Source: an uncultured archaeon (GTDB lineage Archaea; Thermoproteota; Bathyarchaeia; TCS64). Taken from it: a stretch of DNA of 64,000 bases. The position numbers were made by a program, and so were the translations under genes. This document shows, in pieces, positions 1-64,000 of the stretch (position 1 is its first letter; each line of letters starts with the position of its first letter). The stretch spans positions 1 to 64,000 of the forward strand of contig CALIUM010000007.1 of the NCBI GenBank assembly GCA_938048735.1, in the 5' to 3' direction. The notes below the pieces were generated by a model. That model was not told the origin of the DNA. It did not search any database and worked only from the letters and a program-made list of their open reading frames with translations.

Positions 1-330
1 GACAACCCCCACCCCCTGCTCTAAATATAGCCTCACACCCCGATGATGGAGCCTTCCCCACGCTAATAGCCTCTAAGATGATAGATATCGCAAACAGAGA
101 TCTAAGCCCAAACCTCTACACTCCTTCAAGACCACAGCAACAATCACTTTAAATTATTTATTTTTATAAAACATGTCTTATGAAACAATTTTATAAATAA
201 AAACTCCAAATAACAAACTCAAACAAAACAAACACTCATCCAAAAAGATATCATTTCCTTGAATCCAAATTACCGATGAAAATTCAACCCAAAGCTCGAT
301 ACGAACCAAAAAGCTGGGGATCAGGGGAAG
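1..330. other. gene-free left edge
   Basis: No convincing gene is visible. The stretch from about 140 to 290 is strongly AT-rich. It lies 3' of the tRNA gene, the side on which archaeal elements that integrate into tRNA 3' ends normally sit, but no copy of the tRNA 3' end is seen here. Confidence 0.5.
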
Positions 331-437
331 TGCCGGGGATGGGATTTGAACCCATGATCTCTATCCGGCCTGGGCGCTGGTGCCACAGCCCTCTGGATCA
401 TGAGTCCAGCGCATTAGCCAGGCTATGCGACCCCGGC
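331..437 (-). tRNA. tRNA-Met-like (CAU) with a probable intron in the variable region
   Basis: Read on the minus strand, a 7-bp acceptor stem (GCCGGGG with CCCCGGC, discriminator A) encloses a perfect 4-bp D stem (GCAT/ATGC), an anticodon arm CTGGA-CTCATGA-TCCAG with anticodon CAU, and a T arm ATGGG-TTCAAAT-CCCAT. Between the anticodon stem and the T stem lie about 37 nt where class I tRNAs have 4-5. The mature variable loop was probably AG..ATC or AGATC, so about 32 nt look like a non-canonical archaeal intron. Part of it folds as GCTG/CAGC. The acceptor stem resembles elongator tRNA-Met, but a lysidine/agmatidine-type tRNA-Ile(CAU) cannot be excluded. The exact splice sites were not determined. 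Confidence 0.85.
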
Positions 438-460
438 TACCTACGAATAACCCCGGCTAC
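431..460. repeat. duplicated 5' end of the tRNA gene
   Basis: CCCCGGCTAC occurs at 431-440, where it covers the first bases of the tRNA and its upstream flank, and again at 451-460, separated by 10 bases. It lies between the tRNA and the 3' end of the integrase gene. It may be an attachment-site scar or a local duplication. Confidence 0.6.
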
Positions 461-477
461 TTTTCGGCCTATAAGTT

Positions 478-1430
478 TTAGGCGCGCTTCCTGAAAAACA
501 TTAGCCCGTCCTTCTCGCAGACGTACTCGAATCCTGTCTCCAGGAGCCCCTTTATCTCCTCAGGCTTCTCCGCGATCCTAACTATGAACTCGTCGTTGTA
601 TTCCCCATATATCGTCTTTTCAAGGGTTATGTAGATCTCCGTGTTTGTCAATGATTTATGTCCGAGGAACTGCTTGACATAGTATGGATCCTTAGTCTGG
701 TGGTATAGCATCGTCGCCTTCCAGTGCCTAATAGTGTGGAAGGTTATCCTCTCGAGTCTGGGATTCTGGAGCTTATGCGCCAGCCTCCTCCTCGTCTTCA
801 GGAACGTCGCCTTCATCCCATAATAGGTCTCGAAGATCCTCCTACCCTCCCTTGGGAGGCCCCGAGCATCATCAACAACCTATCACTCACCCTCCAGACC
901 CTAGGGCTGCTCCTCTTCTCAGGCCTATTCAGGGTTATTAGATGCCTATCGAAGTCTATATCAGCCCACTCCAGCCTAACAGCCTCCCCAGCCCTCATCG
1001 CCGTCTCCTTCAACAACTGCAGAAACACCGAGAGCCTCCTATTAGAACCTGCTATCAAGGCGTCTATCTCCTCCTCCGCCGGTATAAACGGGATCTTCCT
1101 CTCCACCTCACACCTAGGCTTCTCCCAGTGGCCTCCAACCATCTTGAGGAATAACGAGTATGCGTTTATCACATTCCTCCTCCGGTTCCCAGACCACCTC
1201 TGCCTCGCTATAACCTCCTTCACCGAGTCAGGGGAGTTGAGATCCGCACCCCTCGCAGCCAGGATCTTCAGGGCCAGCACATAACCCCTAATGGTCTCAT
1301 CAGCGTACCCCTGCCTCCTCATCCACCAGAGGTACTCGAGGAGTCTGGCTTCGACATCCTTCTCCTTCCCCGTCTTGGCTGAGATATCCCCCACGGCTCT
1401 ATTCCAGGGTTCGGGTTCAGCCGTGGCCAT
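478..1430 (-). pseudogene. tyrosine recombinase/integrase, frameshifted
   Basis: An archaeal XerA/phage-type tyrosine recombinase lies in two frames. The upstream part (start ATG at 1430; 1430-813) carries the core-binding domain and the first catalytic Arg (TAMRAGEAVRLEW). The downstream part (to 478) carries HxxR (FHTIRHW), the second His (LGHKSL) and the nucleophile Tyr (TEIYITLE). The reading frame changes near 855-870: the upstream frame runs into unrelated residues, while a one-base correction gives LPREGRRIFETYYGMKATF leading straight into the C-terminal part. All catalytic residues survive, so the break is recent, a sequencing error, or a recoding site. The gene ends 40 bp from a tRNA gene, as expected for an element that integrates at tRNAs. 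Confidence 0.8.
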
Positions 1431-2104
1431 GCTTCTCCCCCACCTCACGGCCTCAGCCGTGGCCGAGTTTTTCGCCGGGCCCTCCCCGGCGCATACTCGG
1501 CGGTTAATAATAGGTGGGTCCAGGCACCTCAAGAACATCCAGGAATAGAAACATGAGGCTTAGGGTGGTCGCTCCCCAGCCCAGATTAGGAATGGGTGGG
1601 AAGGCCATCCCTATCTTGGAGCCTCTAAGAGGTTTGACTTTTCCCTTTATTAGGATTTTATCATTACAATCAAAATTACCTACACTACATAAACTCCCTA
1701 CACTAAACCTCCCGACTTTCAATCCCTTTATTGGGATTTTCTCATGCAACAATAAGATCAAATGGGCCTTAAGTGTTCTCTAGAAGTAGGATCCCTTGAA
1801 GAAGCAATAAAACGATCTATTCATCCCTTTTAAACTTCTTTTGAAGTTATAAACTACAAAACATCATAATGAAATTGGTTGGTTTCCAATCACAAAGTGG
1901 ATCTAAAAGTATAGAGGTTTAATTTAAAAACTTTCAATCGTTCTATCCACCATGTAAATAGATAATCTTATCCCTCCCCTTTCATGAGAAGGCCATCTTT
2001 TAAAGATGAGAACTGCTACTAATTCTACCCGTTGCGATGTGTCACAGAGATCACATAATTCAATTCAGTAAGGTTTATCAATGTTACAAAATTTTTGATT
2101 AATA
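1431..2104. other. intergenic region inside the decayed element
   Basis: There is no supported protein gene. The first part is GC-rich and carries two copies of TCAGCCGTGGCC, near 1416 and 1450. From about 1620 it is AT-rich and holds the CRISPR-like repeats described separately. A possible further degenerate repeat end (CTTTCAATC) begins at 1931. Confidence 0.5.
1638..1750 (-). CRISPR. two degenerate CRISPR-like repeats with one 45-nt gap
   Basis: On the minus strand, 1750-1716 (35 nt) begins GTTGCATGAG, contains the perfect stem-loop AATCCC-AATAAA-GGGATT and ends ATTGAAAG. This is the architecture of crenarchaeal CRISPR repeats. A second copy at 1670-1638 (33 nt) matches it with a few substitutions and loss of the TTG just before the end. 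The 45-nt interval (1671-1715) is a normal archaeal spacer length. There are only two copies, they are imperfect, and no cas gene is in the window. This is therefore at most the relic of an array; a dispersed repeat is the alternative. Confidence 0.4.
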
Positions 2105-2254
2105 ATGAGGCTGCATCTAGGAGTTACGATAGACCCAGAACTGATGAGGGAGATCGAGTCCCTGAGGGGGATGGAGAAGAGGAGCACCTTCGTAGAGCAC
2201 ATTCTGAGGCTTGGTCTAAGGGAGTATAAGAGGTCGAGGAGCCGGAAGGGCTGA
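2105..2254 (+). CDS. small ribbon-helix-helix (CopG/Arc-type) DNA-binding protein
   Basis: A 49-residue ORF starts MRLHLGVTIDPELMREIES and continues with a second helix containing TFVEHILRLGLREYKR. A short hydrophobic beta-strand, then two helices with the TFVEHILRLGL pattern and a basic tail, is the classical RHH fold. Such proteins are repressors or antitoxins. No toxin partner is adjacent. It lies beside the integrase relic and may be a transcription factor of the former element. An AT-rich upstream region supports an independent promoter. Confidence 0.6.
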   Translation: MRLHLGVTIDPELMREIESLRGMEKRSTFVEHILRLGLREYKRSRSRKG

Positions 2255-2399
2255 GGGCGGATAAACTCTAGGCTTGTCCCCCTCTAAGAAGGCTAAGCTT
2301 AGAGAGGGTTAGCGCAAGTTCCAGAAAGGGTCTCTTAAACCATTATGGAGATCTCAAATTATAAGGTTTCTAACTATTGATAAATCCTGATGATCATAA

Positions 2400-3638
2400 T
2401 TAATGGGAGTTTAAGTGAGGAGGATCCTCCTTTCTATTAGGAATGTTGGTTTTTAGCTTGGGTTCGCTTAGGGCGACCGGCCTCCCCCGTTCGTAGTATA
2501 CCCTAGGTGTAAGGGGGTTTAGGCCCACGCAGAGGGTGTAGGTCATTATCCCCGCCTGTTTGGCCAGGCTGCTTATGGTGTTCTCCCCCTCCCTACCTAT
2601 GAGTTCGACTATGTCCCCCTCATCGGCCTCGACTCCCTCCAGGTTGATTATGTGGTGGTTCACCGAGACGGATCCGAGAACCCTGCACATGGTGGCTCCA
2701 ACCCTCACTAACCCCTTATTGGAGAGGCCTCTGGGGTATCCATCCGAGTATCCGACGTGGATGGTTCCCACCCTCATCCTTTTAGGGGCTATGAACCTCC
2801 GGTTGTAGGTTAGGGGGTCTCCCTCCTCTATCCTCTTGACAAGCTCGATCCTAGCCTTGAAGGATAATGCCTGCCTCAGCTCTAGGCCCGCCTCCCTGTC
2901 CTCCTCCTCTGGGTAGACCCCGTAGATGGTCAGGCCAGGCCTCACGGCGTCGAGGTATGACTCGGGCATGTGGAGGATGGCGTTGCTGCTCGCTATGCTC
3001 CTAGTGCCGGGGTCTACCCCCCTCCTCCTCAGCTCCCCCTCGACGGCCAGCATCCTCTCAAGCTGGATCCTGTCATAGGCCCTGTCCTCCGTGAAGGTGG
3101 AGAAGATCCCCTCAAGCCTGAGGCCTGGAAGTTTGGAGACATACTCTATGAAGTCGGCGGCCTCCCCATACCTCACCCCAACCCTCCCTAGCCCCGTGTC
3201 CACCTTCACGAAGACCCCCGCCTCCAAGCCAAGGCGAGCCGCCCTCTGGCTCAGCCTCTCCGCCACCCTCCTAGTGAATACGGCTTGGGTAACTCTCTCC
3301 TGGACGACGTAGTCATACTGGGCCTCGGAGTAGATAGGGTCTATGTTGATGATCCCGCAGTTGAGGCCTGCCTCCCTCAGCTGCTCGGCCTCCCAGAGCT
3401 TTGCGACCAGAACCCTCCTAACCCCCCTCCTCATAAGGTGGGCCACAATCGGGACCAAGCCGTGGCCGTAGGCGTTGGCCTTAACACATGGGATGACCTC
3501 CACCCCTGCCCTCCCCCTGATCTCCTCAAGGTTATGGCTCACGCAGTCTAGGTCCACCTCGAGCCAGGAGGGGTATCCCTCTAGCCTTTCTTCTATCTCG
3601 CTGGTTGAGGGTTGAGACCTGAAGAACGACTCTGCCAT
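2400..3638 (-). CDS. alr: alanine racemase
   Basis: This is a 412-residue fold-type III PLP enzyme interconverting L- and D-alanine in the cytoplasm. The PLP lysine lies in CVKANAYGHG (K53). The catalytic tyrosine is in HVGYSDGYPRG (Y297), and the barrel has the usual RPGLTIYG motif near residue 235. The length is slightly above the bacterial norm (about 360-390) because of extensions at both ends. Archaea lack peptidoglycan and most lack Alr, so the substrate or role (D-amino acid catabolism, D-alanine assimilation, or another amino acid) is open. The gene stands alone, upstream of nothing obviously connected. Transfer from bacteria is plausible but was not tested. Confidence 0.9.
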   Translation of the reverse strand: MAESFFRSQPSTSEIEERLEGYPSWLEVDLDCVSHNLEEIRGRAGVEVIPCVKANAYGHGLVPIVAHLMRRGVRRVLVAKLWEAEQLREAGLNCGIINIDPIYSEAQYDYVVQERVTQAVFTRRVAERLSQRAARLGLEAGVFVKVDTGLGRVGVRYGEAADFIEYVSKLPGLRLEGIFSTFTEDRAYDRIQLERMLAVEGELRRRGVDPGTRSIASSNAILHMPESYLDAVRPGLTIYGVYPEEEDREAGLELRQALSFKARIELVKRIEEGDPLTYNRRFIAPKRMRVGTIHVGYSDGYPRGLSNKGLVRVGATMCRVLGSVSVNHHIINLEGVEADEGDIVELIGREGENTISSLAKQAGIMTYTLCVGLNPLTPRVYYERGRPVALSEPKLKTNIPNRKEDPPHLNSH

Positions 3639-3712
3639 AGGCGATCGAAAAGCGAAGTGCTTATAGATGGATAAAAGATCTTCTCCTCATGCTTGACTTT
3701 TGAGCGGATGCT

Positions 3713-4480
3713 TCAGCCCTCTTGGTTGGGATGTCGCATTATGAGCTTCACGCCTCGATTCCTACAGGTGGAATAGCAGGTCAGGCATCTTATGCATTCT
3801 TCGTGGGAGGTTACTCCTGTGAGGCCTAAGGGGCAGCTCCTAGTGCAAGGGTTGCAACCCACACATCTGCTCGCATCGATCCTTAAGGATAATAAGCTGA
3901 ACCGGTTGAAGAGGCGAAGGGCGGCACCAAAGGGGCAGAGAAACCTGCACCAAGGCCTATAAATGAATACCGACATGGCAAGAAGGATCAGGAAGGCTGA
4001 GACCGAGAGCGCTGTCAACCCTCCCCTAAAGGTTATGAAGAGGGACCAGAGCCCTCTTATAGGCGAACCCAGCAGGATCCTAACAGCCTCATAGCTGATG
4101 TAGAGGAGGAGGATCAGGCTCATATAACTGAGGCCTCTCAGCCCTGGCCTGGCCTTCACAGCAAGCTTCTTCAGAGGGACTCTGTAGAGGACTCCGCTCA
4201 ATGTGCCTAAGGGGCAGACAAGCCCGCAGAAGATGCTGCCCGCCGTGAATCCGGAGGCGATTATGCCTGTGAAGAGCCAGGGGAGGACGGAGAGAAACCT
4301 GCAGGGGTTAGGGCAGGCCTTGCATAGGATGAAGGGGATGAAGAATGGACAGCCGAGGAGGCCTCCCTCTATTCGGAGGCCTATATCTCCAGCCGCCATT
4401 ATGGGTCCCAGAATAGATAGCGAAAAGGCCTTAACGGTGATCAGTAGTCCTCGAAGTGTGCGCAGCCGGGGCCACCTCAC
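3713..4480 (-). CDS. NapH/MauN-like membrane 4Fe-4S ferredoxin-type protein
   Basis: This is a polytopic membrane protein of about 255 residues with several cysteine sets typical of the NapH family: CKACPNPC, CGLVCPLG and CRFLCPFG at membrane boundaries, then two ferredoxin motifs near the C-terminus (CVGCNPCTRSCP and CIRCLTCYSTC). Such proteins pass electrons between the quinone pool or a membrane thiol relay and partner enzymes. A GTG start at 4480 overlaps the upstream CcdA-like gene's stop as GTGA, which I prefer to an ATG at 4552 that would overlap it by 76 bases. The overlap implies translational coupling and a shared electron-transfer function. Confidence 0.8.
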   Translation of the reverse strand: MRWPRLRTLRGLLITVKAFSLSILGPIMAAGDIGLRIEGGLLGCPFFIPFILCKACPNPCRFLSVLPWLFTGIIASGFTAGSIFCGLVCPLGTLSGVLYRVPLKKLAVKARPGLRGLSYMSLILLLYISYEAVRILLGSPIRGLWSLFITFRGGLTALSVSAFLILLAMSVFIYRPWCRFLCPFGAALRLFNRFSLLSLRIDASRCVGCNPCTRSCPLGLTGVTSHEECIRCLTCYSTCRNRGVKLIMRHPNQEG

Positions 4481-5190
4481 CAGTACAGCGCCATCCCCAG
4501 CATCTGGGAGGCCATAAGCCTCACCCCAAAGAGGATGAGGAGGAGGCCGCATCCCTTCTTAAAGACCTTGTAGATCTGGGGGGTTCTGAAGATCATGCGC
4601 GGGGCGAGGCCCGCGACAACCCCGATAGCGATTATGGGGGTGAATATAGAGGCGCCTAAGCCGAAACAGGCTCCGTAGAAGGCCCCTAATAGGGGGTCCT
4701 TCACCGAGAGGGATATGTATATGAGGATTCCGAGGAGAGGGGCGCAGGGCTTAACCCCAACCATGAAGCCCATCAAAGCCATACTCCTAAGGCCATCTTG
4801 GATGACGTGCCTGAACAGAATCCTGTAAGGGGCCGCCCTGGGCTCCCCACCCACAAGGATGAGGAGGCCTATAAGCGCAAGGAAGGCCCCTCCACCAACA
4901 ACAATGTAGAAACCGAATCCAGTCCCGAGGAGAAAGGCTGTTAAGGCCTCTCCGAAGAGTCCAGCGGCTAGGCCCAAGAGTGTGTATGCGGACAGCCTTG
5001 AAACAGAGAAGGCCAGGGTGGTCTTCATACCCTCGACCAGCCCCTCCCTAGTGCTGGCTATATAGGGGATCAAGATGGGTAGGCAGAAGGCCGAACAGGG
5101 GCCGACCCCCAGGACGAGGCCGCTCAAGAAGAACTCCCAGGGGATGCTCAATATCCGAACACTTCTTATCCAGCCCCCCTTAAAAGGCAT
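4477..5190 (-). CDS. CcdA/DsbD-like transmembrane thiol-electron carrier
   Basis: A protein of about 237 residues with six or more hydrophobic segments. Two cysteine motifs occur at comparable positions in its two halves, VGPCSAFCLPIL and VGVKPCAPLLGIL, the pseudo-repeat of CcdA/DsbD-beta proteins that move reducing equivalents across the membrane. The start at 5190 is chosen because upstream in-frame codons run through the divergent radical SAM gene. It is coupled to the NapH-like gene by a 4-base overlap. Its partner on the outside of the cell is not identified. It could also be classed as a UreH/TauE-like transporter, but the paired cysteines favour CcdA. Confidence 0.7.
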   Translation of the reverse strand: MPFKGGWIRSVRILSIPWEFFLSGLVLGVGPCSAFCLPILIPYIASTREGLVEGMKTTLAFSVSRLSAYTLLGLAAGLFGEALTAFLLGTGFGFYIVVGGGAFLALIGLLILVGGEPRAAPYRILFRHVIQDGLRSMALMGFMVGVKPCAPLLGILIYISLSVKDPLLGAFYGACFGLGASIFTPIIAIGVVAGLAPRMIFRTPQIYKVFKKGCGLLLILFGVRLMASQMLGMALYW

Positions 5191-5284
5191 TTGATACGAG
5201 TCCTCATCAAGGGCCCGATGCCCCGTGTAAAGTTGAAATATTTGGGTGACCCTTAAATAATCGAGTTCCTTCGGAGACAGCCTT

Positions 5285-6496
5285 ATGAAGGGGGGCTTTA
5301 AGGGGAACGGGCGAAGGCTCAGACTGGGCTTGGAGATCTCTGCCCTCATTATATTCCTCGCCCTCGGGGTATTCATCGCATCGCCGGATATCTTCATGTC
5401 TCGCTTCAGGCCTTCGACGGCTGAGCTCAGGGAGGCCATGTTCTACTTGAAACTTGATGGGAAGGCCGTCCAGTGCCAGCTCTGTTTCAGGGGCTGCACC
5501 ATCCAGGATGGGCAGAGGGGATTCTGCACGAACAGGATGAACATAGGGGGAACGCTGTATACCTTGGTATATGGAAGAGCAACAGCCATCCAGATAGACC
5601 CCGTAGAGAAGGAGCCATTATACCATGTGTTCCCAGGAAGCCGGATCTTCTGTATAGGAACTCCCGGATGCAACTTCAGGTGCAGCTTCTGCCAGAACTG
5701 GCCACTGGCCCATGGAAAGGTGGAGGACTTCGAGGAGGTGGAATTCTCGCCGGAAGAGCTCGTCGAGGCGGCCCTCGGATACAACTGCTCAGGGATCCAC
5801 TTCACCTATAACGAGCCCACGGTCTTCTACGAGTTCATGCTCGAAGTCGCCAAGAAGGCAAAGGAGAGGGGCCTCACCACAGCCTTCCATTCGAACGGCG
5901 CGATGAGTTCTGAGCCCCTCAGGCATCTTCTGAAATGGATGGATGCAGTGACCGTCGACCTCAAATCCTTCAGCCAATCCTTCTATGAGTACGTCACCGA
6001 GCAGTCGACATGGGGGCCCTATGCCCCCTCCTCACCACCGCTGGAGGTGGTGAAGAGGAACCTGAAGATTATAAAAGAGGAGGGCGTCTGGCTAGAGATC
6101 GTCAACCTCGTCATCCCCACCCTGAATGACGATATGGAGATGATCCGAGAGATGTGCATATGGATAAGGGATAGCCTCGGACCTGATATCCCCCTCCACT
6201 TTAACAGGTTCTTCCCAGCCTGCAAGCTCACTAAACTTCCGCCAACCCCCGTGGAGACCCTAGAAAGGGCTAGGAGGGTGGCGATGGATGTGGGGCTGAG
6301 ATATGTATATATCGGTAATGTGCCCGGACATGAGGCCAACAGCACCTTCTGCCCGGGATGCGGAGAACCACTCATCCTCAGGTTCCACTTCACCGTCATC
6401 GAGAACAATCTCGATGATGGGAGGTGCAAGTTCTGCGGTTATAAGATACCGGGCATCTGGGGGATAGAGTCCATCAGGTCCCTCTCCCCCAAATGA
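5285..6496 (+). CDS. radical SAM enzyme, AmmeMemoRadiSam/PflA-like, with N-terminal membrane anchor
   Basis: A 403-residue protein. Residues 15-33 form one hydrophobic segment, after a basic N-terminus. Residues 64-81 hold a Cys set (CQLCFRGC...C) typical of this PflA-related family. The radical SAM cluster motif is C129-x3-C133-x2-C136 (CNFRCSFCQNW). The C-terminus has a zinc-ribbon-like set (CPGCGEP...CKFCG). Related soluble enzymes act with AMMECR1 and Memo proteins, which are absent here. The membrane anchor and the divergent CcdA/NapH pair suggest a membrane-linked redox role. Its 3' end overlaps the convergent neighbour by 23 bases. Confidence 0.85.
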   Translation: MKGGFKGNGRRLRLGLEISALIIFLALGVFIASPDIFMSRFRPSTAELREAMFYLKLDGKAVQCQLCFRGCTIQDGQRGFCTNRMNIGGTLYTLVYGRATAIQIDPVEKEPLYHVFPGSRIFCIGTPGCNFRCSFCQNWPLAHGKVEDFEEVEFSPEELVEAALGYNCSGIHFTYNEPTVFYEFMLEVAKKAKERGLTTAFHSNGAMSSEPLRHLLKWMDAVTVDLKSFSQSFYEYVTEQSTWGPYAPSSPPLEVVKRNLKIIKEEGVWLEIVNLVIPTLNDDMEMIREMCIWIRDSLGPDIPLHFNRFFPACKLTKLPPTPVETLERARRVAMDVGLRYVYIGNVPGHEANSTFCPGCGEPLILRFHFTVIENNLDDGRCKFCGYKIPGIWGIESIRSLSPK

Positions 6497-8771
6497 CCCC
6501 CAGGAGGGGTAGAAGGCTGGCGGCGTTAAGGGCTGCTACGACGTGGCAAGCGCCATGAATACCGTTGAGGGGGATCAGCCAGACGCTTGAGGCTAGGGAT
6601 CCCGCACAGCCTCCGATCAGGTCAGAGGCGTTTAGGGCTCCTGCGACGCGGCCTATATGGCGGCCCCCCTCTAGGCATACCATACCAGCTAATGGGAACA
6701 TCAACCCGATGAGCAGGCCGGAGGCCCAGTTTAGTATAGGGAGAATCGCCTTTAATATGATGATCGGCTGAGCCGCCTTGGAGATCAGGAGATCCATGAT
6801 GAGCGGCAAAATTAAGGAGAAGATAACTATCCCCACCTTGATCCGGATCATGGCAGAGATCATAGCAGACAGGCCTCTCCCCCCTCTTGATATATTGAGG
6901 CCTGTGCACCATCCCCCTATGGCTAGTCCGAGCATGAAGGAGGAAGTCATAACCCCGATCTCTTGGTATAGAGAACCGCATAGGGTCTGGAAGGAATATA
7001 AATTTATGATGCTGAAGGTCATCCCTGTGAATCCATTGGTGATAACTGCAAGGTATATTGGCCTATGAAGGGCTCTAACCTTGCCTCTACAAACCGCTAA
7101 GATTAGTATAGATATTATGAGGGGGAGTAGGAGCCATCGTGGATCGAAGCCCTTAATCGCGGTGAAGAGCCCTCTAAGGGTTGGGTGCATCATAGCATTC
7201 CAGAGGGCCAGGTCGTGGTAGACGGCTACGGGTCTAGCATCCCTATTGACCTCTTCTCGACCCTGGCTGAGGTATGCCAGGCCGATACTAGCCCTCTCGG
7301 GGCTGAACTTGTACTCTAAGTACATCTTATTTACCACCCTCGTCGCCAGACCCCGATCCATAAGCCTCTCGTATAGAACCTCGACATCGGAGGTGAGGAA
7401 GCCCTCCTCCCTGCTCGGAGAGGCGAGAATCATGTTATAATCCCCAGGGAGGGCCAGGATGGAGGGGAAGGCCATCTTTATGGCGTTGTAAATACACCTA
7501 TTACGGTCGGCCATCTCCTCCGAAATATAGGCTTGAGAGGAGGGCAGGACGACCGAGAGGATCCCTCTCACACCGAGGAGCCTCCGGACCTCGTTGAAGA
7601 ACTCAAGGGTGTAGAACCTATTCAACTGGAGGGTTGAGGGGGGAGGGAGATTCACTATTATCACGTCATAGAGGCTTGAGGCCTCCTTAGAGTAGAGCCT
7701 ACCATCATAGTGTATCACCTCGACCCTAGGATCCATGAGGACTGAGGAGGCCTCCCTGGAGAACCCCCTTGAGAGTTCTACTATTCTAGGGTCCAGCTCG
7801 ACGTAGACGAGCCTCCCAACCGGGTGTTTCAACGCCTCCCTAAGGGCTCCCCCCAACCCCTCGCCTATGATCAGAACCCTCTCAGGCGATGGATGCTGTA
7901 GGAGAGGTAGATGGACGATGTCCTCGATATAAGCCAGGTCTGGATTAGGCAGTGTGAAGAGGGGGAGACCGTTAATCCAGAAATCTGTCTGGTCTCCATA
8001 TCGCGTCACGCATATATTTCCATACGGGGAGTTCTCGTAGTGGACTAGGTCGAGGCCTCTCCAAAGCCACCTATAAGAGGCCTCATCCATCCTCCTAGGA
8101 GCACCTTGGATGACCCCATAGGCCCCTATGATGATCGATGCAAGGATTATGAAACGCATAGATCTTGAACTGGGGGAAGACTGAATATCGAGTATCAGCC
8201 AGGCTGTCAATAGGTTAAGTAGGCCCAAGAGAGAGCAGACTTCCAGGATGTTGAGGTTGTTGACTAGGAGGTATGTGAATGTGAGGCCTCCAAAGACGGC
8301 CCCAAGCGCATCGAGCACATACACCACACCGATCGATGATCCCTTTCCCCCCATCTCTCCAGCAAGCACCCTACAACCCAGGGCGAACTGTAGGCCGTGC
8401 AAGGAGCAAAAAGGGATGAGTGTGAGGAATGAGAGGTAAAACGCTGAGAAAGGGCTCATAATCTCTCCCCTCACGGGAATAAGCCACCAGCTAAGAGACC
8501 TCGTGAATATGATCTGTAATGGTAGGATGATGGATATGAGCGAGAATGTGAAGGCCAGCCATCTAACTCCCCTCAGCTTATCCGAGAACCTTCCCAGCAG
8601 CCAACTGCCTAATGCGATGCCTAAGAGCCAGTTAGAGAATATAAGTCCAAGAATAAACTCGTTACCATAGAATATGGTCAGGAGCTCCCTCACTAGAATT
8701 ATCTGGCTTATTGAGCAGCTAAGCCCCATGACTAGGAAGGCGAGAGCGAGCCTCCTCAAACCCAACTGCAC
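6474..8771 (-). CDS. polytopic membrane protein with internal spermidine-synthase-like domain
   Basis: A 765-residue fusion. Residues 10-220 form about seven transmembrane segments. Residues 240-510 form a Rossmann domain of the aminopropyltransferase family (LIIGEGLGGALRE at 300-312, YVELDP, VIHYDGRLY). Residues 520-765 form a second membrane block. Motifs are altered: the canonical GGGDGG is GEGLGG, and the catalytic Asp of the VDLTDP-type motif is replaced (VNLPPPS). Polyamine synthesis is therefore doubtful, although SAM or decarboxylated-SAM binding is possible. The gene is convergent with the radical SAM gene and divergent from the AOR gene. Similar membrane/spermidine-synthase fusions exist in bacteria, with unknown function. 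Confidence 0.8.
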   Translation of the reverse strand: MQLGLRRLALAFLVMGLSCSISQIILVRELLTIFYGNEFILGLIFSNWLLGIALGSWLLGRFSDKLRGVRWLAFTFSLISIILPLQIIFTRSLSWWLIPVRGEIMSPFSAFYLSFLTLIPFCSLHGLQFALGCRVLAGEMGGKGSSIGVVYVLDALGAVFGGLTFTYLLVNNLNILEVCSLLGLLNLLTAWLILDIQSSPSSRSMRFIILASIIIGAYGVIQGAPRRMDEASYRWLWRGLDLVHYENSPYGNICVTRYGDQTDFWINGLPLFTLPNPDLAYIEDIVHLPLLQHPSPERVLIIGEGLGGALREALKHPVGRLVYVELDPRIVELSRGFSREASSVLMDPRVEVIHYDGRLYSKEASSLYDVIIVNLPPPSTLQLNRFYTLEFFNEVRRLLGVRGILSVVLPSSQAYISEEMADRNRCIYNAIKMAFPSILALPGDYNMILASPSREEGFLTSDVEVLYERLMDRGLATRVVNKMYLEYKFSPERASIGLAYLSQGREEVNRDARPVAVYHDLALWNAMMHPTLRGLFTAIKGFDPRWLLLPLIISILILAVCRGKVRALHRPIYLAVITNGFTGMTFSIINLYSFQTLCGSLYQEIGVMTSSFMLGLAIGGWCTGLNISRGGRGLSAMISAMIRIKVGIVIFSLILPLIMDLLISKAAQPIIILKAILPILNWASGLLIGLMFPLAGMVCLEGGRHIGRVAGALNASDLIGGCAGSLASSVWLIPLNGIHGACHVVAALNAASLLPLLGVIWGRGT

Positions 8772-8997
8772 CCGACGAGGACCGCCTCAAGCTCTAACTC
8801 CCACACGGCCAATTAAAGGTTGAGCCGAACCCAAATCCTATGAGGAGGATGGATCCAGAGACCCTCAGAGGCCGATCAATGGGCCTTTGGAGGGGCGATG
8901 CCCCCACAGGTTTAAATTCTGACTCTCTGCCTGGAGCAGCGTAATGGATACAATTAATTAACAACCTAAATCATCATAGATTGTTGGTGGATTAAAC

Positions 8998-10887
8998 TTG
9001 CCGTTTGGATATGCAGGTAAGGTCCTGCGGGTGGATCTCGAATACGGTAGGATTAGGGTTGAGGAGCCTTCGGAGAACTGGTATAGGATGTACCTCGGTG
9101 GGATGGGGGCCGTGGCCTACCACCTCCTCAGGGAGCTGGAGGTGGGGGTGGATCCCCTAAGCCCCGAGAACATCCTAATAATGGCTACTGGTGTCATAAC
9201 CGGAGCACCCTTCTCAGGGAGCGGACGCAACGCCGTGGGAGGGAAGTCCCCACTCACTGGGGGCTTCGGGGAATCGGATGTTGGGGGCTACTGGGGGGCT
9301 GAGCTTAAGCATGCGGGCTTCGACGCCATAATCTTCAAGGGGGCCTCGGAGGAGCCCGTCTGGCTCTGGGTCGAGGATGGCAAAGCCGAGCTCAGGGATG
9401 CCTCAAGCCTCTGGGGGCTCGAGGTTGGGGAATGCCAGGATAGGATGAGATTGGAGGTTGGGGAGCCCCAGGCCAAGACGGCCCTCATCGGGCCTGGGGG
9501 GGAGAGGCTGGTCAGGTTCGCCTCGGTGATCAACGATCTCAACCATGTGGCCGGCAGATGCGGTCTGGGGGCCGTGATGGGGTCTAAGAGGCTGAAGGGG
9601 GTGGCGGTGAGGGGGCATAACCCCCCGAAGGTTGCAGACCCAGAGAGGCTCAGGGAGCTCGCCAGGCTGGTAAACTCTAGGATACCGACGGAGGCCAGGA
9701 GCCTCCACGAGTATGGGACCGGGGCAGCTATGGACGCCTATATGGAGACAGGCAACCTCCCGACGAGGAACTTCAGGGATGGGGGCTTCAAGGAGGTCAC
9801 CGAGATAGACGCCATCGCGGTTAAAAACAGGTTTAGGGTCGGGATGGAGACCTGCTACGCCTGCGGGGTCCGATGCAAGAAGGTAGTCGAGCTGAAGGAG
9901 CCCTACATCGTCGAGGCGAGGTACGGAGGCCCCGAGTATGAGACCCTAGCAGCCCTAGGGTCAGACTGCGGGGTCTCGGACCTCGCCGCCATATGCAAGG
10001 CCAACGAGCTCTGCCAGAGGTATGGGCTGGATACGATAAGCACCGGGGCGACGATAGCCTTCGCCATGGAGTGCTACGAGAACAACATAATCTCCAAAGA
10101 GGATACAGGCGGGATCGACCTGAGGTTCGGGAATGCCGAGGCCATGGTCAAGATGGTTGAGATGATAGGGAGGAGGGAGGGCATAGGAGACCTCCTGGCT
10201 GAGGGGGTGAAGAGGGCCTCTGAGAGGCTTGGGGGAGGGGCTGAGGCCTACGCCATCCATGTGAAGGGGTTGGAGGTCCCCATGCATGAGCCCAGATTGA
10301 AGAAGGGCCTCGGCCTAGGCTACGCCGTCTGCCCGATGGGTGCGGATCACTGCGCAAACTTCCACGACACCTTCATGACGCCCGAAAACTACATGAGAGT
10401 CAGGCCCCTAGGAATCCTGGAGGAGGTTCCTGTCGATAGCCTGGGGGGAGAGAAGGTGCGGCTTTATAAGAGGTGGACTGAGATGAGGGTGGTTGCCAAC
10501 AGCCTATCCATCTGCCAGTTCCCCCCATGGAGGTTCTCGGAGTATGTCGACCTCGTCCAGGCTGTCACGGGTTGGGACATCTCGATGCTGGAGCTCGCGG
10601 AGGCGGCTGAGAGGATCCTAACCCTCGCCAGGCTTTTCAACATCAGGGAGGGCCTAACCTCGGCGGACGACTGGCTCCCGGAGAGGTTCTTCCAACCCCA
10701 GACCTCAGGCCCCCTATCCAAGAGGGCATTGGATCCAGGGGAGCTGAGGAGGGCCATAGACCTCTACTACGGGATGATGGGATGGGACAGGGATGGGATA
10801 CCCCTACCCGGAACCCTCCAAAGGCTCGGGATCGGGTGGGCCGAGATGCACCTCCCACTAAAGGGGACTGAGAGGCTGATAGTCTGA
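8998..10887 (+). CDS. aor: aldehyde:ferredoxin oxidoreductase (tungstopterin family)
   Basis: A 629-residue protein spanning the full AOR family. The N-terminal domain (about 1-210) has the pterin-binding GGKSPLTGGFGESDVGGYWG region. Domains 2-3 carry CYACGVRC (near 285) and further cysteines expected for the 4Fe-4S cluster, including CGVSD and the SICQFPPW region. Family members oxidise aldehydes to carboxylates, reducing ferredoxin, in the cytoplasm. The TTG start at 8998 gives the family-typical MPFGYAGKVLRVDL opening. The substrate cannot be inferred. It faces the membrane-fusion gene across a 226-bp divergent region that probably holds both promoters. Confidence 0.92.
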   Translation: MPFGYAGKVLRVDLEYGRIRVEEPSENWYRMYLGGMGAVAYHLLRELEVGVDPLSPENILIMATGVITGAPFSGSGRNAVGGKSPLTGGFGESDVGGYWGAELKHAGFDAIIFKGASEEPVWLWVEDGKAELRDASSLWGLEVGECQDRMRLEVGEPQAKTALIGPGGERLVRFASVINDLNHVAGRCGLGAVMGSKRLKGVAVRGHNPPKVADPERLRELARLVNSRIPTEARSLHEYGTGAAMDAYMETGNLPTRNFRDGGFKEVTEIDAIAVKNRFRVGMETCYACGVRCKKVVELKEPYIVEARYGGPEYETLAALGSDCGVSDLAAICKANELCQRYGLDTISTGATIAFAMECYENNIISKEDTGGIDLRFGNAEAMVKMVEMIGRREGIGDLLAEGVKRASERLGGGAEAYAIHVKGLEVPMHEPRLKKGLGLGYAVCPMGADHCANFHDTFMTPENYMRVRPLGILEEVPVDSLGGEKVRLYKRWTEMRVVANSLSICQFPPWRFSEYVDLVQAVTGWDISMLELAEAAERILTLARLFNIREGLTSADDWLPERFFQPQTSGPLSKRALDPGELRRAIDLYYGMMGWDRDGIPLPGTLQRLGIGWAEMHLPLKGTERLIV

Positions 10888-10899
10888 AAGGCCTCAGCC

Positions 10900-12442
10900 C
10901 TAAACCAGCTTTTTCAGGATGTCCATTTCCAGCTACGACGCCCCTCAGCCCCCTCCCATCAAGATCCTTTACAACATATACATGATCGGCTCTATATTTG
11001 ATCATCAGATCCATAACTTTTCCTATGCTTTCATTCTCCTTAACCATTATAGGGCTCCTTAAGGGCATAGAATTCAATGTAAGCCTCCTCTTATATTCAG
11101 GGATCTTTAGAATATCTTCTATTTCTATACATCCAATCAATGACCTAGATTCAGTTGCAACAGGATAAACTCTATAATTATGATGCTTCATTATGTTGAT
11201 TGCCTCATCTAAGCTCATCCCCTCAAGTAGAAAGACGGGGTTGGTGGTCATCACCTGAGCAACCTTAAGCTCCCTTAGGGTGTTGACCCTCTCCTTCTCC
11301 TTCAGGTTGTGGTAGAGAACCTCCACAGTCTCTTCCTCCTCCACCACTCGGTGGACTGGTTGAACATCTGATAGGAAGGTGGATTTTCCAGATGCGAAGT
11401 AGGCGGTGGTGGCCGAGATGAGGGATATCAGGAGGCTCAGGGGGAGATCCCCTCCATGGAGAAGCTCCCCTATCGTGTCATAGCCGAGGGTCTGGGGATA
11501 GGACCATCCTATTAATCCTAAAAGGAGCCCTCCAGTGATCGGGTTAAGGATCCTTACAGGGCCCTCTGAGACCAGCCTCCTCATAGACCCGAACAGGGCT
11601 GTGAAGGCTACTCCACATCCGGCCGCCATGAGGCCGAGGAGGAGGGCGTGGGAGACCATCAAGTATAATGGCTGGTTTGGATATGGGACCATCGGGAAGA
11701 TCGTCTCTGAGCCAAGAATACTTATCGAGATGAGGTAGGCCACCGAGGATGGGAAGGTGGCTGGTATGAAGGCCTCCCTAACAAGGTCCCTCTGGTATGG
11801 GATCTCGGATGGCGTGTAATATGCCCGTCAGGGGTGCCTTGAAGACCGCAGATATTCCTGCAGCCGCACCGGAGGGGAGGTATCTCCTCAACTCTTCATG
11901 TTAGACTCCAAGCCTTCTACAAATAGCCGATGCCACACCTCCACCCAGGAGGAGGCTGGGCCCCTCAAGGCCCGCACTTCCACCTAGGCCTATGGTAATG
12001 TCTGAGGCGATGGGCTTAACCAAGGTATCCCTCTCGGGTATGACCCCTTCACCATAGTGGTAGACCTCAAGCAGCTTGTGGGTTCCACATCCAGTTGTCT
12101 TCACCTCAGCCAGCCCCTTAATGAGAAGATATGCAATGGAAAGGCCTAAGACGGGCATGAAAGCCTGTAACGGCCTTCCTCATAGGCCGATGTGAAATTG
12201 GCCCAGATGTGGGTATATAGCCTCACAAACCCGACGGTGGAAAGCCCGACAGCTGAGCCTATGAGGCAGGAGCTCCCAATGATGGATCCATATCGGCCCA
12301 GCCTCAACCATTCAAAGGGCCTGTTCCCTTCGCGGCCCTCCTTGAGGTCGTCTCCTGAACCCCTCATCAACAGGTTTCTTGATGAGAAATAAACCAGCTT
12401 ATAAGTTATGCGCTGTAACGAACTTAAACCAATATCCCTCAT
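10900..12442 (-). pseudogene. ClC-type chloride channel with CBS pair, multiply broken
   Basis: The pieces add up to one ClC protein. The N-terminal membrane part starts at 12442. A frame change near 12150 precedes the selectivity-filter region (LGGSAGLEGPSLLLGG). An in-frame TAA lies at 11903-11901, a one-base insertion at about 11808 (before IPYQRDLVREAFIP), and the two-CBS tail (AQVMTTNPVFLLEG...) follows. Near 10930 another single-base insertion breaks the end: correcting it gives GVVAEMDILKKLV and a stop at 10900. There are three frameshifts and one nonsense codon in about 1.5 kb while the neighbours are intact, so this is a real pseudogene rather than general sequencing error. Confidence 0.85.
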
Positions 12443-12474
12443 CTTTAGAGGGAGGCTTGAATCTATACCCGTAT

Positions 12475-12876
12475 TTAAATATATTGCGCCCTTATTCCAA
12501 ACTCTTTCGCTACCTTAACTTGTCTCTCATCTCTTGATATTAATTCGGCTTTATGCTTTCTCGCTAATGCTATGTAAAGCGCATCATATATTGATACTTC
12601 ACCTTTCAAAGCTATATCAAACGATTCTCCTATTAGGGCTTCCTGATCCTCAATTTTAATGTTAATGTTTAGTAAAGAGTTCAGGGCCTCAAAAGCTTTT
12701 ATAGCTTCTTCAATTTTTATTCTATCCCTCCTATAAGCTTGTAAAATTGCATTGGAAACTTCTTTTAAGATTAATCCTACACTAATGACACCCTCTATTA
12801 TAAATTTTTTAATTTCTTCAAATTCTTCCTCTCTTAAGAGATATGCTGAAAGTGCTGAGGCATCAATGACTTTCAC
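12475..12876 (-). CDS. vapC: VapC-type PIN-domain toxin
   Basis: A 133-residue PIN ribonuclease. The N-terminal Asp is in VIDASALSAYLL (D5), the acidic mid residue in LILKEVSNAIL, and the C-terminal acidic residues in SIYDALYIALARKH and ELISRDERQV. It overlaps the upstream antitoxin gene by 14 bases, the usual VapBC arrangement. The pair is more AT-rich than its neighbours, consistent with acquisition. The RNA target is unknown. Confidence 0.88.
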   Translation of the reverse strand: MKVIDASALSAYLLREEEFEEIKKFIIEGVISVGLILKEVSNAILQAYRRDRIKIEEAIKAFEALNSLLNINIKIEDQEALIGESFDIALKGEVSIYDALYIALARKHKAELISRDERQVKVAKEFGIRAQYI

Positions 12877-13090
12877 GATCCTCCCTCACCAAGCGTGAAA
12901 TAGATCCCTTAGGCTGTATTGGCATATTTTTAAGAAGGTTCTCGACCACCTCGACATTTCTTACCCTTTCAAACTCTTCAATCTTCCTGACTATAAACTC
13001 CCTGATCTCCTTTGGCCAGTCAACCAAACCTTTGAGACCGTCCATCTTAACTTTAACCTCCCTTGGAACCTTAACGCTTACAACGCTCAC
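12863..13090 (-). CDS. vapB: VapB-type antitoxin
   Basis: About 75 residues. The N-terminal beta-strand/helix (SVVSVKVPREVKVKMDGLKG) and IREFIVRKIEEFER look like the RHH-type antitoxin VapB of crenarchaea, followed by a flexible tail that would wrap the toxin. I choose the GTG at 13090. A longer ATG frame from 13180 encodes an implausible Trp/Phe-rich N-terminus that reads through the promoter region. It is translated ahead of and overlapping vapC and probably autorepresses the pair. Confidence 0.75.
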   Translation of the reverse strand: MSVVSVKVPREVKVKMDGLKGLVDWPKEIREFIVRKIEEFERVRNVEVVENLLKNMPIQPKGSISRLVREDRESH

Positions 13091-13338
13091 GGAAGATCGG
13101 TATACGAATAGGTAAACCCAAAATATAATATTTATGTCTACCAGTCGAGCGGGCAACCCGCCCCTCTGCCATTCGGCCAACCGAGATGATCCTCAACTCC
13201 AATGGAGGCTCCCCAGGCAAAATTTGGGAGTGAAAACTGGAACACTTATATAACTAAAGTTAGGCGCCTTCGCCCTCGGCAAGATAATGGGTCGCTGGAA
13301 AAATGGGGTGGAGGGGTGCGGCTTGGGAGGCGATGTTC

Positions 13339-14733
13339 TCAGGATTTTCGGGGGAGATCGAACCTCTTCGCGGTCTCCCCTATGACCACCTCTAGGAGGT
13401 TTAGGCCCTCCTCCACCTGCTCTTCTGTTATTGTCAGGCAGGGCATCATCCTTATTATGCCTGTTCCAGGGCTTGTTCCGATGATCAGGCCCTTTTCCTT
13501 GGCCTTATCTGTGAGGTAGACCATGGGGTTGTGATTCGGGTCGAGACTCTGCTCGGGTGTTAAGCCCCTCGGGACAACATCATCCTTTGTCTCGGGGTTT
13601 GCCACGAGCTCCACCCCCATGAAGAGGCCTAGGCCTCTAATATCCCCGATTATCGGCTGCCTCTCCTGCATCCCCCTCAGCTCCTCCATCATGTGGGTTC
13701 CCATCTTGGCGGCCCTCTCGGCGAGCCTCTCCCTATAGTAGTATTCTATCACCGCTAGGGCTGTGGCGCATGCTAGGGCGTGGCCGCTGTATGTGTAGCC
13801 GTGGGGGAATCCCTTCTCGTCGAAGTGGTCCCCTATCTTCTTGTTCACGATGGTGGCCCCTAGGGGAACATAGCCCGAGGTTATCCCCTTCGCATAGGTC
13901 TCGATGTCTGGAATCACGTTCCAGTGCTCACATGCGAACATCCTACCAGTCCTCGCGAAGCCCGTCATCACCTCGTCGAAGATCAGGAGGATCCCCTTCT
14001 CGTCGCAGATCCTCCTCACCCTAGGCCAATAGTCTGGGGGTGGGACCACCTGACCAGCCCAGCTGCATATAGGCTCCGCCATGAAGGCAGCTATGAACCT
14101 CTCCCCCTCCTTCTCGATGGTGTATCTTATGAAATCAGCGCAAAGGAGGTCACAGTCCGGATAGGTCTTCTTGAAGGGGCACCTGTAACAGTATGGAGCG
14201 GGGACATGCTTGAACTCCTCAAAGATGCTTAGGCCTGGTAACTGCCTAGTACGGGCGCTTCCTCCTGCACTCATCGAGGCATAGGTGGAGCCATGATAGG
14301 CATCCCAGAAACTTATGATCTTGGGGGCTCCCCTATAGAGCTGAGCTAACTTTATCGCAGCCTCATTCGCCTCCGTCCCGCTGTTGCTGAAGAAAGATTT
14401 GCATAGGTCTCCTGGGGTTATCTGGGCCAGCCTCCTGGCCAGCTGTATCTGGGGGATGTTGAAGTAGCTGGGAGAAGAGTAGGCGAGTTCATCGAGCTGC
14501 CTCTTAGCGGCCTCGATGATCTCCCTGTTCCCGAGGCCTATATGGACATTATAAAGCTGAGAGATGAGATCTATGTACCTCTTACCTCTAGCATCATAGA
14601 AGTATGCCCCCTCACCCCACACGACTATAGGCTCCTCAACCCCTGGACGGGGCTCCCACCTCTGGATCAGGTAGGCCCTCGCGTCCTCGTAGAGGCGCTT
14701 CACCTCATCCTCGCTGAAATGCTTTTTACTCAT
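13339..14733 (-). CDS. class III PLP-dependent aminotransferase
   Basis: A 464-residue omega-aminotransferase. Landmarks are [15 protein letters not shown] (phosphate cup), the AYHGST motif, the [16 protein letters not shown]-ring Asp, and the Schiff-base Lys in [15 protein letters not shown] Cys-rich insertion ([17 protein letters not shown]) lies near residue 190 and may bind metal. Family members transfer amino groups from beta-alanine, taurine, GABA, putrescine or similar to pyruvate or 2-oxoglutarate; which one cannot be read from the sequence. It stands as a single gene, with an ATG start and short intergenic spaces. Confidence 0.9.
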
Positions 14734-14797
14734 AAATGATCCCGGATAATCATGAAGCCTAAGGACTCTTAAACGTTATCTCCATATCTAGTAATAA

Positions 14798-15180
14798 TTA
14801 GGGGATATCCTCCGGAGCTCTTCTTTTAACCCAACTCACTGAGTCAAAATCGTCATCATATGAAACTATTGTTTCCATGGAAAGTTCTTTTAGAGCTTGA
14901 ACCGCGAGGGCATCGTCAAAATCCAAGCCATAATCCCTCATCAAGGAGGCAGCCCTTATCCGGCCTTTTAACCCCATGGGATAGATCTGGAGCCCCCTAT
15001 AGCGGAGGAGGGAGGCCAGGAGGAGGGCCAGCTCCTCCCAGGTTTTACCGTAATTCTCCATTACAACCAGGATCGAATCCATGTGAAAGTCTGTTATCGC
15101 CGACTTTATGGAGCCATCCCTCACCCTCTCAGGAATCGCTTACAAGCCTCTGCATGCTGCTCCGCCAAAGCCACTTCCAG
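14798..15180 (-). pseudogene. decayed PIN-domain gene
   Basis: The main frame (15124-14798) encodes the rear two thirds of a PIN domain (LDFDDALAVQALKELS and ETIVSYDDDFD carry the C-terminal acidic residues). The preceding frame encodes EVALAEQHAEACKRFLRG, which belongs directly before it, so the frame changes at a G-rich run near 15125. The expected N-terminus with the first catalytic Asp (DTNxFL) is not found upstream. The gene has lost its start and one active-site residue. Confidence 0.65.
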
Positions 15181-15342
15181 GCTTACTTAAATTATTATAT
15201 GGATTATCTGGAAGATTAAAACATAACTGGTTCTGAGGAGAATTTTAAGGGATAAAAAATATAAATGGTGTGGAAGATATATAAAGATATTATAATTATT
15301 AATCCATTTTTAAGGATTAATAATTATGAAAAGTGTATTTCA

Positions 15343-16320
15343 TCAACTAGGCACTTGAGTTGATGCCAGTTTCTGGAAGACTCTGTAGAACATGCTTGCG
15401 TTCAAAGTTTGTAGGGCTGCAGATACAGCTATAGGGAGGGCCGCCATCTGGCCGAAGGATGCAAATGCTATGCCCATAGCAAGGGGGAGGTGCTTCATTC
15501 CTGAACTATAGACGATCGCATTTATCTCCTTAAGGGGTAAGCGCATAATCCTTGCGGATATCAGGTAGGCTCCTCCAAAGGCTAATGGAAAGAGGATTGC
15601 AGGCATAACTATCAGCGATAAAATCGAGGACGGGTTTGGTGGTATTAGAGCTACATTCATAGCCAGCATAGAGAACATGAGGAGCATGGCTGTAATGGCT
15701 GATATAGATGGGAAGATGTGGAGGTATCTTGTTATATCTTTTCCAAGTCTGAGGTCTAATACATGCCTTGTTAGTATTCCGAGGATGAGTGGTATAGCTA
15801 AGGCCATAGCTATGATTCTGAGCATTTCAAGAACGCTGACCTTTACATAGGCCCCTGCTAGAAGGGCTGTTAAGCCCGGTATGGTCACTATACCAAGAAT
15901 CATCGTTATGGCAGCTAGGATTAAGGCAAGAGGGACATCCCCTTTGAGGAGGCCTGTCCAAACCACATTCATCCCTGCGCAGGGAACTGTGCCCATCAAA
16001 ATGAAGCCAACAGCCCAAATAGGCTCATGGGAAAGAAAGGCGGCAGCCAACAGAAAACATAAGGCCGGTAGAAAGGCAAAGTTCAGAAGTAGCCCGCAAA
16101 TTATCTGCTTCACCTTCCTTGTAACAAGCAGAAGCTCCTTAAACCTTATAGTCACACACATAGCCCAAACCATGACGCTGATCAAAGGGAGCATGTAAGG
16201 CTTCAACACCTGAACAGGCTTAGGAGCAATTAAACCCGTTATTAATCCTAGAACAACCATGGAGAAAACAAGATACGAGTAGTTTTTCTGTATAGAAGCT
16301 GTAATCTTTTCGCTAATCAT
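15343..16320 (-). CDS. ACR3/bile-acid:sodium symporter-family transporter
   Basis: A 325-residue inner-membrane protein with about ten transmembrane segments. The conserved cysteine region reads GTVPCAGMNVVWTGLLKGDVPLAL, resembling the ACR3 arsenite exporter motif (Cys followed by the VW..L.KGD pattern). A second family region, YSSGMKHLPLAMGIAFASFG, occurs near residue 270. This suits arsenite or related metalloid efflux, but the BASS family also transports organic anions, so the substrate is inferred mainly from the neighbouring ArsR, ArsP-like and thioredoxin-fold genes. It is transcribed away from that group, as a single gene. Confidence 0.75.
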   Translation of the reverse strand: MISEKITASIQKNYSYLVFSMVVLGLITGLIAPKPVQVLKPYMLPLISVMVWAMCVTIRFKELLLVTRKVKQIICGLLLNFAFLPALCFLLAAAFLSHEPIWAVGFILMGTVPCAGMNVVWTGLLKGDVPLALILAAITMILGIVTIPGLTALLAGAYVKVSVLEMLRIIAMALAIPLILGILTRHVLDLRLGKDITRYLHIFPSISAITAMLLMFSMLAMNVALIPPNPSSILSLIVMPAILFPLAFGGAYLISARIMRLPLKEINAIVYSSGMKHLPLAMGIAFASFGQMAALPIAVSAALQTLNASMFYRVFQKLASTQVPS

Positions 16321-16742
16321 CCCTTTCCATCGTCCTACAACCAGTTATATATTTTTTTATCTATATTTAAACCCGGCAGCATTCGGCTCTGATCCCCGCC
16401 TCATGAATCTCACTCAATCCTCTAGTCCATGGAAGAGCATACTATGAGACCTGAGATAGAAGCCCTTTTCGAAGACCGTGTTCAGCGAGCCCCTGCCATA
16501 GCCGTAGAGCCTCATAACGGCCTCCCTGAGCCTCAAGCTTGTAAGGCATGGAAACCTTAATTCCTCTCACCTACATTGTAAATTACTGAAGGGATGAAGA
16601 CCTTTATCTTCGGTCACCCGGATGTGAAAAATAAGAAGGGATAAATCATATATTAAAATTGTTAGATTAATCCAGAGCAGCAGCCAAAAATGTCATCTAA
16701 CGAATTCTTTTTTTCAGATATCGATAGATTTTCTAACTCTCT
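16321..16742. other. intergenic region with a possible antitoxin relic
   Basis: The ACR3-side end (16330-16370) is AT-rich, with a run of T and TATATTT that could be that gene's promoter. The middle is GC-richer and holds the reading-frame relic described separately. 16600-16740 is AT-rich with no gene seen. Confidence 0.4.
16414..16560 (-). pseudogene. possible relic of an RHH-type antitoxin
   Basis: On the minus strand one frame reads LREAVMRLYGYGRGSLNTVF and then EKGFYLRSHSMLFHGLED before a stop at 16414. Another frame just upstream starts VRGIKVSMP. Joined, they resemble small archaeal antitoxins (strand, helix, then the LYGYGRGSL tail motif seen in PIN-partner proteins). The frame is broken and there is no toxin next to it. 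Evidence is limited to pattern resemblance. Confidence 0.3.
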
Positions 16743-17312
16743 TTAAATTTTGAGGCCCTTATAATATCTTGTGCTCGGACAACCCAAACACTTATTTTCA
16801 TTATATCTAAGACACTTTCCGCAATTTAAGCCGCAAGGTGTATCCTCATCAAATTTATTAGCGAAAAGTCTTACTGGTATATATTTAGGTAAATCTGGAG
16901 TTTCACCTATTATCACCTCGGAGCGTCTAATTCCCTTATAAACTCTTATCGAGCAAACCTCAACCATCGATCTTAGTGTATCAATATCTTCTGCGATCAT
17001 AATCACCATCAAATTATATTCTCCAGTTGTTCTTGTTATAAAAATGACTCTCGGACATTCATAAAATATCTTAATAAGCTCTCTAAATATTTCATAAGTT
17101 TCAACTTCACAATTTATTATTAAAATTCTGAAACCGAGTTTTTCCAGATTAATCCCAGCAAACACATTAATGACATTTGATCTCTTCAGGTTTTCCAACC
17201 TGTTTCTTATGGAGACGTGGGAGAGGCCTAGCCTCCTTCCAATGGAGCTGAGAGAGGCCCTCCCATCCTCAAGCAGCATGAAATAGATCTTCCTATCGAC
17301 CTCGTCCATCAT
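16743..17312 (-). CDS. Lrp/AsnC-type regulator with Cys-rich C-terminal tail
   Basis: A 189-residue protein. Residues 1-55 form the Lrp HTH (DEVDRKIYFMLLEDGRASLS and LGLSHVSIRNRLENL). Residues 60-140 form a ligand-binding RAM-like region. The last 35 residues carry DTPCGLNCGKC and NKCLGC, four to five cysteines fit to bind a metal or an Fe-S cluster. The tail suggests a metal or redox sensor rather than an amino-acid sensor. A perfect palindrome sits at its own start, and a near-identical one sits before the radical SAM gene, so it probably regulates itself and the island. It is AT-rich compared with flanking regions. Confidence 0.8.
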   Translation of the reverse strand: MMDEVDRKIYFMLLEDGRASLSSIGRRLGLSHVSIRNRLENLKRSNVINVFAGINLEKLGFRILIINCEVETYEIFRELIKIFYECPRVIFITRTTGEYNLMVIMIAEDIDTLRSMVEVCSIRVYKGIRRSEVIIGETPDLPKYIPVRLFANKFDEDTPCGLNCGKCLRYNENKCLGCPSTRYYKGLKI

Positions 17313-17314
17313 TT

Positions 17315-17329
17315 CTTACATTTTGTAAG
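17315..17329. promoter_or_regulatory. palindromic operator CTTACATTTTGTAAG
   Basis: A perfect inverted repeat CTTACA-TTT-TGTAAG lies 2 bp from the start codon of the Lrp-type gene and just upstream of a TATA-like run (about 17333-17344) facing the rightward genes. Its 13-bp core TTACATTTTGTAA recurs with one change at 18445-18457. Binding here would block the regulator's own transcription and possibly the divergent unit. Confidence 0.65.
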
Positions 17330-17375
17330 GAAAGATATATATAACCTTCTTCTTTCGATAAAAGAAGTCTGAGAA

Positions 17376-17582
17376 ATGTTTGAGACTGAAGATAGAATAG
17401 TTGGCTCAACGAAAATTGAAGATGTTCTGCGGAGAGATGTTGTTTCTGTAACATCACGGGCTAAGGCGTTGGGCGTTGTTCCTGGAATGTCGGGGAGCGA
17501 GGGTCTCGAAAAAATGAACGTTAAAAAATCAATGAAAAAAGAAGGGGGTAAAATTAATGATAGAAATCAAAATCGCTGGTAA
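17376..17582 (+). CDS. small hypothetical protein
   Basis: A 68-residue frame begins 47 bases downstream of the palindrome and about 32 bases after a TATA-like sequence. It overlaps the next gene by 26 bases. The product is charged, with a Lys-rich end (NVKKSMKKEGGKI), and no family is recognised. It may be a real small leader gene or the fused remnant of a longer one. The spacing to the TATA-like box is the best argument that it is expressed. Confidence 0.35.
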   Translation: MFETEDRIVGSTKIEDVLRRDVVSVTSRAKALGVVPGMSGSEGLEKMNVKKSMKKEGGKINDRNQNRW

Positions 17583-18093
17583 AACCCCTTGTCTCCTTGA
17601 GCCAAGAAAACTACAGATCACCGCCCAGGCGAATGAACCCTTAGATGAGGTTCTCCCCATCCTCTATCTGGCTATACCTCATTCCCAGTACTCGAAGGCC
17701 TTCGGCTCCGTAACCTTCCTTTTGGAGGGGAAGCTCGTAACCGTTTACTCTTCTGGAAAGATCAATCTCGGCTGCGTTTTTAGAGAGGAGATCGCAGTAA
17801 AACTTCTGGAAAAATTAAAAAATTTACTTTTAAAGGCTTTAGAGTATTATGAGAAGCATGGTGCCCCAGACCCAAAGCTTTTAGAGGTTAGAAAAAAGCT
17901 TAACCCAATTGAAATATACAGCTATCTACCAAAAACAAACTGCAAAGAATGTGGTGAACAGGGATGCTTCGCCTTTGCCGCAAAACTCGCAAATGGAGAG
18001 AAAACCCTGCAAGATTGTCCTAAAATACAATTACCCCAATATATCAACAACAAGACATATCTTGAGAAAATGTTGCAACCGATAAAATTATAG
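17557..18093 (+). CDS. iron-sulfur protein: novel N-terminal domain plus CFeSP-type 4Fe-4S motif (paralog 1)
   Basis: A 178-residue protein. Residues 1-100 form an alpha/beta domain (PCLLEPRKLQITAQA, FGSVTFLLEGKLVTVYSSGKI). Residues 123-152 carry NCKECGEQGC and 16 residues later another Cys followed by Pro: C-x2-C-x4-C-x16-C, the pattern of the small 4Fe-4S domain of corrinoid iron-sulfur proteins. The N-terminal segment with SSGKINLGC and a following helix faintly resembles a TBP half-repeat. The same two-domain layout recurs at 23200-23835. It is probably an electron carrier or redox sensor serving the adjacent radical SAM enzyme. Confidence 0.7.
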   Translation: MIEIKIAGKTPCLLEPRKLQITAQANEPLDEVLPILYLAIPHSQYSKAFGSVTFLLEGKLVTVYSSGKINLGCVFREEIAVKLLEKLKNLLLKALEYYEKHGAPDPKLLEVRKKLNPIEIYSYLPKTNCKECGEQGCFAFAAKLANGEKTLQDCPKIQLPQYINNKTYLEKMLQPIKL

Positions 18094-18444
18094 AATAATG
18101 CTTGACACAGATTCTTATTATGAAAAGAGAGAAAAAGGGTTAAAATTATAAGGATATCAAAAAATGAATTGTTGATGCAAAGCGATGCTTCATGAATAAT
18201 CTAACAGGGTTGGCTGCGGTGGAAAAAGGTTTGAAGAGAGATAGTTAGAATATGCTCATTACCAGATTTGTAAACAACATTTCGAGAAAATAAATACTTA
18301 TTAATAAAATCTAAAAAAGGATCTTTATTTTGTTTTCTATATAAATGTCAAGAAAAATGCTTGGAAATATCGGAATTAAATATGAGAGGAGAGGCCTACG
18401 ATCTCGAAGGATAAAAGATTCACTCCCTCCTAGTCCAATCTAAG

Positions 18445-18457
18445 TTACAATTTGTAA
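18445..18457. promoter_or_regulatory. palindromic operator TTACAATTTGTAA
   Basis: A perfect 6-1-6 palindrome that differs from the 13-bp core at 17316-17328 by one base. It lies about 30 bases upstream of the TATA box of the radical SAM/SPASM gene, where an activator would bind. The shared site links this gene to the Lrp-type regulator. Confidence 0.6.
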
Positions 18458-18485
18458 TAAAAATCATTCAAATTTTAACAAAAAG

Positions 18486-18496
18486 TTTATATAAAT
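18486..18496 (+). promoter_or_regulatory. TATA box for the radical SAM/SPASM gene
   Basis: TTTATATAAAT ends 18 bases before the ATG at 18515. At the archaeal TATA-to-start spacing of about 25 bases, transcription would begin at or next to the start codon, giving a leaderless mRNA. Confidence 0.55.
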
Positions 18497-18514
18497 CAAT
18501 TAAAAAATTTAATA

Positions 18515-19942
18515 ATGTCATTGTCTGTGGAAGTTTTTCTCTCCTTCTTGGAGAACCCTCTCAAAAGGCTCATGATTCGCTCTTCTATATCTCCTAAAAC
18601 TGGGAGAAACTCTTTAGAATCTGCGTTAAATTTGTTGATTGGAAACAAGGCTTCATATTCTTTGAATGAAATCATCTTATCAAAGATAATTAGTTTGGTT
18701 CTAAATTTTGGATTTTTTGCTTTCGATATCAATAAAAGGGATGCTATTAAAGCCCTTAAAATCCCATACTTTAGAAATGGTTTATTAAATGTTATAGATA
18801 GTATAAGTAAATATGGTGTAAATAAACCATTGGTGCTTTCATCACCCTTTCTTGTGGTTTGGAATTATACTAATGCCTGTAATCTTAGGTGTAAGCATTG
18901 TTATCAAAGCGCAGGTGGGCCTTCTCCAGATGAGCTGACAACAGAGGAGAGGTTTAGGATCGTTGATCAGTTAAGTGAGAACAAGGTCTCAGCCCTGGCA
19001 TTCTCTGGAGGAGAGCCATTAATTAGGGAGGATCTATTTAGAGTTGCAAGATATGCCCATGAAAGGGGTCTCTATGTCTCAATAGCTACGAATGGAACTT
19101 TGCTCAATGATAATGTGTTAGAAAAACTTAAGGATAGTTGTGTTGACTACATAGAGATAAGTCTTGATTCTTCAAAGGAAGAGATTCATGATTCGTTCAG
19201 GGGTGTAAGGGGAGCATTTAAGAGAACTTTACGGGGAATAAAAAATGCTGTCGAAAAAAGATTTTATACATGTATTGCTATAACTGCTACAAAAAATAAC
19301 CTTTATGAAATTCCTGATATAATTAACATTGCTAAGGAAATTGGTGTTAAGAGAGTTATAGTTTTCAATTTCATACCTACTGGAAGAGGTAAAGAAATCG
19401 AAGATCTTGACCTATCCCCAACACAAAGGGAAGATCTTCTTAAATACTTATATGAGGTGCTGACTGAGGGGCGAATAGAGGTCCTCTCCACCGCCCCCCA
19501 ATACTCAAGGGTCTGTCTGCAGCAATCCATCGCAACCATGAGGGATCTCCTCGCCCCAACCCACTTCTCGGCCCTCTCCTTCCACGGGAGGACAAAGAGG
19601 TTGGCAGGCTTCTTAGGAGGGTGCGGTGCGGGAAGGCTTTACTGCGCAATCCAGCCCAATGGTTTGGTAACCCCCTGCGTCTTCATGCCGATAGTTGTCG
19701 GCGATCTCAGGAATCAAAGTCTGAAGGAGGTCTGGCTGAACTCGAGGGTTATGAACGACCTGAGAGACAGGAACCGGCTTAGAGGAAGGTGTAGAAACTG
19801 CAAATATAGAGATATCTGCGGTGGTTGTAGAGCCAGGGCATACGCATATTATGGGGACTATCTAGCACCCGATCCAGGATGTATAAGGGAACTGGAGGAA
19901 CCAAGCATCCAGTACTTAAAATCTCAGCCGAGCCTAATATAA
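18515..19942 (+). CDS. radical SAM/SPASM enzyme with extra N-terminal domain
   Basis: A 475-residue protein. Residues 1-115 form a family-specific N-terminal region. The radical SAM motif is CNLRCKHC (near 127-134) with SGGEPL (near 168). The C-terminal SPASM region has cysteines in GGCGAGRLYC, PCVFMP and CRNCKYRDICGGC. The relatives it recalls include AhbC/AhbD haem-synthesis and PqqE-type peptide-modifying enzymes; the substrate is unknown. The gene is compositionally split: AT-rich to about 19450, clearly GC-rich after it, with an uninterrupted frame. It sits beside ArsR and Fe-S paralog 1 under a promoter carrying the shared palindrome. Confidence 0.85.
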   Translation: MSLSVEVFLSFLENPLKRLMIRSSISPKTGRNSLESALNLLIGNKASYSLNEIILSKIISLVLNFGFFAFDINKRDAIKALKIPYFRNGLLNVIDSISKYGVNKPLVLSSPFLVVWNYTNACNLRCKHCYQSAGGPSPDELTTEERFRIVDQLSENKVSALAFSGGEPLIREDLFRVARYAHERGLYVSIATNGTLLNDNVLEKLKDSCVDYIEISLDSSKEEIHDSFRGVRGAFKRTLRGIKNAVEKRFYTCIAITATKNNLYEIPDIINIAKEIGVKRVIVFNFIPTGRGKEIEDLDLSPTQREDLLKYLYEVLTEGRIEVLSTAPQYSRVCLQQSIATMRDLLAPTHFSALSFHGRTKRLAGFLGGCGAGRLYCAIQPNGLVTPCVFMPIVVGDLRNQSLKEVWLNSRVMNDLRDRNRLRGRCRNCKYRDICGGCRARAYAYYGDYLAPDPGCIRELEEPSIQYLKSQPSLI

Positions 19943-20068
19943 TTATTTTTATCTCCCAGAAATTAAACTCGAAACCGAATGTCTTATCGAAATAAGAGAA
20001 TGAATATTCATAGCTTCAAACACATTAAACATCTTATTTATGATGCTCCATTTCAGGAAACTATCTCT

Positions 20069-20464
20069 TTAAATAGTTTGGATGAGTTGCTGAATATTTT
20101 TCATCAATTCAGACCTTGAAATGGTGTAGAAGTTCCATTTGCCCCTTCTCCTTTCCTCAATCAATCCAGCATTTTCAAGTATATTTAAATGATGGGAGAT
20201 ATTTGGCTGCGCAACATTTAATATTATCACTAATTCGCAAACACACATATCATATTTATTTAAGATACTTAGAATTTTTATCCTTGTAGGATGTGATAAT
20301 GCCTTAAAAATTCTACTAACTCTACCTATATTTTCTCTAATGCTAAAAACATCATCTTTAAGTTCCCTCAATCTTTCTTTATATTTATCGAAGTTATTAA
20401 TGTCGAGTAGGCCAGATTCAAACAGTCTTTTTAATTGTTCATCTAAAGCAAAGTCTTCAACCAA
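20069..20464 (-). CDS. arsR: ArsR-family metal-responsive repressor
   Basis: A 131-residue winged-helix protein. An N-terminal helical extension (1-45) precedes the core LSHPTRIKILSILNKYDMCVCELVIILNVAQPNISHHLNILENAGLIEERR. The CVC pair in the position of the classical ELCVCDL motif is the As(III)/Cd-sensing site, and QPNISHHLN is the recognition helix. It is divergent from the thioredoxin/permease operon, from which it is now separated by an insertion sequence relic. A motif upstream of it recurs in front of that operon. Confidence 0.88.
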   Translation of the reverse strand: MVEDFALDEQLKRLFESGLLDINNFDKYKERLRELKDDVFSIRENIGRVSRIFKALSHPTRIKILSILNKYDMCVCELVIILNVAQPNISHHLNILENAGLIEERRRGKWNFYTISRSELMKNIQQLIQTI

Positions 20465-20510
20465 TTCCGATTCCCCATATTCATATCAATCAAAATTAGA
20501 TTAAAAACAA

Positions 20511-20532
20511 TGAATTTAAATATTTCGATTCA
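20511..20532. promoter_or_regulatory. candidate ArsR operator, copy A
   Basis: The segment shares ATTTAAATAT and, two or three bases on, GATTCA with 21347-21368 (18 of 22 positions equal). It is flanked by an imperfect inverted pair TGAAT/ATTCA and lies about 50 bases upstream of the arsR start codon, in its promoter. Confidence 0.5.
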
Positions 20533-20617
20533 ATGGGGGTAAAGTCTCGGATGATACAAAGTCCCTCAACTACTTATAGCCTAGAGCCATATGGCCTCCA
20601 CCGAGCTGATGTAAAAA

Positions 20618-21335
20618 CAGTACTGTCAAATTATCTTCTTAGGGGGACTTTGAACCGCTTTTTTGTAGGTGATGCCCATCGAATGGCTCCTTGAAGCCCT
20701 TAAGGATGGTGGTTTATTCAAGCGTGATAGGTTTTCGCCGGGGGTGAAGGTTAGGGGCTGTTCTGCTTCACATGGCTGGCTTGAGCTACAGGGACATAAC
20801 CTACGTTCTACTGGTTGTTCCATGCAGCCTGAGGCTTTGGGTTAAGAAGCTGGAGCAGGTGACAGTCAACGTTGAGGCTAACCTAGGCGTATGATAGCCG
20901 TCGACGAGACTAAGATCAAGGCTGACGGCGAGTGGTGCTATGTTTGGGCTGCAATCGACGTGGCCACGCGTGGACTTCTCGCGGTATGGGTCTCCCGGCA
21001 GAGGAACATCCTCCACGCGGAAGCCTTCCTGAAGGAGTGCTGCAGACATGCACAGACAAGCAGTCATACTCGTAGATAAAGCCCTGGTACCCCGAGGCAC
21101 TCAAAACCCTCGGACTTGAATGGGCTAACAAACCTTCGACGAGAGAAACCGCATGGAGCGCAGGTTCAGAACATGAAAGCACGGACTAAGCGGTTCTTCA
21201 ACAACCTCCAAGTCAGATAAAAGCCCATCTTCAAGAACAAACTCACCATAAGGCTCTTCGCCCTATAGTACAACTTCATGACCCCACCAAACCCTAAAGA
21301 GACCACCAGCAACGCCAATAACTTGACAGTGTCGA
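20618..21335 (+). mobile_element. IS6-like insertion sequence relic
   Basis: About 718 bp bounded by imperfect inverted repeats. The left end contains ACTGTCAAATTAT (near 20622) and the right end, reverse-complemented, ACTGTCAAGTTAT (21318-21330). The interior encodes fragments of an archaeal DDE transposase. Size and content match IS6-type elements common in thermophilic archaea. It lies between arsR and the thioredoxin/permease operon, splitting what was probably one divergent promoter region. Confidence 0.75.
20671..21290 (+). pseudogene. IS6-type DDE transposase, broken
   Basis: The fragments appear in order across frames. MPIEWLLEALKDGG begins the first frame. A second frame reads AVLLHMAGLSYRDITYVLL and then LRLWVKKLEQVTVNVEA. 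At 20891 a third begins MIAVDETKIKADGEWCYVWA, with the first catalytic Asp, and continues to FLKECCRHAQ. Beyond 21060 another frame reads MHRQAVILVDKALVPRGTQ. At least three frame changes and several stops show it is inactive. Confidence 0.8.
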
Positions 21336-21346
21336 AAACATATCAA

Positions 21347-21368
21347 AAGATTTAAATATCTTGATTCA
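21347..21368. promoter_or_regulatory. candidate ArsR operator, copy B
   Basis: This is the partner of the motif at 20511-20532, placed 12 bases beyond the right end of the IS relic and about 40-65 bases before the first gene of the thioredoxin/permease operon. Its TTTAAATAT part could serve as the TATA box, so a bound repressor would occlude the promoter. Confidence 0.5.
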
Positions 21369-21407
21369 GGTAAGAGAGAAAGCCGACCCAAGAGGCGTTG
21401 TCGATAG

Positions 21408-21809
21408 ATGGGCATTTTACCAGGCGGTGGTCGAATGTCGTTGAGGGGAAGGGTGAAAGTTGAGATATATGAGGGCGATCCCTTCGTGGGTTGTTGCGGG
21501 CCGGGAATTGCCTCTAAGGAGGATGTGAATAATTTGAGAAAGATGCTTATAGAAAGAAATTATATAGTAAGAACTTTAAAAGAAGAATTTAAGGATAAGA
21601 TCGAGATTGAAAGGGATATAATAAGCAGTCGGAGGCGGATTGAAACATATCCAAGGCACATCTATAAGCTTCTAGCAGCTGGTGTCAGGGTTCCATTCGT
21701 CGTTATAGAGGGCCGGCTAGTGCTGGAGGGGGAATTCCCATCCCTCGAGGGGTTCAGACGCCTCATAAATGAGCATGTTAAGAGTCTTCCTTCAGACCCT
21801 CCTGTTTAA
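21408..21809 (+). CDS. thioredoxin-fold protein with CCGPG motif
   Basis: A 133-residue protein; an internal ATG at 21435 is an equally good start. A beta strand VKVEIYEGDPF leads to VGCCGPGIAS, a vicinal Cys pair at the position of a thioredoxin active site. Later GVRVPFVVIEGRLVLEGEFP gives the cis-Pro strand and hairpin. Vicinal cysteines suit binding of soft metals or As(III), as in ArsD-like chaperones, but overall similarity to ArsD is not clear. It is first in the operon with the second thioredoxin-fold gene (15-base gap) and the permease. Confidence 0.65.
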   Translation: MGILPGGGRMSLRGRVKVEIYEGDPFVGCCGPGIASKEDVNNLRKMLIERNYIVRTLKEEFKDKIEIERDIISSRRRIETYPRHIYKLLAAGVRVPFVVIEGRLVLEGEFPSLEGFRRLINEHVKSLPSDPPV

Positions 21810-21824
21810 AGGGCTGGTGGTCTT

Positions 21825-22106
21825 ATGAAGAAGATTGTTGCTGAGGTGCTTGGCCCAAACCCGCCCTGTTATACCTGTATATTGCTCAAGAAAAACGTGG
21901 AGGCTGCCGCCAAGAGGCTTAAGGCTGATGGGATAGAGGTTGAGGTGAAGAGGCTGGACATAATCTCGAGGGAGGCCATTAGGAAATATGGCCTGCTCCT
22001 CTCCCCAGCTTTAACGGTTAATGGGGTCGTCGTGAGCATGGGCTGGGTGCCTGATGATGATGTCGTCGAGGATATCCTTAGGGAGGCTGCGAGTAAGCAA
22101 TCCTGA
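21825..22106 (+). CDS. small thioredoxin-like protein (CYTC active site)
   Basis: A 93-residue protein of the MTH895-type small thioredoxin group. The active-site CYTC motif is in NPPCYTCILLKKNVEAA, and the cis-Pro loop in YGLLLSPALTVNGVVVSMG. It would shuttle electrons to a disulfide or a bound metalloid. Proteins of this type are regularly encoded next to ArsP-type permeases and ArsR regulators. It lies 9 bases upstream of the permease gene, so the two are cotranscribed. Confidence 0.85.
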   Translation: MKKIVAEVLGPNPPCYTCILLKKNVEAAAKRLKADGIEVEVKRLDIISREAIRKYGLLLSPALTVNGVVVSMGWVPDDDVVEDILREAASKQS

Positions 22107-22115
22107 GGTGAGAGT

Positions 22116-23147
22116 TTGAATGGTGTGAGAATCCTCAGAACGGGCTTCCTGCTGGGCTTTGTCTTAGCCGTTTTCGGAAGCCTGATCTACTCTAGGATCA
22201 TGGCATACTCCCTAGCGCCGACCATGAAGCCCGCTCACTTCCAGGGGATGAGCCCTTGGGAGATACCCGTAGCATACATAGTAGACTATCTAAGCCATGG
22301 TTGGCTCTGCCTCCTCTTCGCCTTCGTGGCCGCAGGCCTCGTCTACGAGTTTATGCCGAAGGAGGTGATAACTAGGTACATGGGCAGCAGTAGAGCCATG
22401 GGCTATGCTTTAGGTGCGGGGATTGCCCCCTTCTTCACGGTCTGCTCATGCACCATGGTCCCCCTCTTCGCAGGCATACTCTACACCGGTGCGGGGATTG
22501 GCCCTGCCATAACCTTCCTCCTAATGGCTCCAGCATCTAACATATTAACCATCCTGCTTACAGGGGAGATCCTCTCATGGGAACTTGCAATCGTCCGAGT
22601 GATAGCATCCCTAACAACCGCGGTTGTGGCTGGTCTAATAATCTCGAGGACACCCTGGGGGAGGGCGATTGAGATGGAGCATCACCCCACGGGTCAAAAC
22701 CCCCAGCATAATATTCAGATCATCAAGCTACCCCTTGATGAGAGGCTGTTGGCAGCCTTAAAGTTTAGCCTCTACCTTGCCAAGAGGATCCTACCATACT
22801 TCTTCCTGGGCCTCGTTGTGGTCAGCTATGTAGAGGCCTACATGGCTGAGGATATCGTGGCCAAATACCTGACGGGGTTCAGTGGAATCCTCCTCGCCTC
22901 CGTCATTGGGGGACCCCTATATACTCCCACCCTCGTCGAGATAGTCCTGGGAAGAGGCCTCATGGATCTTGGGATGTCAAAGGGGGCGATGCTCTCTTGG
23001 CTTATGGGCCAGCCATATGATATCCCCAACATGATCGCAACCTCCAGAATAGTGAGGTGGAAGGTAGTGGTTACCTATGCAGTGATAGCGTGGATCTTCA
23101 GCGTCTCATTCGGCTTAACCTACGGCCTTCTCTCAAAATCACTATAA
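22116..23147 (+). CDS. ArsP/YraQ-type permease (DUF318)
   Basis: A 343-residue membrane protein with about ten hydrophobic segments and two related halves. The hallmark ALGAGIAPFFTVCSCTMVPL is followed by a conserved MAPASNILTI region; the second half carries GGPLYTPTLVEI and LMGQPYDIPNM. The Cys-Ser-Cys motif is thought to contact organoarsenicals in ArsP. The start is TTG at 22116. With the two thioredoxin-fold genes and ArsR it forms an arsenic-type export operon; the substrate (methylarsenite or other thiophile) is not determined. Confidence 0.85.
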   Translation: MNGVRILRTGFLLGFVLAVFGSLIYSRIMAYSLAPTMKPAHFQGMSPWEIPVAYIVDYLSHGWLCLLFAFVAAGLVYEFMPKEVITRYMGSSRAMGYALGAGIAPFFTVCSCTMVPLFAGILYTGAGIGPAITFLLMAPASNILTILLTGEILSWELAIVRVIASLTTAVVAGLIISRTPWGRAIEMEHHPTGQNPQHNIQIIKLPLDERLLAALKFSLYLAKRILPYFFLGLVVVSYVEAYMAEDIVAKYLTGFSGILLASVIGGPLYTPTLVEIVLGRGLMDLGMSKGAMLSWLMGQPYDIPNMIATSRIVRWKVVVTYAVIAWIFSVSFGLTYGLLSKSL

Positions 23148-23199
23148 AATATATAAATAAAAGGGGAAATAAACATCAATAGAAAATATTTGATAAAGG

Positions 23200-23835
23200 A
23201 TGAATGAGATAGATATTTTCAAGAAGATGCTGGAGGCCGAGGAGAGGAGAAAGAGGATAGAGAGGTCTCTAGTCAAGAGGATAGAGATAAGGGAGGTTCT
23301 ACCCTGCCTGACAACCCCTGGATATATCAGGTTCACAGCCATGGCTGATAGGGAGATTGGGGAGATCATCTCCCTCATCTTCCTCAAATTTCCGCCCGGG
23401 AGGTCACACTACAACCCCGCCGAGGGGACGCTGACCCTGAACATCTATAATAGGATGATAACCCTCCACCCAGATGGAATGATCGCCGTCACCAATACAA
23501 GGGATCTCCAGGAGGCGGGTGAGGTTCTCGAGAAGATAAAGGGTCTCATAAATGAGGCTTGCTCAACCTATCTCCGAAGTGGGCCGCCAAGCGAGGATGC
23601 GGTGGAGGCAGCCATGAGGGTCTCATGGACGGATATATACAGACACCTCCCGAAGACCAACTGCGGGGAATGCGGATACCCAACATGCCAGGCTCTAGCC
23701 CTCAAGGCCCTGCTGGGGGATGCCAGGCTCTCCCAGTGTCCAAAGCTGAGAGAGGCCGAATATCTCCCCTCTCGGAGAGAGCTGAAAAGGGGCCTCGGCC
23801 CATTTTTAACCAAGGCTTTAGGATTAGAACTATAA
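23200..23835 (+). CDS. iron-sulfur protein: novel N-terminal domain plus CFeSP-type 4Fe-4S motif (paralog 2)
   Basis: A 211-residue protein. After a charged helix (1-28), residues 30-120 align by eye with the N-terminal domain of the protein at 17557-18093 (PCLTTPGYIRFTAMA with PCLLEPRKLQITAQA; IYNRMITLHPDGMIAV with LEGKLVTVYSSGKINL). Then DIYRHLPKTNCGECGYPTC and, 16 residues later, a Cys-Pro repeat the C-x2-C-x4-C-x16-C 4Fe-4S site. A TATA-like run (about 23150) suggests its own promoter. It lies 52 bases after the permease and may be an electron donor or a redox sensor. Confidence 0.7.
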   Translation: MNEIDIFKKMLEAEERRKRIERSLVKRIEIREVLPCLTTPGYIRFTAMADREIGEIISLIFLKFPPGRSHYNPAEGTLTLNIYNRMITLHPDGMIAVTNTRDLQEAGEVLEKIKGLINEACSTYLRSGPPSEDAVEAAMRVSWTDIYRHLPKTNCGECGYPTCQALALKALLGDARLSQCPKLREAEYLPSRRELKRGLGPFLTKALGLEL

Positions 23836-24380
23836 CAATTTGGAATATAGAAGTATACTAGTAGCATTGGGATCTATCCTCCTCACCCTTCTTACATCAT
23901 GGAATTAGTGATGAATTATACCCATCTCCCTCAACTTTCCAATACTACCCCTCCATGAATCTCTCAGCAGTTGTGAAGGCCTCTCAATCCTGCTCATGCA
24001 TACTGGACATCAGCCTTCGTGAGCATCTCCCATAGAGGGGCCCTCCTTCTCAGCGTCTCCATAGGTTAAAGGCATGCTCTGGGGCGAGAGCCTCATACAT
24101 GAAATTAGGCTGCTTTAACTCCCTAGATGAAATCGAGCCTCTCAAGGATGCATCCATTATTCACAATAAGGGCTTCTCTCATCTCCAGGCTGAGGTCATG
24201 GCTCCAGCTTGGGATCCTGAATACGGCTATACGGCCTTCGGCGTTCTCAGCGCTTAGTTGAGCCTCAGAGATTCAATCCACATAGTCTCAAATCTTCTCA
24301 TCCATTCCACCACTCAGGGATCCAAGCGACAAGTGCTGACATGCCCAAGGGCTAGTCTCAGATTGGAGGAGAACAATCGT
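23836..24380. other. intergenic region, possibly decayed coding sequence
   Basis: About 545 bases with no intact gene. On the minus strand, 24255-24130 reads EGRIAVFRIPSWSHDLSLEM, then continues to a stop. Further pieces such as PLWEMLTKADVQYA follow, with stops between, which looks like a degraded gene of unknown family. Base composition is like that of coding DNA. Confidence 0.35.
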
Positions 24381-25346
24381 ATGTGGATTGGATGGGGCAT
24401 GTTTATGAAGGAGATCTTGAAAGTATCCCTTGAGATCATGAAGGCAGAGGCTCGCTCGTCAGTCCTTGCCCTCCTCCTCCTCCTCACAGCTCAAGCTAAC
24501 AATCCACGTTTCGAAGCTCTTGCACAGGTTGAGGGAGGATTTGAAATAGATGTCAGTGCCCTCGTCTACAGGGTTGTTGACGGCGACACCTTCGACGCCT
24601 TTCCAGTAGGCCGTGTCAGGCTTGCGGATATAAATGCCCCTGAGCTCGGGGAGCCCCCCGGGAGGGAGGCGAGGGAGGCCCTATCTAGGCTGGTTCTCAA
24701 CGCCGTGGTCTACCTAGATGTGGATGACCTGGAGGTTATGGATAGATACAACAGGCTTGTCTGCGTGGCCTATGTGAGGTATAACTCAACCCACCTATTG
24801 AACGTGAACAGATGGCTCCTCGACAATAACTACGCCGAGGCCGTCGATTACCCCAACGAGTTCAAGCCGGAGGCCTGGAGCCTCTACGTTTACTACCCAT
24901 CTTCTAGCCTACCGGATAACTATAACCTCCTTCTACAAAACTATCTGAGACTCATGACGGATTATTTGGATATGAGTTCCACATTTCAAAGGCTTAAATC
25001 CGAAAACGAAAGATTGAATTTTGATTATAATTCAATTAAAGAAGAATTTATAAAACTAAACTCTACATATAAGGAGTTGATAGAAAAATATGAAAAAATT
25101 AAAGGTGATTATGATGCCCTTCAATCCTCCTACAACAATTTTAAGGCAGAATTCGGCTCACTAAAGAATATGTATGAAAAAACGAAATTAGAAAATGAAA
25201 GGATTACAGCTCAACTTAATACATATGCTTTATTGATTTACATATTTATTGCTACAACAGCGATCTTTGGAGTCTCGACGTTATATCTCATATGGAAAGG
25301 GCGCGATAAAAAAGGCTTCTCCATAGTTCAACCTTCGGCGGTGTAA
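24381..25346 (+). CDS. exported thermonuclease-like protein with coiled coil and C-terminal anchor
   Basis: About 321 residues from the ATG at 24381; the ATGs at 24399 and 24405 are alternatives. A hydrophobic segment (near 27-38) acts as signal or anchor. The staphylococcal-nuclease domain has VYRVVDGDTF, RVRLADINAPELGEPPGREA and MDRYNRLVCVAYV, supplying the usual Arg/Asp/Glu residues. A long coiled coil rich in Lys, Asn and Glu (about 200-285) is followed by a transmembrane helix (about 287-308). The nuclease would be held outside the cell. The coiled-coil half is markedly AT-rich relative to the nuclease half. Confidence 0.75.
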   Translation: MWIGWGMFMKEILKVSLEIMKAEARSSVLALLLLLTAQANNPRFEALAQVEGGFEIDVSALVYRVVDGDTFDAFPVGRVRLADINAPELGEPPGREAREALSRLVLNAVVYLDVDDLEVMDRYNRLVCVAYVRYNSTHLLNVNRWLLDNNYAEAVDYPNEFKPEAWSLYVYYPSSSLPDNYNLLLQNYLRLMTDYLDMSSTFQRLKSENERLNFDYNSIKEEFIKLNSTYKELIEKYEKIKGDYDALQSSYNNFKAEFGSLKNMYEKTKLENERITAQLNTYALLIYIFIATTAIFGVSTLYLIWKGRDKKGFSIVQPSAV

Positions 25347-25378
25347 TGCATATCTAAGCGCTTCTTAGTTGCCCTGCA

Positions 25379-26629
25379 TCAACTTACCTCTAATCTTCCA
25401 TGGCGGGCCACATAGACGTTCATATTGGCCTCATCCATCGTTGCCCATATTCCTGCCAGCTTGATCTCCTCCATGGAGCGCCTCAGCCAGTCTCCGAAGG
25501 ATCCCTTTACCCTGTTGTCCGGGTCCATAGAACTGGTGTCGCTGTACCCCTTAAATCTCGCTTGGGGCATGAGGATGTGCTTAGAGGCCCAATAGTCGAG
25601 GGCGATGGGGTCTTTGCTCGCAGCGATGATGTTAGCCCTCGTCGCGGTCTCGTAGGGGGTTCTAGGTCCTCCCAGGGGGTTCGCATTGACCCATATGGCG
25701 TCGAGGATGTTAAGGGTTGGGAACCTTGTCTCAACCATCTCGGTACCCATCCCACCTGAGCCCACCGTGCTATGGGCCCTAACCCCAAGCTGGGCTGTCA
25801 GCTTATCAGAGGTAACCCCCATGTAGCTCTTGACCGACGCTGTTACGCCGAATATCCTATGAGACTTCAAGACAGGCACGTTCAGCACCTTCAGCCTCTC
25901 CCCATCATAAACCCCCCTCCCCGGATCCCAGACTCCAAGCTTGAAGCTGACATAGGTTCCATACTTGGTCCTGAACTTTGGATAAGATACCCTTACCCCG
26001 GTTCTAGGGTTCTCCACATCCCCAACCACAAACCCATCCTCAAGGTCGCCCTCTGAATACTCCCTCACCCTCCTAGCCGTGATGTCGTCCCAGAGATACG
26101 CTGAGACCCTATGGGAGGCTGAGTAGGAGGCCACAACCCTCTCTATGGACTGGGATGGATCCTCGGCGTTATTCCTCTCCCAAGAGAAGCTCCCACCGCC
26201 CCCCTTAGCTCCGAACTGGGCCTGGCCGTTGTCGGCGACGACTACCTCGCCCACGAAGCCCTCAGGATGGTTTAATATCGCCCCGATCAAGGCCTTCAAG
26301 AGATCCGTATTTGTTCCACCTCTCTCATCCCACTGGCAGTTCACCTTCAAAATCACCAGGTCATCCCTGGAGATCAGGCCATCAGGACCCCAGCTCCTAC
26401 CAGTCTCATCAGACCTGTAAAACCTAAGGCCATGATCCCCCATCAACCCTAACAGCTCGGAGACCCCCCCATCACCACCAGAGGTTCCTATCACCGCGAA
26501 GATATCGGAGGAGGGCTCAGCCTCGGCTAATAACCCCTCAACGATGGCGGGAACACTATGGTTTCCAAACTCCTCGGTGGCCTCCCTCGGCCTCCTCATA
26601 GTAACTGAAACCGAAGACATGACGAGCAT
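25379..26629 (-). CDS. DUF362 family protein
   Basis: A 416-residue protein. DUF362 features are DDLVILKVNCQWDERGGTNT (substrate-loop region, near 90-110), VVVADNG, and LNVPVLKSHRIFGVTASVKSYMGV (near 245-268). No ferredoxin motif is attached, unlike many DUF362 proteins. The biochemical role of the family is unsettled. The start may be M1 or M4. It is convergent with the nuclease gene and divergent from the ribosomal operon. Confidence 0.75.
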   Translation of the reverse strand: MLVMSSVSVTMRRPREATEEFGNHSVPAIVEGLLAEAEPSSDIFAVIGTSGGDGGVSELLGLMGDHGLRFYRSDETGRSWGPDGLISRDDLVILKVNCQWDERGGTNTDLLKALIGAILNHPEGFVGEVVVADNGQAQFGAKGGGGSFSWERNNAEDPSQSIERVVASYSASHRVSAYLWDDITARRVREYSEGDLEDGFVVGDVENPRTGVRVSYPKFRTKYGTYVSFKLGVWDPGRGVYDGERLKVLNVPVLKSHRIFGVTASVKSYMGVTSDKLTAQLGVRAHSTVGSGGMGTEMVETRFPTLNILDAIWVNANPLGGPRTPYETATRANIIAASKDPIALDYWASKHILMPQARFKGYSDTSSMDPDNRVKGSFGDWLRRSMEEIKLAGIWATMDEANMNVYVARHGRLEVS

Positions 26630-26886
26630 TATTTAGAAAATCTATGATTAAAATATTCTTATGTGAGGGCTTGTATCTGGCAGTTTAATTCTATTTGAGT
26701 TTTACAATTCTCCCAGCAGGATATCTGGCTTGTAAGGAGAGGCTCTACCGAGGGAAACGAAGTCGCTTCATCCCTTTGAGTTTTCTTTATTACTCCTCAA
26801 CCCGATGCAACCAAGACCGAGGTCATACTAGAAATCCATAAATAACCCTTTATGGCTCTTCCTCCTAAGCTGACGGGGAAGATCCT

Positions 26887-27330
26887 GTGTCTGGTGAGTT
26901 CAAGCACCTTGTGAGGCTCCATGGGACGACTCTTGATGGGTCTAGAACCATCCCCCACGCCCTTAGGGGGATCAAGGGGGTGGGTATGAGGTTAGCCTAC
27001 GCCATAGTCCGGTTAGCAGGGCTTGATCCAACTAGACGGCTTGGAGATCTCTCTGAGGCTGAGGTTAAGATGCTGGAGGACATATTGAGGAACCCCTCAG
27101 GCCTGCCCTCATGGATGCTTAACAGGAGGAAGGACCCCCAGACTGGAAGGGATCTACACCTAACGGGCTCGGACTTGGAGCTTAGGGTGAGGGAGGACAT
27201 AGAGCTTATGAAGGAGATAAGGAGCTGGAAGGGGGATCGCCATATGAGGGGCTTGAAGGCCAGAGGGCAGAGGACCAAGACCACGGGCAGGAAGGGGAGG
27301 GCCGTGGGGGTCTCGAAGAAGGCCAAGTAG
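26887..27330 (+). CDS. rps13: small ribosomal subunit protein S13
   Basis: A 147-residue archaeal uS13. The N-terminus carries the helix-turn regions IPHALRGIKGVGMRLAYAI, and the basic tail DRHMRGLKARGQRTKTTGR contacts 16S rRNA and tRNA. GTG start. It is the first gene of the operon rps13-rps4-rps11-rpoD-rpl18e, with 15 bases to rps4. AT-rich sequence with CCATAAATAACCC near 26836 may hold the promoter. Confidence 0.97.
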   Translation: MSGEFKHLVRLHGTTLDGSRTIPHALRGIKGVGMRLAYAIVRLAGLDPTRRLGDLSEAEVKMLEDILRNPSGLPSWMLNRRKDPQTGRDLHLTGSDLELRVREDIELMKEIRSWKGDRHMRGLKARGQRTKTTGRKGRAVGVSKKAK

Positions 27331-27345
27331 CTGGAGGGATTCAAC

Positions 27346-27891
27346 TTGGGAGACCCTAAGAAGAAGCATAAGAGGTATGTCACTCCTGAGCGCCCTTATG
27401 ATCAGGCCGCCCTAATGGAGGAGCTTAGGCTCATAGGGGCCTATGGATTGAGGAATAAGAGAGAGCTGTGGCGCCACAGGACCCAGTTGAGCAAGATTAG
27501 GAGGATAGCCAGAGAGGCTCAGTCCCTCGACCCAGCTAGAAGGGCTGAGGTTGAGAGGAGGCTGATAAGGAGGCTTCAGCACCTAGGCCTCCTCAAGAGG
27601 GAGGCAACCATGGATGATGTACTCAGCCTCAGGATTGAGGATCTCCTAGAGAGGAGGCTTCAGACCCTCATCTACAGGAAGGGCCTAGCCAAGAGCCTAT
27701 TCCAGGCTAGGCAGCTAATAGTCCATGGACACATATCTGTTAAGGGTAGGAGGGTGAGGGTTCCAAGCTACTGGGTTAAGGCCGATGAGGAGGCTGAGGT
27801 GGATTACTTCCCGCTGAGCCCCCTCTCCGTTAAGGATCACCCGTTGAGGGTTGAGGTCGCCTCGGCCAGGATGGTGGAGGGTAGGAGATGA
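27346..27891 (+). CDS. rps4: small ribosomal subunit protein S4
   Basis: A 181-residue archaeal uS4. The S4 RNA-binding domain lies at about 103-165 ([20 protein letters not shown] and [14 protein letters not shown]). TTG start. It binds 16S rRNA early in 30S assembly. Its stop overlaps the ATG of rps11 as ATGA. Confidence 0.97.
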
Positions 27892-28280
27892 GCGAGGGGG
27901 AGAAGTGGGGGGTTGTACACATCTATAGCAGCTTCAACAACACCCTAGTCCACATGACAGACCTTTCAGGGGCTGAGACGATAGCCTTCGCGTCCGGGGG
28001 GATGTTCGTGAAGGCCGATAGGCTCAAGCCATCTCCATACGCGGCTATGAAGGCTGCTCAACACGTCGTGGACACAGCCAGGGACAAAGGGATCACATCC
28101 ATCCACATAAAGGTGAGAGCCCCAGGAGGCTCTAAGTCCAAGACCCCTGGCCAGGGAGCTCAGGCAGCGATAAGGATACTGGCCAGAAGCGGATTCAACA
28201 TAGGCCGGATAGAGGAGGTCACGCCTCTCCCCCACGATGGAACTCGTAAACCGGGAGGAAGGAGGGGAAGGAGGCCTTAA
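27888..28280 (+). CDS. rps11: small ribosomal subunit protein S11
   Basis: A 130-residue uS11. Typical features are [20 protein letters not shown], a central [20 protein letters not shown] stretch, and the C-terminal [14 protein letters not shown]. It sits in the 30S platform. ATGA overlap with rps4 and 3 bases to rpoD. Confidence 0.97.
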
Positions 28281-28283
28281 TCT

Positions 28284-29072
28284 TTGGGTGAGAAGCTGAG
28301 GGTTGAGGCCCTCACCCTCAAGGGAGATACATTAAGATTCATACTTATGGGATGCGACACAGCCTTCGCTAACGCCCTGAGGAGAACGATGATATCTGAG
28401 GTTCCATGCATGGCCATAGAGGATGTCTTCATCTTCGCGAACACCTCCGTTATGCACGACGAGATCCTAGCACACAGGTTAGGCCTGATTCCACTAAAAA
28501 CCGACTTGGAAAGGTATGTACTTCCGGAGAGGTGTGACTGTGGAAGCGAGCTAGGCTGCAGCAGGTGTAGAGCGGTCCTCACTCTAGATGTGTCCGCGGA
28601 GGGCGAGGCGAGGACGGTCTACTCCGGAGACCTCATTCCAGAGGATCCTGTGATAAGGCCGGTGAACTCCGAGATTCCATTGGTGAAGCTGGCACCTGGA
28701 CAGGCATTGAAGCTTGAGGCCTATGCAAGGCTTGGCCTGGGAAAGGTCCACGCCAAGTGGCAGCCTGTCTCCTGCTGCATATACCAGCAGGTTGATGAGA
28801 GGCAGCTCGAGGCCCTGGGGATTGATAGAACAGAGGGGGTTGGAAAGGCCTTCATCTTCACCGTAGAATCCACCGGTTGCCTCCCACCTGAACGCATAGT
28901 ATCTGAAGCTGTAAAGGTCCTAATGGGGAAGCTCGAGGAGTTCTCGGAGAAGATGAGGAGAGGCGAATTGATGGAGGAGATAAAGGAGTTCGAGGTTGTG
29001 GAGGAGGTAGGGAGAGGCCTATACAGGGTGTCGGCTGAGGAATACGAAGAAGAGGAGGAAGAGGAGGAGTGA
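28284..29072 (+). CDS. rpoD: DNA-directed RNA polymerase subunit D
   Basis: A 262-residue archaeal RpoD, counterpart of Rpb3 and alpha. The dimerisation domain includes DTAFANALRRTMISEVPCMAIEDV. A mid-region Cys set (CDCGSELGCSRC near 75-88) can hold an Fe-S cluster or zinc. The C-terminus is a poly-Glu tail. TTG start at 28284. Its stop overlaps the GTG of rpl18e as GTGA. Confidence 0.95.
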   Translation: MGEKLRVEALTLKGDTLRFILMGCDTAFANALRRTMISEVPCMAIEDVFIFANTSVMHDEILAHRLGLIPLKTDLERYVLPERCDCGSELGCSRCRAVLTLDVSAEGEARTVYSGDLIPEDPVIRPVNSEIPLVKLAPGQALKLEAYARLGLGKVHAKWQPVSCCIYQQVDERQLEALGIDRTEGVGKAFIFTVESTGCLPPERIVSEAVKVLMGKLEEFSEKMRRGELMEEIKEFEVVEEVGRGLYRVSAEEYEEEEEEEE

Positions 29073-29413
29073 ACAACCCGGAGCTAGTCTCGACCATAAG
29101 AGCCCTCGAGAAGGCCTCAAGAGGGGGAGCGGCCCTATGGAGGGCTCTGGCTGAGGAGCTGAAAAGGCCTAGGAGGGAGAGGGCTGAGGTGAACTTGAGC
29201 AGGATAGACCGCCACTCGAAGGAAGGAGACGTAATAGCTGTTCCAGGGAAGGTCCTGGGATCCGGAGCCCTCTCCCACTCCCTAACAATCGCCGCCTTCT
29301 CCTTCTCAAGGACAGCTAGGCAGAAGATCCACCAGTCGGATGGAAAGGCGATAACCCTTAGAGAACTGCTCTCCTCCAATGTAGAACCATCGAGAATAAA
29401 GATCTTGAAATAG
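29069..29413 (+). CDS. rpl18e: large ribosomal subunit protein L18e
   Basis: A 114-residue eL18 with VSTIRALEKASRGGAALWRAL, EGDVIAVPGKVLGSGALSH and TIAAFSFSRTARQKI. GTG start overlapping the rpoD stop. In many archaea rpl13, rps9 and rpoN follow; here the operon ends and a convergent rhomboid gene begins. Confidence 0.95.
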   Translation: MNNPELVSTIRALEKASRGGAALWRALAEELKRPRRERAEVNLSRIDRHSKEGDVIAVPGKVLGSGALSHSLTIAAFSFSRTARQKIHQSDGKAITLRELLSSNVEPSRIKILK

Positions 29414-29430
29414 AACTAAAAATGGAAATT

Positions 29431-30093
29431 TTAATAATAGTAATATTCTCTAGCATTAAGCCTTTCCTTTGGTTTGAAGGCCTTAGCGATAACCAGGCCG
29501 AATATGAAACCTCCTATATGAGCCCAATACGCCACACCTGTATTTATCGGTAACATGGCTAATAGGAGCTGATATAGGAACCACATGCCTATCCATACAT
29601 AAGCTGAGACCCTAACAACCTGCCAGAAGAATCCAAACCTTATCAACGTCCTGATCCTCGCCTCTGGAAACAGGACGAAGTAGGCACCCAGGACACCTGA
29701 GATGGCACCTGAGGCTCCAACGGCCGGGTATCTGTCTCCAAGGGCGGTAAGCATCCAGAAGAGGGAGGCAGCCACTCCAGAGAATATGTAGAAGGCCAGA
29801 TAGCCGAGGTGGCCATAGGCATCCTCGATATTGTCTCCGAAGATATATAGGAAGAGCATATTTCCTATCAGGTGCATCCATCCCCCATGGAGGAAGATGT
29901 TCGTGACAAGGGTGTGGTAGCCCCTCCCCGCCTCAATCCTAGCGGGGATCAGACCATAGTTGTAGAGGGTGTAGACGAAGTGCCTCTCCCCAAATGATGT
30001 CTGCCACAGGAAAACCAAGGTTGAGATGACTATGAGGGCCCAGTTCACATATGGGGTGATCCTCCTATGCGCCTCATCGCCGATGGGAAACAT
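29431..30093 (-). CDS. rhomboid-family intramembrane serine protease
   Basis: About 220 residues with six to seven transmembrane segments. The catalytic Ser lies in AVGASGAISGVLGAYF and the catalytic His in YWAHIGGFIFGL. The loop motif GGWMHLIGNMLFLYIFGDNIED is typical. The start at 30093 (MFPIGDEAHRRITPYVNW) matches the family; upstream in-frame codons give unrelated sequence. It cleaves transmembrane substrates, none identifiable here. Single gene, convergent to rpl18e. Confidence 0.93.
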   Translation of the reverse strand: MFPIGDEAHRRITPYVNWALIVISTLVFLWQTSFGERHFVYTLYNYGLIPARIEAGRGYHTLVTNIFLHGGWMHLIGNMLFLYIFGDNIEDAYGHLGYLAFYIFSGVAASLFWMLTALGDRYPAVGASGAISGVLGAYFVLFPEARIRTLIRFGFFWQVVRVSAYVWIGMWFLYQLLLAMLPINTGVAYWAHIGGFIFGLVIAKAFKPKERLNAREYYYY

Positions 30094-30334
30094 GTTAAAA
30101 GACCATAAAGCCTCCCGATCTAAATATCTTTCTGGAAGATCGAGCCCTTCGAACGGCGAATAACCCCAAGGGGGTTTAACTATAATAGAGCCCAGAAGCA
30201 TGAGCTTCTCTATCATCATTCAACTTGAAACGACCTCTGCCCTATTCTCCTCTAGATTAATTGGCCATCACGCTGGCCCAACATCATATAATTAATTAGG
30301 AGGGTTAGGGAGATCAGCGATCAGGTCTATTCCG

Positions 30335-30664
30335 ATGTCTGAGGGATCAGAAAGGGGTATAAGGGTGATCGTCCAATTCTCAACATCCCCAGTTGGTGTG
30401 GGTGTGGGAGTCTCAAGCTATGTGGCTGAGGCCCTGAGAGAGGTGAAGAGCTCAGGGCTCAGGTTTCAACTTACACCCATGTCGACGATCCTGGAGGCTG
30501 ATAGCGTTGAAGAGGCCCTAGGGGTGGTTCTGAGGGCTCATGAAGCCCTCTTCAGAGCTGGGGCTAAAAGGGTTGTGACAGATATAAAAATAGATGACAG
30601 AAGAGATAAGCCACGCAGAATGGAGGATAAAGTGGAAGAGGTTATAAAGCAACTAGTTTCATGA
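30335..30664 (+). CDS. MTH1187/YkoF-type thiamine-binding protein
   Basis: A 109-residue ferredoxin-like fold protein with VIVQFSTSPVGVGVGVSSYV, QLTPMSTILEA and VTDIKIDDRRDKP, the family signature. Members bind thiamine or its pyrimidine part and form tetramers. No thiamine genes are next to it; it stands alone. Confidence 0.88.
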   Translation: MSEGSERGIRVIVQFSTSPVGVGVGVSSYVAEALREVKSSGLRFQLTPMSTILEADSVEEALGVVLRAHEALFRAGAKRVVTDIKIDDRRDKPRRMEDKVEEVIKQLVS

Positions 30665-31053
30665 TATCAAAATGGAGAGGAAATTCTGGTCGTAATGAAA
30701 GTTGGGGGCAAATGATTGAGTAAGATTTCGGGAAAATCGATAACTCTCGATGCTTAAAATGGTTACGAAATAATGAGTAATAAAATCTCTTCATCTTAAA
30801 GGAAAACTGGAAAAGTCAGGGGCTTTAGGGCAAGAAAAACGTTGAAGTGAACCAGCGGATAGGGAGGTCGGGGAGGAGCTTAAGCCCCCTCGAAGGCCAT
30901 AATCGAGCCGGAGGGGGCGAAGGGCTCCCTACATTGCAGATTTATAGCGTGATGCAGCGTTATCCCAAATCCATTTATGGCCTCCACCTCGGGGAGAACG
31001 ATCGCTTATAATAAAAAAGTAAAATTTAAATATAATAAAGTATATCAAAGCGC
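30665..31053. other. intergenic region with a possible ORF relic and a TATA box
   Basis: From about 30830 to 31012 a frame without stops reads VNQRIGRSGRSLSPLEGHN and continues to LHLGENDRL, ending at TAA. Its start is unclear and it may be the tail of a lost gene. Near 31024-31033, ATTTAAATATA precedes the next start codon by about 20 bases and is a good TATA box. Confidence 0.35.
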
Positions 31054-31836
31054 ATGTTCGACGAGTTCTCCTACAGGATCCTCAAATTCCTAAGGGATAG
31101 AAATGCCAGATTCAAGGACCTCAAGGCAGTGGTGAAAAACCCAAGAACCCTCTCGATCAAGTTAAAGATGCTTAATAGTCTTGGACTTGTGGAGGATTTT
31201 GAAGGCGAATATCGATCGACTCAGAGGGGTCGTGAGGTTGTTGGGATCTTAGAGGAGTTAGATAGGGCCTTATACTCACAGAGGTTTAAACCTGAAAATA
31301 TTGAGAGGATCCCTCACGCGCACTTCGCGCCCTTGATTAGAAGATATTGTGAGATACTGAGTGAGCATCTAGGTGGAAGACTGGCCGGTTTGATGCTATT
31401 CGGCTCGATAGCCAGAGGAAACTGGGATAAGAATAGCGATATTGACATCCTTGTGGTAGCCGATGGATGGAGTGATAAGCCCATCTGGATCAGGCTCAAG
31501 GAGCTCAGCGAGGCGAAAAAGGAGCTTACGATGAGCCCAGAGTATCATAACACTTTAAACGCCGGTTTCTGGCCGATCATTCAAAACTATCCATTAAGCC
31601 TTGATGAGGCTAAGAGGTTTAACCGAATATATCTGGATGCATTGATCGACGGAATAATCCTTTACGATAGGGAAGGCCTCTTAAACCGAGCGCTCGAAAA
31701 CCTGAGATTAAAGCTGGAAAAATTGGGATCCAGAAGGATAACGCTTCCAAAGGGAAAATCCTATTGGATCCTGAAGGATGTCAGTGCAGGTGAGGTGATA
31801 AATCTTGAGTGGGACGACGAACATAGACCTAGCTAG
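31054..31836 (+). CDS. MNT-type nucleotidyltransferase with N-terminal winged helix (antitoxin-like)
   Basis: A 260-residue protein. Residues 1-70 form a winged helix (FRILKFLRDRN-like, with IKLKMLNSLGLVEDF). Residues 100-190 form the minimal nucleotidyltransferase domain with GSIARGNWDKNSDIDIL, an intact GS-x10-D-x-D motif. MntA antitoxins of this type AMPylate their HEPN partner; fusion to a DNA-binding domain would add autoregulation. The HEPN gene overlaps its end by 32 bases. Confidence 0.85.
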   Translation: MFDEFSYRILKFLRDRNARFKDLKAVVKNPRTLSIKLKMLNSLGLVEDFEGEYRSTQRGREVVGILEELDRALYSQRFKPENIERIPHAHFAPLIRRYCEILSEHLGGRLAGLMLFGSIARGNWDKNSDIDILVVADGWSDKPIWIRLKELSEAKKELTMSPEYHNTLNAGFWPIIQNYPLSLDEAKRFNRIYLDALIDGIILYDREGLLNRALENLRLKLEKLGSRRITLPKGKSYWILKDVSAGEVINLEWDDEHRPS

Positions 31837-32248
31837 GTCCGCCTTAAAGAGGAGTGGAAGATGGCTGAGGGGCGCTCTCAGAGCCGTTGAGGACGAGAGA
31901 TGGGACGATGTGGTATACTCATCCCAGATGGCCGTGGAGCAGGCTTCTAAGGCGGTTCTTATAGCGCTGGGGGTGGAGTACCCAAAGGAACACGACGTGA
32001 GCACACCCTTCAAAGAGATCTCAAGAATTAAGGGTGTTCCCGAGTGGTTCGTAAAGATCATCGATGACCTAGCCTGCAATATCTCCGAACTCGCGGAGCT
32101 TAGAGGATTGGCCGGATATGGTTATGAGAAAGGCCTGGACGCGGAATACTTCAAAGACTACGCTCCTATAGCTTACGAGAGAGCGAAAAAGCACTACGAG
32201 GCCTGCGCGAGGCTCCTCTCCGAACTCTACGATATAAATCTGACTTAG
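31805..32248 (+). CDS. HEPN-domain protein with altered RNase motif
   Basis: A 147-residue helical protein (DDVVYSSQMAVEQASKAVLI, RAKKHYEACARLL). The HEPN catalytic motif is normally R-x4-H-x-Y; here ELRGLAGYGYEK gives R-x4-Y-x-Y, with the His replaced by Tyr. The flanking architecture is otherwise standard. The TTG start at 31805 overlaps the MNT gene. The pair looks like HepT/MntA, but the missing His argues for a non-toxic or differently acting partner. Confidence 0.82.
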   Translation: MSGTTNIDLARSALKRSGRWLRGALRAVEDERWDDVVYSSQMAVEQASKAVLIALGVEYPKEHDVSTPFKEISRIKGVPEWFVKIIDDLACNISELAELRGLAGYGYEKGLDAEYFKDYAPIAYERAKKHYEACARLLSELYDINLT

Positions 32249-32254
32249 CAGGGC

Positions 32255-34192
32255 TTACGAACAACCCAAGCCGAGGAGAGACATGATGCGTGACAGAATC
32301 CCCCCCAGGAATATAGCTAGCCCTATCTCGGAGAGGCTTATTATGGCAGCCCTCCTATACCCGAACTCTTTGATCAAGACCGATATAGTGGCTATGCATG
32401 GGATGTAGACCATTATGACGAATGAGAAGACGAACATCTGGAGGGGTGTCAGGATCGCGGAGAAGTCCGTCGTTCCGAGCATGGAAGCGAGTAGGAGTAG
32501 TGCAAGCTCCTTCCTAAGTATTCCAAAGATCAGAGGCACGCCAGAGGCTGAAGGGAGGCCAAGCCACGAGACGGTTATAGGTGTTAGGAGGCTCTGAACG
32601 TTTTTTAGGAAACCCAGTCTATCCGCCAAGGTAATCATGAAGTTTCCAAGAACTATTATCGGAAAGGCGGTATAAACGAAGTCCTTAAGCTTGAACCAGG
32701 CCTTTTTAGCCGTCACAGCTAGGGTGGGCCACCTGTAAGGGGGCATCTCCATTATGAGGCCTAATGGTTCTCCTGGGACAACCTTGAAGGCTATCCTTCC
32801 GAGGGCAAATATGAGGGCAAAGTCTATTAGATATAATGCGGCAGCCCATCCGAATCCCAGATAACGGGCCACGAGCCCCAGTATAACGACGCTCCTCGCA
32901 GCGCATGGGATGAGGGTGGCTGTGAAGGCGCAGATTAGCCTCTCCCTCTCGGTCTCCATTATCCTGCATCCAAGGGTTGCTGGCACGTTGCAGCCAAAGC
33001 CCAACACTAGGGGTATAAACCCCTTCCCATGTAAGCCTATCCTGTGCATCGCAGAGTCTGCGAGGTAGGCTATCCTGGCCATATACCCTGAATCCTCGAG
33101 GATGGAGAGGACTATGTAGAAGGGAACTATGTAGGGGAGGGCTATGGTCACTCCTGCGGCTAGCCCCTCTACTACACCCACCCAGAATAGTGATGGGAGG
33201 ACTCCTTGAAATAGGGAATCATAAACTATTTTGAGGATGCCAAAGGCCTCCTCGAGATAAACTGATATCCACTCCCCTACGGTGAAGATGCCGTAGAACA
33301 CTGCGAGGATGACAGTGAGCATGACAGCATACCCCGAGATTGGGTGCAATGTGGCCATATCAAACCACTCAGCCAAGCCCCTCTTGGGGGTGGTCTGAGT
33401 TGATGCCTCTAAGGCTATCCTGCTCGCGAGCGAGTACCTCTCGGAGGCTATGACGCTCGGGGCATCATGGCCGTGGATCTCCTCTATCTCCCTCCTCACC
33501 CTCTCCAATAGATCCCTGAGTTGAGGCATCTCCCCATACACCATCCTCTGAACCTCTTCATCGCCCTCGAGGAGCTTCAGGGCGATCCACCTCTTAGGGT
33601 AGGGGGTCTCAACCCCCCCAACAGCCATCGATAAGGCTTCTATCCTCCTCTCAACCTCCTTTCCAAACCTGAGCGGGCTTGATGCCTTCCCACCCTCCGC
33701 GACCTCCAAGACCTTTGCCATAAGTTGATGGAGGCCTATGTTCTTGGTGGCTACCGTTGGTACCACTGGAACCCCGAGTAGCTTCATCAGCCTCTCCACA
33801 TCTATATGGATCCCCTTCCTCTCAGCCACATCGATCTGGTTTAGGGCAACCACCATCTTAACCCCGAGCTCCATGAGCTGAATGGTGAAGAAGAGGTTCC
33901 TCTCGAGGCTTGAGGCATCCACCACATTCACAACAACATCCGGCCTCTCCACCGCTATGTACTCCCTGGAGATCAGCTCCTCGAGGGAGAAGGTGGATAG
34001 GCTATAGATCCCAGGCAGATCGATTACATCTATGAGATATCCCCCGAAGCTAAGGGTCCCCTCAGCCTTCTCCACCGTCTTGCCAGGCCAGTTGCCTACG
34101 TGTTGATGGAGCCCAGTGAGATGATTAAAAATGACACTTTTACCCACATTAGCGTTGCCAGCTAGGGCTATTCTAAGACGCTTGGGCTCCAT
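32255..34192 (-). CDS. feoB: ferrous iron transporter B
   Basis: About 645 residues. The G domain comes first: GNANVGKS (G1), DLPGIYSLS (G3), [11 protein letters not shown] (G4). A helical region (about 170-270) follows, then two Gate domains in the membrane ([24 protein letters not shown] with conserved Cys; the final part with [13 protein letters not shown]). The start at 34192 ([19 protein letters not shown]) is preferred; a longer frame would run into the upstream gene. It lies 13 bases after the DtxR-FeoA gene, as an iron-regulated operon. It moves Fe(II) across the membrane. Confidence 0.95.
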
Positions 34193-34205
34193 TAAACCGA
34201 CCTGT

Positions 34206-34958
34206 TCATCTACCCTCGTGATGGGGGCCGTGGGGGTGTGGGCGTTTAATGGATGGTAGATCCTCAACCTCTACGAAGATGTGCCCGGCTAGCCCTCTTC
34301 CCAGTGCTATTTTGGTTCCCCTCACCGATATCTCCATCGGGCCTCTGAAGGGGGCTGCATTGATCACCTGGATGCTCGCTCCCGGTGTCAGGCCCATGTC
34401 GAGGAGCCTCTGGGAGGCACGGCCTCCCCCCCTTATGAAGGCCACCCTTCCCTTCTCACCTGGCCTGAGGTTAGAGAGCTGGGTCACAAGCTTTGGGATC
34501 CCTTCCTCCCTCTCCCTCGCCTCCCCGCATTCGGAGCAGTCTGAAACCGCTAGGGGGCATGGTGGTATCGGCCTCTCGTCGTCGGGGCATTTTTCAGGTT
34601 GGTTAAGGGCCTTACACAGGGCTAAGGCCACATCGTCGGATAGTCCGTGCTCCATCCTACATGCCTCGCCGTGGATCCTATCCTTCCTCAGCCCTAGGAT
34701 GTCGTGGAGGAAGCGCTCGAGAAGCCTATGCCTCCTCACCACCCTCTGGGCTAGAGCCATCCCCCTTCCTGTCAGCGTCACTCCCCTGTATGGCTCGTAC
34801 TCTACAAGCCCATCTTCGGCCAGCTCCTTCACCATCTGGGTCACGCTGGGTGGGGAGACCCTCAGCCTCTCGGCCAGCTCCTTCGTCCTTGCCGGCTTTC
34901 CCCTCTCGTTGAAGGTATATATGGCCTCTAGGTACTCCTCTAGGCTCTCGCTTTGCAT
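34206..34958 (-). CDS. DtxR/MntR-type regulator fused to a FeoA domain
   Basis: A 250-residue protein. Residues 1-65 form the DtxR winged helix (ESLEEYLEAIYTFNERGKPA; LRVSPPSVTQMVKELAEDG). Residues 70-130 form the metal-binding/dimerisation region (HRLLERFLHDILGL, HGEACRMEHGLSDDVA). A Cys pair in PPCPLAVSDCSECGEA follows, then a FeoA SH3-like domain (RVAFIRGGGRASQRLLDMGLTP). The stop is 13 bases before feoB. It can sense Fe or Mn, repress its own operon, and supply FeoA to FeoB. Confidence 0.9.
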   Translation of the reverse strand: MQSESLEEYLEAIYTFNERGKPARTKELAERLRVSPPSVTQMVKELAEDGLVEYEPYRGVTLTGRGMALAQRVVRRHRLLERFLHDILGLRKDRIHGEACRMEHGLSDDVALALCKALNQPEKCPDDERPIPPCPLAVSDCSECGEAREREEGIPKLVTQLSNLRPGEKGRVAFIRGGGRASQRLLDMGLTPGASIQVINAAPFRGPMEISVRGTKIALGRGLAGHIFVEVEDLPSIKRPHPHGPHHEGR

Positions 34959-35007
34959 CTGGATTTGTATTGAAGGGTTAGGATATAAATATTAGGCTGG
35001 GCTAAAT

Positions 35008-36051
35008 CTATTTCGACAGGGTGTATGTGTAGCGGGGGACCCCCTCCACTCCAGCCTCAAGTCTCCTTTCAACCCTGCATATAATCTTCTTCTCCTCGAC
35101 GAGCATCTCAAGGGTCGCTATGTAAGGGTTGACTATGCTTATGCCCCTCCTTCTTAACTCCTCGAACTCGCTTGGGGCAATGCCCAGGCTCCTCGCCCAC
35201 CCCTGAGGGTTTAGTTCATACCATAGGTTTCTAAAATCCACCTCCCCTCTCCTCTGCAGAACCTCTAGGATGGCCCTTCCAAGCTCATTCTTGTTCAGCC
35301 TCAGCCTAGGCACCCTGCGATTTGAGTCGAGGGGGGTTATCTCAACCCCTCCACGGGTCAATCTGATTAGGGAGTTCTTCGGCGGTTCGAATACCCTATC
35401 GAGTTCTTCTCGAACCTCGCTAAGGCCTGCTGGGCTGCTGCAGAACATGGCCTCCCCTTCTCCAAGGGCTATGACGCAGGGCTGATGCCAGTTAGCTATC
35501 CATACGGCCTCGGGTTCCTGAAGGCTGATGCAGGCTAGGAGGAATGATCCCTCTAAGTGGCGGGCGACCCTTCTCAACCCCTCCCCAATGTCGAGGCCCT
35601 TCTCAGCATACTCCTCTAGCATGTGGACTGCGACCTCACTGTCCGTTATAGAATCCACCTCGGCCTCGTAGGAGTTGAATCTGTGCCTAACTTCTAAGCT
35701 TTTCCATAGGCTCTTGTAGTTGGAGATGGTGCCATTGTGCATAAGGCATATTGTCCCGCTGCAGTCTAGGAATGGGTGGGCCATCCTCTTCGTGTTATAT
35801 CTAGGGTCATAGAACCCATAGCCGAAGCGGCTGTGGGCTATGCCAACCACGCCCTCCAGCTCCTCCACCCTAGTCGTCCTCCTCACCCTCTCCACGGGGC
35901 CGATATCCTTCTCCACCTTCAGCTCCCCCTCCGCGGTTATGACTCCAAGCCCGGTGGCATGGCCTCCGAAGTAGGCCTCCTGGAGTTCAAGGCTCCTCAG
36001 GAGGAGGGGGGCTATGGGCCTATCTCCTATGTAGGCTGCGAGTTGACACAT
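35008..36051 (-). CDS. class II glutamine amidotransferase with C-terminal winged-helix-like region
   Basis: A 347-residue protein. Cys2 is the N-terminal nucleophile (MCQLAAYIG). HSRFGYG, CLMHNGTISNYKSLW and SDSEVAVHML-type landmarks define the Ntn glutaminase domain (2-230) related to GlmS/PurF. No synthase domain follows; instead residues 250-347 (LGRAILEVLQRRGEVDFRN, TLEMLVEEKKIICRVERR) look like a winged helix. It may release ammonia for an unknown partner, or sense glutamine. It lies upstream of ilvC on the same strand, with 41 bases between. Confidence 0.8.
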   Translation of the reverse strand: MCQLAAYIGDRPIAPLLLRSLELQEAYFGGHATGLGVITAEGELKVEKDIGPVERVRRTTRVEELEGVVGIAHSRFGYGFYDPRYNTKRMAHPFLDCSGTICLMHNGTISNYKSLWKSLEVRHRFNSYEAEVDSITDSEVAVHMLEEYAEKGLDIGEGLRRVARHLEGSFLLACISLQEPEAVWIANWHQPCVIALGEGEAMFCSSPAGLSEVREELDRVFEPPKNSLIRLTRGGVEITPLDSNRRVPRLRLNKNELGRAILEVLQRRGEVDFRNLWYELNPQGWARSLGIAPSEFEELRRRGISIVNPYIATLEMLVEEKKIICRVERRLEAGVEGVPRYTYTLSK

Positions 36052-36091
36052 CAGCCCCTTCTCTGATTAGGGGCTGATAAACCTCTCGGTT

Positions 36092-37084
36092 TTAGGTGTG
36101 GCCTTGGATGCCCGACATCCTCCTAATCTCCCTGCCCACCCTCTCTATCTCCAGGGATTCGCACTCCTCCATGAGCCTCTTAAGCTCTTTTAATCCCCCC
36201 TCTGCCTCCTCCACCCACCTCCTGGCGAAGCTCCCGTCCTGGATGTCCCTCAATGCCCTCCTCATGTTCTCCTCGACGTGGTCGTCCACTATTAGGGGTC
36301 CAACCTTCATTCCGCCATACTTCGCTGTATCGGAGACGGCTTGGTACATGCCGCTTAACCCCGACTTGTAGATGAGGTCCACTATTAGCTTCAGCTCGTT
36401 GAGGACCTCGAAGTAGGCTAGTTCTGGTGTGTAGCCGTTCTCCACCAAGACCTTGAACCCCCTCCTAATGAGCTGGTCAACCCCTCCGCACAGGACGGAC
36501 TGCTCCCCGAAGAGGTCGCTCTCAGTCTCCTCTCTGAATGAGGTCAATATGATTCCAGCCCTCCCGGAGCCTAATGCCTTGGCCATGGCTAGGGCCTTCC
36601 TCAACCCCTCACCAGAGTAATCCCTGTGTACAGCCACTAGGGCTGGGACGCCGAACCCCAGCTCATACTGCCTCCTGAGCTCGGGTCCAGGGGCCTTCGG
36701 GGCTACCATGGTGACATCGACCTCCTCAGGAGGATCGATCAACCCATAGTGGATGTTGAATCCGTGGGCGAATTGGAGGGTCTTTCCCGGCTTGAGGTGG
36801 GCCTCCAACTCCTCCCTGTAAACCTTCGGCTGAGCCATATCTGGGATCAGCATAACTATGATGTCCGCCTTCTCCGCTGCCCTCGATATCGGGAGAACCT
36901 CGAATCCATCTTTCTCCGCCCTCTCCCAGGATCCCCCTTGCCTCAATCCGACGAGGACCTCAACCCCCGAGTCGCGGAGGTTTAGGCTCTGGGCTCTTCC
37001 CTGGCTTCCATAGCCGATTACGGCGACGAGCTTATCTTCCAGAATACTCCCGTCGATATCCGAGTCGCGATACACCTTGACCAA
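36092..37084 (-). CDS. ilvC: ketol-acid reductoisomerase
   Basis: A 330-residue class I KARI, third step-set of the valine/isoleucine pathway (acetolactate to dihydroxyisovalerate, NAD(P)H and Mg). The Rossmann motif is GYGSQGRAQSLNLRDSG. The active-site Lys is in MVAPKAPGPELR, the metal ligands in ETESDLFGEQ, and the later Glu pair in FEVLNELKL. It is last in ilvB-ilvN-ilvC, with 11 bases after ilvN. Confidence 0.97.
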   Translation of the reverse strand: MVKVYRDSDIDGSILEDKLVAVIGYGSQGRAQSLNLRDSGVEVLVGLRQGGSWERAEKDGFEVLPISRAAEKADIIVMLIPDMAQPKVYREELEAHLKPGKTLQFAHGFNIHYGLIDPPEEVDVTMVAPKAPGPELRRQYELGFGVPALVAVHRDYSGEGLRKALAMAKALGSGRAGIILTSFREETESDLFGEQSVLCGGVDQLIRRGFKVLVENGYTPELAYFEVLNELKLIVDLIYKSGLSGMYQAVSDTAKYGGMKVGPLIVDDHVEENMRRALRDIQDGSFARRWVEEAEGGLKELKRLMEECESLEIERVGREIRRMSGIQGHT

Positions 37085-37095
37085 GGCTCTGCCTC

Positions 37096-37593
37096 CTATA
37101 GCCTGAGCCTTCCCTTCTCGAGGGCTGTGACGCCCGTCCTCGAGAACTCCAAGATGCCTATGGGGCTCACCTTCTTCAGGAACTCGTCTATCATCTCCGT
37201 CTCACCCGTGACCTCTGCTATTATAGATTCGGCATCGATGTCTAGGATCAGGCCGTGATAGGAGTTTATATTTTTCAGGGCCTCCTCCCTGGCCATGGGG
37301 TCGGAGGTCTGGAGCTTCACCAGTATCATCTCCCTCGCCACGGTCCTAATGGGATCAAGCCTCTTAACCTTGATCACGTCAACCATCTTATCGAGCTGCT
37401 CAACTATCTGGTTAAGAACCCTGCTGTCCGCCCTCACGGTGATGGTCATCCTCGCCAGCTCTGGGTCATCCAGTGGGCCGACAGATATGCTCTCTATGTT
37501 GAACCCCCTCCTCCTGAAGAGGTTCGTCACATTGAAGAGGACTCCGGGCTTGTTCTCCACAAGGAACGACACAATGCTCAGGGAACGGTGCAT
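37096..37593 (-). CDS. ilvN: acetolactate synthase small (regulatory) subunit
   Basis: A 165-residue protein. The N-terminal ACT domain is VSFLVENKPGVLFNVTNLFRRRGFNIESI. The second domain (80-160) includes DAESIIAEVTG and is typical of IlvH/IlvN. It binds valine and stimulates IlvB. It lies 2 bases after ilvB. Confidence 0.95.
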   Translation of the reverse strand: MHRSLSIVSFLVENKPGVLFNVTNLFRRRGFNIESISVGPLDDPELARMTITVRADSRVLNQIVEQLDKMVDVIKVKRLDPIRTVAREMILVKLQTSDPMAREEALKNINSYHGLILDIDAESIIAEVTGETEMIDEFLKKVSPIGILEFSRTGVTALEKGRLRL

Positions 37594-37595
37594 GG

Positions 37596-39284
37596 CTAAG
37601 CCCCCATTATGAACTCCTTAAGCCCCTTACCCGGGGGGACCATCGGGAAGACGTTCTCCTCCGGGTCTATGGGGACGTCTATAACGGTTGTCTGATCTAC
37701 CTCAATCGCCCTTCTAACCTCCCTCTCAAGCTCCTCCAAAGACTCCGGGCGGGCTCCCACAGCTCCATAGGCCTCGGCGAGCTTCACGAAGTCAGGGGCC
37801 TTCCCAAGCTCCACGCCGAAGTACCTCCTACCGTAGAAGAGTCTCTGCCACTGGGCGACCATGCCCAGCATCCTGTTGTTTAGGATCACCACTATGACCG
37901 GGAGTTCCTCCTCAACCGATGTGGCGAGGTTGTTCTCGGTCATGGCGAAGCTCCCATCCCCCGCGATGTCGACAACAGGGACATCCCTTCTCGCGGCCTT
38001 AGCCCCTATCGCGGCCGGGAATCCCCACCCCATTGTCCCCAATCCACCAGAGGTGAGGAAGGTCCTAGGGGCGTAGGAGTCGAAGTATAGGGAAGCCCAC
38101 ATCTGGCACTGCCCAACCTCTGTCGTTACTATTGCATCCCTCGGTAGGCTCCTCCTAAGCGCCTTAATAACCTCAGGGGCCCTCATATGAGGGTTACCCT
38201 TGGCCTCAGGCATGACGTAGAGTTCCCTCAGCTCATTAATCCTCCTAACCCACTCAGAGTCCCCGGAGGACTCGAGCCTGATCCTTCGTAGCCTATCTAG
38301 GATACCAACTAGGGCGAGCCTGGCATCCCCGACCACCCTCGTCACGGTCTCAACATTCTTGTCTATCTCACTCCGATCGATGTCCACATGGATCACCTTC
38401 GCGTTCGGTGAGAAATCCTTCACAAGCCCCGTCGTCCTATCGGACAGCCTAGCCCCCACGACGAGTAGTACATCCGCCTCTGCTAAGAGGGTGTTCGCCT
38501 CCCCCGTTCCATGCATTCCGCATCCACCGACGTATAGGGGGTGATCCTTTGGCACGGCTCCCTTACCCATCAGTGTGGTTGCCACAGGGGCCATGAGGGC
38601 CTCTGCTAGGGCTACCAGCTCCCTAGAGGCATTGGAGGATATTACCCCCCCACCCGCAAGTATCATGGGCCTCTTAGCCCGGGATAATAGAACAGAGGCC
38701 CAGTCAAGCTCCCTCGGATCAGGCTCCTCCTGGACCCTATAACCCCTGAAGCTGACCTTCTCGGGAAACTCCATATCTTCGACGGAGACCTGGACATCCT
38801 TCGGAATGTCCACTAGCACCGCGCCCTTTCTCCCTGTGGAGGCTAGATAGAAGGCCGCCTTCACAGCCCACGGTATATCCGCCGCTCTTCTCACCTGTAT
38901 ATTGTACTTCGTTACTGAGGCGGATACGCCTATTATGTCAACCTCTTGGAAGGCATCGGTCCCTATCATCGGGATCGGCACTTGGCCCGTGAAGGCCACG
39001 ACTGGAGACGAATCTATATTGGCGGTGGCTATCCCTGTTACCAGATTTGTGGCCCCAGGCCCCGATGTAGCCAAGCAGACACCAACCCTGCCGCTCGCCC
39101 TGGCATAGCCGTCGGCCATATGGGCCGCTCCCTGCTCGTGGCGGGCTAGGATGAACCTTATATCAGAGTCGTATAGGGCATCGCAAATAGGTAGTATTGC
39201 TCCCCCTGGCAGGCCGAAGACGGTGTCGACCTCCTCTCTTTTTAAAGCCTTGACGAAGGCCTCAGCCCCGGATATCCTAAGCAT
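37596..39284 (-). CDS. ilvB: acetolactate synthase large subunit
   Basis: A 562-residue ThDP enzyme condensing pyruvate to acetolactate. Landmarks are the catalytic Glu in ILARHEQGAAHMADGYARA, VGQCQ-type and GGLGTMGWGFPAAIGA segments, and the ThDP/Mg motif GDGSFAMTENNLATSVEEELP. ATG start at 39284. It is the first gene of the branched-chain operon. Confidence 0.96.
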   Translation of the reverse strand: MLRISGAEAFVKALKREEVDTVFGLPGGAILPICDALYDSDIRFILARHEQGAAHMADGYARASGRVGVCLATSGPGATNLVTGIATANIDSSPVVAFTGQVPIPMIGTDAFQEVDIIGVSASVTKYNIQVRRAADIPWAVKAAFYLASTGRKGAVLVDIPKDVQVSVEDMEFPEKVSFRGYRVQEEPDPRELDWASVLLSRAKRPMILAGGGVISSNASRELVALAEALMAPVATTLMGKGAVPKDHPLYVGGCGMHGTGEANTLLAEADVLLVVGARLSDRTTGLVKDFSPNAKVIHVDIDRSEIDKNVETVTRVVGDARLALVGILDRLRRIRLESSGDSEWVRRINELRELYVMPEAKGNPHMRAPEVIKALRRSLPRDAIVTTEVGQCQMWASLYFDSYAPRTFLTSGGLGTMGWGFPAAIGAKAARRDVPVVDIAGDGSFAMTENNLATSVEEELPVIVVILNNRMLGMVAQWQRLFYGRRYFGVELGKAPDFVKLAEAYGAVGARPESLEELEREVRRAIEVDQTTVIDVPIDPEENVFPMVPPGKGLKEFIMGA

Positions 39285-39708
39285 ACCTAGCCTCCTCCTC
39301 TACAGGGGCCTTCCTAAAGGCATAGGAGAACTCAGGGTTGGCTGGCAGGGGCCTTGAGGCTATGCTTCCCAGATGGGGCTTATGGGTGGAGAATAAAATA
39401 ACACCCCATCTATGTTTCCCCCCTCTCAGGGGTTTGAAGAACTCTATACCCCATTTCTGACTCCCTCAGGATATGTGAAAAGACAGTCTTAGAAAGCTGG
39501 ATAAAAGCTTTTCCCCTCCCACCCGCTTCATAGGGGATTTCTAGGGAGGCCGAGGTTTGAACCGTGGATCCTCCGAAAATCTCTGTTTAGCTTCAAACTC
39601 CGTTCATACCGTAAGATCACTTCAGTGTGTGCTTTCATTATTCCGATTTTCGTTCTCTTCCTGCATCTTCTATGAGTTGCTATTTTTGAATGGTCTTTCA
39701 GTAATATG
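39285..39708. other. intergenic region upstream of the ilv operon
   Basis: About 424 bases. The ilvB-proximal 120 bases are GC-rich. An A/T-rich stretch near 39390 (ATTTTATTC on the minus strand) could be the ilv promoter. Near 39555 the sequence GGTTTGAACC resembles a tRNA T-loop, but no cloverleaf can be built. No gene seen. Confidence 0.4.
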
Positions 39709-40326
39709 TTATCTGATTTGTTTTGGATAGGCGAGTCTACTATGTTTGAGGCCCAATTTCACGGCTATCTCCGCCAATTTTATGGATGCCTCGGACCCGT
39801 CTACGACCGGGAGGTTGAACTCCTCCCTTAGCCTCCTCCCTAGGCCCCAGAGGGCTAGGCAACCTAAGTAGAAGGCGTCCCCCTCCCCCTTTCTCATCCT
39901 GTCCTCGATCATCCTCCTTATAATCTCGATCGTCTTATTGAGATCTCGCCTCATCTCAAGAACAGGGATCTCCGGGGTTATACAGCAGGGCTTTGTTCCA
40001 ATCATCGAAGCTAGAATCCTCATCGCCTCCCCTGGCCCTATCACCGGAATGTCGACTAGTTCTCTAGCTGCTCTCAGGGCCGGATCCCCGGCGCACCAGA
40101 TGATGGCCGCGTCACATCCATCTCTCTCAGCATCCCTCACCAATCTGAGTATCTCAGGCCCGGCTTCCACGGCGTCGACCTCCCCCTCTATGGCCTGCGG
40201 CCCCCTCTCGGCCTTGACGGCATCTATCTCCGTATCCCTCTCAGCCAAGGTTCTAAGGTACCTCAGCCTCTCCTCGATCTGCTCTTCCGAGAGGCCTAGG
40301 ATCGGGATAACAATCCTTATCTTCAA
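39709..40326 (-). CDS. aspartate/glutamate racemase-superfamily protein
   Basis: A 205-residue protein with two-cysteine racemase layout: Cys in DAAIIWCAGDPALRAARE (near 90) and in DAFYLGCLALWG (near 155). The N-terminal strand KIRIVIPILGLS resembles hydantoin racemase/AroM-type members. The substrate is unknown. It lies between the two ilvC genes, facing the same way, 58 bases downstream of the divergent ilvC paralog, so it may share that transcript. Confidence 0.7.
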   Translation of the reverse strand: MKIRIVIPILGLSEEQIEERLRYLRTLAERDTEIDAVKAERGPQAIEGEVDAVEAGPEILRLVRDAERDGCDAAIIWCAGDPALRAARELVDIPVIGPGEAMRILASMIGTKPCCITPEIPVLEMRRDLNKTIEIIRRMIEDRMRKGEGDAFYLGCLALWGLGRRLREEFNLPVVDGSEASIKLAEIAVKLGLKHSRLAYPKQIR

Positions 40327-40384
40327 ACTCCCTCGAGCCCCTGTTAAAATCTCACAGAACTTTATAATAATCTTATAGGATAAA

Positions 40385-41392
40385 TCAGAGCTCTATTCTA
40401 ATCATCCTTCTTAGCCTCTCCTCGACCTCGTTTATTGGATGTCTTAGGGCTTCCTCCTTGAGTCTTCTGAACATGGGGTAACCCGCCTGTTGCTCCAGCT
40501 GCCACTCCCTGGCAAATCTCCCTGTCTTAATCTCCCTGATGACCTCCTTAATCATGCCTTTAGCCGAGTCAGGCATAACCCTGGAGCCGTAGGTTAGGGT
40601 TCCATACTGGCTCGTCGTTGAATGTAGAGACATCTGCTTATAGAGCCCCATCTTGGCGGCGGCCCTGAAAACCTCCGCAAGCTCTCCAGAGGCGTACATC
40701 TCTAACAGGACGGCCTCTGGCGTGTACCCCTCCTCGACTAGAGCCTCGAACCCGAGCTGTATTGCGCGGAATATAACTGGAACAGTGTAGTGCTCCGAAA
40801 AGTGATCAAGTTCAACCTCCTCAGCAAAGCTCAGCTCCATGACGCCCACCCTCGTCGCCCCGATGGCTTTGGCTAAAGCTAGAACCCTCCTCAACCCCTT
40901 ACCCGAGGCGTCCTGTCCAACCGAGATGAAGGCCGGCGCCCCAGATCCCCTCTGGAAGAGCTCTCTCACATATGTGCCTATCATCCTAGGTGCCAGTAAG
41001 AGGATATCCACATTTCTGGGGGGTTTTATGAAGCCATAATGTATGGTATAGCCATGAGCGAAGACTAAGGCCTTTCCATCGGAGAGGTTCCCTCTCACTT
41101 CCCTATTATAAACCTCGGGCTGCACCTCATCGGGGAGAAGAAATAGGATGATCTCGGCGAGTTCAGATGCCTCAGATATGGGATAGACCTCAAAACCGTC
41201 CTCGAGGGCCCTATGCCAGCTTTCATCCCTTATGTTTCCAACTATCACATTGAGGCCGCTATCTCTCATGTTTAGGGCCTGAGCCCTACCCTGATTTCCA
41301 TAACCTATAACGGCTATAGTTTTATCGGATAAAACCTCGAGGTCTGCATCTTCATCGTAATAAACCTTAACCATCTTATTCCTCCTTATCAT
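40385..41392 (-). CDS. divergent ketol-acid reductoisomerase paralog
   Basis: A 335-residue protein homologous throughout to the canonical IlvC nearby (GYGNQGRAQALNMRDSG). The active-site Lys position is Arg (LLAPRMIG for MVAPKAPG). DLFGEQ is DHFSEH, keeping both acidic ligands. The second Glu region has a two-residue insertion (LLEMYASGELAEVF). HSTTSQYGTL replaces the usual SDTAKYG. Cofactor binding is retained; the reaction may be altered or lost. Start ATG at 41392 or 41374 (MVKVYYDEDADL, matching IlvC). Confidence 0.88.
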   Translation of the reverse strand: MIRRNKMVKVYYDEDADLEVLSDKTIAVIGYGNQGRAQALNMRDSGLNVIVGNIRDESWHRALEDGFEVYPISEASELAEIILFLLPDEVQPEVYNREVRGNLSDGKALVFAHGYTIHYGFIKPPRNVDILLLAPRMIGTYVRELFQRGSGAPAFISVGQDASGKGLRRVLALAKAIGATRVGVMELSFAEEVELDHFSEHYTVPVIFRAIQLGFEALVEEGYTPEAVLLEMYASGELAEVFRAAAKMGLYKQMSLHSTTSQYGTLTYGSRVMPDSAKGMIKEVIREIKTGRFAREWQLEQQAGYPMFRRLKEEALRHPINEVEERLRRMIRIEL

Positions 41393-41457
41393 TCACTGTA
41401 ACCATTTAATTAGTGCTTCTCTTATATCAAAGGTTAAATCTGCCGGCTCTAGTGTTT

Positions 41458-41718
41458 TTAGCCTCCTATCTTGTAGACGATATCTCCCTCTCTCACTCTA
41501 TCCAAGACCTTTAGACCTATAGAGGAGCCTGGGCCCGCCTCCTTCACAGGCTTATGTTCGATCTCCATAGACTCCACAACCTGCTCGAAGTTTGTGGTCA
41601 TGCCTCTGATGGCGATGCGATCGCCCACCCTAAGGGGGGCTGTGAGTTCAACCACTGCAACCCCTATCCTCCCATAATAATGGGTTACACTACCCACCTT
41701 CTCAAGGGATCTAGACAT
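41458..41718 (-). CDS. stand-alone EF-Tu domain 2-like protein
   Basis: An 86-residue beta-barrel protein. HYYGRIGVAVVELTAPLRVG, FEQVVESMEIEHKPVKEAGPG and IGLKVLDRVREGDIVYKI match domain 2 of translational GTPases, with no G domain. Such proteins occur in many archaea, often near peptidase U32 genes, with unknown function. It lies 65 bases upstream of the ilvC paralog. Confidence 0.82.
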   Translation of the reverse strand: MSRSLEKVGSVTHYYGRIGVAVVELTAPLRVGDRIAIRGMTTNFEQVVESMEIEHKPVKEAGPGSSIGLKVLDRVREGDIVYKIGG

Positions 41719-41916
41719 GGTTAAAACTCTTCCATTAAAAATAAAAAGCCTTCCCCACGGGCTCGGCTGAAGGGCTCATCTTCTTATCTTGAAGGATCCC
41801 ACCATCACAGCCTCTAGGAGGATTAGGCCACTATCAGCCTTTCCCATGAGGCTCGAGTTTGAAACTTATCCCCTCCCTTACTGTTCAAGGATAAATATGA
41901 AATCACCTAAAACTCA

Positions 41917-43158
41917 TTGAGGCTGATTGGGTTGAGCTTCATAACTCACTTGGAATGCTCAAAATGTGGGAGGAAATTTGATGCCGAGAAGGTTCAAACA
42001 GTCTGCACTTCATGTGGAAAGCCATTACTAGCTCGATACGATATTGAGGCTGCTGGTGAGACCCTAGATAGAGGGGGCATCAGGGGAAGAGAGGCCACGA
42101 TGTGGCGTTACTTTGAGCTCCTACCAGTCAAAGATAGGAGCAGCATCGTGAGCTTGGGGGAGGGATGGACCCCCCTAACCCAAGCCCCAAGGATTGGGAA
42201 AATGATCGGGGTCCCCAAGCTCTGGATCAAGGATGAGGGTGTAATACCAACCGGCTCCTTCAAAGCCCGGGGCCTATCAGCAGCTATCTCGAAGGCTAAG
42301 GAGCTGGGGGTCAGGCGTGTGGCCATGCCCTCGGCTGGAAACGCCGCTGGGGCTCTAGCAGCCTATGGAGCCAGAGCCGGAATGGAGGTCTACGTTCTGA
42401 TGCCTGAAGACGCCCCAAGGGTCAATATTGTGGAGTCCCATATCGCGGGGGCGAGGGTCTTCCTGGTAAAGGGTCTGATAACAGATGCTGGAAGGCTAGT
42501 CTCAGAGAAAGAGGCTGAGGCAGGTTGGTTCAACCTCTCAACTCTGAGGGAGCCATACAGGGTTGAGGGTAAGAAGACTATGGGCTTCGAGATAGCTGAG
42601 CAGATGGGGTGGAGTCTCCCTGACATTATAGTCTACCCGACCGGGGGTGGAACCGGTTTAATAGGTATGTGGAAGGCCTTCCAAGAGCTTGAGGATCTGG
42701 GCTGGATTGGAGATGAGAGGCCTAGGATGGTATCCGTCCAGGCGGAGGGATGTGCACCTATATATAAGGCTTACATGGAGGGCAAACAAGAGTCTGAGTA
42801 CTGGGAGAGCGCCAAGACCATAGCCGCGGGCATCAGGGTGCCTAAGGCCCTGGGGGATTTCCTCATTCTTAGGATCGTGAGGGAGAGCGGGGGGATGGTT
42901 GTAACAGTCAGCGACGAAGAGATAATGGAGTCCATAGGCCTAATTGCCAAGAAGGAGGGGATATTCCCCTGTCCTGAGGGGGCCGCAACCCTAGCGGCCC
43001 TAAGGAGATTAGTGGATGAGGGTCAAGTCGATGGTGATGAGAGGGTCGTCATCTTCAACACGGGTTCGGGCCTCAAATATGTGGATCTATTCCCCGTCGA
43101 GGCGCCAATCATCGATCCTAAGAGAGACGGGCTTCAGATTTTTAGCAATCCTCTGTAA
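41917..43158 (+). CDS. thrC: threonine synthase
   Basis: A 413-residue fold-type II PLP enzyme converting O-phosphohomoserine to threonine. An N-terminal zinc ribbon (HLECSKCGRKFD, CTSCGKP) is typical of archaeal ThrC. The PLP Lys is in PTGSFKARGLS, and the phosphate loop in YPTGGGTGLIG. TTG starts at 41917 or 41932. Single gene, divergent from the EF-Tu-like gene. Cysteate synthase-like relatives exist, but the motifs favour ThrC. Confidence 0.92.
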   Translation: MRLIGLSFITHLECSKCGRKFDAEKVQTVCTSCGKPLLARYDIEAAGETLDRGGIRGREATMWRYFELLPVKDRSSIVSLGEGWTPLTQAPRIGKMIGVPKLWIKDEGVIPTGSFKARGLSAAISKAKELGVRRVAMPSAGNAAGALAAYGARAGMEVYVLMPEDAPRVNIVESHIAGARVFLVKGLITDAGRLVSEKEAEAGWFNLSTLREPYRVEGKKTMGFEIAEQMGWSLPDIIVYPTGGGTGLIGMWKAFQELEDLGWIGDERPRMVSVQAEGCAPIYKAYMEGKQESEYWESAKTIAAGIRVPKALGDFLILRIVRESGGMVVTVSDEEIMESIGLIAKKEGIFPCPEGAATLAALRRLVDEGQVDGDERVVIFNTGSGLKYVDLFPVEAPIIDPKRDGLQIFSNPL

Positions 43159-43191
43159 GATGCGCGGATGATACCCCCTCCAGAAACTGGT

Positions 43192-44034
43192 TCACAACTC
43201 GAAGTTTTTGAGAATCTCATCTATAGCTCTTCCGACGTTTTCACCTACATAGCCGCCCTCGAGAACAAAGAAGGTCGGCTTTCCAAAAGAAGCCAAGATC
43301 TTCCCTATCTTCCCATATGATTTCTCACTTAACCCCAAAGACGCCAAGTCTCCAGAGTAAGCGTCAAAACCGGATGAAACGGCTATCACCTCGATCCTCC
43401 CCATATCCACTTTTTTCAGGGCTTCTTGGAGGGTTCCCAGGTAAACAAGTTCTCCGCAGTCCGCTGGCAGTGGGAAGTTCAGGCAGTTTAACTCTGAATA
43501 GTAGCCGGTTCCCGGATAGTGTGGATGTCTATGCAATGAAACATAGACGATCTTTGGGTCGCCCAGAAAAATTTCCTGCGTCCCATTACCATGGTGCCCA
43601 TCGATATCTAATATCAGCGTGGGCCTGTCGAGATGCTTCACGGCTACGGCAATGTTGTTTATGTAGCAAAAACCCCTCGTATGGGCGCCTAAAGCCGCTC
43701 CAGACCTGCCTGCGTGATGCCCAGGAGGCCTCATTAGAGAGAAACCGTTTATCTCTGCGGCTAGAATCGCTCCTCCGGCTGAGAGCCTAGCATATTCATA
43801 GATGTTGTCATAGGCTGGGGTGTCAACATCCTCTACATCTCCACTTTTCAGCAGCTGGATGTATTTTGGATCATGAACATTAAGGAGATCCTCCTCCCTC
43901 GCAGGCTGCGGTTCAATAAACTCGTACCCCCTTCCCTTCAATATCTCATAAGCCCTCTTCACTCTTTCCGGGCTTTCGATGTGCCAGGATCCATACTCCA
44001 AGCACCTCTCAGAATATATGATCATCGGCTTCAT
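43192..44034 (-). CDS. HDAC/acetoin-utilisation family deacetylase
   Basis: About 280 residues. Zinc and catalytic motifs: LMRPPGHHAGRSG (tandem His), LILDIDGHHGNGTQEIF (Asp, His), and VSSGFDAYSGD. I take the ATG at 44034 (MKPMIIYSERCLEYG), since the earlier start adds an unconserved stretch. Archaeal members deacetylate Alba-like proteins, polyamines or small molecules; the substrate is undecided. Convergent with thrC. Confidence 0.92.
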   Translation of the reverse strand: MKPMIIYSERCLEYGSWHIESPERVKRAYEILKGRGYEFIEPQPAREEDLLNVHDPKYIQLLKSGDVEDVDTPAYDNIYEYARLSAGGAILAAEINGFSLMRPPGHHAGRSGAALGAHTRGFCYINNIAVAVKHLDRPTLILDIDGHHGNGTQEIFLGDPKIVYVSLHRHPHYPGTGYYSELNCLNFPLPADCGELVYLGTLQEALKKVDMGRIEVIAVSSGFDAYSGDLASLGLSEKSYGKIGKILASFGKPTFFVLEGGYVGENVGRAIDEILKNFEL

Positions 44035-44097
44035 CGAAACCCACCCATAAACTCCCCTCGCTTTTAATATATAAAACATCGATCAGATCTAATGGAA

Positions 44098-44469
44098 TCA
44101 AACGATAAAGGGGCGATTAATTATTTCAGAGAAGCTCAGTATACCTATTCCGATTAAGCTGAGTATTACGATTATTACTATAAAAATTATTACTGCAATC
44201 AAAGCTATGAGGAAAGCTCTTAACCATCCACAATCGAAGAAATGTTTGATCAACGCTAACCAAACTATGATCATGATTATTGAGGCGATCAACCCACTGA
44301 AGAGGGAGTTTACCACCGCCTCTAAGAGCACGCCTATTATGACTATACTCATGGCGTCTGTGAATTTTGCTTTCTCCCCCCCTACCAATACCCTTCCAGA
44401 AAGCCACAGCACGGGTGCGACCACTATTACACCAGCTAAAATCTGTATAAGCAACGCCGTTAAATTCAT
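44098..44469 (-). CDS. small integral membrane protein, unknown
   Basis: A 123-residue protein with four hydrophobic helices (LLIQILAGVIVVAPVLWLSG; IVIIGVLLEAVVNSLFSGLI; IMIIVWLALI; AFLIALIAVIIFIVIIVILS). No family recognised. Poly-Ile/Val composition and an intact frame support a real gene. Confidence 0.6.
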   Translation of the reverse strand: MNLTALLIQILAGVIVVAPVLWLSGRVLVGGEKAKFTDAMSIVIIGVLLEAVVNSLFSGLIASIIMIIVWLALIKHFFDCGWLRAFLIALIAVIIFIVIIVILSLIGIGILSFSEIINRPFIV

Positions 44470-44661
44470 ATATCTACTTCCCGCTCCTATTTCTTGAACT
44501 ATTCTGTTTCCTATATAAATTTATCCACCAGAATTCTCTTTTAGTATAATTAGTAAAGGTGAGACATAATCTTGAATAATCTCGATCAGGTTAATCAAAA
44601 ATTTCATGAAGTCAAATCTCTCTTTATTCGACAATTTTCCCCTTTCTCTTTTTCAGGGATA

Positions 44662-45636
44662 TTAAGAGGGGCTGTAAGTTAGAGGTGTAGCTAGATCGGC
44701 TATGTCTATGATATGCCTAGCTATTTCCTTCACAAGTTCCGCGAGCGCTGGGAGGCGGCTTCTGGCGTTCATGGTCATATGGTTGAGATTCCTGAAGAGT
44801 TCATCCCCCCGCCTCTGGAGCTCCTCTATGCTCTCCCTGCTCTTGGAGAGGAATGCCTCGACTGCTAGGGTCTGCATCTCCTCCAGGTTTTTGCCCGCCT
44901 CTCCGAGGATCCTCCTCTCCTCCCCCTCTATTTTGAGTCCATCCCCCCTCATCTCAACGATTCCGACGGATGCGTCCCCTATCCTCTCTAGGAGGTGGGA
45001 TGCAACCCTATAGTCAAGGAGATCCACAAGGCTGAGTTTGAGCTTTGAGGGGAGAAGGGGGGTGATCATCGCGCTGCGGATAAGCCTCACGATCAGGAAG
45101 TATATCCTGTCGACCTCTTCATCCCTCTCCACAACCACCCTAGCAAGGTGTTCATCCCCCTCCACGATGGAGTTTAGGGCATCCCTGCACATCCCTTCAG
45201 TCAGGAGATGCATCCTCCTGAAGAGGCTCTCAAGGCTGAGGCTCTCAGTCTGGAGGAGGAACTGGAGGGTTACAGATCTCGCATCCTCCTCCACTATCTC
45301 AAGCCCTATCAGCTGTCTACAAGCCCTCTTCAGAGCCTCCCTATCCTCGAAGGAGATCCTAGCCTCTCCCGTTATCCTGATGGTGTCGAAGCCGAGGAGG
45401 TAGGCCGCCGTTATAGTGTTCTGGAGGTGAAGTTGGCTGGGTGTCGGATATGGCACCTTGAGCTCCTTGGGGCGCTCCTCCTCGCCCTTAAAGGGGCGTA
45501 TCATGAGGGATCCGTCCCCCCTCAGCTCCAGGGCTAGGATGCTCCCCTTCCCTATCCTGGAGCCTTCAGCCCATTGCTTAGGTAGGGATATGAGGAGGGC
45601 TCCCCCTATCTCTTGGACCTTCCTAAGCTCCATCAT
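44662..45636 (-). CDS. PhoU-like regulator with N-terminal AbrB-type domain
   Basis: A 324-residue protein. Residues 1-50 form a swapped-hairpin AbrB/SpoVT domain (MELRKVQEIGGALLISLPKQW). Residues 110-320 form two PhoU helical bundles (EGDEHLARVVVERDEEVDRIYF; RGDELFRNLNHMTMNARSRL). Archaeal proteins of this type regulate phosphate uptake or potassium/other transporters. No pst genes are nearby. Divergent from the ECF-S-like gene. Confidence 0.88.
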   Translation of the reverse strand: MMELRKVQEIGGALLISLPKQWAEGSRIGKGSILALELRGDGSLMIRPFKGEEERPKELKVPYPTPSQLHLQNTITAAYLLGFDTIRITGEARISFEDREALKRACRQLIGLEIVEEDARSVTLQFLLQTESLSLESLFRRMHLLTEGMCRDALNSIVEGDEHLARVVVERDEEVDRIYFLIVRLIRSAMITPLLPSKLKLSLVDLLDYRVASHLLERIGDASVGIVEMRGDGLKIEGEERRILGEAGKNLEEMQTLAVEAFLSKSRESIEELQRRGDELFRNLNHMTMNARSRLPALAELVKEIARHIIDIADLATPLTYSPS

Positions 45637-45703
45637 GAAACTATAAGGATCTTTAAAGTTTTAATAGTTTACCTTAATATTTAACCACCTGAAACCAAAT
45701 CTG

Positions 45704-46510
45704 ATGTCCCCAGGGGATGATTTGGGGAGATCTCCATCTGAGGCCCAGAGGGTTGCCCTCATAGCCATATCCGCATCCCTGTACGCCGTGGGATCCTACC
45801 TAACCTCCTATATAGAGAGCCCATGGGGCGTAGGTCAGTTCAGACCCGCAGTCGTGATACCCCTCTTCTTCGCCATCGCATATGGCCCAGCTGTGGGAGG
45901 CCTAGGCGCGGCCCTGGGAACCTTCCTAGCCAGCCTTGTCAGGTATGGGCAGCCGTTCCTGACCTTGGTCTCCGGAACCCCTGGGAACCTAGTTGGGTTC
46001 TATATTGTGGGATTCCTTCATAAGAGGTTCACATGGTCGAGGTTCTTGGTTTTATCCTTCCTAGGTCTTCTGATAGGAAATCTAATAGCAGCCTTTGGGG
46101 TATTATCAGCAGCATACCTAGGGATATATCCTCCCATAGCTAGTATAGCCTCTCGTCCACTCTGGGTTCAGGCCTCCTTCGTTTTGGGGTTGACCCTCTT
46201 CTGGATGGTCACCATGTGGCCCTTCGCCCTCGTCCTAGTTCCCTTAATTCTAAGGTCCAGTAGTGGCCTCTTACCCGCCCAGATAAGGCATCATCTTCAA
46301 AGGCCCTACGAGGCGAGGTTCTCCTTCTCCCTCGCCTTCTCCGCAGTTGGCCTCCTTGCCCTATTGATAGGGGTGATCGCCCTTCAATTCCCAGGGGCCT
46401 TCGCCCCGGCTGGAGCCTATGCCGCCGGGGCCATATCAACCATCTTTACCTCGATGGGGGTTCTACTCCTGGGTGCAGGATTGGTCTACGCCCTAAGGAG
46501 ACCCAAATAG
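45704..46510 (+). CDS. ECF-type transporter S-component-like membrane protein
   Basis: A 268-residue protein with about eight hydrophobic segments. The start SEAQRVALIAISASLYAVGS and FRPAVVIPLFFAIAYGPAVGGLGAALGTFLASL resemble substrate-binding S components of energy-coupling-factor transporters. It has a longer C-terminal membrane extension than usual. No ATPase or T component is adjacent. It precedes the AglB gene by 128 bases. Confidence 0.6.
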   Translation: MSPGDDLGRSPSEAQRVALIAISASLYAVGSYLTSYIESPWGVGQFRPAVVIPLFFAIAYGPAVGGLGAALGTFLASLVRYGQPFLTLVSGTPGNLVGFYIVGFLHKRFTWSRFLVLSFLGLLIGNLIAAFGVLSAAYLGIYPPIASIASRPLWVQASFVLGLTLFWMVTMWPFALVLVPLILRSSSGLLPAQIRHHLQRPYEARFSFSLAFSAVGLLALLIGVIALQFPGAFAPAGAYAAGAISTIFTSMGVLLLGAGLVYALRRPK

Positions 46511-46638
46511 CGAGAGTTTGAACCGGGATTAGGCCGACGATGTGAGCCTCCTAGGGATCGTTTTCATCGTAATCTTGATGGTTCAAATTCCCGGGTTTGG
46601 GCACCATTTTTATAAAAGGATCGTGATAGTTAAAGGCC

Positions 46639-48639
46639 ATGGGCAAGTCGATGGGGAGATTGGGGTGGTTCAAAGGCGTCGTTGGGAGGTTTCTTGGTCT
46701 TCTAGCCAGATTTAGGCCGCGCCTCAATATGATCAGCCTTCTTGAGGTCTCATCTCTTGGTCTAATTCTTGCTCTAGCCATTATTTTCAGGATTTTGCCG
46801 ATAAGGTATGGAGCCTATTTCTCAACAGAGGCGGATACAGTATTCCAGTATAGGGTTGCTGACTACGTCGTGAGGAATGGGTACTCAGCATGGTTCACCT
46901 GGAATGACACTCTTAGCTGGTACCCATACGGGAGGGATATCCCACACACGTCCTTCCCAGGCCTCCCCTTTTCAGCAGCCGTCATCTATTCTCTCCTGGT
47001 ATCCCTGGGTTTCAACTTCTCCCTTTACGATGTCTGCATCTTCTTCCCCATCTTGATGGCTTTCCTTACCTGTATATGCATCTATCTCCTTGGAAGGGAT
47101 CTTGGGGGCAGAAGCGTAGGCCTCTTGGCCTCCTTCATAATGGCCGTGGGCCCAGCATTCATCCTAAGAACCTACCTAGGCTTCTTCGATACCGAGAATA
47201 TAGGAATCTTCAGCACTGTGGCCATGTCTCTCTTCTTCCTTAGATCCATCGAGAGGGAGAAACCCCTCCTCAACAGGCTGCTTTACTCCGTAGCGGCGGG
47301 CCTCTCCCTCTCCTACTTCCACGCATCCTGGGGCGCGTCTAAATACGCTGTCGGCCTCCTAGCCCTCTTCATTGCCTCCATGCTCTTCTTCAACCTCTAC
47401 GAGAGGCGACACCTACTCTCATATGGCGTCGTCCTCGCCGTCAGCTCCATAATCGCAGTGAGGATACCTATCCATGGCATAGGCTTCCTCTATAGCGCCG
47501 AGAATGTAGCGGCCTTCGGCCTCTTCATTCTCCTATTCATATATGAGGCGATCAGGAGCAGGATGAGCGGGTGGAAGGCTATGCTCATCTCCGGAATTAT
47601 GCTGGCATCCCTCGCCATAGGGGTACTCATCTTGGAATCCAGGGGCCTTATCCCTCCCCTCGCGCACAAGTTTCTGAGTGTTCTAGACCCCTCTCAGAGG
47701 GCTGCCAGTCCCCTTTTCGAGTCTGTTGCAGAGCATAAGAAGGCCACTTGGACGACCTTCTTCGAGAACTTCGGGATCACCCTCCCCCTCGCCCTATTCG
47801 GGACCTATCTAGCCCTAAGGAAGAGGGAGGAGAAGCTGATATACGGCGCCCTCCTCTTCCTCTCAGCCCTCTACTTCACTGGATCCCTCATAAGGTTGGT
47901 CCTCATCCTCTCCATCCCCGTGAGCCTCATGGGAGCCTACGGCATGAAGGAACTCCTCTCACCCTTCCTTGCAAGGGGTTCTAGGCAGGTCAAGAGGCGT
48001 TTAAGGAGGAGGCTGGGCGTTAGCAGGGAGATGGGTCTGATATTCGTCGCGGCTATATTTGCATCCATTCTTCCGATGGTCTGGGAGGCAGCCAGCCTTG
48101 CAAACAGCCCGATGAACATAGGCGTAACCGTGCCAGTCAAGATGGGGGGGAGATATCCCCAAGACTGGCTCCAAGCGCTTGTATGGATGAGGGACAACCT
48201 CCCAGAGGACTCAGTGGTTGTCTCTTGGTGGGACTACGGCTACTGGATTGAGACCTTCTCCAATAAGAGGACCCTCGCCGACGGCTCAACCCTAAACGGT
48301 GAGCAGATAGGAAGAATAGGGAGGATAATGATGCTGAACCAGTCGGAGGCCCTCAAGATCCTAAAGGACTACAACGCCACCCATATCTTGGTCTACTACA
48401 CCTTCAATCCGAGTAATCCATCCCAGGAGTGGCCCCTAGGAGACAATGCTAAGTGGTACTGGATGGTTAGGATAGGGGGCCTAAACCTGACAGAGTACGT
48501 CGAGGAGGGCAGATACACCGTCAGGTTCTACGAATCCACGATATACAACCTGATGAGGATGAGCGCAGATCCAAAGCACTTCAAGCTGGTATACAAATCT
48601 GAGAACGGGTGGGTCCTGATATACGAGATAAAATATTAA
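46639..48639 (+). CDS. aglB: oligosaccharyltransferase STT3/AglB
   Basis: A 666-residue protein with about a dozen transmembrane helices and a C-terminal globular domain holding the WWDYGYWIE signature (near 529-537). The first loop acidic site is in YFSTEADTVFQYRVADYV, and a later one in RTYLGFFDTENIGIF. It transfers lipid-linked glycans to Asn in N-glycosylation sequons outside the cell. It is short among archaeal AglB proteins, with a compact C-terminal domain. No other glycosylation genes flank it. Confidence 0.93.
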   Translation: MGKSMGRLGWFKGVVGRFLGLLARFRPRLNMISLLEVSSLGLILALAIIFRILPIRYGAYFSTEADTVFQYRVADYVVRNGYSAWFTWNDTLSWYPYGRDIPHTSFPGLPFSAAVIYSLLVSLGFNFSLYDVCIFFPILMAFLTCICIYLLGRDLGGRSVGLLASFIMAVGPAFILRTYLGFFDTENIGIFSTVAMSLFFLRSIEREKPLLNRLLYSVAAGLSLSYFHASWGASKYAVGLLALFIASMLFFNLYERRHLLSYGVVLAVSSIIAVRIPIHGIGFLYSAENVAAFGLFILLFIYEAIRSRMSGWKAMLISGIMLASLAIGVLILESRGLIPPLAHKFLSVLDPSQRAASPLFESVAEHKKATWTTFFENFGITLPLALFGTYLALRKREEKLIYGALLFLSALYFTGSLIRLVLILSIPVSLMGAYGMKELLSPFLARGSRQVKRRLRRRLGVSREMGLIFVAAIFASILPMVWEAASLANSPMNIGVTVPVKMGGRYPQDWLQALVWMRDNLPEDSVVVSWWDYGYWIETFSNKRTLADGSTLNGEQIGRIGRIMMLNQSEALKILKDYNATHILVYYTFNPSNPSQEWPLGDNAKWYWMVRIGGLNLTEYVEEGRYTVRFYESTIYNLMRMSADPKHFKLVYKSENGWVLIYEIKY

Positions 48640-48756
48640 ACCAGAATATAATACTCGAACAAGTCTCTAAAACAACACTTATTTTAATATCTCGGTTGGC
48701 CTCACTGAAAACACATCATTAAAGACTATTCATAAAAATCTTAATTAAGAGGCGAA

Positions 48757-49323
48757 TTATAGTTTTAGCCTTACTAGGGAAAAATTATCTTTCTGACGTA
48801 CCACTTCAAATCCATTTTTTAAGTAGAAAGCTAATGGGCCAGATGGATTGTTTTCGGAGTCTAACCTAGCAAAAGTCTCCACAACCCTGTAGTTTCTTTC
48901 GCCAAGCTCTTTTAAGAGTTTTTGGAGCATAATTGTTCCATATCCTTTCCTTCTATTCTCTTTATTTATTATGTATAGGCAAGCGATAAACACAGCATCA
49001 TCGCTTGGAGGCCCTGAAGCATAGTCATCAACCCCCGGAAAATGTTTTGCTAAAGCATACTGAATAAAACCTATCGGAGCATTGTCAAGATAGGCGATCT
49101 CAACACCCCCTCCAAAAGATCTCTTCAAGAAATCGAGCCCCTTCATCTTCCTCTTCTCAATGTCATATTTAGATATATCACGTTGTAATTCACCGCTCGT
49201 ATGCCAGTAAAGGCAAAATCGACATGGCTCGGGGATCATATGCATGTTATGGATGCCAACCTTTTCAAAATTTAACAGATTTCCACCACCTTTATAACCT
49301 TCACATATAGAGATAATAGACAA
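48757..49323 (-). CDS. GNAT-family N-acetyltransferase with N-terminal Cys motif
   Basis: A 188-residue protein. The acetyl-CoA site is in NKENRRKGYGTIMLQKLLKE and the C-terminal strand in FYLKNGFEVV. The N-terminus PEPCRFCLYWHTSGE is a CxxC-W motif seen in a GNAT subgroup and may bind metal. The start could be the first ATG or later ones (MHMIPEPC). AT-rich compared with neighbours. Confidence 0.8.
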   Translation of the reverse strand: MSIISICEGYKGGGNLLNFEKVGIHNMHMIPEPCRFCLYWHTSGELQRDISKYDIEKRKMKGLDFLKRSFGGGVEIAYLDNAPIGFIQYALAKHFPGVDDYASGPPSDDAVFIACLYIINKENRRKGYGTIMLQKLLKELGERNYRVVETFARLDSENNPSGPLAFYLKNGFEVVRQKDNFSLVRLKL

Positions 49324-49341
49324 GATGTAATATTAATAAGT

Positions 49342-49440
49342 ATCCCTCTTTTTGGGAAAAGAAAATTTTATGATGGGATCATTGCAATCGAACTTACCCC
49401 ACCGGTCTTTATGAGCTTCTCCTTTATTGGGGCCAATCCG
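49342..49440. repeat. degenerate sequence related to the 1.6-kb repeats
   Basis: ATCATTGCAATCGAACTTACC (49378-49398) is close to ATCATTACAATCAAAATTACC at 1660-1680. Nearby CCTTTATTGGGG (49421-49432) and a CCC-N-TTTTTGGGA run (from 49344) echo the stem of those repeats. The two stem-like pieces are 77 bases apart, against 81 at the first locus. No gene is present here. Confidence 0.35.
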
Positions 49441-49538
49441 TAGAGGGGTAAATGGGTTCACATGGGTGCTGGAAGAATATTCAAGTGGAATGATAACATT
49501 TATCTTCTCTATCTTCAATCTTTCGGGGAGAAGCGTGG

Positions 49539-49946
49539 TTGATGGGCTTGTCCTTCAGGATAGGGAGGGTTGGAGAACTGAAGGTGGGCTCCTACGCCGT
49601 AATCGATGGAGAGCCCTGCAGGATCGTGTCAATTGATAAGAGTAAACCGGGTAAGCATGGGAGCGCGAAGTTCCGATGTACGGGTATCAGCCTGCTCGAC
49701 GATAGCAAGCGTAGCTTCGTCAGCCCCGTCGACGCCTCCATACAGATCCCGATAATAGACAAGAGAAACGCCCAGATAATCTCCGTAGGGGAGACCAGCG
49801 TCCAGCTCATGGATCTGGAATCCTACGAGGTCTTCGAGGTCGTCCTACCAAAGGAAGAGGAGATAAGGTCAAGGCTGGAAGCTGGAAAAGAAGTTGAATA
49901 CTGGAACATTATGGGCAGGTACAGGATCCAGAGGGTGAAAGGCTGA
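49539..49946 (+). CDS. eif5A: translation factor aIF5A
   Basis: About 134 residues. The N-terminal SH3-like domain has the hypusine loop SKPGKHGSAKF (the modified Lys precedes HG), then an OB-like C-terminal domain. It relieves ribosome stalling at poly-Pro and other hard peptide bonds. Starts TTG 49539 or ATG 49542. The next gene encodes the enzyme that modifies it. Confidence 0.95.
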   Translation: MMGLSFRIGRVGELKVGSYAVIDGEPCRIVSIDKSKPGKHGSAKFRCTGISLLDDSKRSFVSPVDASIQIPIIDKRNAQIISVGETSVQLMDLESYEVFEVVLPKEEEIRSRLEAGKEVEYWNIMGRYRIQRVKG

Positions 49947-49965
49947 GCCATAGAAGGCCTCATCG

Positions 49966-50886
49966 ATGAAGCGAGTAGAGCATATACGGCTCAAGCCGGG
50001 GATGAGTGTCAGAGATCTCGCAGAGGAGATGAGGCGGGCTGGGGTTATAGGGGCTGGGAGGTTGGGGAGGGCCGCGGAGATCCTAGCGGAGATGTTCTCA
50101 GATGAGGAGTACACCACCTTCATCACCCTCTCAGGCCCCTTGGTTCCGAGCGGAATGCGCCTCATATTCACCGACCTCATAAGAGAAGGATATATCGATG
50201 CCATAGTCACCACGGGGGCGAACGTGGTTCACGACCTGATAGAGGCCATGGGGAGAGTGCATATCATAGGGGACTCGGAGGCCGACGATAAGAAACTACA
50301 AAGAAGGGGCCTCAATAGGATCTATGACATCTACATTGAGGCCAGGGCCTTCGCTGAGCTGGAGAGTTATATCTGGAGCATACTCGACGAGATACCTCAA
50401 GACGACAAAGTAGATATACCAATCCATAAGCTTCTGAGGGAAATTGGGTTAAGGGTCAAGGACGATGACTCAATACTCCATAACGCCGCTGAGCGTGGAG
50501 TCCCAGTATTCAGCCCCTGCCTATTAGACTCGATGCTCGGGATCCCCCTATGGATGTACTCGAAGCGGGGAACCCTCCTCCTCAACCCCCTCAAGGACTT
50601 CGATCTATTCGCTGAGATCGTATACGAAGCCAAGAAGGCGGGCGCGATAATCCTAGGGGGAGGCGTTCCGAAACACCACGTCCTCTACATGAACACCTTA
50701 AGGGGAGGGCTGGACGCCGCTGTACAGATAACCTCCGCAAGAGAGGATGACGGGAGCCTTAGCGGAGCGCCGCTTAGGGAGGCCATAAGCTGGGGGAAGG
50801 TGAGAGGGGATAAGATATCCAACATATTTGGAGACGCAACGATCCTCTTCCCCCTAATAGTCTCAGCCGCCCTGAAGATGCCATGA
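49966..50886 (+). CDS. dys: deoxyhypusine synthase
   Basis: A 306-residue enzyme that uses NAD and a polyamine to place an aminobutyl group on the aIF5A Lys. Family motifs are VTTGANVVHDLIEAMG and the active-site Lys in ILGGGVPKHHVLYMN. It lies 19 bases after aIF5A, so modifier and target are co-expressed. Confidence 0.94.
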   Translation: MKRVEHIRLKPGMSVRDLAEEMRRAGVIGAGRLGRAAEILAEMFSDEEYTTFITLSGPLVPSGMRLIFTDLIREGYIDAIVTTGANVVHDLIEAMGRVHIIGDSEADDKKLQRRGLNRIYDIYIEARAFAELESYIWSILDEIPQDDKVDIPIHKLLREIGLRVKDDDSILHNAAERGVPVFSPCLLDSMLGIPLWMYSKRGTLLLNPLKDFDLFAEIVYEAKKAGAIILGGGVPKHHVLYMNTLRGGLDAAVQITSAREDDGSLSGAPLREAISWGKVRGDKISNIFGDATILFPLIVSAALKMP

Positions 50887-50983
50887 ATCCCTAAAGATAT
50901 GAAGGGTACTTATCGAGAAGCAGAACATCAAATATAAAAGATATCGTGTTAATACCTCTCATGCTCCGGAATCGTGCTGTCTA

Positions 50984-52309
50984 ATGGTACTAGAGAGGCT
51001 CGGGTCATCCCTCTATGAGGCCCTCAGGAAGATCTTGAGGGCGCAGGTGGTTGATAAAGAGTTAGTCAGGGAACTAGTCAGGGATTTCCAGAGGGCCCTA
51101 CTCCAGGCGGACGTGAACGTTCAGCTAGTCCTCGAGCTCTCGAAGAACATAGAGAAGAGGGCTCTCGAGGAGAGGCTCCCCCCCGGGATAAGCCGAAGGG
51201 AGCATATAGTGAAGGTCGTTTACGACGAGCTCACAAGATTCGTGGGGGAGAGGCAGGAGCCCTTAGAGATAAAGGCCGGTAGACAGAACGTCCTCATGCT
51301 CGTCGGGATCCAGGGCTCAGGGAAGACGACAACGGCGGCAAAGCTGGCCAGGTTCCTCCAGAAGAGGGGATTTAAAGTCGGCCTCATATGCGCCGACACA
51401 TTCCGACCTGGAGCCTATGACCAGCTTCGACAGCTGGCTGAATCCGTGAACATCGATTTCTATGGTGAGTTCGATGAGAGGGATCCAATAGTCATAGCGA
51501 AGAGGGGGTTGGAGAGGTTTAAGAGCCACGATGTGATCATCGTCGACACCTCAGGCCGCCATAAGGAGGAGAAATCCCTCTTGGAGGAGATGAGAAGCCT
51601 TGCAGAAGCCATAAACCCCCAGGAGGTTATCTTGGTTGTCGATGGAACCATAGGGCAGCAGGCAGCCGCTCAGGCTGAGGCCTTCAACAAGGCCACAAAC
51701 ATAGGCTCCATAATAATAGCGAAGCTCGACGGCTCCGCGAGAGGTGGGGGGGCCCTCTCATCCGTGGCCGCGACGGGCGCCAAGATAAAGTTCATCGGAA
51801 CAGGGGAGAAGATCGAAGACCTAGAGCCCTTCATCCCCGCCCGATTCATCTCGAGGCTTCTTGGGATGGGTGACATAGAGGGTCTAGTCAAAAAGGTTGA
51901 GGAGGCCGAGGTGAAGGTATCTGAGAGAGATGTCAAGGCTATTCTCTCCGGGAAATTCACACTCTCAGACATGTACCAGCAGTTCGAGGAGATGAGGAAG
52001 CTTGGCCCTCTAAGGAAGATACTAACGATGCTCCCTGGATTGGGGTATCAGCTCCAGGATGAGCAGTTCGATGTCGCCGAGGAGAAGTTGAAAAGGTGGA
52101 GGGCGATGATCCAGTCGATGACCAAGGAGGAGAGGGAGAACCCGAGAATTCTGGACGCCTCTAGGATTAGACGTGTAGCTAGGGGATCTGGAACAGAGGA
52201 GAGGGATGTGAGAGAGCTTATAAAACAGTATGAGTTAATGAAGAGGATGCTCAAACAGCTCAAGGGGAGGCGAGGGCTGATGAGGCTTCTCCCCACAAAG
52301 ATGGGGTGA
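50984..52309 (+). CDS. srp54: signal recognition particle protein SRP54
   Basis: A 441-residue GTPase. N domain (1-90), G domain with GIQGSGKTTTAAKLA (near 106-120), DTFRPGAYDQL, DTSGRHKEE and AKLDGSARGGG, then the Met-rich M domain (from 300; ILTMLPGLGYQ). It binds 7S RNA and signal peptides. A TATA-like AAATATAAAAG near 50930 may drive this unit. Confidence 0.97.
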   Translation: MVLERLGSSLYEALRKILRAQVVDKELVRELVRDFQRALLQADVNVQLVLELSKNIEKRALEERLPPGISRREHIVKVVYDELTRFVGERQEPLEIKAGRQNVLMLVGIQGSGKTTTAAKLARFLQKRGFKVGLICADTFRPGAYDQLRQLAESVNIDFYGEFDERDPIVIAKRGLERFKSHDVIIVDTSGRHKEEKSLLEEMRSLAEAINPQEVILVVDGTIGQQAAAQAEAFNKATNIGSIIIAKLDGSARGGGALSSVAATGAKIKFIGTGEKIEDLEPFIPARFISRLLGMGDIEGLVKKVEEAEVKVSERDVKAILSGKFTLSDMYQQFEEMRKLGPLRKILTMLPGLGYQLQDEQFDVAEEKLKRWRAMIQSMTKEERENPRILDASRIRRVARGSGTEERDVRELIKQYELMKRMLKQLKGRRGLMRLLPTKMG

Positions 52310-52318
52310 GGGTGAGGA

Positions 52319-52606
52319 TTGGGAAAGTCATCGGGTCTTAGAAGAAAGAGCAGAAAGGCCCTAACGAAGCCCGTGAGGGAGAAGGGGAAGCTAGGCCTAA
52401 GTAGGCTCCTCACAAAATACGAGATAGGGGAGAAGGTTATAATAGACATAGACCCCGCGGTCCACAAGGGGATGCCCCACCGCCGGTACCAGGGGAGAAC
52501 AGGAACCGTTGTCGAGAAGAGGGGGAGAGCATACATTATAGAGATCCCTCAAAGGAAGATCTCAAAGCTCATCATAGCCTCCCCGGAGCATCTTAGGAGA
52601 TGTTAG
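52319..52606 (+). CDS. rpl21e: large ribosomal subunit protein L21e
   Basis: A 95-residue eL21: GLRRKSRKALTKPVREKGK at the N-terminus, then IDIDPAVHKGMPHRRYQGRTG. TTG start, 9 bases after srp54. The 3' end and next start contain a small direct duplication TTAGGAGATGTTAGA-TTAGGAGATGTT. Confidence 0.95.
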   Translation: MGKSSGLRRKSRKALTKPVREKGKLGLSRLLTKYEIGEKVIIDIDPAVHKGMPHRRYQGRTGTVVEKRGRAYIIEIPQRKISKLIIASPEHLRRC

Positions 52607-52614
52607 ATTAGGAG

Positions 52615-52932
52615 ATGTTGATCTCTAAGAAGGAGATAACTGTAGCCGAGGCCAAGAGGCTTCTAGAGGGAGAGGAGGAGCCGGACCCCCTTCAACGCAG
52701 GGTTTTGGACTACGCCTCGAAGTTCTCCAAGCTCCCCGCCGAGAGAGCCGCCGAGCTCGTTGAAACTCTCATGAATGAGGCCCTACTCGAAAGGAGGACC
52801 GCTGTTCAGATAGCCAACTGCTTACCCGAAAGCGTAGAAGAGGTTAGAACTCTGCTTGGACGTCAAAGAATAGTCTCGGAGGAGGCCCTTACCAAGATCC
52901 TGGAGATAGTCAAGAGATACAGAGCAGGCTGA
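52615..52932 (+). CDS. rpoF: RNA polymerase subunit F (Rpb4-like)
   Basis: A 105-residue protein with EITVAEAKRLLEGEEEPDPLQRRVLDYASKF and a C-terminal HRDC-like helical half. It forms the stalk of RNA polymerase with RpoE, which is not in the window. Typical archaeal position after rpl21e. Confidence 0.93.
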   Translation: MLISKKEITVAEAKRLLEGEEEPDPLQRRVLDYASKFSKLPAERAAELVETLMNEALLERRTAVQIANCLPESVEEVRTLLGRQRIVSEEALTKILEIVKRYRAG

Positions 52933-52963
52933 ATCTTAGTATAATGGTCGGAGAGGTGGAAGC

Positions 52964-53527
52964 TTGGAGAGAGAGGGCAAGAAATATGAGGAGTATGCCT
53001 ATGTGTTAGACTTCCTCCCGCATGGCAAGCCCGGCGTCCCCCGCCACCCCTATGGAAGGGGCCTCGTTCAGCTGATAGGTGAGGCCTTCTTCACCCTTTT
53101 GGAGGCCGTGCCCCATAGGAATGTGGATTTTACGGTTAGGGAGAGGATCTATATAGGGAAGTTTGGGAGGACAAAGATAGATCATGTCCTTGGAAGGATC
53201 TCCTATGACGATCTCACCTCTACGGCCAAGGCTGAGCTCCCAGGGGTCATAGAGACCATAGTTAGGTCGCAGGAGAAGAGGTTCATAGATTTTTTCAACA
53301 CGTCTCAGCCGATAACTCCGAGGATGCACTCAATGGAGCTCATCCCTGGAATAGGGAAGAAGCTTATGTGGCAGATATTGGAGCAAAGGGAGAAAGAGCC
53401 TTTTAAGAGCTTTGAAGACCTCCAGAGGAGGGTGAACCTTCCAGATCCCGCTAGGCTCATCGCGAGGAGGATCCTAGAAGAACTCTCGAGGGAGGAGAAA
53501 TATCTCATATTCACCAGGCCCATGTGA
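52964..53527 (+). CDS. DUF655 protein (OB-like plus helix-hairpin-helix)
   Basis: A 187-residue protein. The N-terminal half (KKYEEYAYVLDFLPHG, GRTKIDHVLGRISYDDLT) is OB-like. The C-terminal half is a helix-hairpin-helix region (MELIPGIGKKLMWQILEQRE). It is conserved in archaea after rpoF, commonly before ksgA, which is absent here. Probably RNA-binding. TTG start. Confidence 0.88.
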   Translation: MEREGKKYEEYAYVLDFLPHGKPGVPRHPYGRGLVQLIGEAFFTLLEAVPHRNVDFTVRERIYIGKFGRTKIDHVLGRISYDDLTSTAKAELPGVIETIVRSQEKRFIDFFNTSQPITPRMHSMELIPGIGKKLMWQILEQREKEPFKSFEDLQRRVNLPDPARLIARRILEELSREEKYLIFTRPM

Positions 53528-53597
53528 AGCGATCATCAGCTTAAAAGGGGCTCTTCCAAGGCGTATCCATCTGCGTCACCTTTTTAAGCCCCCTGAT

Positions 53598-54128
53598 GTG
53601 AGGAAGAGTGGAAAGAGAATGAGGGCCAGAAACTTCAGAGAGATCAAGGGAATGCCCTATACTAGACGTGAATTTATGGGGGGCGTCCCAGGGTCAAAGA
53701 TAACGAAGTTCACAATGGGCGACCCTAAGAAGAGGTTCGAATATACCGTTAAGCTGATAAACCTAGAGAAGGCCCAGATAAGGCATAACGCCCTAGAGGC
53801 TGCCAGGATAGCGGCAAACAAGTTCCTGGAGAGCCGGCTTGGTAGAGAAGGCTACATGATGAAGGTGATCCCATACCCACATAATGTCCTCAGGGAGCAT
53901 AAGAGGATCAATGTGGCCCAGGCGGACAGGTTCCAGGAGGGGATGAAGAAGGCCTATGGGAAACCCGTGGGAACAGCCGCTAGGGTTATGACGGGAGATC
54001 CCATAATAATAGCTCAGGTCCCAGCGGGTGGAGTAGAAGTCGCAAAGGAGGCCTTGAGGAGGGCCTCCGCAAAGTTCCCAACCCCATGCAGAATAGTGGT
54101 GGAGGAGAACCTCGAACCCTCCAACTAA
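53598..54128 (+). CDS. rpl10e: large ribosomal subunit protein L10e (uL16)
   Basis: Up to 176 residues from GTG 53598; ATG at 53619 (MRARNFREIKGMPYTRREF) is the more family-like start. PGSKITKFTMGDPKKRFEYT and the loop region VLREHKRINVAQADRFQEGM are typical. It sits near the A-site tRNA and finishes large-subunit assembly. Confidence 0.93.
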   Translation: MRKSGKRMRARNFREIKGMPYTRREFMGGVPGSKITKFTMGDPKKRFEYTVKLINLEKAQIRHNALEAARIAANKFLESRLGREGYMMKVIPYPHNVLREHKRINVAQADRFQEGMKKAYGKPVGTAARVMTGDPIIIAQVPAGGVEVAKEALRRASAKFPTPCRIVVEENLEPSN

Positions 54129-54153
54129 ATAGGATCGGGATGGCTGGAAGGGT

Positions 54154-55167
54154 TTGGATGAGCCCCCCTGTTACGACCTGGAGGAAGAGCGCGTCATAGA
54201 GGAGATTAGGAGGCTTGATGCGAGGAGGGTTTTAGTACAACTTCCAGACGGCCTAAGGCCGCACGCCTTCAAGCTGACTGAGAGACTTGAGGGAGCTGGC
54301 GCCGAGATATTTCTCGCCGGGGACTCATGCTATGGGGCTTGCGACCTCGCTATCCGCCAGGCTGAAAGCTTGGGAGTCAACCTCCTAATCCATTATGGTC
54401 ATAACAGGATGCTTCCCGATGTGGAGATCCCGGTGCTCTACATCGAGGCCGCCTCGAAGGTTGACCTAAAGCCGGCCGTGGAGAGGTCCTTACCCCTGAT
54501 CGAGGGCTGGGAAAGGGTGGGGCTAACAACTACCGTCCAGCACATCCATAAGCTGGGAGAGGTTGCGGAGATGCTGAGAGGTAGAGGGATGGAGCCCTAC
54601 ATCGGAAAGGGAGGATTCGGCCTCCTAAGGCCGGGAGTGGTAACCGGCTGTAACTACAGCTCTGCCATATCCATAATGGAGATCGTTGATGGCTACCTAT
54701 TCATAGGAGGAGGGCGTTTCCACCCTATCGGGCTGGCTCTAGCCACCGGGAAGAGGGTTGTAGCTGCAGACCCCTATCTCGGCTCGGCTTTCATCATCGA
54801 GGAGTCGGAGATCAGGAGAATTATCATGAGGAGGCTGGCAGCCATAGAGTCCGCCAGGTATGCCGATAGGTATTGCATAGTCGTTGGACTGAAGCCTGGA
54901 CAACTCCATCTTCAGGAGGCATTAAACATGAAGAGGGCTTTGGAGGCGCGTGGTAAGAGGGCGGTCATCCTATGTCTAGATGAGGTTAGGGCAGAGGCTC
55001 TCAACAACTTCACAGAGGCCGAGGTCTTCATAGACACAGCATGCCCGAGGATAGCCCTAAATGGGCTAGAGGACCTCCGCAAGCCTTTCCTCACCCTCAG
55101 AGAGGCGGAGGCATTAATAGGTCTGAGAGGCGTAGAGGAGATCTGGAGATACGAGGGAGGGGTTTAG
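54154..55167 (+). CDS. dph2: diphthamide synthase Dph2
   Basis: A 337-residue radical enzyme with three scattered cysteines that hold a 4Fe-4S cluster: GDSCYGACDLA, VVTGCNYSSA and FIDTACPRIALNG. It transfers the aminocarboxypropyl group of SAM to the EF-2 His, the first step of diphthamide formation. TTG start, 25 bases after rpl10e. The target EF-2 is not in the window. Confidence 0.93.
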   Translation: MDEPPCYDLEEERVIEEIRRLDARRVLVQLPDGLRPHAFKLTERLEGAGAEIFLAGDSCYGACDLAIRQAESLGVNLLIHYGHNRMLPDVEIPVLYIEAASKVDLKPAVERSLPLIEGWERVGLTTTVQHIHKLGEVAEMLRGRGMEPYIGKGGFGLLRPGVVTGCNYSSAISIMEIVDGYLFIGGGRFHPIGLALATGKRVVAADPYLGSAFIIEESEIRRIIMRRLAAIESARYADRYCIVVGLKPGQLHLQEALNMKRALEARGKRAVILCLDEVRAEALNNFTEAEVFIDTACPRIALNGLEDLRKPFLTLREAEALIGLRGVEEIWRYEGGV

Positions 55168-55295
55168 GGATTCCGAGGTTTCCATAAGTAAAGCGCATGC
55201 TCGATGAGAAACATTATTCATAGCCCTAGGAGTAGAGTTTAATAAAAAGCGCGTGGATCGCCCTACGCGGCTCTAGTTCGGGGTGTGACAAGATC

Positions 55296-55895
55296 ATGCC
55301 AAGAGGGTTCGATGACAGCGGCCATACCCCACATAGGCTTAGGGAGAAATTTGTCTACCCTGGGGAACGCCTAGCCGTTGAGGAGGAGTTCTTCAGCGGG
55401 AGGGGAACCTACCTGGATAAGGGTGTAATTAGATCCGAGGAGCTAGGGATAGCCCTATACGACATCAGGGAGAGGGAGGTGAGGGTCTCAAAGGCTACAA
55501 GGGAACCCATAATTCCCAAGGAGGGTTTCGAGGTCATAGGAGAGGTGGGCTCGGTTCAGAAGAGGATGGCCAATGTGGATGTATTCATGGTCTCGGGCCG
55601 AGAGGTCTCCAGACCCTACACAGGGGTTATATATCCTCCCGCATCCAAGAGATCCTACAGAGGACTAGACATGGCGGTGAGGAGTGGTGATATAATAAAG
55701 GGCAGGATCATCAATACTAAGAATAGGGTGCTGCAGATCTCGATAGATGAAGAGGAACACGGCGTGATCCTCGCCTACTGCTCAAGATGTGGCTCCCCAT
55801 TAGAATATAGGAGAATCCGCCTCCATTGTCCGAGGTGCGGGAGGGCTGATAGGAGGAAGGTCGCAAAACGATACGGCTTGGAGGCATTGAATTGA
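55296..55895 (+). CDS. csl4: exosome subunit Csl4
   Basis: A 199-residue protein: N-terminal domain with KFVYPGERLAVEEEFFSGRG, S1 domain (VRSGDIIKGRIINTKNRVLQISI), and C-terminal zinc ribbon (CSRCGSPLEYRRIRLHCPRCG). It caps the archaeal exosome and recruits RNA. Its stop overlaps the TTG of rpoL as TTGA. A TATA-like TTTAATAAAAA near 55238 probably starts this transcript. Confidence 0.92.
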   Translation: MPRGFDDSGHTPHRLREKFVYPGERLAVEEEFFSGRGTYLDKGVIRSEELGIALYDIREREVRVSKATREPIIPKEGFEVIGEVGSVQKRMANVDVFMVSGREVSRPYTGVIYPPASKRSYRGLDMAVRSGDIIKGRIINTKNRVLQISIDEEEHGVILAYCSRCGSPLEYRRIRLHCPRCGRADRRKVAKRYGLEALN

Positions 55896-56191
55896 GGTTG
55901 AGGATCCTCTCCAGGGAAGATAACAGTCTTGAAATAGCCTTCGGAGGAGAGGGGCATACCCTCCTAAACCTCCTCCAGAACCTCCTACTCAAACAGAAGG
56001 GGGTTAAAATGGCGGGATACTCTAAGCCCCACCCCCTAATGGACCGCTCAATACTCTTCGTGAACACGGATGGGGATAAACCCCCGGAAGTGGCTCTAAT
56101 AGAGGCAGCTGAGGAGGGAAAGAGGCTTCTCAAAGAGTTCTTAGAAGAGTTCGAAAAAGCAGCTCGCCAGGTTAGAAGGCAGGATGCCTGA
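55892..56191 (+). CDS. rpoL: RNA polymerase subunit L
   Basis: A 99-residue Rpb11-like subunit: LEIAFGGEGHTLLNLLQNLL and YSKPHPLMDRSILFVNTDG. It dimerises with RpoD in polymerase assembly. The last base region overlaps the ATG of the DUF99 gene. Confidence 0.93.
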   Translation: MRLRILSREDNSLEIAFGGEGHTLLNLLQNLLLKQKGVKMAGYSKPHPLMDRSILFVNTDGDKPPEVALIEAAEEGKRLLKEFLEEFEKAARQVRRQDA

Positions 56192-56721
56192 TGAGTGTTG
56201 AACCTAGGATAAGGCAGGTCAAGAGGGAGATCAGAACCCTTGGGGTTGCGGTGAAAGGGTTCAAGAACGGAGGAAGCCTGATCATCGGGGTTGTCTTCAG
56301 GGGGGGCCTATACCTTGACGGGATCCTCAAGGCTACAGCTCATGACCCCGATATAACCTGCACAATGGTAGAGATGATCAAGTCTTCACCCCACTATCCC
56401 CAGATAAGGGTCCTCATACTCCACGAGCAACTAATAGACGAGGCAGTGAGGATAGACACCCCTCACCTGTATAATGAGGTCAAGAGGCCTCTAATCCTCC
56501 TCTCCGATGGAGACTTCAAGGGTGAACATAGAGCCTCGACGGAGATATTGGAGGTGGAGCTTGGGGGTAAAACCGTGAAGGTATTACCCCTCGGCCTGAG
56601 GAGGAGGGAGGCTGAGAAGATACTAACAATAACGACCAGGGATGGGGGGCTCCCAGAGCCCATAAGAGTGGCCGATCTGATCTCCTCGGCGCTGATCCGC
56701 TTGGAGGAACAAAAGATTTAA
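56191..56721 (+). CDS. DUF99 family protein (endonuclease V-like fold)
   Basis: A 176-residue protein with VKGFKNGGSLIIGVVFRGGLYLDG and SSPHYPQIRVLILHEQLIDEA, then a long KRPLILLSD region. Archaeal DUF99 proteins resemble endonuclease V without a proven activity. The usual IRVLGIDDG opening is changed here (IRTLGVAVKG), so a conserved acidic residue seems missing. It sits inside the csl4-rpoL-TFS run. Confidence 0.82.
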   Translation: MSVEPRIRQVKREIRTLGVAVKGFKNGGSLIIGVVFRGGLYLDGILKATAHDPDITCTMVEMIKSSPHYPQIRVLILHEQLIDEAVRIDTPHLYNEVKRPLILLSDGDFKGEHRASTEILEVELGGKTVKVLPLGLRRREAEKILTITTRDGGLPEPIRVADLISSALIRLEEQKI

Positions 56722-56762
56722 ATGCGATCTCCGAGATCGCAGTCGGAAGAGGTCTAGTTCTG

Positions 56763-57083
56763 ATGAAGTTCTGCTCAAGATGCGGCACCTTAATGAATCT
56801 AGATAGGGAGAGACAGGCATACGTCTGCCCGAAATGCGGTGCCGTGGAGACCCCTGAGAGTAGCATCGTCTACTCCAAGCCCGGAACCTCTAGGGACAAG
56901 GTAGTCCTCATCGGGAAGGAGGAGCTGAACCTGAGGACGACGCCCCAGGTGAAGATAAACTGCCCAAAATGCGGTAATAACACGGCCTATTGGTGGATGG
57001 TACAGACTAGAGGTGTGGATGAGAGCTCAACTCAGTTTTATCGCTGCACTAAGTGTGGATATACTTGGAGGGAGTATGGCTGA
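56763..57083 (+). CDS. tfs: transcription elongation factor TFS
   Basis: A 106-residue TFIIS-like protein. N-terminal zinc ribbon CSRCG..CPKCG. C-terminal zinc ribbon CPKCGNNTAYWW...CTKCG with the acidic hairpin RGVDESSTQFY that stimulates RNA cleavage by stalled polymerase. Confidence 0.95.
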   Translation: MKFCSRCGTLMNLDRERQAYVCPKCGAVETPESSIVYSKPGTSRDKVVLIGKEELNLRTTPQVKINCPKCGNNTAYWWMVQTRGVDESSTQFYRCTKCGYTWREYG

Positions 57084-57140
57084 AGAAGATCTTTTAAGTC
57101 ATGAAAGGTATAAACACTACGTGATGTTTGAGGTGTCGAG

Positions 57141-57893
57141 TTGTTTGAGGCTGAGCTCTCGAATGTCGAGCCCCTCCGCAACCTGATCAAGGCCATCTCA
57201 GTGGTGGTTGAAGAGGGAAGCTTCAGGATAGACGAGGAGCATATAAGGCTCCTCGCGATGGATCCCAGCCATGTAGCTATGGTCGACTTCGAGCTACCAA
57301 AGGAGTTCTTCGACAGATACTCCGCCAATGGTGATGTGAGGCTATCGATAAACATGAGGGAACTACTCAAATTTCTTGACCGTGTTGATAGAGGAGAACA
57401 GCTGAGGATAAAGCTAGACGAGGAGCAATCGAGGGTCGTCTTAGAGTGCAGGCGTGGAGGGCACATCAGGACCTTCACCATGCCCCTCCTCGAGCCCATG
57501 GAGGAGGAAGCACCATCCCCAAAGATATTCTTCAAAGCTTCCGCACGGGCTCTCACCCAGAGCATTAGGAGGGCCATCAGGGACGCCGCACTGGTAAGCG
57601 AGCATGTCAGGATAGAGATATCTGCGAAGGAGCTGAGGATCCAGGCCTCTGGAGAGGCGGGGAGCGTATCGAGCGTCTGGGAGATGGGAGCCGACGACCT
57701 ACTGGAGATAAAGGCCCAAGAGGACTCGAGGGCCACCTTCACCATCAGCTACCTTCAGGATATGGTCAACGCCGCGGCCATGTCTAGCGAGGTCACGAAC
57801 ATCGAGCTCTCAACGGATATGCCGATCAAGATGAGCTTCGAACTGCCCCAGGGGAAGCTGGTATACTATCTGGCCCCCTGCATCGGGGTCTAG
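57141..57893 (+). CDS. pcn: DNA polymerase sliding clamp PCNA
   Basis: A 250-residue two-domain clamp. FRIDEEHIRLLAMDPSHVAMVDFELP (interdomain-side region) and the C-terminal YYLAPCIGV tail are typical. TTG start at 57141; an upstream ATG at 57124 is out of frame. It starts the replication cluster with priL, priS and gins. Confidence 0.95.
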   Translation: MFEAELSNVEPLRNLIKAISVVVEEGSFRIDEEHIRLLAMDPSHVAMVDFELPKEFFDRYSANGDVRLSINMRELLKFLDRVDRGEQLRIKLDEEQSRVVLECRRGGHIRTFTMPLLEPMEEEAPSPKIFFKASARALTQSIRRAIRDAALVSEHVRIEISAKELRIQASGEAGSVSSVWEMGADDLLEIKAQEDSRATFTISYLQDMVNAAAMSSEVTNIELSTDMPIKMSFELPQGKLVYYLAPCIGV

Positions 57894-57940
57894 TGGAGAA
57901 AGGGTAAATATTTCGATCTCCCTCCTAAATACGGCCTGGG

Positions 57941-58996
57941 ATGATATCTGAGAGGGAGGCATCCAAGTACCCATTCCTCAAGGAGGCGGCCTCCCTACTC
58001 GAGCACCTAGAAATCGATATAGAGAATCTAACAGACCAGAGGTATAGACCGATCCTAGATAGGGGTGAGGAGAGGGTTATACAGGCGATAAGGTATGGTG
58101 TTGTTGGTGGGGGCCTCAAAGATGACCTAGCTGAGTTCCTCTCCTTCCCCATCGCCGTAATGCTCGTCTCGATGACAAGGGATCCATTCCTTGAGAGGAG
58201 GTATGCGTTAGCCGAGGCTGTGAGGGCTAGGAGGCTGCTGGAGAGCGAGGATGAGGGAAGAATAGCGGAGATCGCCAGAGGAGAGTTCCGCTGGAGGATA
58301 AAAGTACAGCGAAGAGAGATAGAGGATACCATCTACTCATTCGAGCTTCATTTTGTCGATTATCTCCGCAACTCCTCCTCCTTCAGGGAGGATAAATGGA
58401 GGCTCATAAACAGGATCCTAACGGAGGGTTATGTCCTCCTGACCAAGGCCGAGGCCGTACGGCTCCTCCAGGTAGAGGTGGAGGAGCTCATACGTCGCCT
58501 CTCATCGAGGCGAGTCGAGTCGAACATGCCCGAGCAGATAATGGAGAGGCTTGGAAGGATAAAGAGGACACTAGACGAGAGCAGATCAAGTATAGGGGAC
58601 TCAGCCCTTCCATCTGAAGTTATTCACGGGGCCTTTCCCCCCTGCATAACGCACTCATATAGAACGCTCACAGCCGGCGGGAGGCTCTCACACATTGAGA
58701 GGTTCACCCTATCCTCATTCCTACTCAACATAGGCATGGAGCCCGAGCGGATAGTTCAGCTCTTCGTCTCAGCCTCAGACTTCGATGAGGGCCTCACGAG
58801 GTATCAGATTGAGCATATATCCGGGCTTAGGGGCTCGAGGACAAGGTATACCCCACCGAACTGTATGACGATGCGCACTCATGGGATCTGCCACAATCCA
58901 GACAGCCTCTGTGGAAAGGTGAAACATCCTCTCAGTTATTATAGAAGGAGGGCATCTGAGTTGAGAATGTCTCCAAAGGCGAGGAAGGATAGATGA
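57941..58996 (+). CDS. priL: DNA primase large subunit
   Basis: A 351-residue protein. The C-terminal 4Fe-4S domain carries four Cys: GAFPPCITHSY, TPPNCMTMRTHGIC and DSLCGKVKHPLSYY. It binds PriS and helps initiate primers. 47 bases after PCNA. Confidence 0.95.
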   Translation: MISEREASKYPFLKEAASLLEHLEIDIENLTDQRYRPILDRGEERVIQAIRYGVVGGGLKDDLAEFLSFPIAVMLVSMTRDPFLERRYALAEAVRARRLLESEDEGRIAEIARGEFRWRIKVQRREIEDTIYSFELHFVDYLRNSSSFREDKWRLINRILTEGYVLLTKAEAVRLLQVEVEELIRRLSSRRVESNMPEQIMERLGRIKRTLDESRSSIGDSALPSEVIHGAFPPCITHSYRTLTAGGRLSHIERFTLSSFLLNIGMEPERIVQLFVSASDFDEGLTRYQIEHISGLRGSRTRYTPPNCMTMRTHGICHNPDSLCGKVKHPLSYYRRRASELRMSPKARKDR

Positions 58997-59116
58997 ACCA
59001 ACCGGCAAACATGGCCGTTAGCCCTCTCTGAGGCGTATCCCCTCACCCACTAGGATAGACCACCTCTTAGAAGAGATCCCTTAAAGGTGTATTCGTTGGA
59101 ATATAGTTAGGGTTAG

Positions 59117-60349
59117 ATGGCGGAGGATTGGGGCAGCACATCGTTTTTGGAGGAACAGTTCAGGCGTTACTATAGGGCAGGCGTGGCCAAGGTGGATCCC
59201 CCCCTCGAGATGGAGAGGAGAGAGTTCGGCTTCTTGCCCTTCGATGGAGGGGTGATGATACGCCATACCTCCTTCAGCGACCCCTCTCAGCTCCACGCAT
59301 TCATAATGGAGAAGGCCCCAGCCCATATCTACTACTCATCTGCATATTACCGCGAGCCGAGGGCGGATATGGAGTCGAAGGGCTGGATCGGGGCTGATAT
59401 GGTATTCGATATAGACGCTGATCATATGGAGACGCCCTGCAGGATGAACCATGATGCCTGGAGGTGTAACCTATGCGGAGCTGAGGGTATGGGAAGAGCC
59501 CCTGAGAGGTGCCCCAAATGCGGTGGTACAACCCTAGAGGAGGAGACATGGGTATGCGACATATGCCTAGATAAGGCCAAGGGAGAGGCCCAGAAGCTCC
59601 TGGACATCCTAATCCAAGATTTCGGGATCCCCCTAGAGTATCTCAAGGTGAACTTCACCGGGAACAGGGGATACCACATCCACATAACAGCTCCTTGGAT
59701 AAGGGGCTTGGACCAGAGGGCTAGGAGAGAGATAGTAGACTATGTCACGGGCTCTGGGATGAGGATCGAGCTGCTTGGGTTCAGGCCCGGTGTAAAGGGA
59801 TCATCCCCCCTCCACGGACTTGGATGGAGGGGAAGAGCATCCAAAGCCCTATACGACTACCTTGCTAAACCTCCACCAAGGCTTTTAGAAGAGGTGAGGA
59901 GGGGTAGGGGGAAGAAGATGAGGAGCATCACAGATTCTAGAGATGAGATCCTCAAGGTTTTAGGGGAGGGGCCACCCAGCGGCATACTAAAATATCTTGG
60001 CCGGGAATCCCTGAACAGGCTAATGGAGGAGGCGGTTAGGGAGCAGGCGGCTGCAGTGGATACCGTGGTGACGATGGATATTCACCGCCTTATAAGATTG
60101 CCCAACACCTTGAACGGGAAGACGGGGTTGATCGCCCAGCCGGTCTCCGTTGAGGGGCTGGAGGATTACGACCCCCTGAGCAGCTCCATAGCCTTCAAGG
60201 GTGGAGAGGTCCCCATATATGTGAGGAGGGCCCCAATGTTCAGGTTAGGAGGAGAGAAATACGGCCCCTTCAAGGAGGAGCCGGCCAGCCTACCCCTCGC
60301 CGCGGCGATATTCCTCCTATGCAGGAAGGCTGCGAGGATAGGGAGATGA
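59117..60349 (+). CDS. priS: DNA primase small (catalytic) subunit
   Basis: A 410-residue polymerase. The catalytic acids are in MVFDIDADHMETPCR (near 97). A zinc-binding Cys set follows (CNLCGAEGMGRAPERCPKCGG, CDIC), then the third Asp region and GNRGYHIHI. Its stop overlaps the ATG of the GINS gene as ATGA. Confidence 0.96.
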   Translation: MAEDWGSTSFLEEQFRRYYRAGVAKVDPPLEMERREFGFLPFDGGVMIRHTSFSDPSQLHAFIMEKAPAHIYYSSAYYREPRADMESKGWIGADMVFDIDADHMETPCRMNHDAWRCNLCGAEGMGRAPERCPKCGGTTLEEETWVCDICLDKAKGEAQKLLDILIQDFGIPLEYLKVNFTGNRGYHIHITAPWIRGLDQRARREIVDYVTGSGMRIELLGFRPGVKGSSPLHGLGWRGRASKALYDYLAKPPPRLLEEVRRGRGKKMRSITDSRDEILKVLGEGPPSGILKYLGRESLNRLMEEAVREQAAAVDTVVTMDIHRLIRLPNTLNGKTGLIAQPVSVEGLEDYDPLSSSIAFKGGEVPIYVRRAPMFRLGGEKYGPFKEEPASLPLAAAIFLLCRKAARIGR

Positions 60350-60912
60350 CCGGATATTACGGGAAGCTTCTTGAGGCCTGGGCGAAGGAGCTGGAGGCAG
60401 AGGGGCTTCAACAGCTGCCTGAGGGCTTTTATAGGGATATGTCCGAGTATGTCTCCAGGCTCAGGGAGCAGACGAGGATGCTGGAGCATGGAACCATGAG
60501 GAGCAGAATAGCCCTGAAGGAGAGGGAGTACGCTGAGAGGATGCTCAGGGAGCTTTTCAACACTAGGCTGAGGAAGATAGTGTCTATGGAGATAGAGGGA
60601 GTGCAGGTAGAGGCCTCAGAATTGCAGCCGGAGGAGAAGCTCTTCCACTCCGAGCTTAGGAGGATCCTCAGCGAGCATGGGGAAAGGCTTAAAAGCATCC
60701 TATTGGGTCGTCCACCCCGTATCGAGGCCAAGCAGACGGCGAAGGGCGATTACAAGGTGGTGAGGTTCCTCCAGGCTATCCCGGCCATAATAGGGGTCGA
60801 CATGAAGACCTATGGCCCCTTCAAGCCCGAGGACGTGGCCTCGATACCTCTCGAGAACGCTGAAAGCCTAATAAGGAGAGGAGTAGCTAAGGAGGTGGAG
60901 GTCTCGGGATGA
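60346..60912 (+). CDS. GINS-family replication protein (Gins51-like)
   Basis: About 188 residues. The helical A domain (GKLLEAWAKELEAEGLQQLP; TRMLEHGTMRSRIALKEREY) is followed by a small B domain (VRFLQAIPAIIGVDMKTYGPFKPEDVASIP). The A-B order is that of Gins51/Sld5. It joins MCM and the Cdc45/GAN-like protein in the helicase. ATG at 60346 (ATGA overlap with priS) is preferred to 60319. Confidence 0.88.
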   Translation: MTGYYGKLLEAWAKELEAEGLQQLPEGFYRDMSEYVSRLREQTRMLEHGTMRSRIALKEREYAERMLRELFNTRLRKIVSMEIEGVQVEASELQPEEKLFHSELRRILSEHGERLKSILLGRPPRIEAKQTAKGDYKVVRFLQAIPAIIGVDMKTYGPFKPEDVASIPLENAESLIRRGVAKEVEVSG

Positions 60913-61184
60913 AGGTACCGAAGTCCATAACCACCTACTGCCCTAGGTGCAATGCTCACATGGAGTTCTCAGTGTCGATCTACAAGGCGGGAAAGAGGAG
61001 AGGAGCCAAGTGGGGTGAGAGGAGGCAGGCCGAGAGGAAGAAGGGCTATGGTGGGCAGAAGTATCCGATACAGCATAATCAAGCAAAGGTGACAAAAAAG
61101 CAGACCCTGAAGCTTGAGTGTAGAAAATGCGGATACACCACACATAGGGAAGGGGTTAGGCTGAAGAAGGTGGAGGTCGAATAG
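60909..61184 (+). CDS. rpl44e: large ribosomal subunit protein L44e
   Basis: A 91-residue eL42: CPRCNAHMEFSVSIYKAGKR, a basic middle, and CRKCGYTTHREGVRLKKVEVE; four Cys bind zinc. ATGA overlap with the GINS gene. Confidence 0.96.
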   Translation: MKVPKSITTYCPRCNAHMEFSVSIYKAGKRRGAKWGERRQAERKKGYGGQKYPIQHNQAKVTKKQTLKLECRKCGYTTHREGVRLKKVEVE

Positions 61185-61185
61185 G

Positions 61186-61383
61186 ATGTCCGACTGGGAG
61201 AGCCTCATACCCCGGCCCTCTTCAAGGTTCCTCAGGGTTAGGTGCGAGAAGTGCGAAGGGGAACAGGTGGTTTTCAGCCATTCAACCCACACGGTCAGAT
61301 GCAGGACCTGCGGGGAGGTCATAGCTGAACCGACCGGTGGGAAGGCCAAGATAAGGGGCTCGATAGTGGCGGTTCTAGGATGA
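61186..61383 (+). CDS. rps27e: small ribosomal subunit protein S27e
   Basis: A 65-residue eS27 with zinc finger CEKCEGEQVVFSHSTHTVRC and CRTCG. 1 base after rpl44e; its end overlaps the aIF2-alpha start. Confidence 0.96.
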   Translation: MSDWESLIPRPSSRFLRVRCEKCEGEQVVFSHSTHTVRCRTCGEVIAEPTGGKAKIRGSIVAVLG

Positions 61384-62174
61384 GGGGGAGGATCATGAGA
61401 AAGCCTGAGTTTCCCACCCTAGAGGATCTTGTCGTGGCCACAGTCAAGAGGATAGAGCCTTTCGGGGCCTATGTCTCCCTCGACGAGTACGGGGGGAAGG
61501 AGGGCTTCCTACACATCTCGGAGATCTCCTCAACATGGGTTAAGAATATCAGGAGCCATGTAAGGGAGGGGCAGAAGGTCGTCCTACAGGTGTTGAGGGT
61601 TGATCCTGCGAAGGGCCATATAGATCTCTCCTTGAGGAGAGTCACCAAGGATGAGCGGAGGAAGAAGATGGAGGAGTGGAAGAAGGCTAGGAAGGCCGAG
61701 ATGCTGATTAAGAGCGCGGAGGGGATCCTTAAAATCGGGGAGGAGGAGCTAGAAAAGGCCATCTCCAAGATTATTGAGATGTACGGAAGCCTCTACAAAG
61801 GGCTGGAGGAGGCCTCGAAGAGGGGGATCCAAGCCCTCCTTGACGCTGGGGTATCACCGGACATCTCTGAGGTCCTGGCAAAGATAGCCTCGGAGAAGAT
61901 CCCAGCCAGATACGTCACGATCTCAGGTACATTCGAGGTAGTCTCCATGGGTCCTAGGGGGGTGGAGGAGATAAAGTCACTATTGCTCGAGGCTAAGAAG
62001 ATGGCTGGTGAGGATGCAGAGGTTCTGATATATGTCCAAGGGGCGCCGAGGTATAAGGCCGAGGTCAGAGCCGAGGATTATAAGAAGGCCGAGGCAATCC
62101 TTGAGAAGATAGTCGATTACGCAACCTCCAACTGGGTCGGAAACGAGAAAAGGATATCCTTCACCAGGGGATAG
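61380..62174 (+). CDS. eif2A: translation initiation factor 2 alpha subunit
   Basis: A 264-residue protein: S1 domain (LVVATVKRIEPFGAYVSLDEYGGKEGFLHISEIS), a helical middle domain, and an alpha/beta C-terminal domain that binds the gamma subunit. Part of the ternary complex bringing initiator tRNA. It may start at 61380 or at the ATG at 61395 (MRKPEFPTLEDLV). Same frame as the following Nop10 gene. Confidence 0.95.
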   Translation: MRGRIMRKPEFPTLEDLVVATVKRIEPFGAYVSLDEYGGKEGFLHISEISSTWVKNIRSHVREGQKVVLQVLRVDPAKGHIDLSLRRVTKDERRKKMEEWKKARKAEMLIKSAEGILKIGEEELEKAISKIIEMYGSLYKGLEEASKRGIQALLDAGVSPDISEVLAKIASEKIPARYVTISGTFEVVSMGPRGVEEIKSLLLEAKKMAGEDAEVLIYVQGAPRYKAEVRAEDYKKAEAILEKIVDYATSNWVGNEKRISFTRG

Positions 62175-62189
62175 GCGGGAGGGGGTTTC

Positions 62190-62453
62190 CTGGTCTGGCT
62201 CCTCAGAAAATGCACACTCTGCAACAGGTATACCCTAAATCAAGAAAGATGTCCGGTATGCGGAGGACCATTGAAGATTCCACATCCAGCAAAGTTCTCG
62301 ATGGATGATCGATATCAACACTATAGGATGAAGATGCGCAGGCTGGCTGAATATGAGGCTGGACCTGGGAAAGCCGGAGAGGAGGATAAAAAGTCTCTGA
62401 ATGATGGGTCAGATGGGGCATCAATGAATTCGACAAAAAGCTTTATTTCATGA
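62190..62453 (+). CDS. nop10: Nop10, with an apparent CTG start codon
   Basis: An H/ACA ribonucleoprotein subunit that binds Cbf5 for rRNA pseudouridylation. LRKCTLCNRYTLNQERCPVCGG and PHPAKFSMDDRYQHYRMKMR are the family's conserved regions. Between the aIF2-alpha stop (62172-62174) and the conserved start there is no in-frame ATG, GTG or TTG. CTG at 62190, 6-9 bases after a GGGAGGGGG Shine-Dalgarno-like run, is the only sensible start. The product of about 87 residues is longer than the usual 60, with a polar tail. Confidence 0.8.
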   Translation: MVWLLRKCTLCNRYTLNQERCPVCGGPLKIPHPAKFSMDDRYQHYRMKMRRLAEYEAGPGKAGEEDKKSLNDGSDGASMNSTKSFIS

Positions 62454-62839
62454 TAAGCAGCAGTCTAATTAAGATGTCAAGGAGCTATATCAAGATTTAT
62501 GGCCCTCCGGTGCTGAGGGCGATAAAGGCCCTGGAGTCCGTGGCTGTGGATATGTCGAAATCCGTAGAGCTCAGATTCAGCAATCGATGCATCCCATACC
62601 CCGGGCCCAAGCAAGAGACCTTCGAGTGGCAAAGGTACATTGAAGGGCTGAAGCAGACCTATGTCGAGTGCTACGAGCCGGTGAGGCTTATCAGCGACGC
62701 CCATGAATTGCTGGGCGATTACGACTTCTTCTTCGAGTGGAGCGGCAAGCCGAAGATGGATCAGTTAATGGAACTTATAGGGAAGATCGATAACGCTTTA
62801 AGAGGTCTAGGATGTCTTTACACCATTACAACAAAATGA
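62450..62839 (+). CDS. conserved-looking hypothetical protein
   Basis: A 129-residue protein with ATGA overlap to nop10. Features are IKIYGPPVLRAIKALESVAVD, CIPYPGPKQETFEWQRYIEG and YDFFFEWSGKPKMDQLMELI. Mostly helical, with Trp/Tyr-rich motifs and few charged repeats. No family recognised. Its place in a translation/pseudouridylation operon is the only functional hint. Confidence 0.65.
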   Translation: MISSSLIKMSRSYIKIYGPPVLRAIKALESVAVDMSKSVELRFSNRCIPYPGPKQETFEWQRYIEGLKQTYVECYEPVRLISDAHELLGDYDFFFEWSGKPKMDQLMELIGKIDNALRGLGCLYTITTK

Positions 62840-62994
62840 ATTTAGTAAAAACCTGCCATCTTTCTTTGAATATATCTTAATTCTAAACAACTAAGAAAAA
62901 CTTTCATTTGATTATACCATAATTTTGTCAATTTTCGATGCACAAAGACTTAACTAGTTGAGCTATTCTAATCACTTATTTTGTCTTGTTTTCA
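62840..62994. other. AT-rich convergent intergenic region
   Basis: About 155 bases between two convergent genes, with several T-rich runs (TTTGTCTTGTTTTC near 62980) that may act as terminators in either direction. No gene seen. Confidence 0.5.
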
Positions 62995-63876
62995 TTAATG
63001 AACCATTCCGAATCTGTGCAGCTCCTCCTTGAATACGGATAGAGCTCTCTTCAGAGCCATTTGTCTCTCTACATATTGTTCTCCTGTTAATTCTCCCCTC
63101 CTTAATTCATCTTCTAATTCGACGAGCTGCCTCTCGACCTCATCTATCCTCATCCTCAGTATGTCCGCATATGTGGTGGTCGCCAACTCTGGCCATAGGG
63201 GTTCTAGATCTGCCCTTATGACGCCATCTTGGATCCTTAGGATCCTACCAGCCGCCCTGGCCACGGCCGGGTCGTGGGTAACCATTATCACGGTCTTCCC
63301 GAGTTCTCTATTCGCCCTAGACAGGTAATCCACCACCAATCTGGCCGTTGCTGTGTCGAGCTCCCCGGTGGGTTCGTCGGCTAGGATGAGGGGTGGATCG
63401 TTTGCTAGGGCTGCCGCGATGGCTACCCTCTGCTGTTCACCTCCGCTCAGCTCTCCTGGCTTGTGGTTCCTCCTCTCCCTTAATCCAACTATATCCATGA
63501 GCTCCTCGACCCTCCTCATCCTCTTTGACTTCGGAACCCCAAGGGCGATCATGGGCAGCTCTATGTTCTCCGCGGCGGTCAAGGTCGGGATCAGATTCAT
63601 CGTCTGGAAGATATGGCCTACCATTCTCCTCCGGTACTCCACGAGCTCATCCGGTGCGAGGCTTGTGACCTCGGTGTCGAAGACCTTCACGTATCCCGCG
63701 GTGGCCCTGTCCAGCCCGCCTAGTATGTTGAGGAGGGTGGTCTTGCCTGAGCCCGAGGGGCCTATTATGGCGACCATCTCCCCCTCCTCCACCTTCATAC
63801 TCAACCCCCTGAGGGCTTGTATCTCCAGAGCCCCGATCCTGTATACCTTCACGAGGTCTTTCACTAATATGGTCAT
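62995..63876 (-). CDS. MacB/LolD-type ABC transporter ATP-binding protein
   Basis: A 293-residue ATPase. Walker A GPSGSGKTT (near 39), Q-loop HIFQTMNLIPTLTAAEN, signature LSGGEQQRVAIA, Walker B LILADEPTGELD, switch His in VTHDP. Residues 235-293 add a charged helical extension (VERQLVELEDELRRGELTG) absent from minimal family members. It follows the FtsX-type permease gene by about 21 bases and energises it. Confidence 0.93.
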   Translation of the reverse strand: MTILVKDLVKVYRIGALEIQALRGLSMKVEEGEMVAIIGPSGSGKTTLLNILGGLDRATAGYVKVFDTEVTSLAPDELVEYRRRMVGHIFQTMNLIPTLTAAENIELPMIALGVPKSKRMRRVEELMDIVGLRERRNHKPGELSGGEQQRVAIAAALANDPPLILADEPTGELDTATARLVVDYLSRANRELGKTVIMVTHDPAVARAAGRILRIQDGVIRADLEPLWPELATTTYADILRMRIDEVERQLVELEDELRRGELTGEQYVERQMALKRALSVFKEELHRFGMVH

Positions 63877-63897
63877 CTGGTCTACCTCCAGCCTCCA

Positions 63898-64000
63898 TCA
63901 TTCCTCCAGGGTCCAAATGGGATGGAGGGATGCACGCCTCGCCGCGAATATTATGGGTATAACCACCGAGATCAGGATCAACCCTAAGACTGCTGAGAGG
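63898..64000 (-). CDS. FtsX/MacB-type permease, C-terminal end only
   Basis: The minus-strand frame ending at 63898 reads LSAVLGLILISVVIPIIFAA and then RRASLHPIWTLEE before the stop. A final transmembrane helix followed by an A-R-R-A-S..P...L tail is typical of MacB/FtsX permeases. The rest lies beyond the window. Confidence 0.75.
   Translation of the reverse strand, partial: LSAVLGLILISVVIPIIFAARRASLHPIWTLEE

Follow-up and report, generated by a model that had tools for sequence, protein, structure and literature searches.

A probable arsenic detoxification island with two predicted TBP-fold iron-sulfur proteins in a hot-spring archaeon

Comparison with described systems

Described ars operons combine ArsR, ArsD, ArsP and ACR3 genes. 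The gene cluster analysed here lies in a 64,000-nucleotide stretch of contig CALIUM010000007.1 from an uncultured archaeon of the Bathyarchaeia (the window) and likewise groups a metalloregulator, a thiol metallochaperone, and ArsP and ACR3-like efflux genes. It differs from ars operons in two respects: it adds two TBP-fold Fe-S proteins, FeS1 and FeS2, and it contains no arsenate reductase gene. Clusters in relatives also add ferredoxins, DUF169 proteins and DGC proteins.

The SAO and Tso selenoprotein systems of Haft and co-workers, as cited in PMC13188914, share several protein types with the island. The SaoE-type permease family, the TsoX/TsoC-like small thioredoxins and the TsoR-like ArsR are represented by weak profile matches; the permease scores 81 against the SaoE cut-off of 325, and a relative's small thioredoxin scores 33 against the TsoX cut-off of 52. 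No Sao or Tso marker gene was found above its own cut-off. SAO and Tso use Sec, whereas the counterparts here have Cys.

Gene content of the island

Judging from its genes, the cluster is most likely an arsenic (soft-metalloid/thiophile) detoxification island (Table 1). The nine open reading frames listed in an earlier sequence-only reading were all found where it had placed them. Its view of the cluster as arsenic-type also stands: ArsR and the ArsP_1-family permease score above their cut-offs, an ArsR-type regulator lies beside arsenic efflux genes as in ars operons, and relatives' clusters contain ArsC-type genes (ArsC/LMW-PTP-like in L043, L056 and L059) and true ACR3 (328 bits; TIGR00832 equivalog cut-off 282.8). 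The window transporter scores 79 bits, far under this cut-off, and is therefore named ACR3-like; a true ACR3 (310 bits) is encoded elsewhere in the same genome (C5:59774-60736).

Table 1. Features of the island and their best-supported assignments
Feature	Position	Strand	Profile evidence
SBF/BASS-superfamily transporter, ACR3-like, P-C-x-G-M-x-x-V-W signature kept	15343..16320	-	PF01758 1.2e-30
Lrp/AsnC regulator, Cys-rich C-terminal tail	16743..17312	-	PF13404 2e-10
FeS1, predicted TBP-fold repeat (~residues 1-104) and CFeSP-type 4Fe-4S domain (~residues 113-175)	17557..18093	+	PF04060 2.8e-14
Radical SAM/SPASM enzyme, AhbD/NirJ/TIGR04053-like	18515..19942	+	PF04055 3e-31, PF13186 2e-11
ArsR/SmtB metalloregulator	20069..20464	-	NF033788 95.5 bits (cut-off 55 exceeded)
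Decayed IS240-type transposase	20640..21330	.	PF13610 4.9e-11
ArsD-like thioredoxin-fold protein, vicinal Cys pair	21408..21809	+	NF033727 (ArsD) 9e-4, PF06953 0.019
MTH895/ArsE-like small thioredoxin	21825..22106	+	TIGR00412 9e-10, PF13192 1e-9
ArsP_1-family permease	22116..23147	+	PF03773 4.9e-46, 158 bits, above cut-off
FeS2, second predicted TBP-fold and CFeSP-type 4Fe-4S protein, starts 52 bp past ArsP	23200..23835	+	PF04060 2.2e-12

Two genes had been read as thioredoxin-fold proteins. This holds for the ArsE-like protein, and small thioredoxins also occur in the FeS clusters of relatives. The other protein is nearest to ArsD, although the match is weak; it retains the vicinal Cys pair as GCCGPG, and its homolog L146_13 matches PF06953 at 7e-4. 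The tail of the Lrp regulator has the pattern C-x3-C-x2-C-x8-C-x2-C, and this tail, CGLNCGKCLRYNENKCLGCPST, is kept in relatives L039, L041, L057 and L063. ArsP copies that are 60-90% identical are linked to FeS genes in relatives.

The IS240-type transposase remnant separates ArsR from the operon presumably under its control. This transposase is absent from the sister genome G028, where the ACR3-like transporter is also gone and flanking remnants are left. A molybdopterin oxidoreductase without counterpart in the window's genome adjoins FeS1 in G028.

Domain structure of FeS1 and FeS2

FeS1 and FeS2 are genuine paralogs that align over 175 aa with 31% identity (E=1e-31). Both contain C-x2-C-x4-C-x16-C and match PF04060 well over its cut-off of 23 bits (53 and 47 bits), which bears out the CFeSP-like 4Fe-4S site seen in both by the sequence-only reading. 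From profile and model comparison, the C-terminal domain is identified as the 4Fe-4S domain of corrinoid iron-sulfur protein (CFeSP). The CFeSP large subunit (CdhD/AcsC) shares the PF04060 domain and its Cys spacing, with 42-54% identity over 41-59 columns in Foldseek alignments of FeS1. Unlike FeS1 and FeS2, it also has TIM-barrel and corrinoid domains; in the Fe-S proteins a TBP repeat is joined instead. The NF003195 match spans about 60 of 450 positions, and the FeS protein stops after the 4Fe-4S domain.

The N-terminal domain of both proteins is identified as a single TATA-binding protein (TBP) repeat. In an hmmsearch of its profile against the PDB, the top 22 matches were all TBPs (best E=2.9e-8); profile-profile comparison with hhalign gave TBP a probability of 80.5 and each of seven control families 1.8 or less. 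AlphaFold models of FeS1 (pLDDT 90.7) and FeS2 (pLDDT 84.7) were matched by Foldseek, with probability 1.00, to CFeSP (4c1n and 2ycl for FeS1, 2ycl for FeS2) and to TBP (1ais and 2z8u for FeS1, 1ais and 1mp9 for FeS2). Profile search and structure prediction had been proposed by the sequence-only reading, which left this domain unnamed; both give the TBP fold. A fold is now assigned to a domain that Pfam and NCBIfam do not cover.

TBP has the same fold, with homology detectable for one repeat of the FeS N-terminal domain. TBP consists of two repeats and is unfused to an Fe-S domain, whereas the FeS proteins have one repeat, which carries an Fe-S domain and has an additional strand at its N-terminus and a loop that bears an invariant Cys. 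Five cysteines are present without exception in the full-length family members (46/46); four are presumed cluster ligands, and the fifth sits in the TBP domain.

The family is undescribed: it is unnamed in the libraries searched, and its N-terminal domain has no Pfam or NCBIfam model. A search of the literature for archaeal TBP-like domains combined with iron-sulfur gave no papers. FeS1 and FeS2 are the only full-length members found in this genome. Of the two other PF04060 proteins, one is CdhD-like (470 aa); the other, a MobB-FeS protein, does not match the TBP domain and was rejected as a third member.

Family distribution and gene neighbourhoods

Co-occurrence was compared across 251 genomes of the class, and neighbourhoods were counted at 48 family loci within a 9-kb radius. 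The FeS family and ArsP co-occur among the class genomes (odds ratio 11, p=2.9e-8, a statistic that ignores phylogeny). The linkage of the Fe-S proteins with ArsR and ArsP, on which the sequence-only reading depended, is conserved: ArsR lies within 9 kb in 30/48 loci and ArsP in 21/48, and FeS and ArsP are at most 5 kb apart in 17/17 genomes having both, across many genera. ArsP is missing from more than half of the family loci. Several loci are without any island gene, including that of the G064 member, which is 81% identical to FeS1. Among co-directional neighbours less than 200 bp away, a ferredoxin is upstream of FeS in 7 loci and ArsR is downstream in 9. In relatives, FeS genes overlap or nearly overlap DUF169, DGC, DsrE and ArsR genes.

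The TBP-fold/CFeSP-type family defined here spans many archaeal genera with a clostridial member and is placed within arsenic operons. A search with a profile of FeS1 alone found 13 loci, all in archaeal MAGs (Bathyarchaeota, Nezhaarchaeota and 'Nitrososphaeria'). No FeS relative was found in viral contigs; viral carriage of the family was rejected, as the phage match is limited to the Fe-S motif.

Function of the Fe-S proteins

Our preferred reading, held tentatively and at somewhat less than an even chance, is a redox-and-efflux island for arsenic/thiophiles, whose TBP-fold Fe-S protein would relay low-potential electrons to thiol proteins. Sensing would be carried out by ArsR, and probably by the Cys-tailed Lrp; the ArsD-like and ArsE-like proteins would act as thiol chaperones, and ArsP and the ACR3-like transporter in efflux. 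The [4Fe-4S] cluster may receive electrons from ferredoxin and pass them, via or beside the invariant fifth Cys, to the co-encoded thioredoxin-fold and other Cys proteins. Metalloid and thiol groups would thereby stay reduced and exportable, with the TBP fold as a platform for docking or dimerisation. Such a relay is suggested by the domain architecture, by the five invariant cysteines, by the conserved operon membership and by the upstream ferredoxins. The loci without ArsP, orphan loci such as G064 and the window island, where no ferredoxin gene is adjacent to the FeS genes, count against it. A single extra Cys is also not the usual arrangement in disulfide reductases.

The main rival to the electron relay is a DNA-binding Fe-S sensor: DNA binding by a TBP-derived domain, and with it island expression, would change when the cluster is lost or a metalloid attacks the invariant Cys. 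This is rather doubtful. Homology to TBP and the largely retained aromatic-x-S-G-K turn favour it, but the DNA contacts of TBP are only partly kept, since neither the signature Asn nor the first intercalating Phe is conserved. The position of FeS directly upstream of ArsR in 9 loci is consistent with a regulator, yet each cluster already has one or two ArsR genes. The pI of about 8.7 resembles that of Lrp proteins, but ferredoxins here likewise have a pI of about 9. Furthermore, the family has a bacterial member, and to our knowledge bacteria have no TBP-based transcription.

The TBP repeat is a known element of transcription initiation and of a small number of DNA-repair enzymes. Its recruitment into a prokaryotic Fe-S family (archaea and Clostridia), either as a cluster-based thiophilic-metalloid sensor on DNA or as a new ferredoxin-driven thiol/metalloid reductase, is possible but falls short of being probable. 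TBP-fold modules acting beyond transcription and DNA repair can now be tested for, as can a coupling of low-potential ferredoxin metabolism with metalloid detoxification in anaerobic archaea.

It is unlikely that the family acts instead on sulfane sulfur or selenium, by transferring or reducing persulfide, with thioarsenic chemistry in sulfidic springs as the arsenic link. DsrE/DsrF/DsrH-type genes are near FeS in 5 loci, mostly overlapping or abutting, and TauE exporters in 6; the gene of the clostridial member starts 24 bp downstream of a cysteine desulfurase family gene (TIGR01977, 476 bits, cut-off 377). For the subfamilies beside DsrE and TauE genes, sulfur rather than arsenic is indicated. 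However, these loci belong mostly to other subfamilies, the FeS1 type is found chiefly with ars genes, and the window island has no sulfurtransferase gene.

The radical SAM enzyme

The sequence-only reading had suggested that either the radical SAM enzyme or a methyl-metalloid reaction receives electrons from the Fe-S proteins, giving organometalloid synthesis and export. This is very unlikely. FeS and radical SAM genes are adjacent in the window and in G028, and ArsP homologs export trivalent methylarsenicals; in addition, an ars island from the same taxonomic family, that of L146, carries the gene for this enzyme as well as a fusion of ferredoxin and MtrA. However, L146 has no FeS gene, and the proposed partnership does not extend beyond a few loci. 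Nine class genomes encode orthologs of the enzyme that are 55% or more identical to it, and the gene lies near FeS only in the window, G028 and G002; most of the enzyme's neighbourhoods are without an arsenic gene. Partnership as a general rule was therefore rejected, and the enzyme is probably an independent, lineage-local neighbour of the island.

Organometalloid synthesis is unsupported because this genome has no MtrA and no ArsM above cut-off. Corrinoid methyl transfer was rejected on the same grounds, and a corrinoid domain is missing from the Fe-S proteins. The enzyme scores below all equivalog cut-offs (AhbD 304/500, NirJ2 276/500, NirJ 220/515 and TIGR04053 284/395 bits), and matches at E<=1e-75 are found in 130/251 class genomes.

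Finally, the FeS genes could be general maintenance genes hitchhiking in a plastic island, as the orphan loci and the variation of island gene content even between sister genomes might suggest, but this is most improbable given the close spacing to ArsP in all 17 genomes and many genera and the overlap of FeS gene ends with neighbouring genes in several loci.

The FeS family

Arsenic (ars) islands, TATA-binding protein (TBP) folds and corrinoid iron-sulfur protein (CFeSP) domains are each already known; no conserved family that unites a TBP fold with a CFeSP domain and sits in ars islands turned up in the libraries or literature searched. Confidence is high that this family, FeS, and its arsenic context are real; its architecture, invariant cysteines and operon membership are established. 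Single TBP-domain proteins have reportedly been found in some archaea.

The N-terminal domain (about 100 residues), left unnamed in the sequence-only reading, has no match in Pfam or NCBIfam. That reading proposed a profile search and structure prediction, and both point to TBP. In a search of all PDB sequences, the 22 best matches of a 17-sequence profile are TBPs (best E=2.9e-8); the profile also weakly retrieves genuine TBPs in other archaeal genomes. In profile-profile comparison the probability for TBP is 80.5%, and none of seven control families drawn from the same loci exceeds 1.8%. With the AlphaFold models of the two paralogs, FeS1 (pLDDT 90.7) and FeS2 (pLDDT 84.7), Foldseek returns TBPs (probability 1.00) alongside CFeSP; since the E-values are only 0.003-0.03, the TBP claim is carried by the sequence-profile result. 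FeS largely retains the aromatic-x-S-G-K turn of TBP but not its DNA-contact Asn or first intercalating Phe.

The C-terminal 60 residues belong to PF04060, and by sequence they match the 4Fe-4S domain at the N terminus of CFeSP; structural matches are 4c1n, 2ycl and 4djd (42-54% identity over 41-59 columns). The C-x2-C-x4-C-x16-C spacing is exact in both paralogs, which are 31% identical (E=1e-31). Five cysteines are invariant in 46/46 full-length members. Four presumably ligate the cluster; the fifth, Cys12, is on a TBP-domain loop. Members L054, L055, L111, L116 and L117, which adjoin DsrE/F/H or TauE, have a further domain, about 180 residues long, at the N terminus; tested on L054, it matched no Pfam family.

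Distribution and proposed role

Full-length FeS members occur in 30 of the 251 class genomes, ArsP in 40 and both in 17 (Fisher OR 11.3, p=2.9e-8, not corrected for phylogeny). In each of these 17, FeS and ArsP are no more than 5 kb apart, bearing out the expected neighbourhood. Within 9 kb of FeS at 48 family loci are ArsR (30), ArsP (21), small thioredoxins (21), ferredoxin (18), DGC (10) and ACR3-type transporters (9); individual counts could err by a few, as genes are simple longest-ORF calls named by BLAST against representatives. One recurring order is ArsP-Trx divergent from ArsR-Trx-Trx-ferredoxin-(DUF169)-FeS-ArsR-USP-ACR3. Ferredoxin, ArsR, DUF169, DGC and DsrE are found less than 200 bp from FeS in the same direction, several with overlapping ends. 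In relatives, the neighbouring ACR3 scores 328 bits, above the curated cut-off, and the neighbours include an ArsC-like gene.

The favoured but tentative mechanism is that ferredoxin would feed the low-potential cluster of FeS, which may reduce thiol or metalloid partners ahead of efflux through ArsP and ACR3-type carriers. Alternatively, the family may act in sulfur or selenium handling, a reading that rests on linkages to DsrE and cysteine desulfurase genes. Some other subfamilies are found beside DsrE/DsrF/DsrH, others beside TauE together with a Cys-tailed Lrp. In the clostridial member, from Acetoanaerobium noterae, 24 bp separate FeS from a preceding cysteine desulfurase family gene (TIGR01977). 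The existence of this bacterial member weakens a third reading, in which FeS proteins are Fe-S sensors. The 2.6 Mb A. noterae record is labelled a plasmid and looks like a chromosome.

Radical SAM enzyme and methyl transfer

The sequence-only reading had FeS feeding electrons to the radical SAM enzyme or to a methyl-metalloid reaction. Neither fared well. Among FeS loci, the radical SAM gene is found only in the window, the sister genome G028 and genome G002; it also occurs in one ars island of genome G017 that lacks FeS. Of the remaining radical SAM neighbourhoods inspected, thirteen in number, none has ArsR or ArsP. The wider family is present in 130/251 class genomes, with close orthologs (>=55%) in nine. 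The window's genome lacks MtrA (a corrinoid methyltransferase subunit), and nothing in it scores above cut-off as ArsM. Methyl transfer is hinted at solely by a ferredoxin-MtrA fusion in the G017 island, which has the radical SAM ortholog without FeS.

Island genes and flanks

The window's genome is archaeal (1.6 Mb), its closest named relatives being Bathyarchaeota MAGs. All nine island genes listed previously were found in place, and their family assignments stand with three refinements. The transporter is no more than ACR3-like, scoring 79 bits where the cut-off is 283. Of the two thioredoxin-fold proteins, one most resembles the metallochaperone ArsD and carries a vicinal Cys pair. The radical SAM/SPASM enzyme is nearest AhbD/TIGR04053/NirJ, yet falls under every equivalog cut-off.

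Coordinates of features in the window and in compared genomes
Feature	Location	Details
Bacterial FeS member	L165 8959-9495 (Acetoanaerobium noterae)	TBP-fold Fe-S homolog; full-length profile score 132 bits
Ferredoxin-MtrA fusion	L146 12423-13415 (G017)	PF04208 3e-38
True ACR3	G000:C5:59774-60736 (window's genome)	310 bits; solitary, no island genes around
Decayed IS240-type transposase	20640-21330	between ArsR and ArsD-Trx-ArsP-FeS2 operon; absent from G028
Molybdopterin oxidoreductase + 4Fe-4S subunit	L035 1417-4701 (G028)	between Lrp and FeS1
Voltage-gated chloride channel	10643-12442	CBS domains; appears split into several reading frames
PIN-domain (VapC-like) genes, two	12475-12876, 14798-15124	either side of an aminotransferase adjoining the island

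The island varies in gene content around a stable FeS-ArsR-Trx-ArsP core. The ACR3-like gene is present in the window and absent from G028, which has a DGC gene and a molybdopterin oxidoreductase pair that the window lacks; the pair has no equivalent in the window's genome. It also adjoins the radical SAM gene at locus L059.
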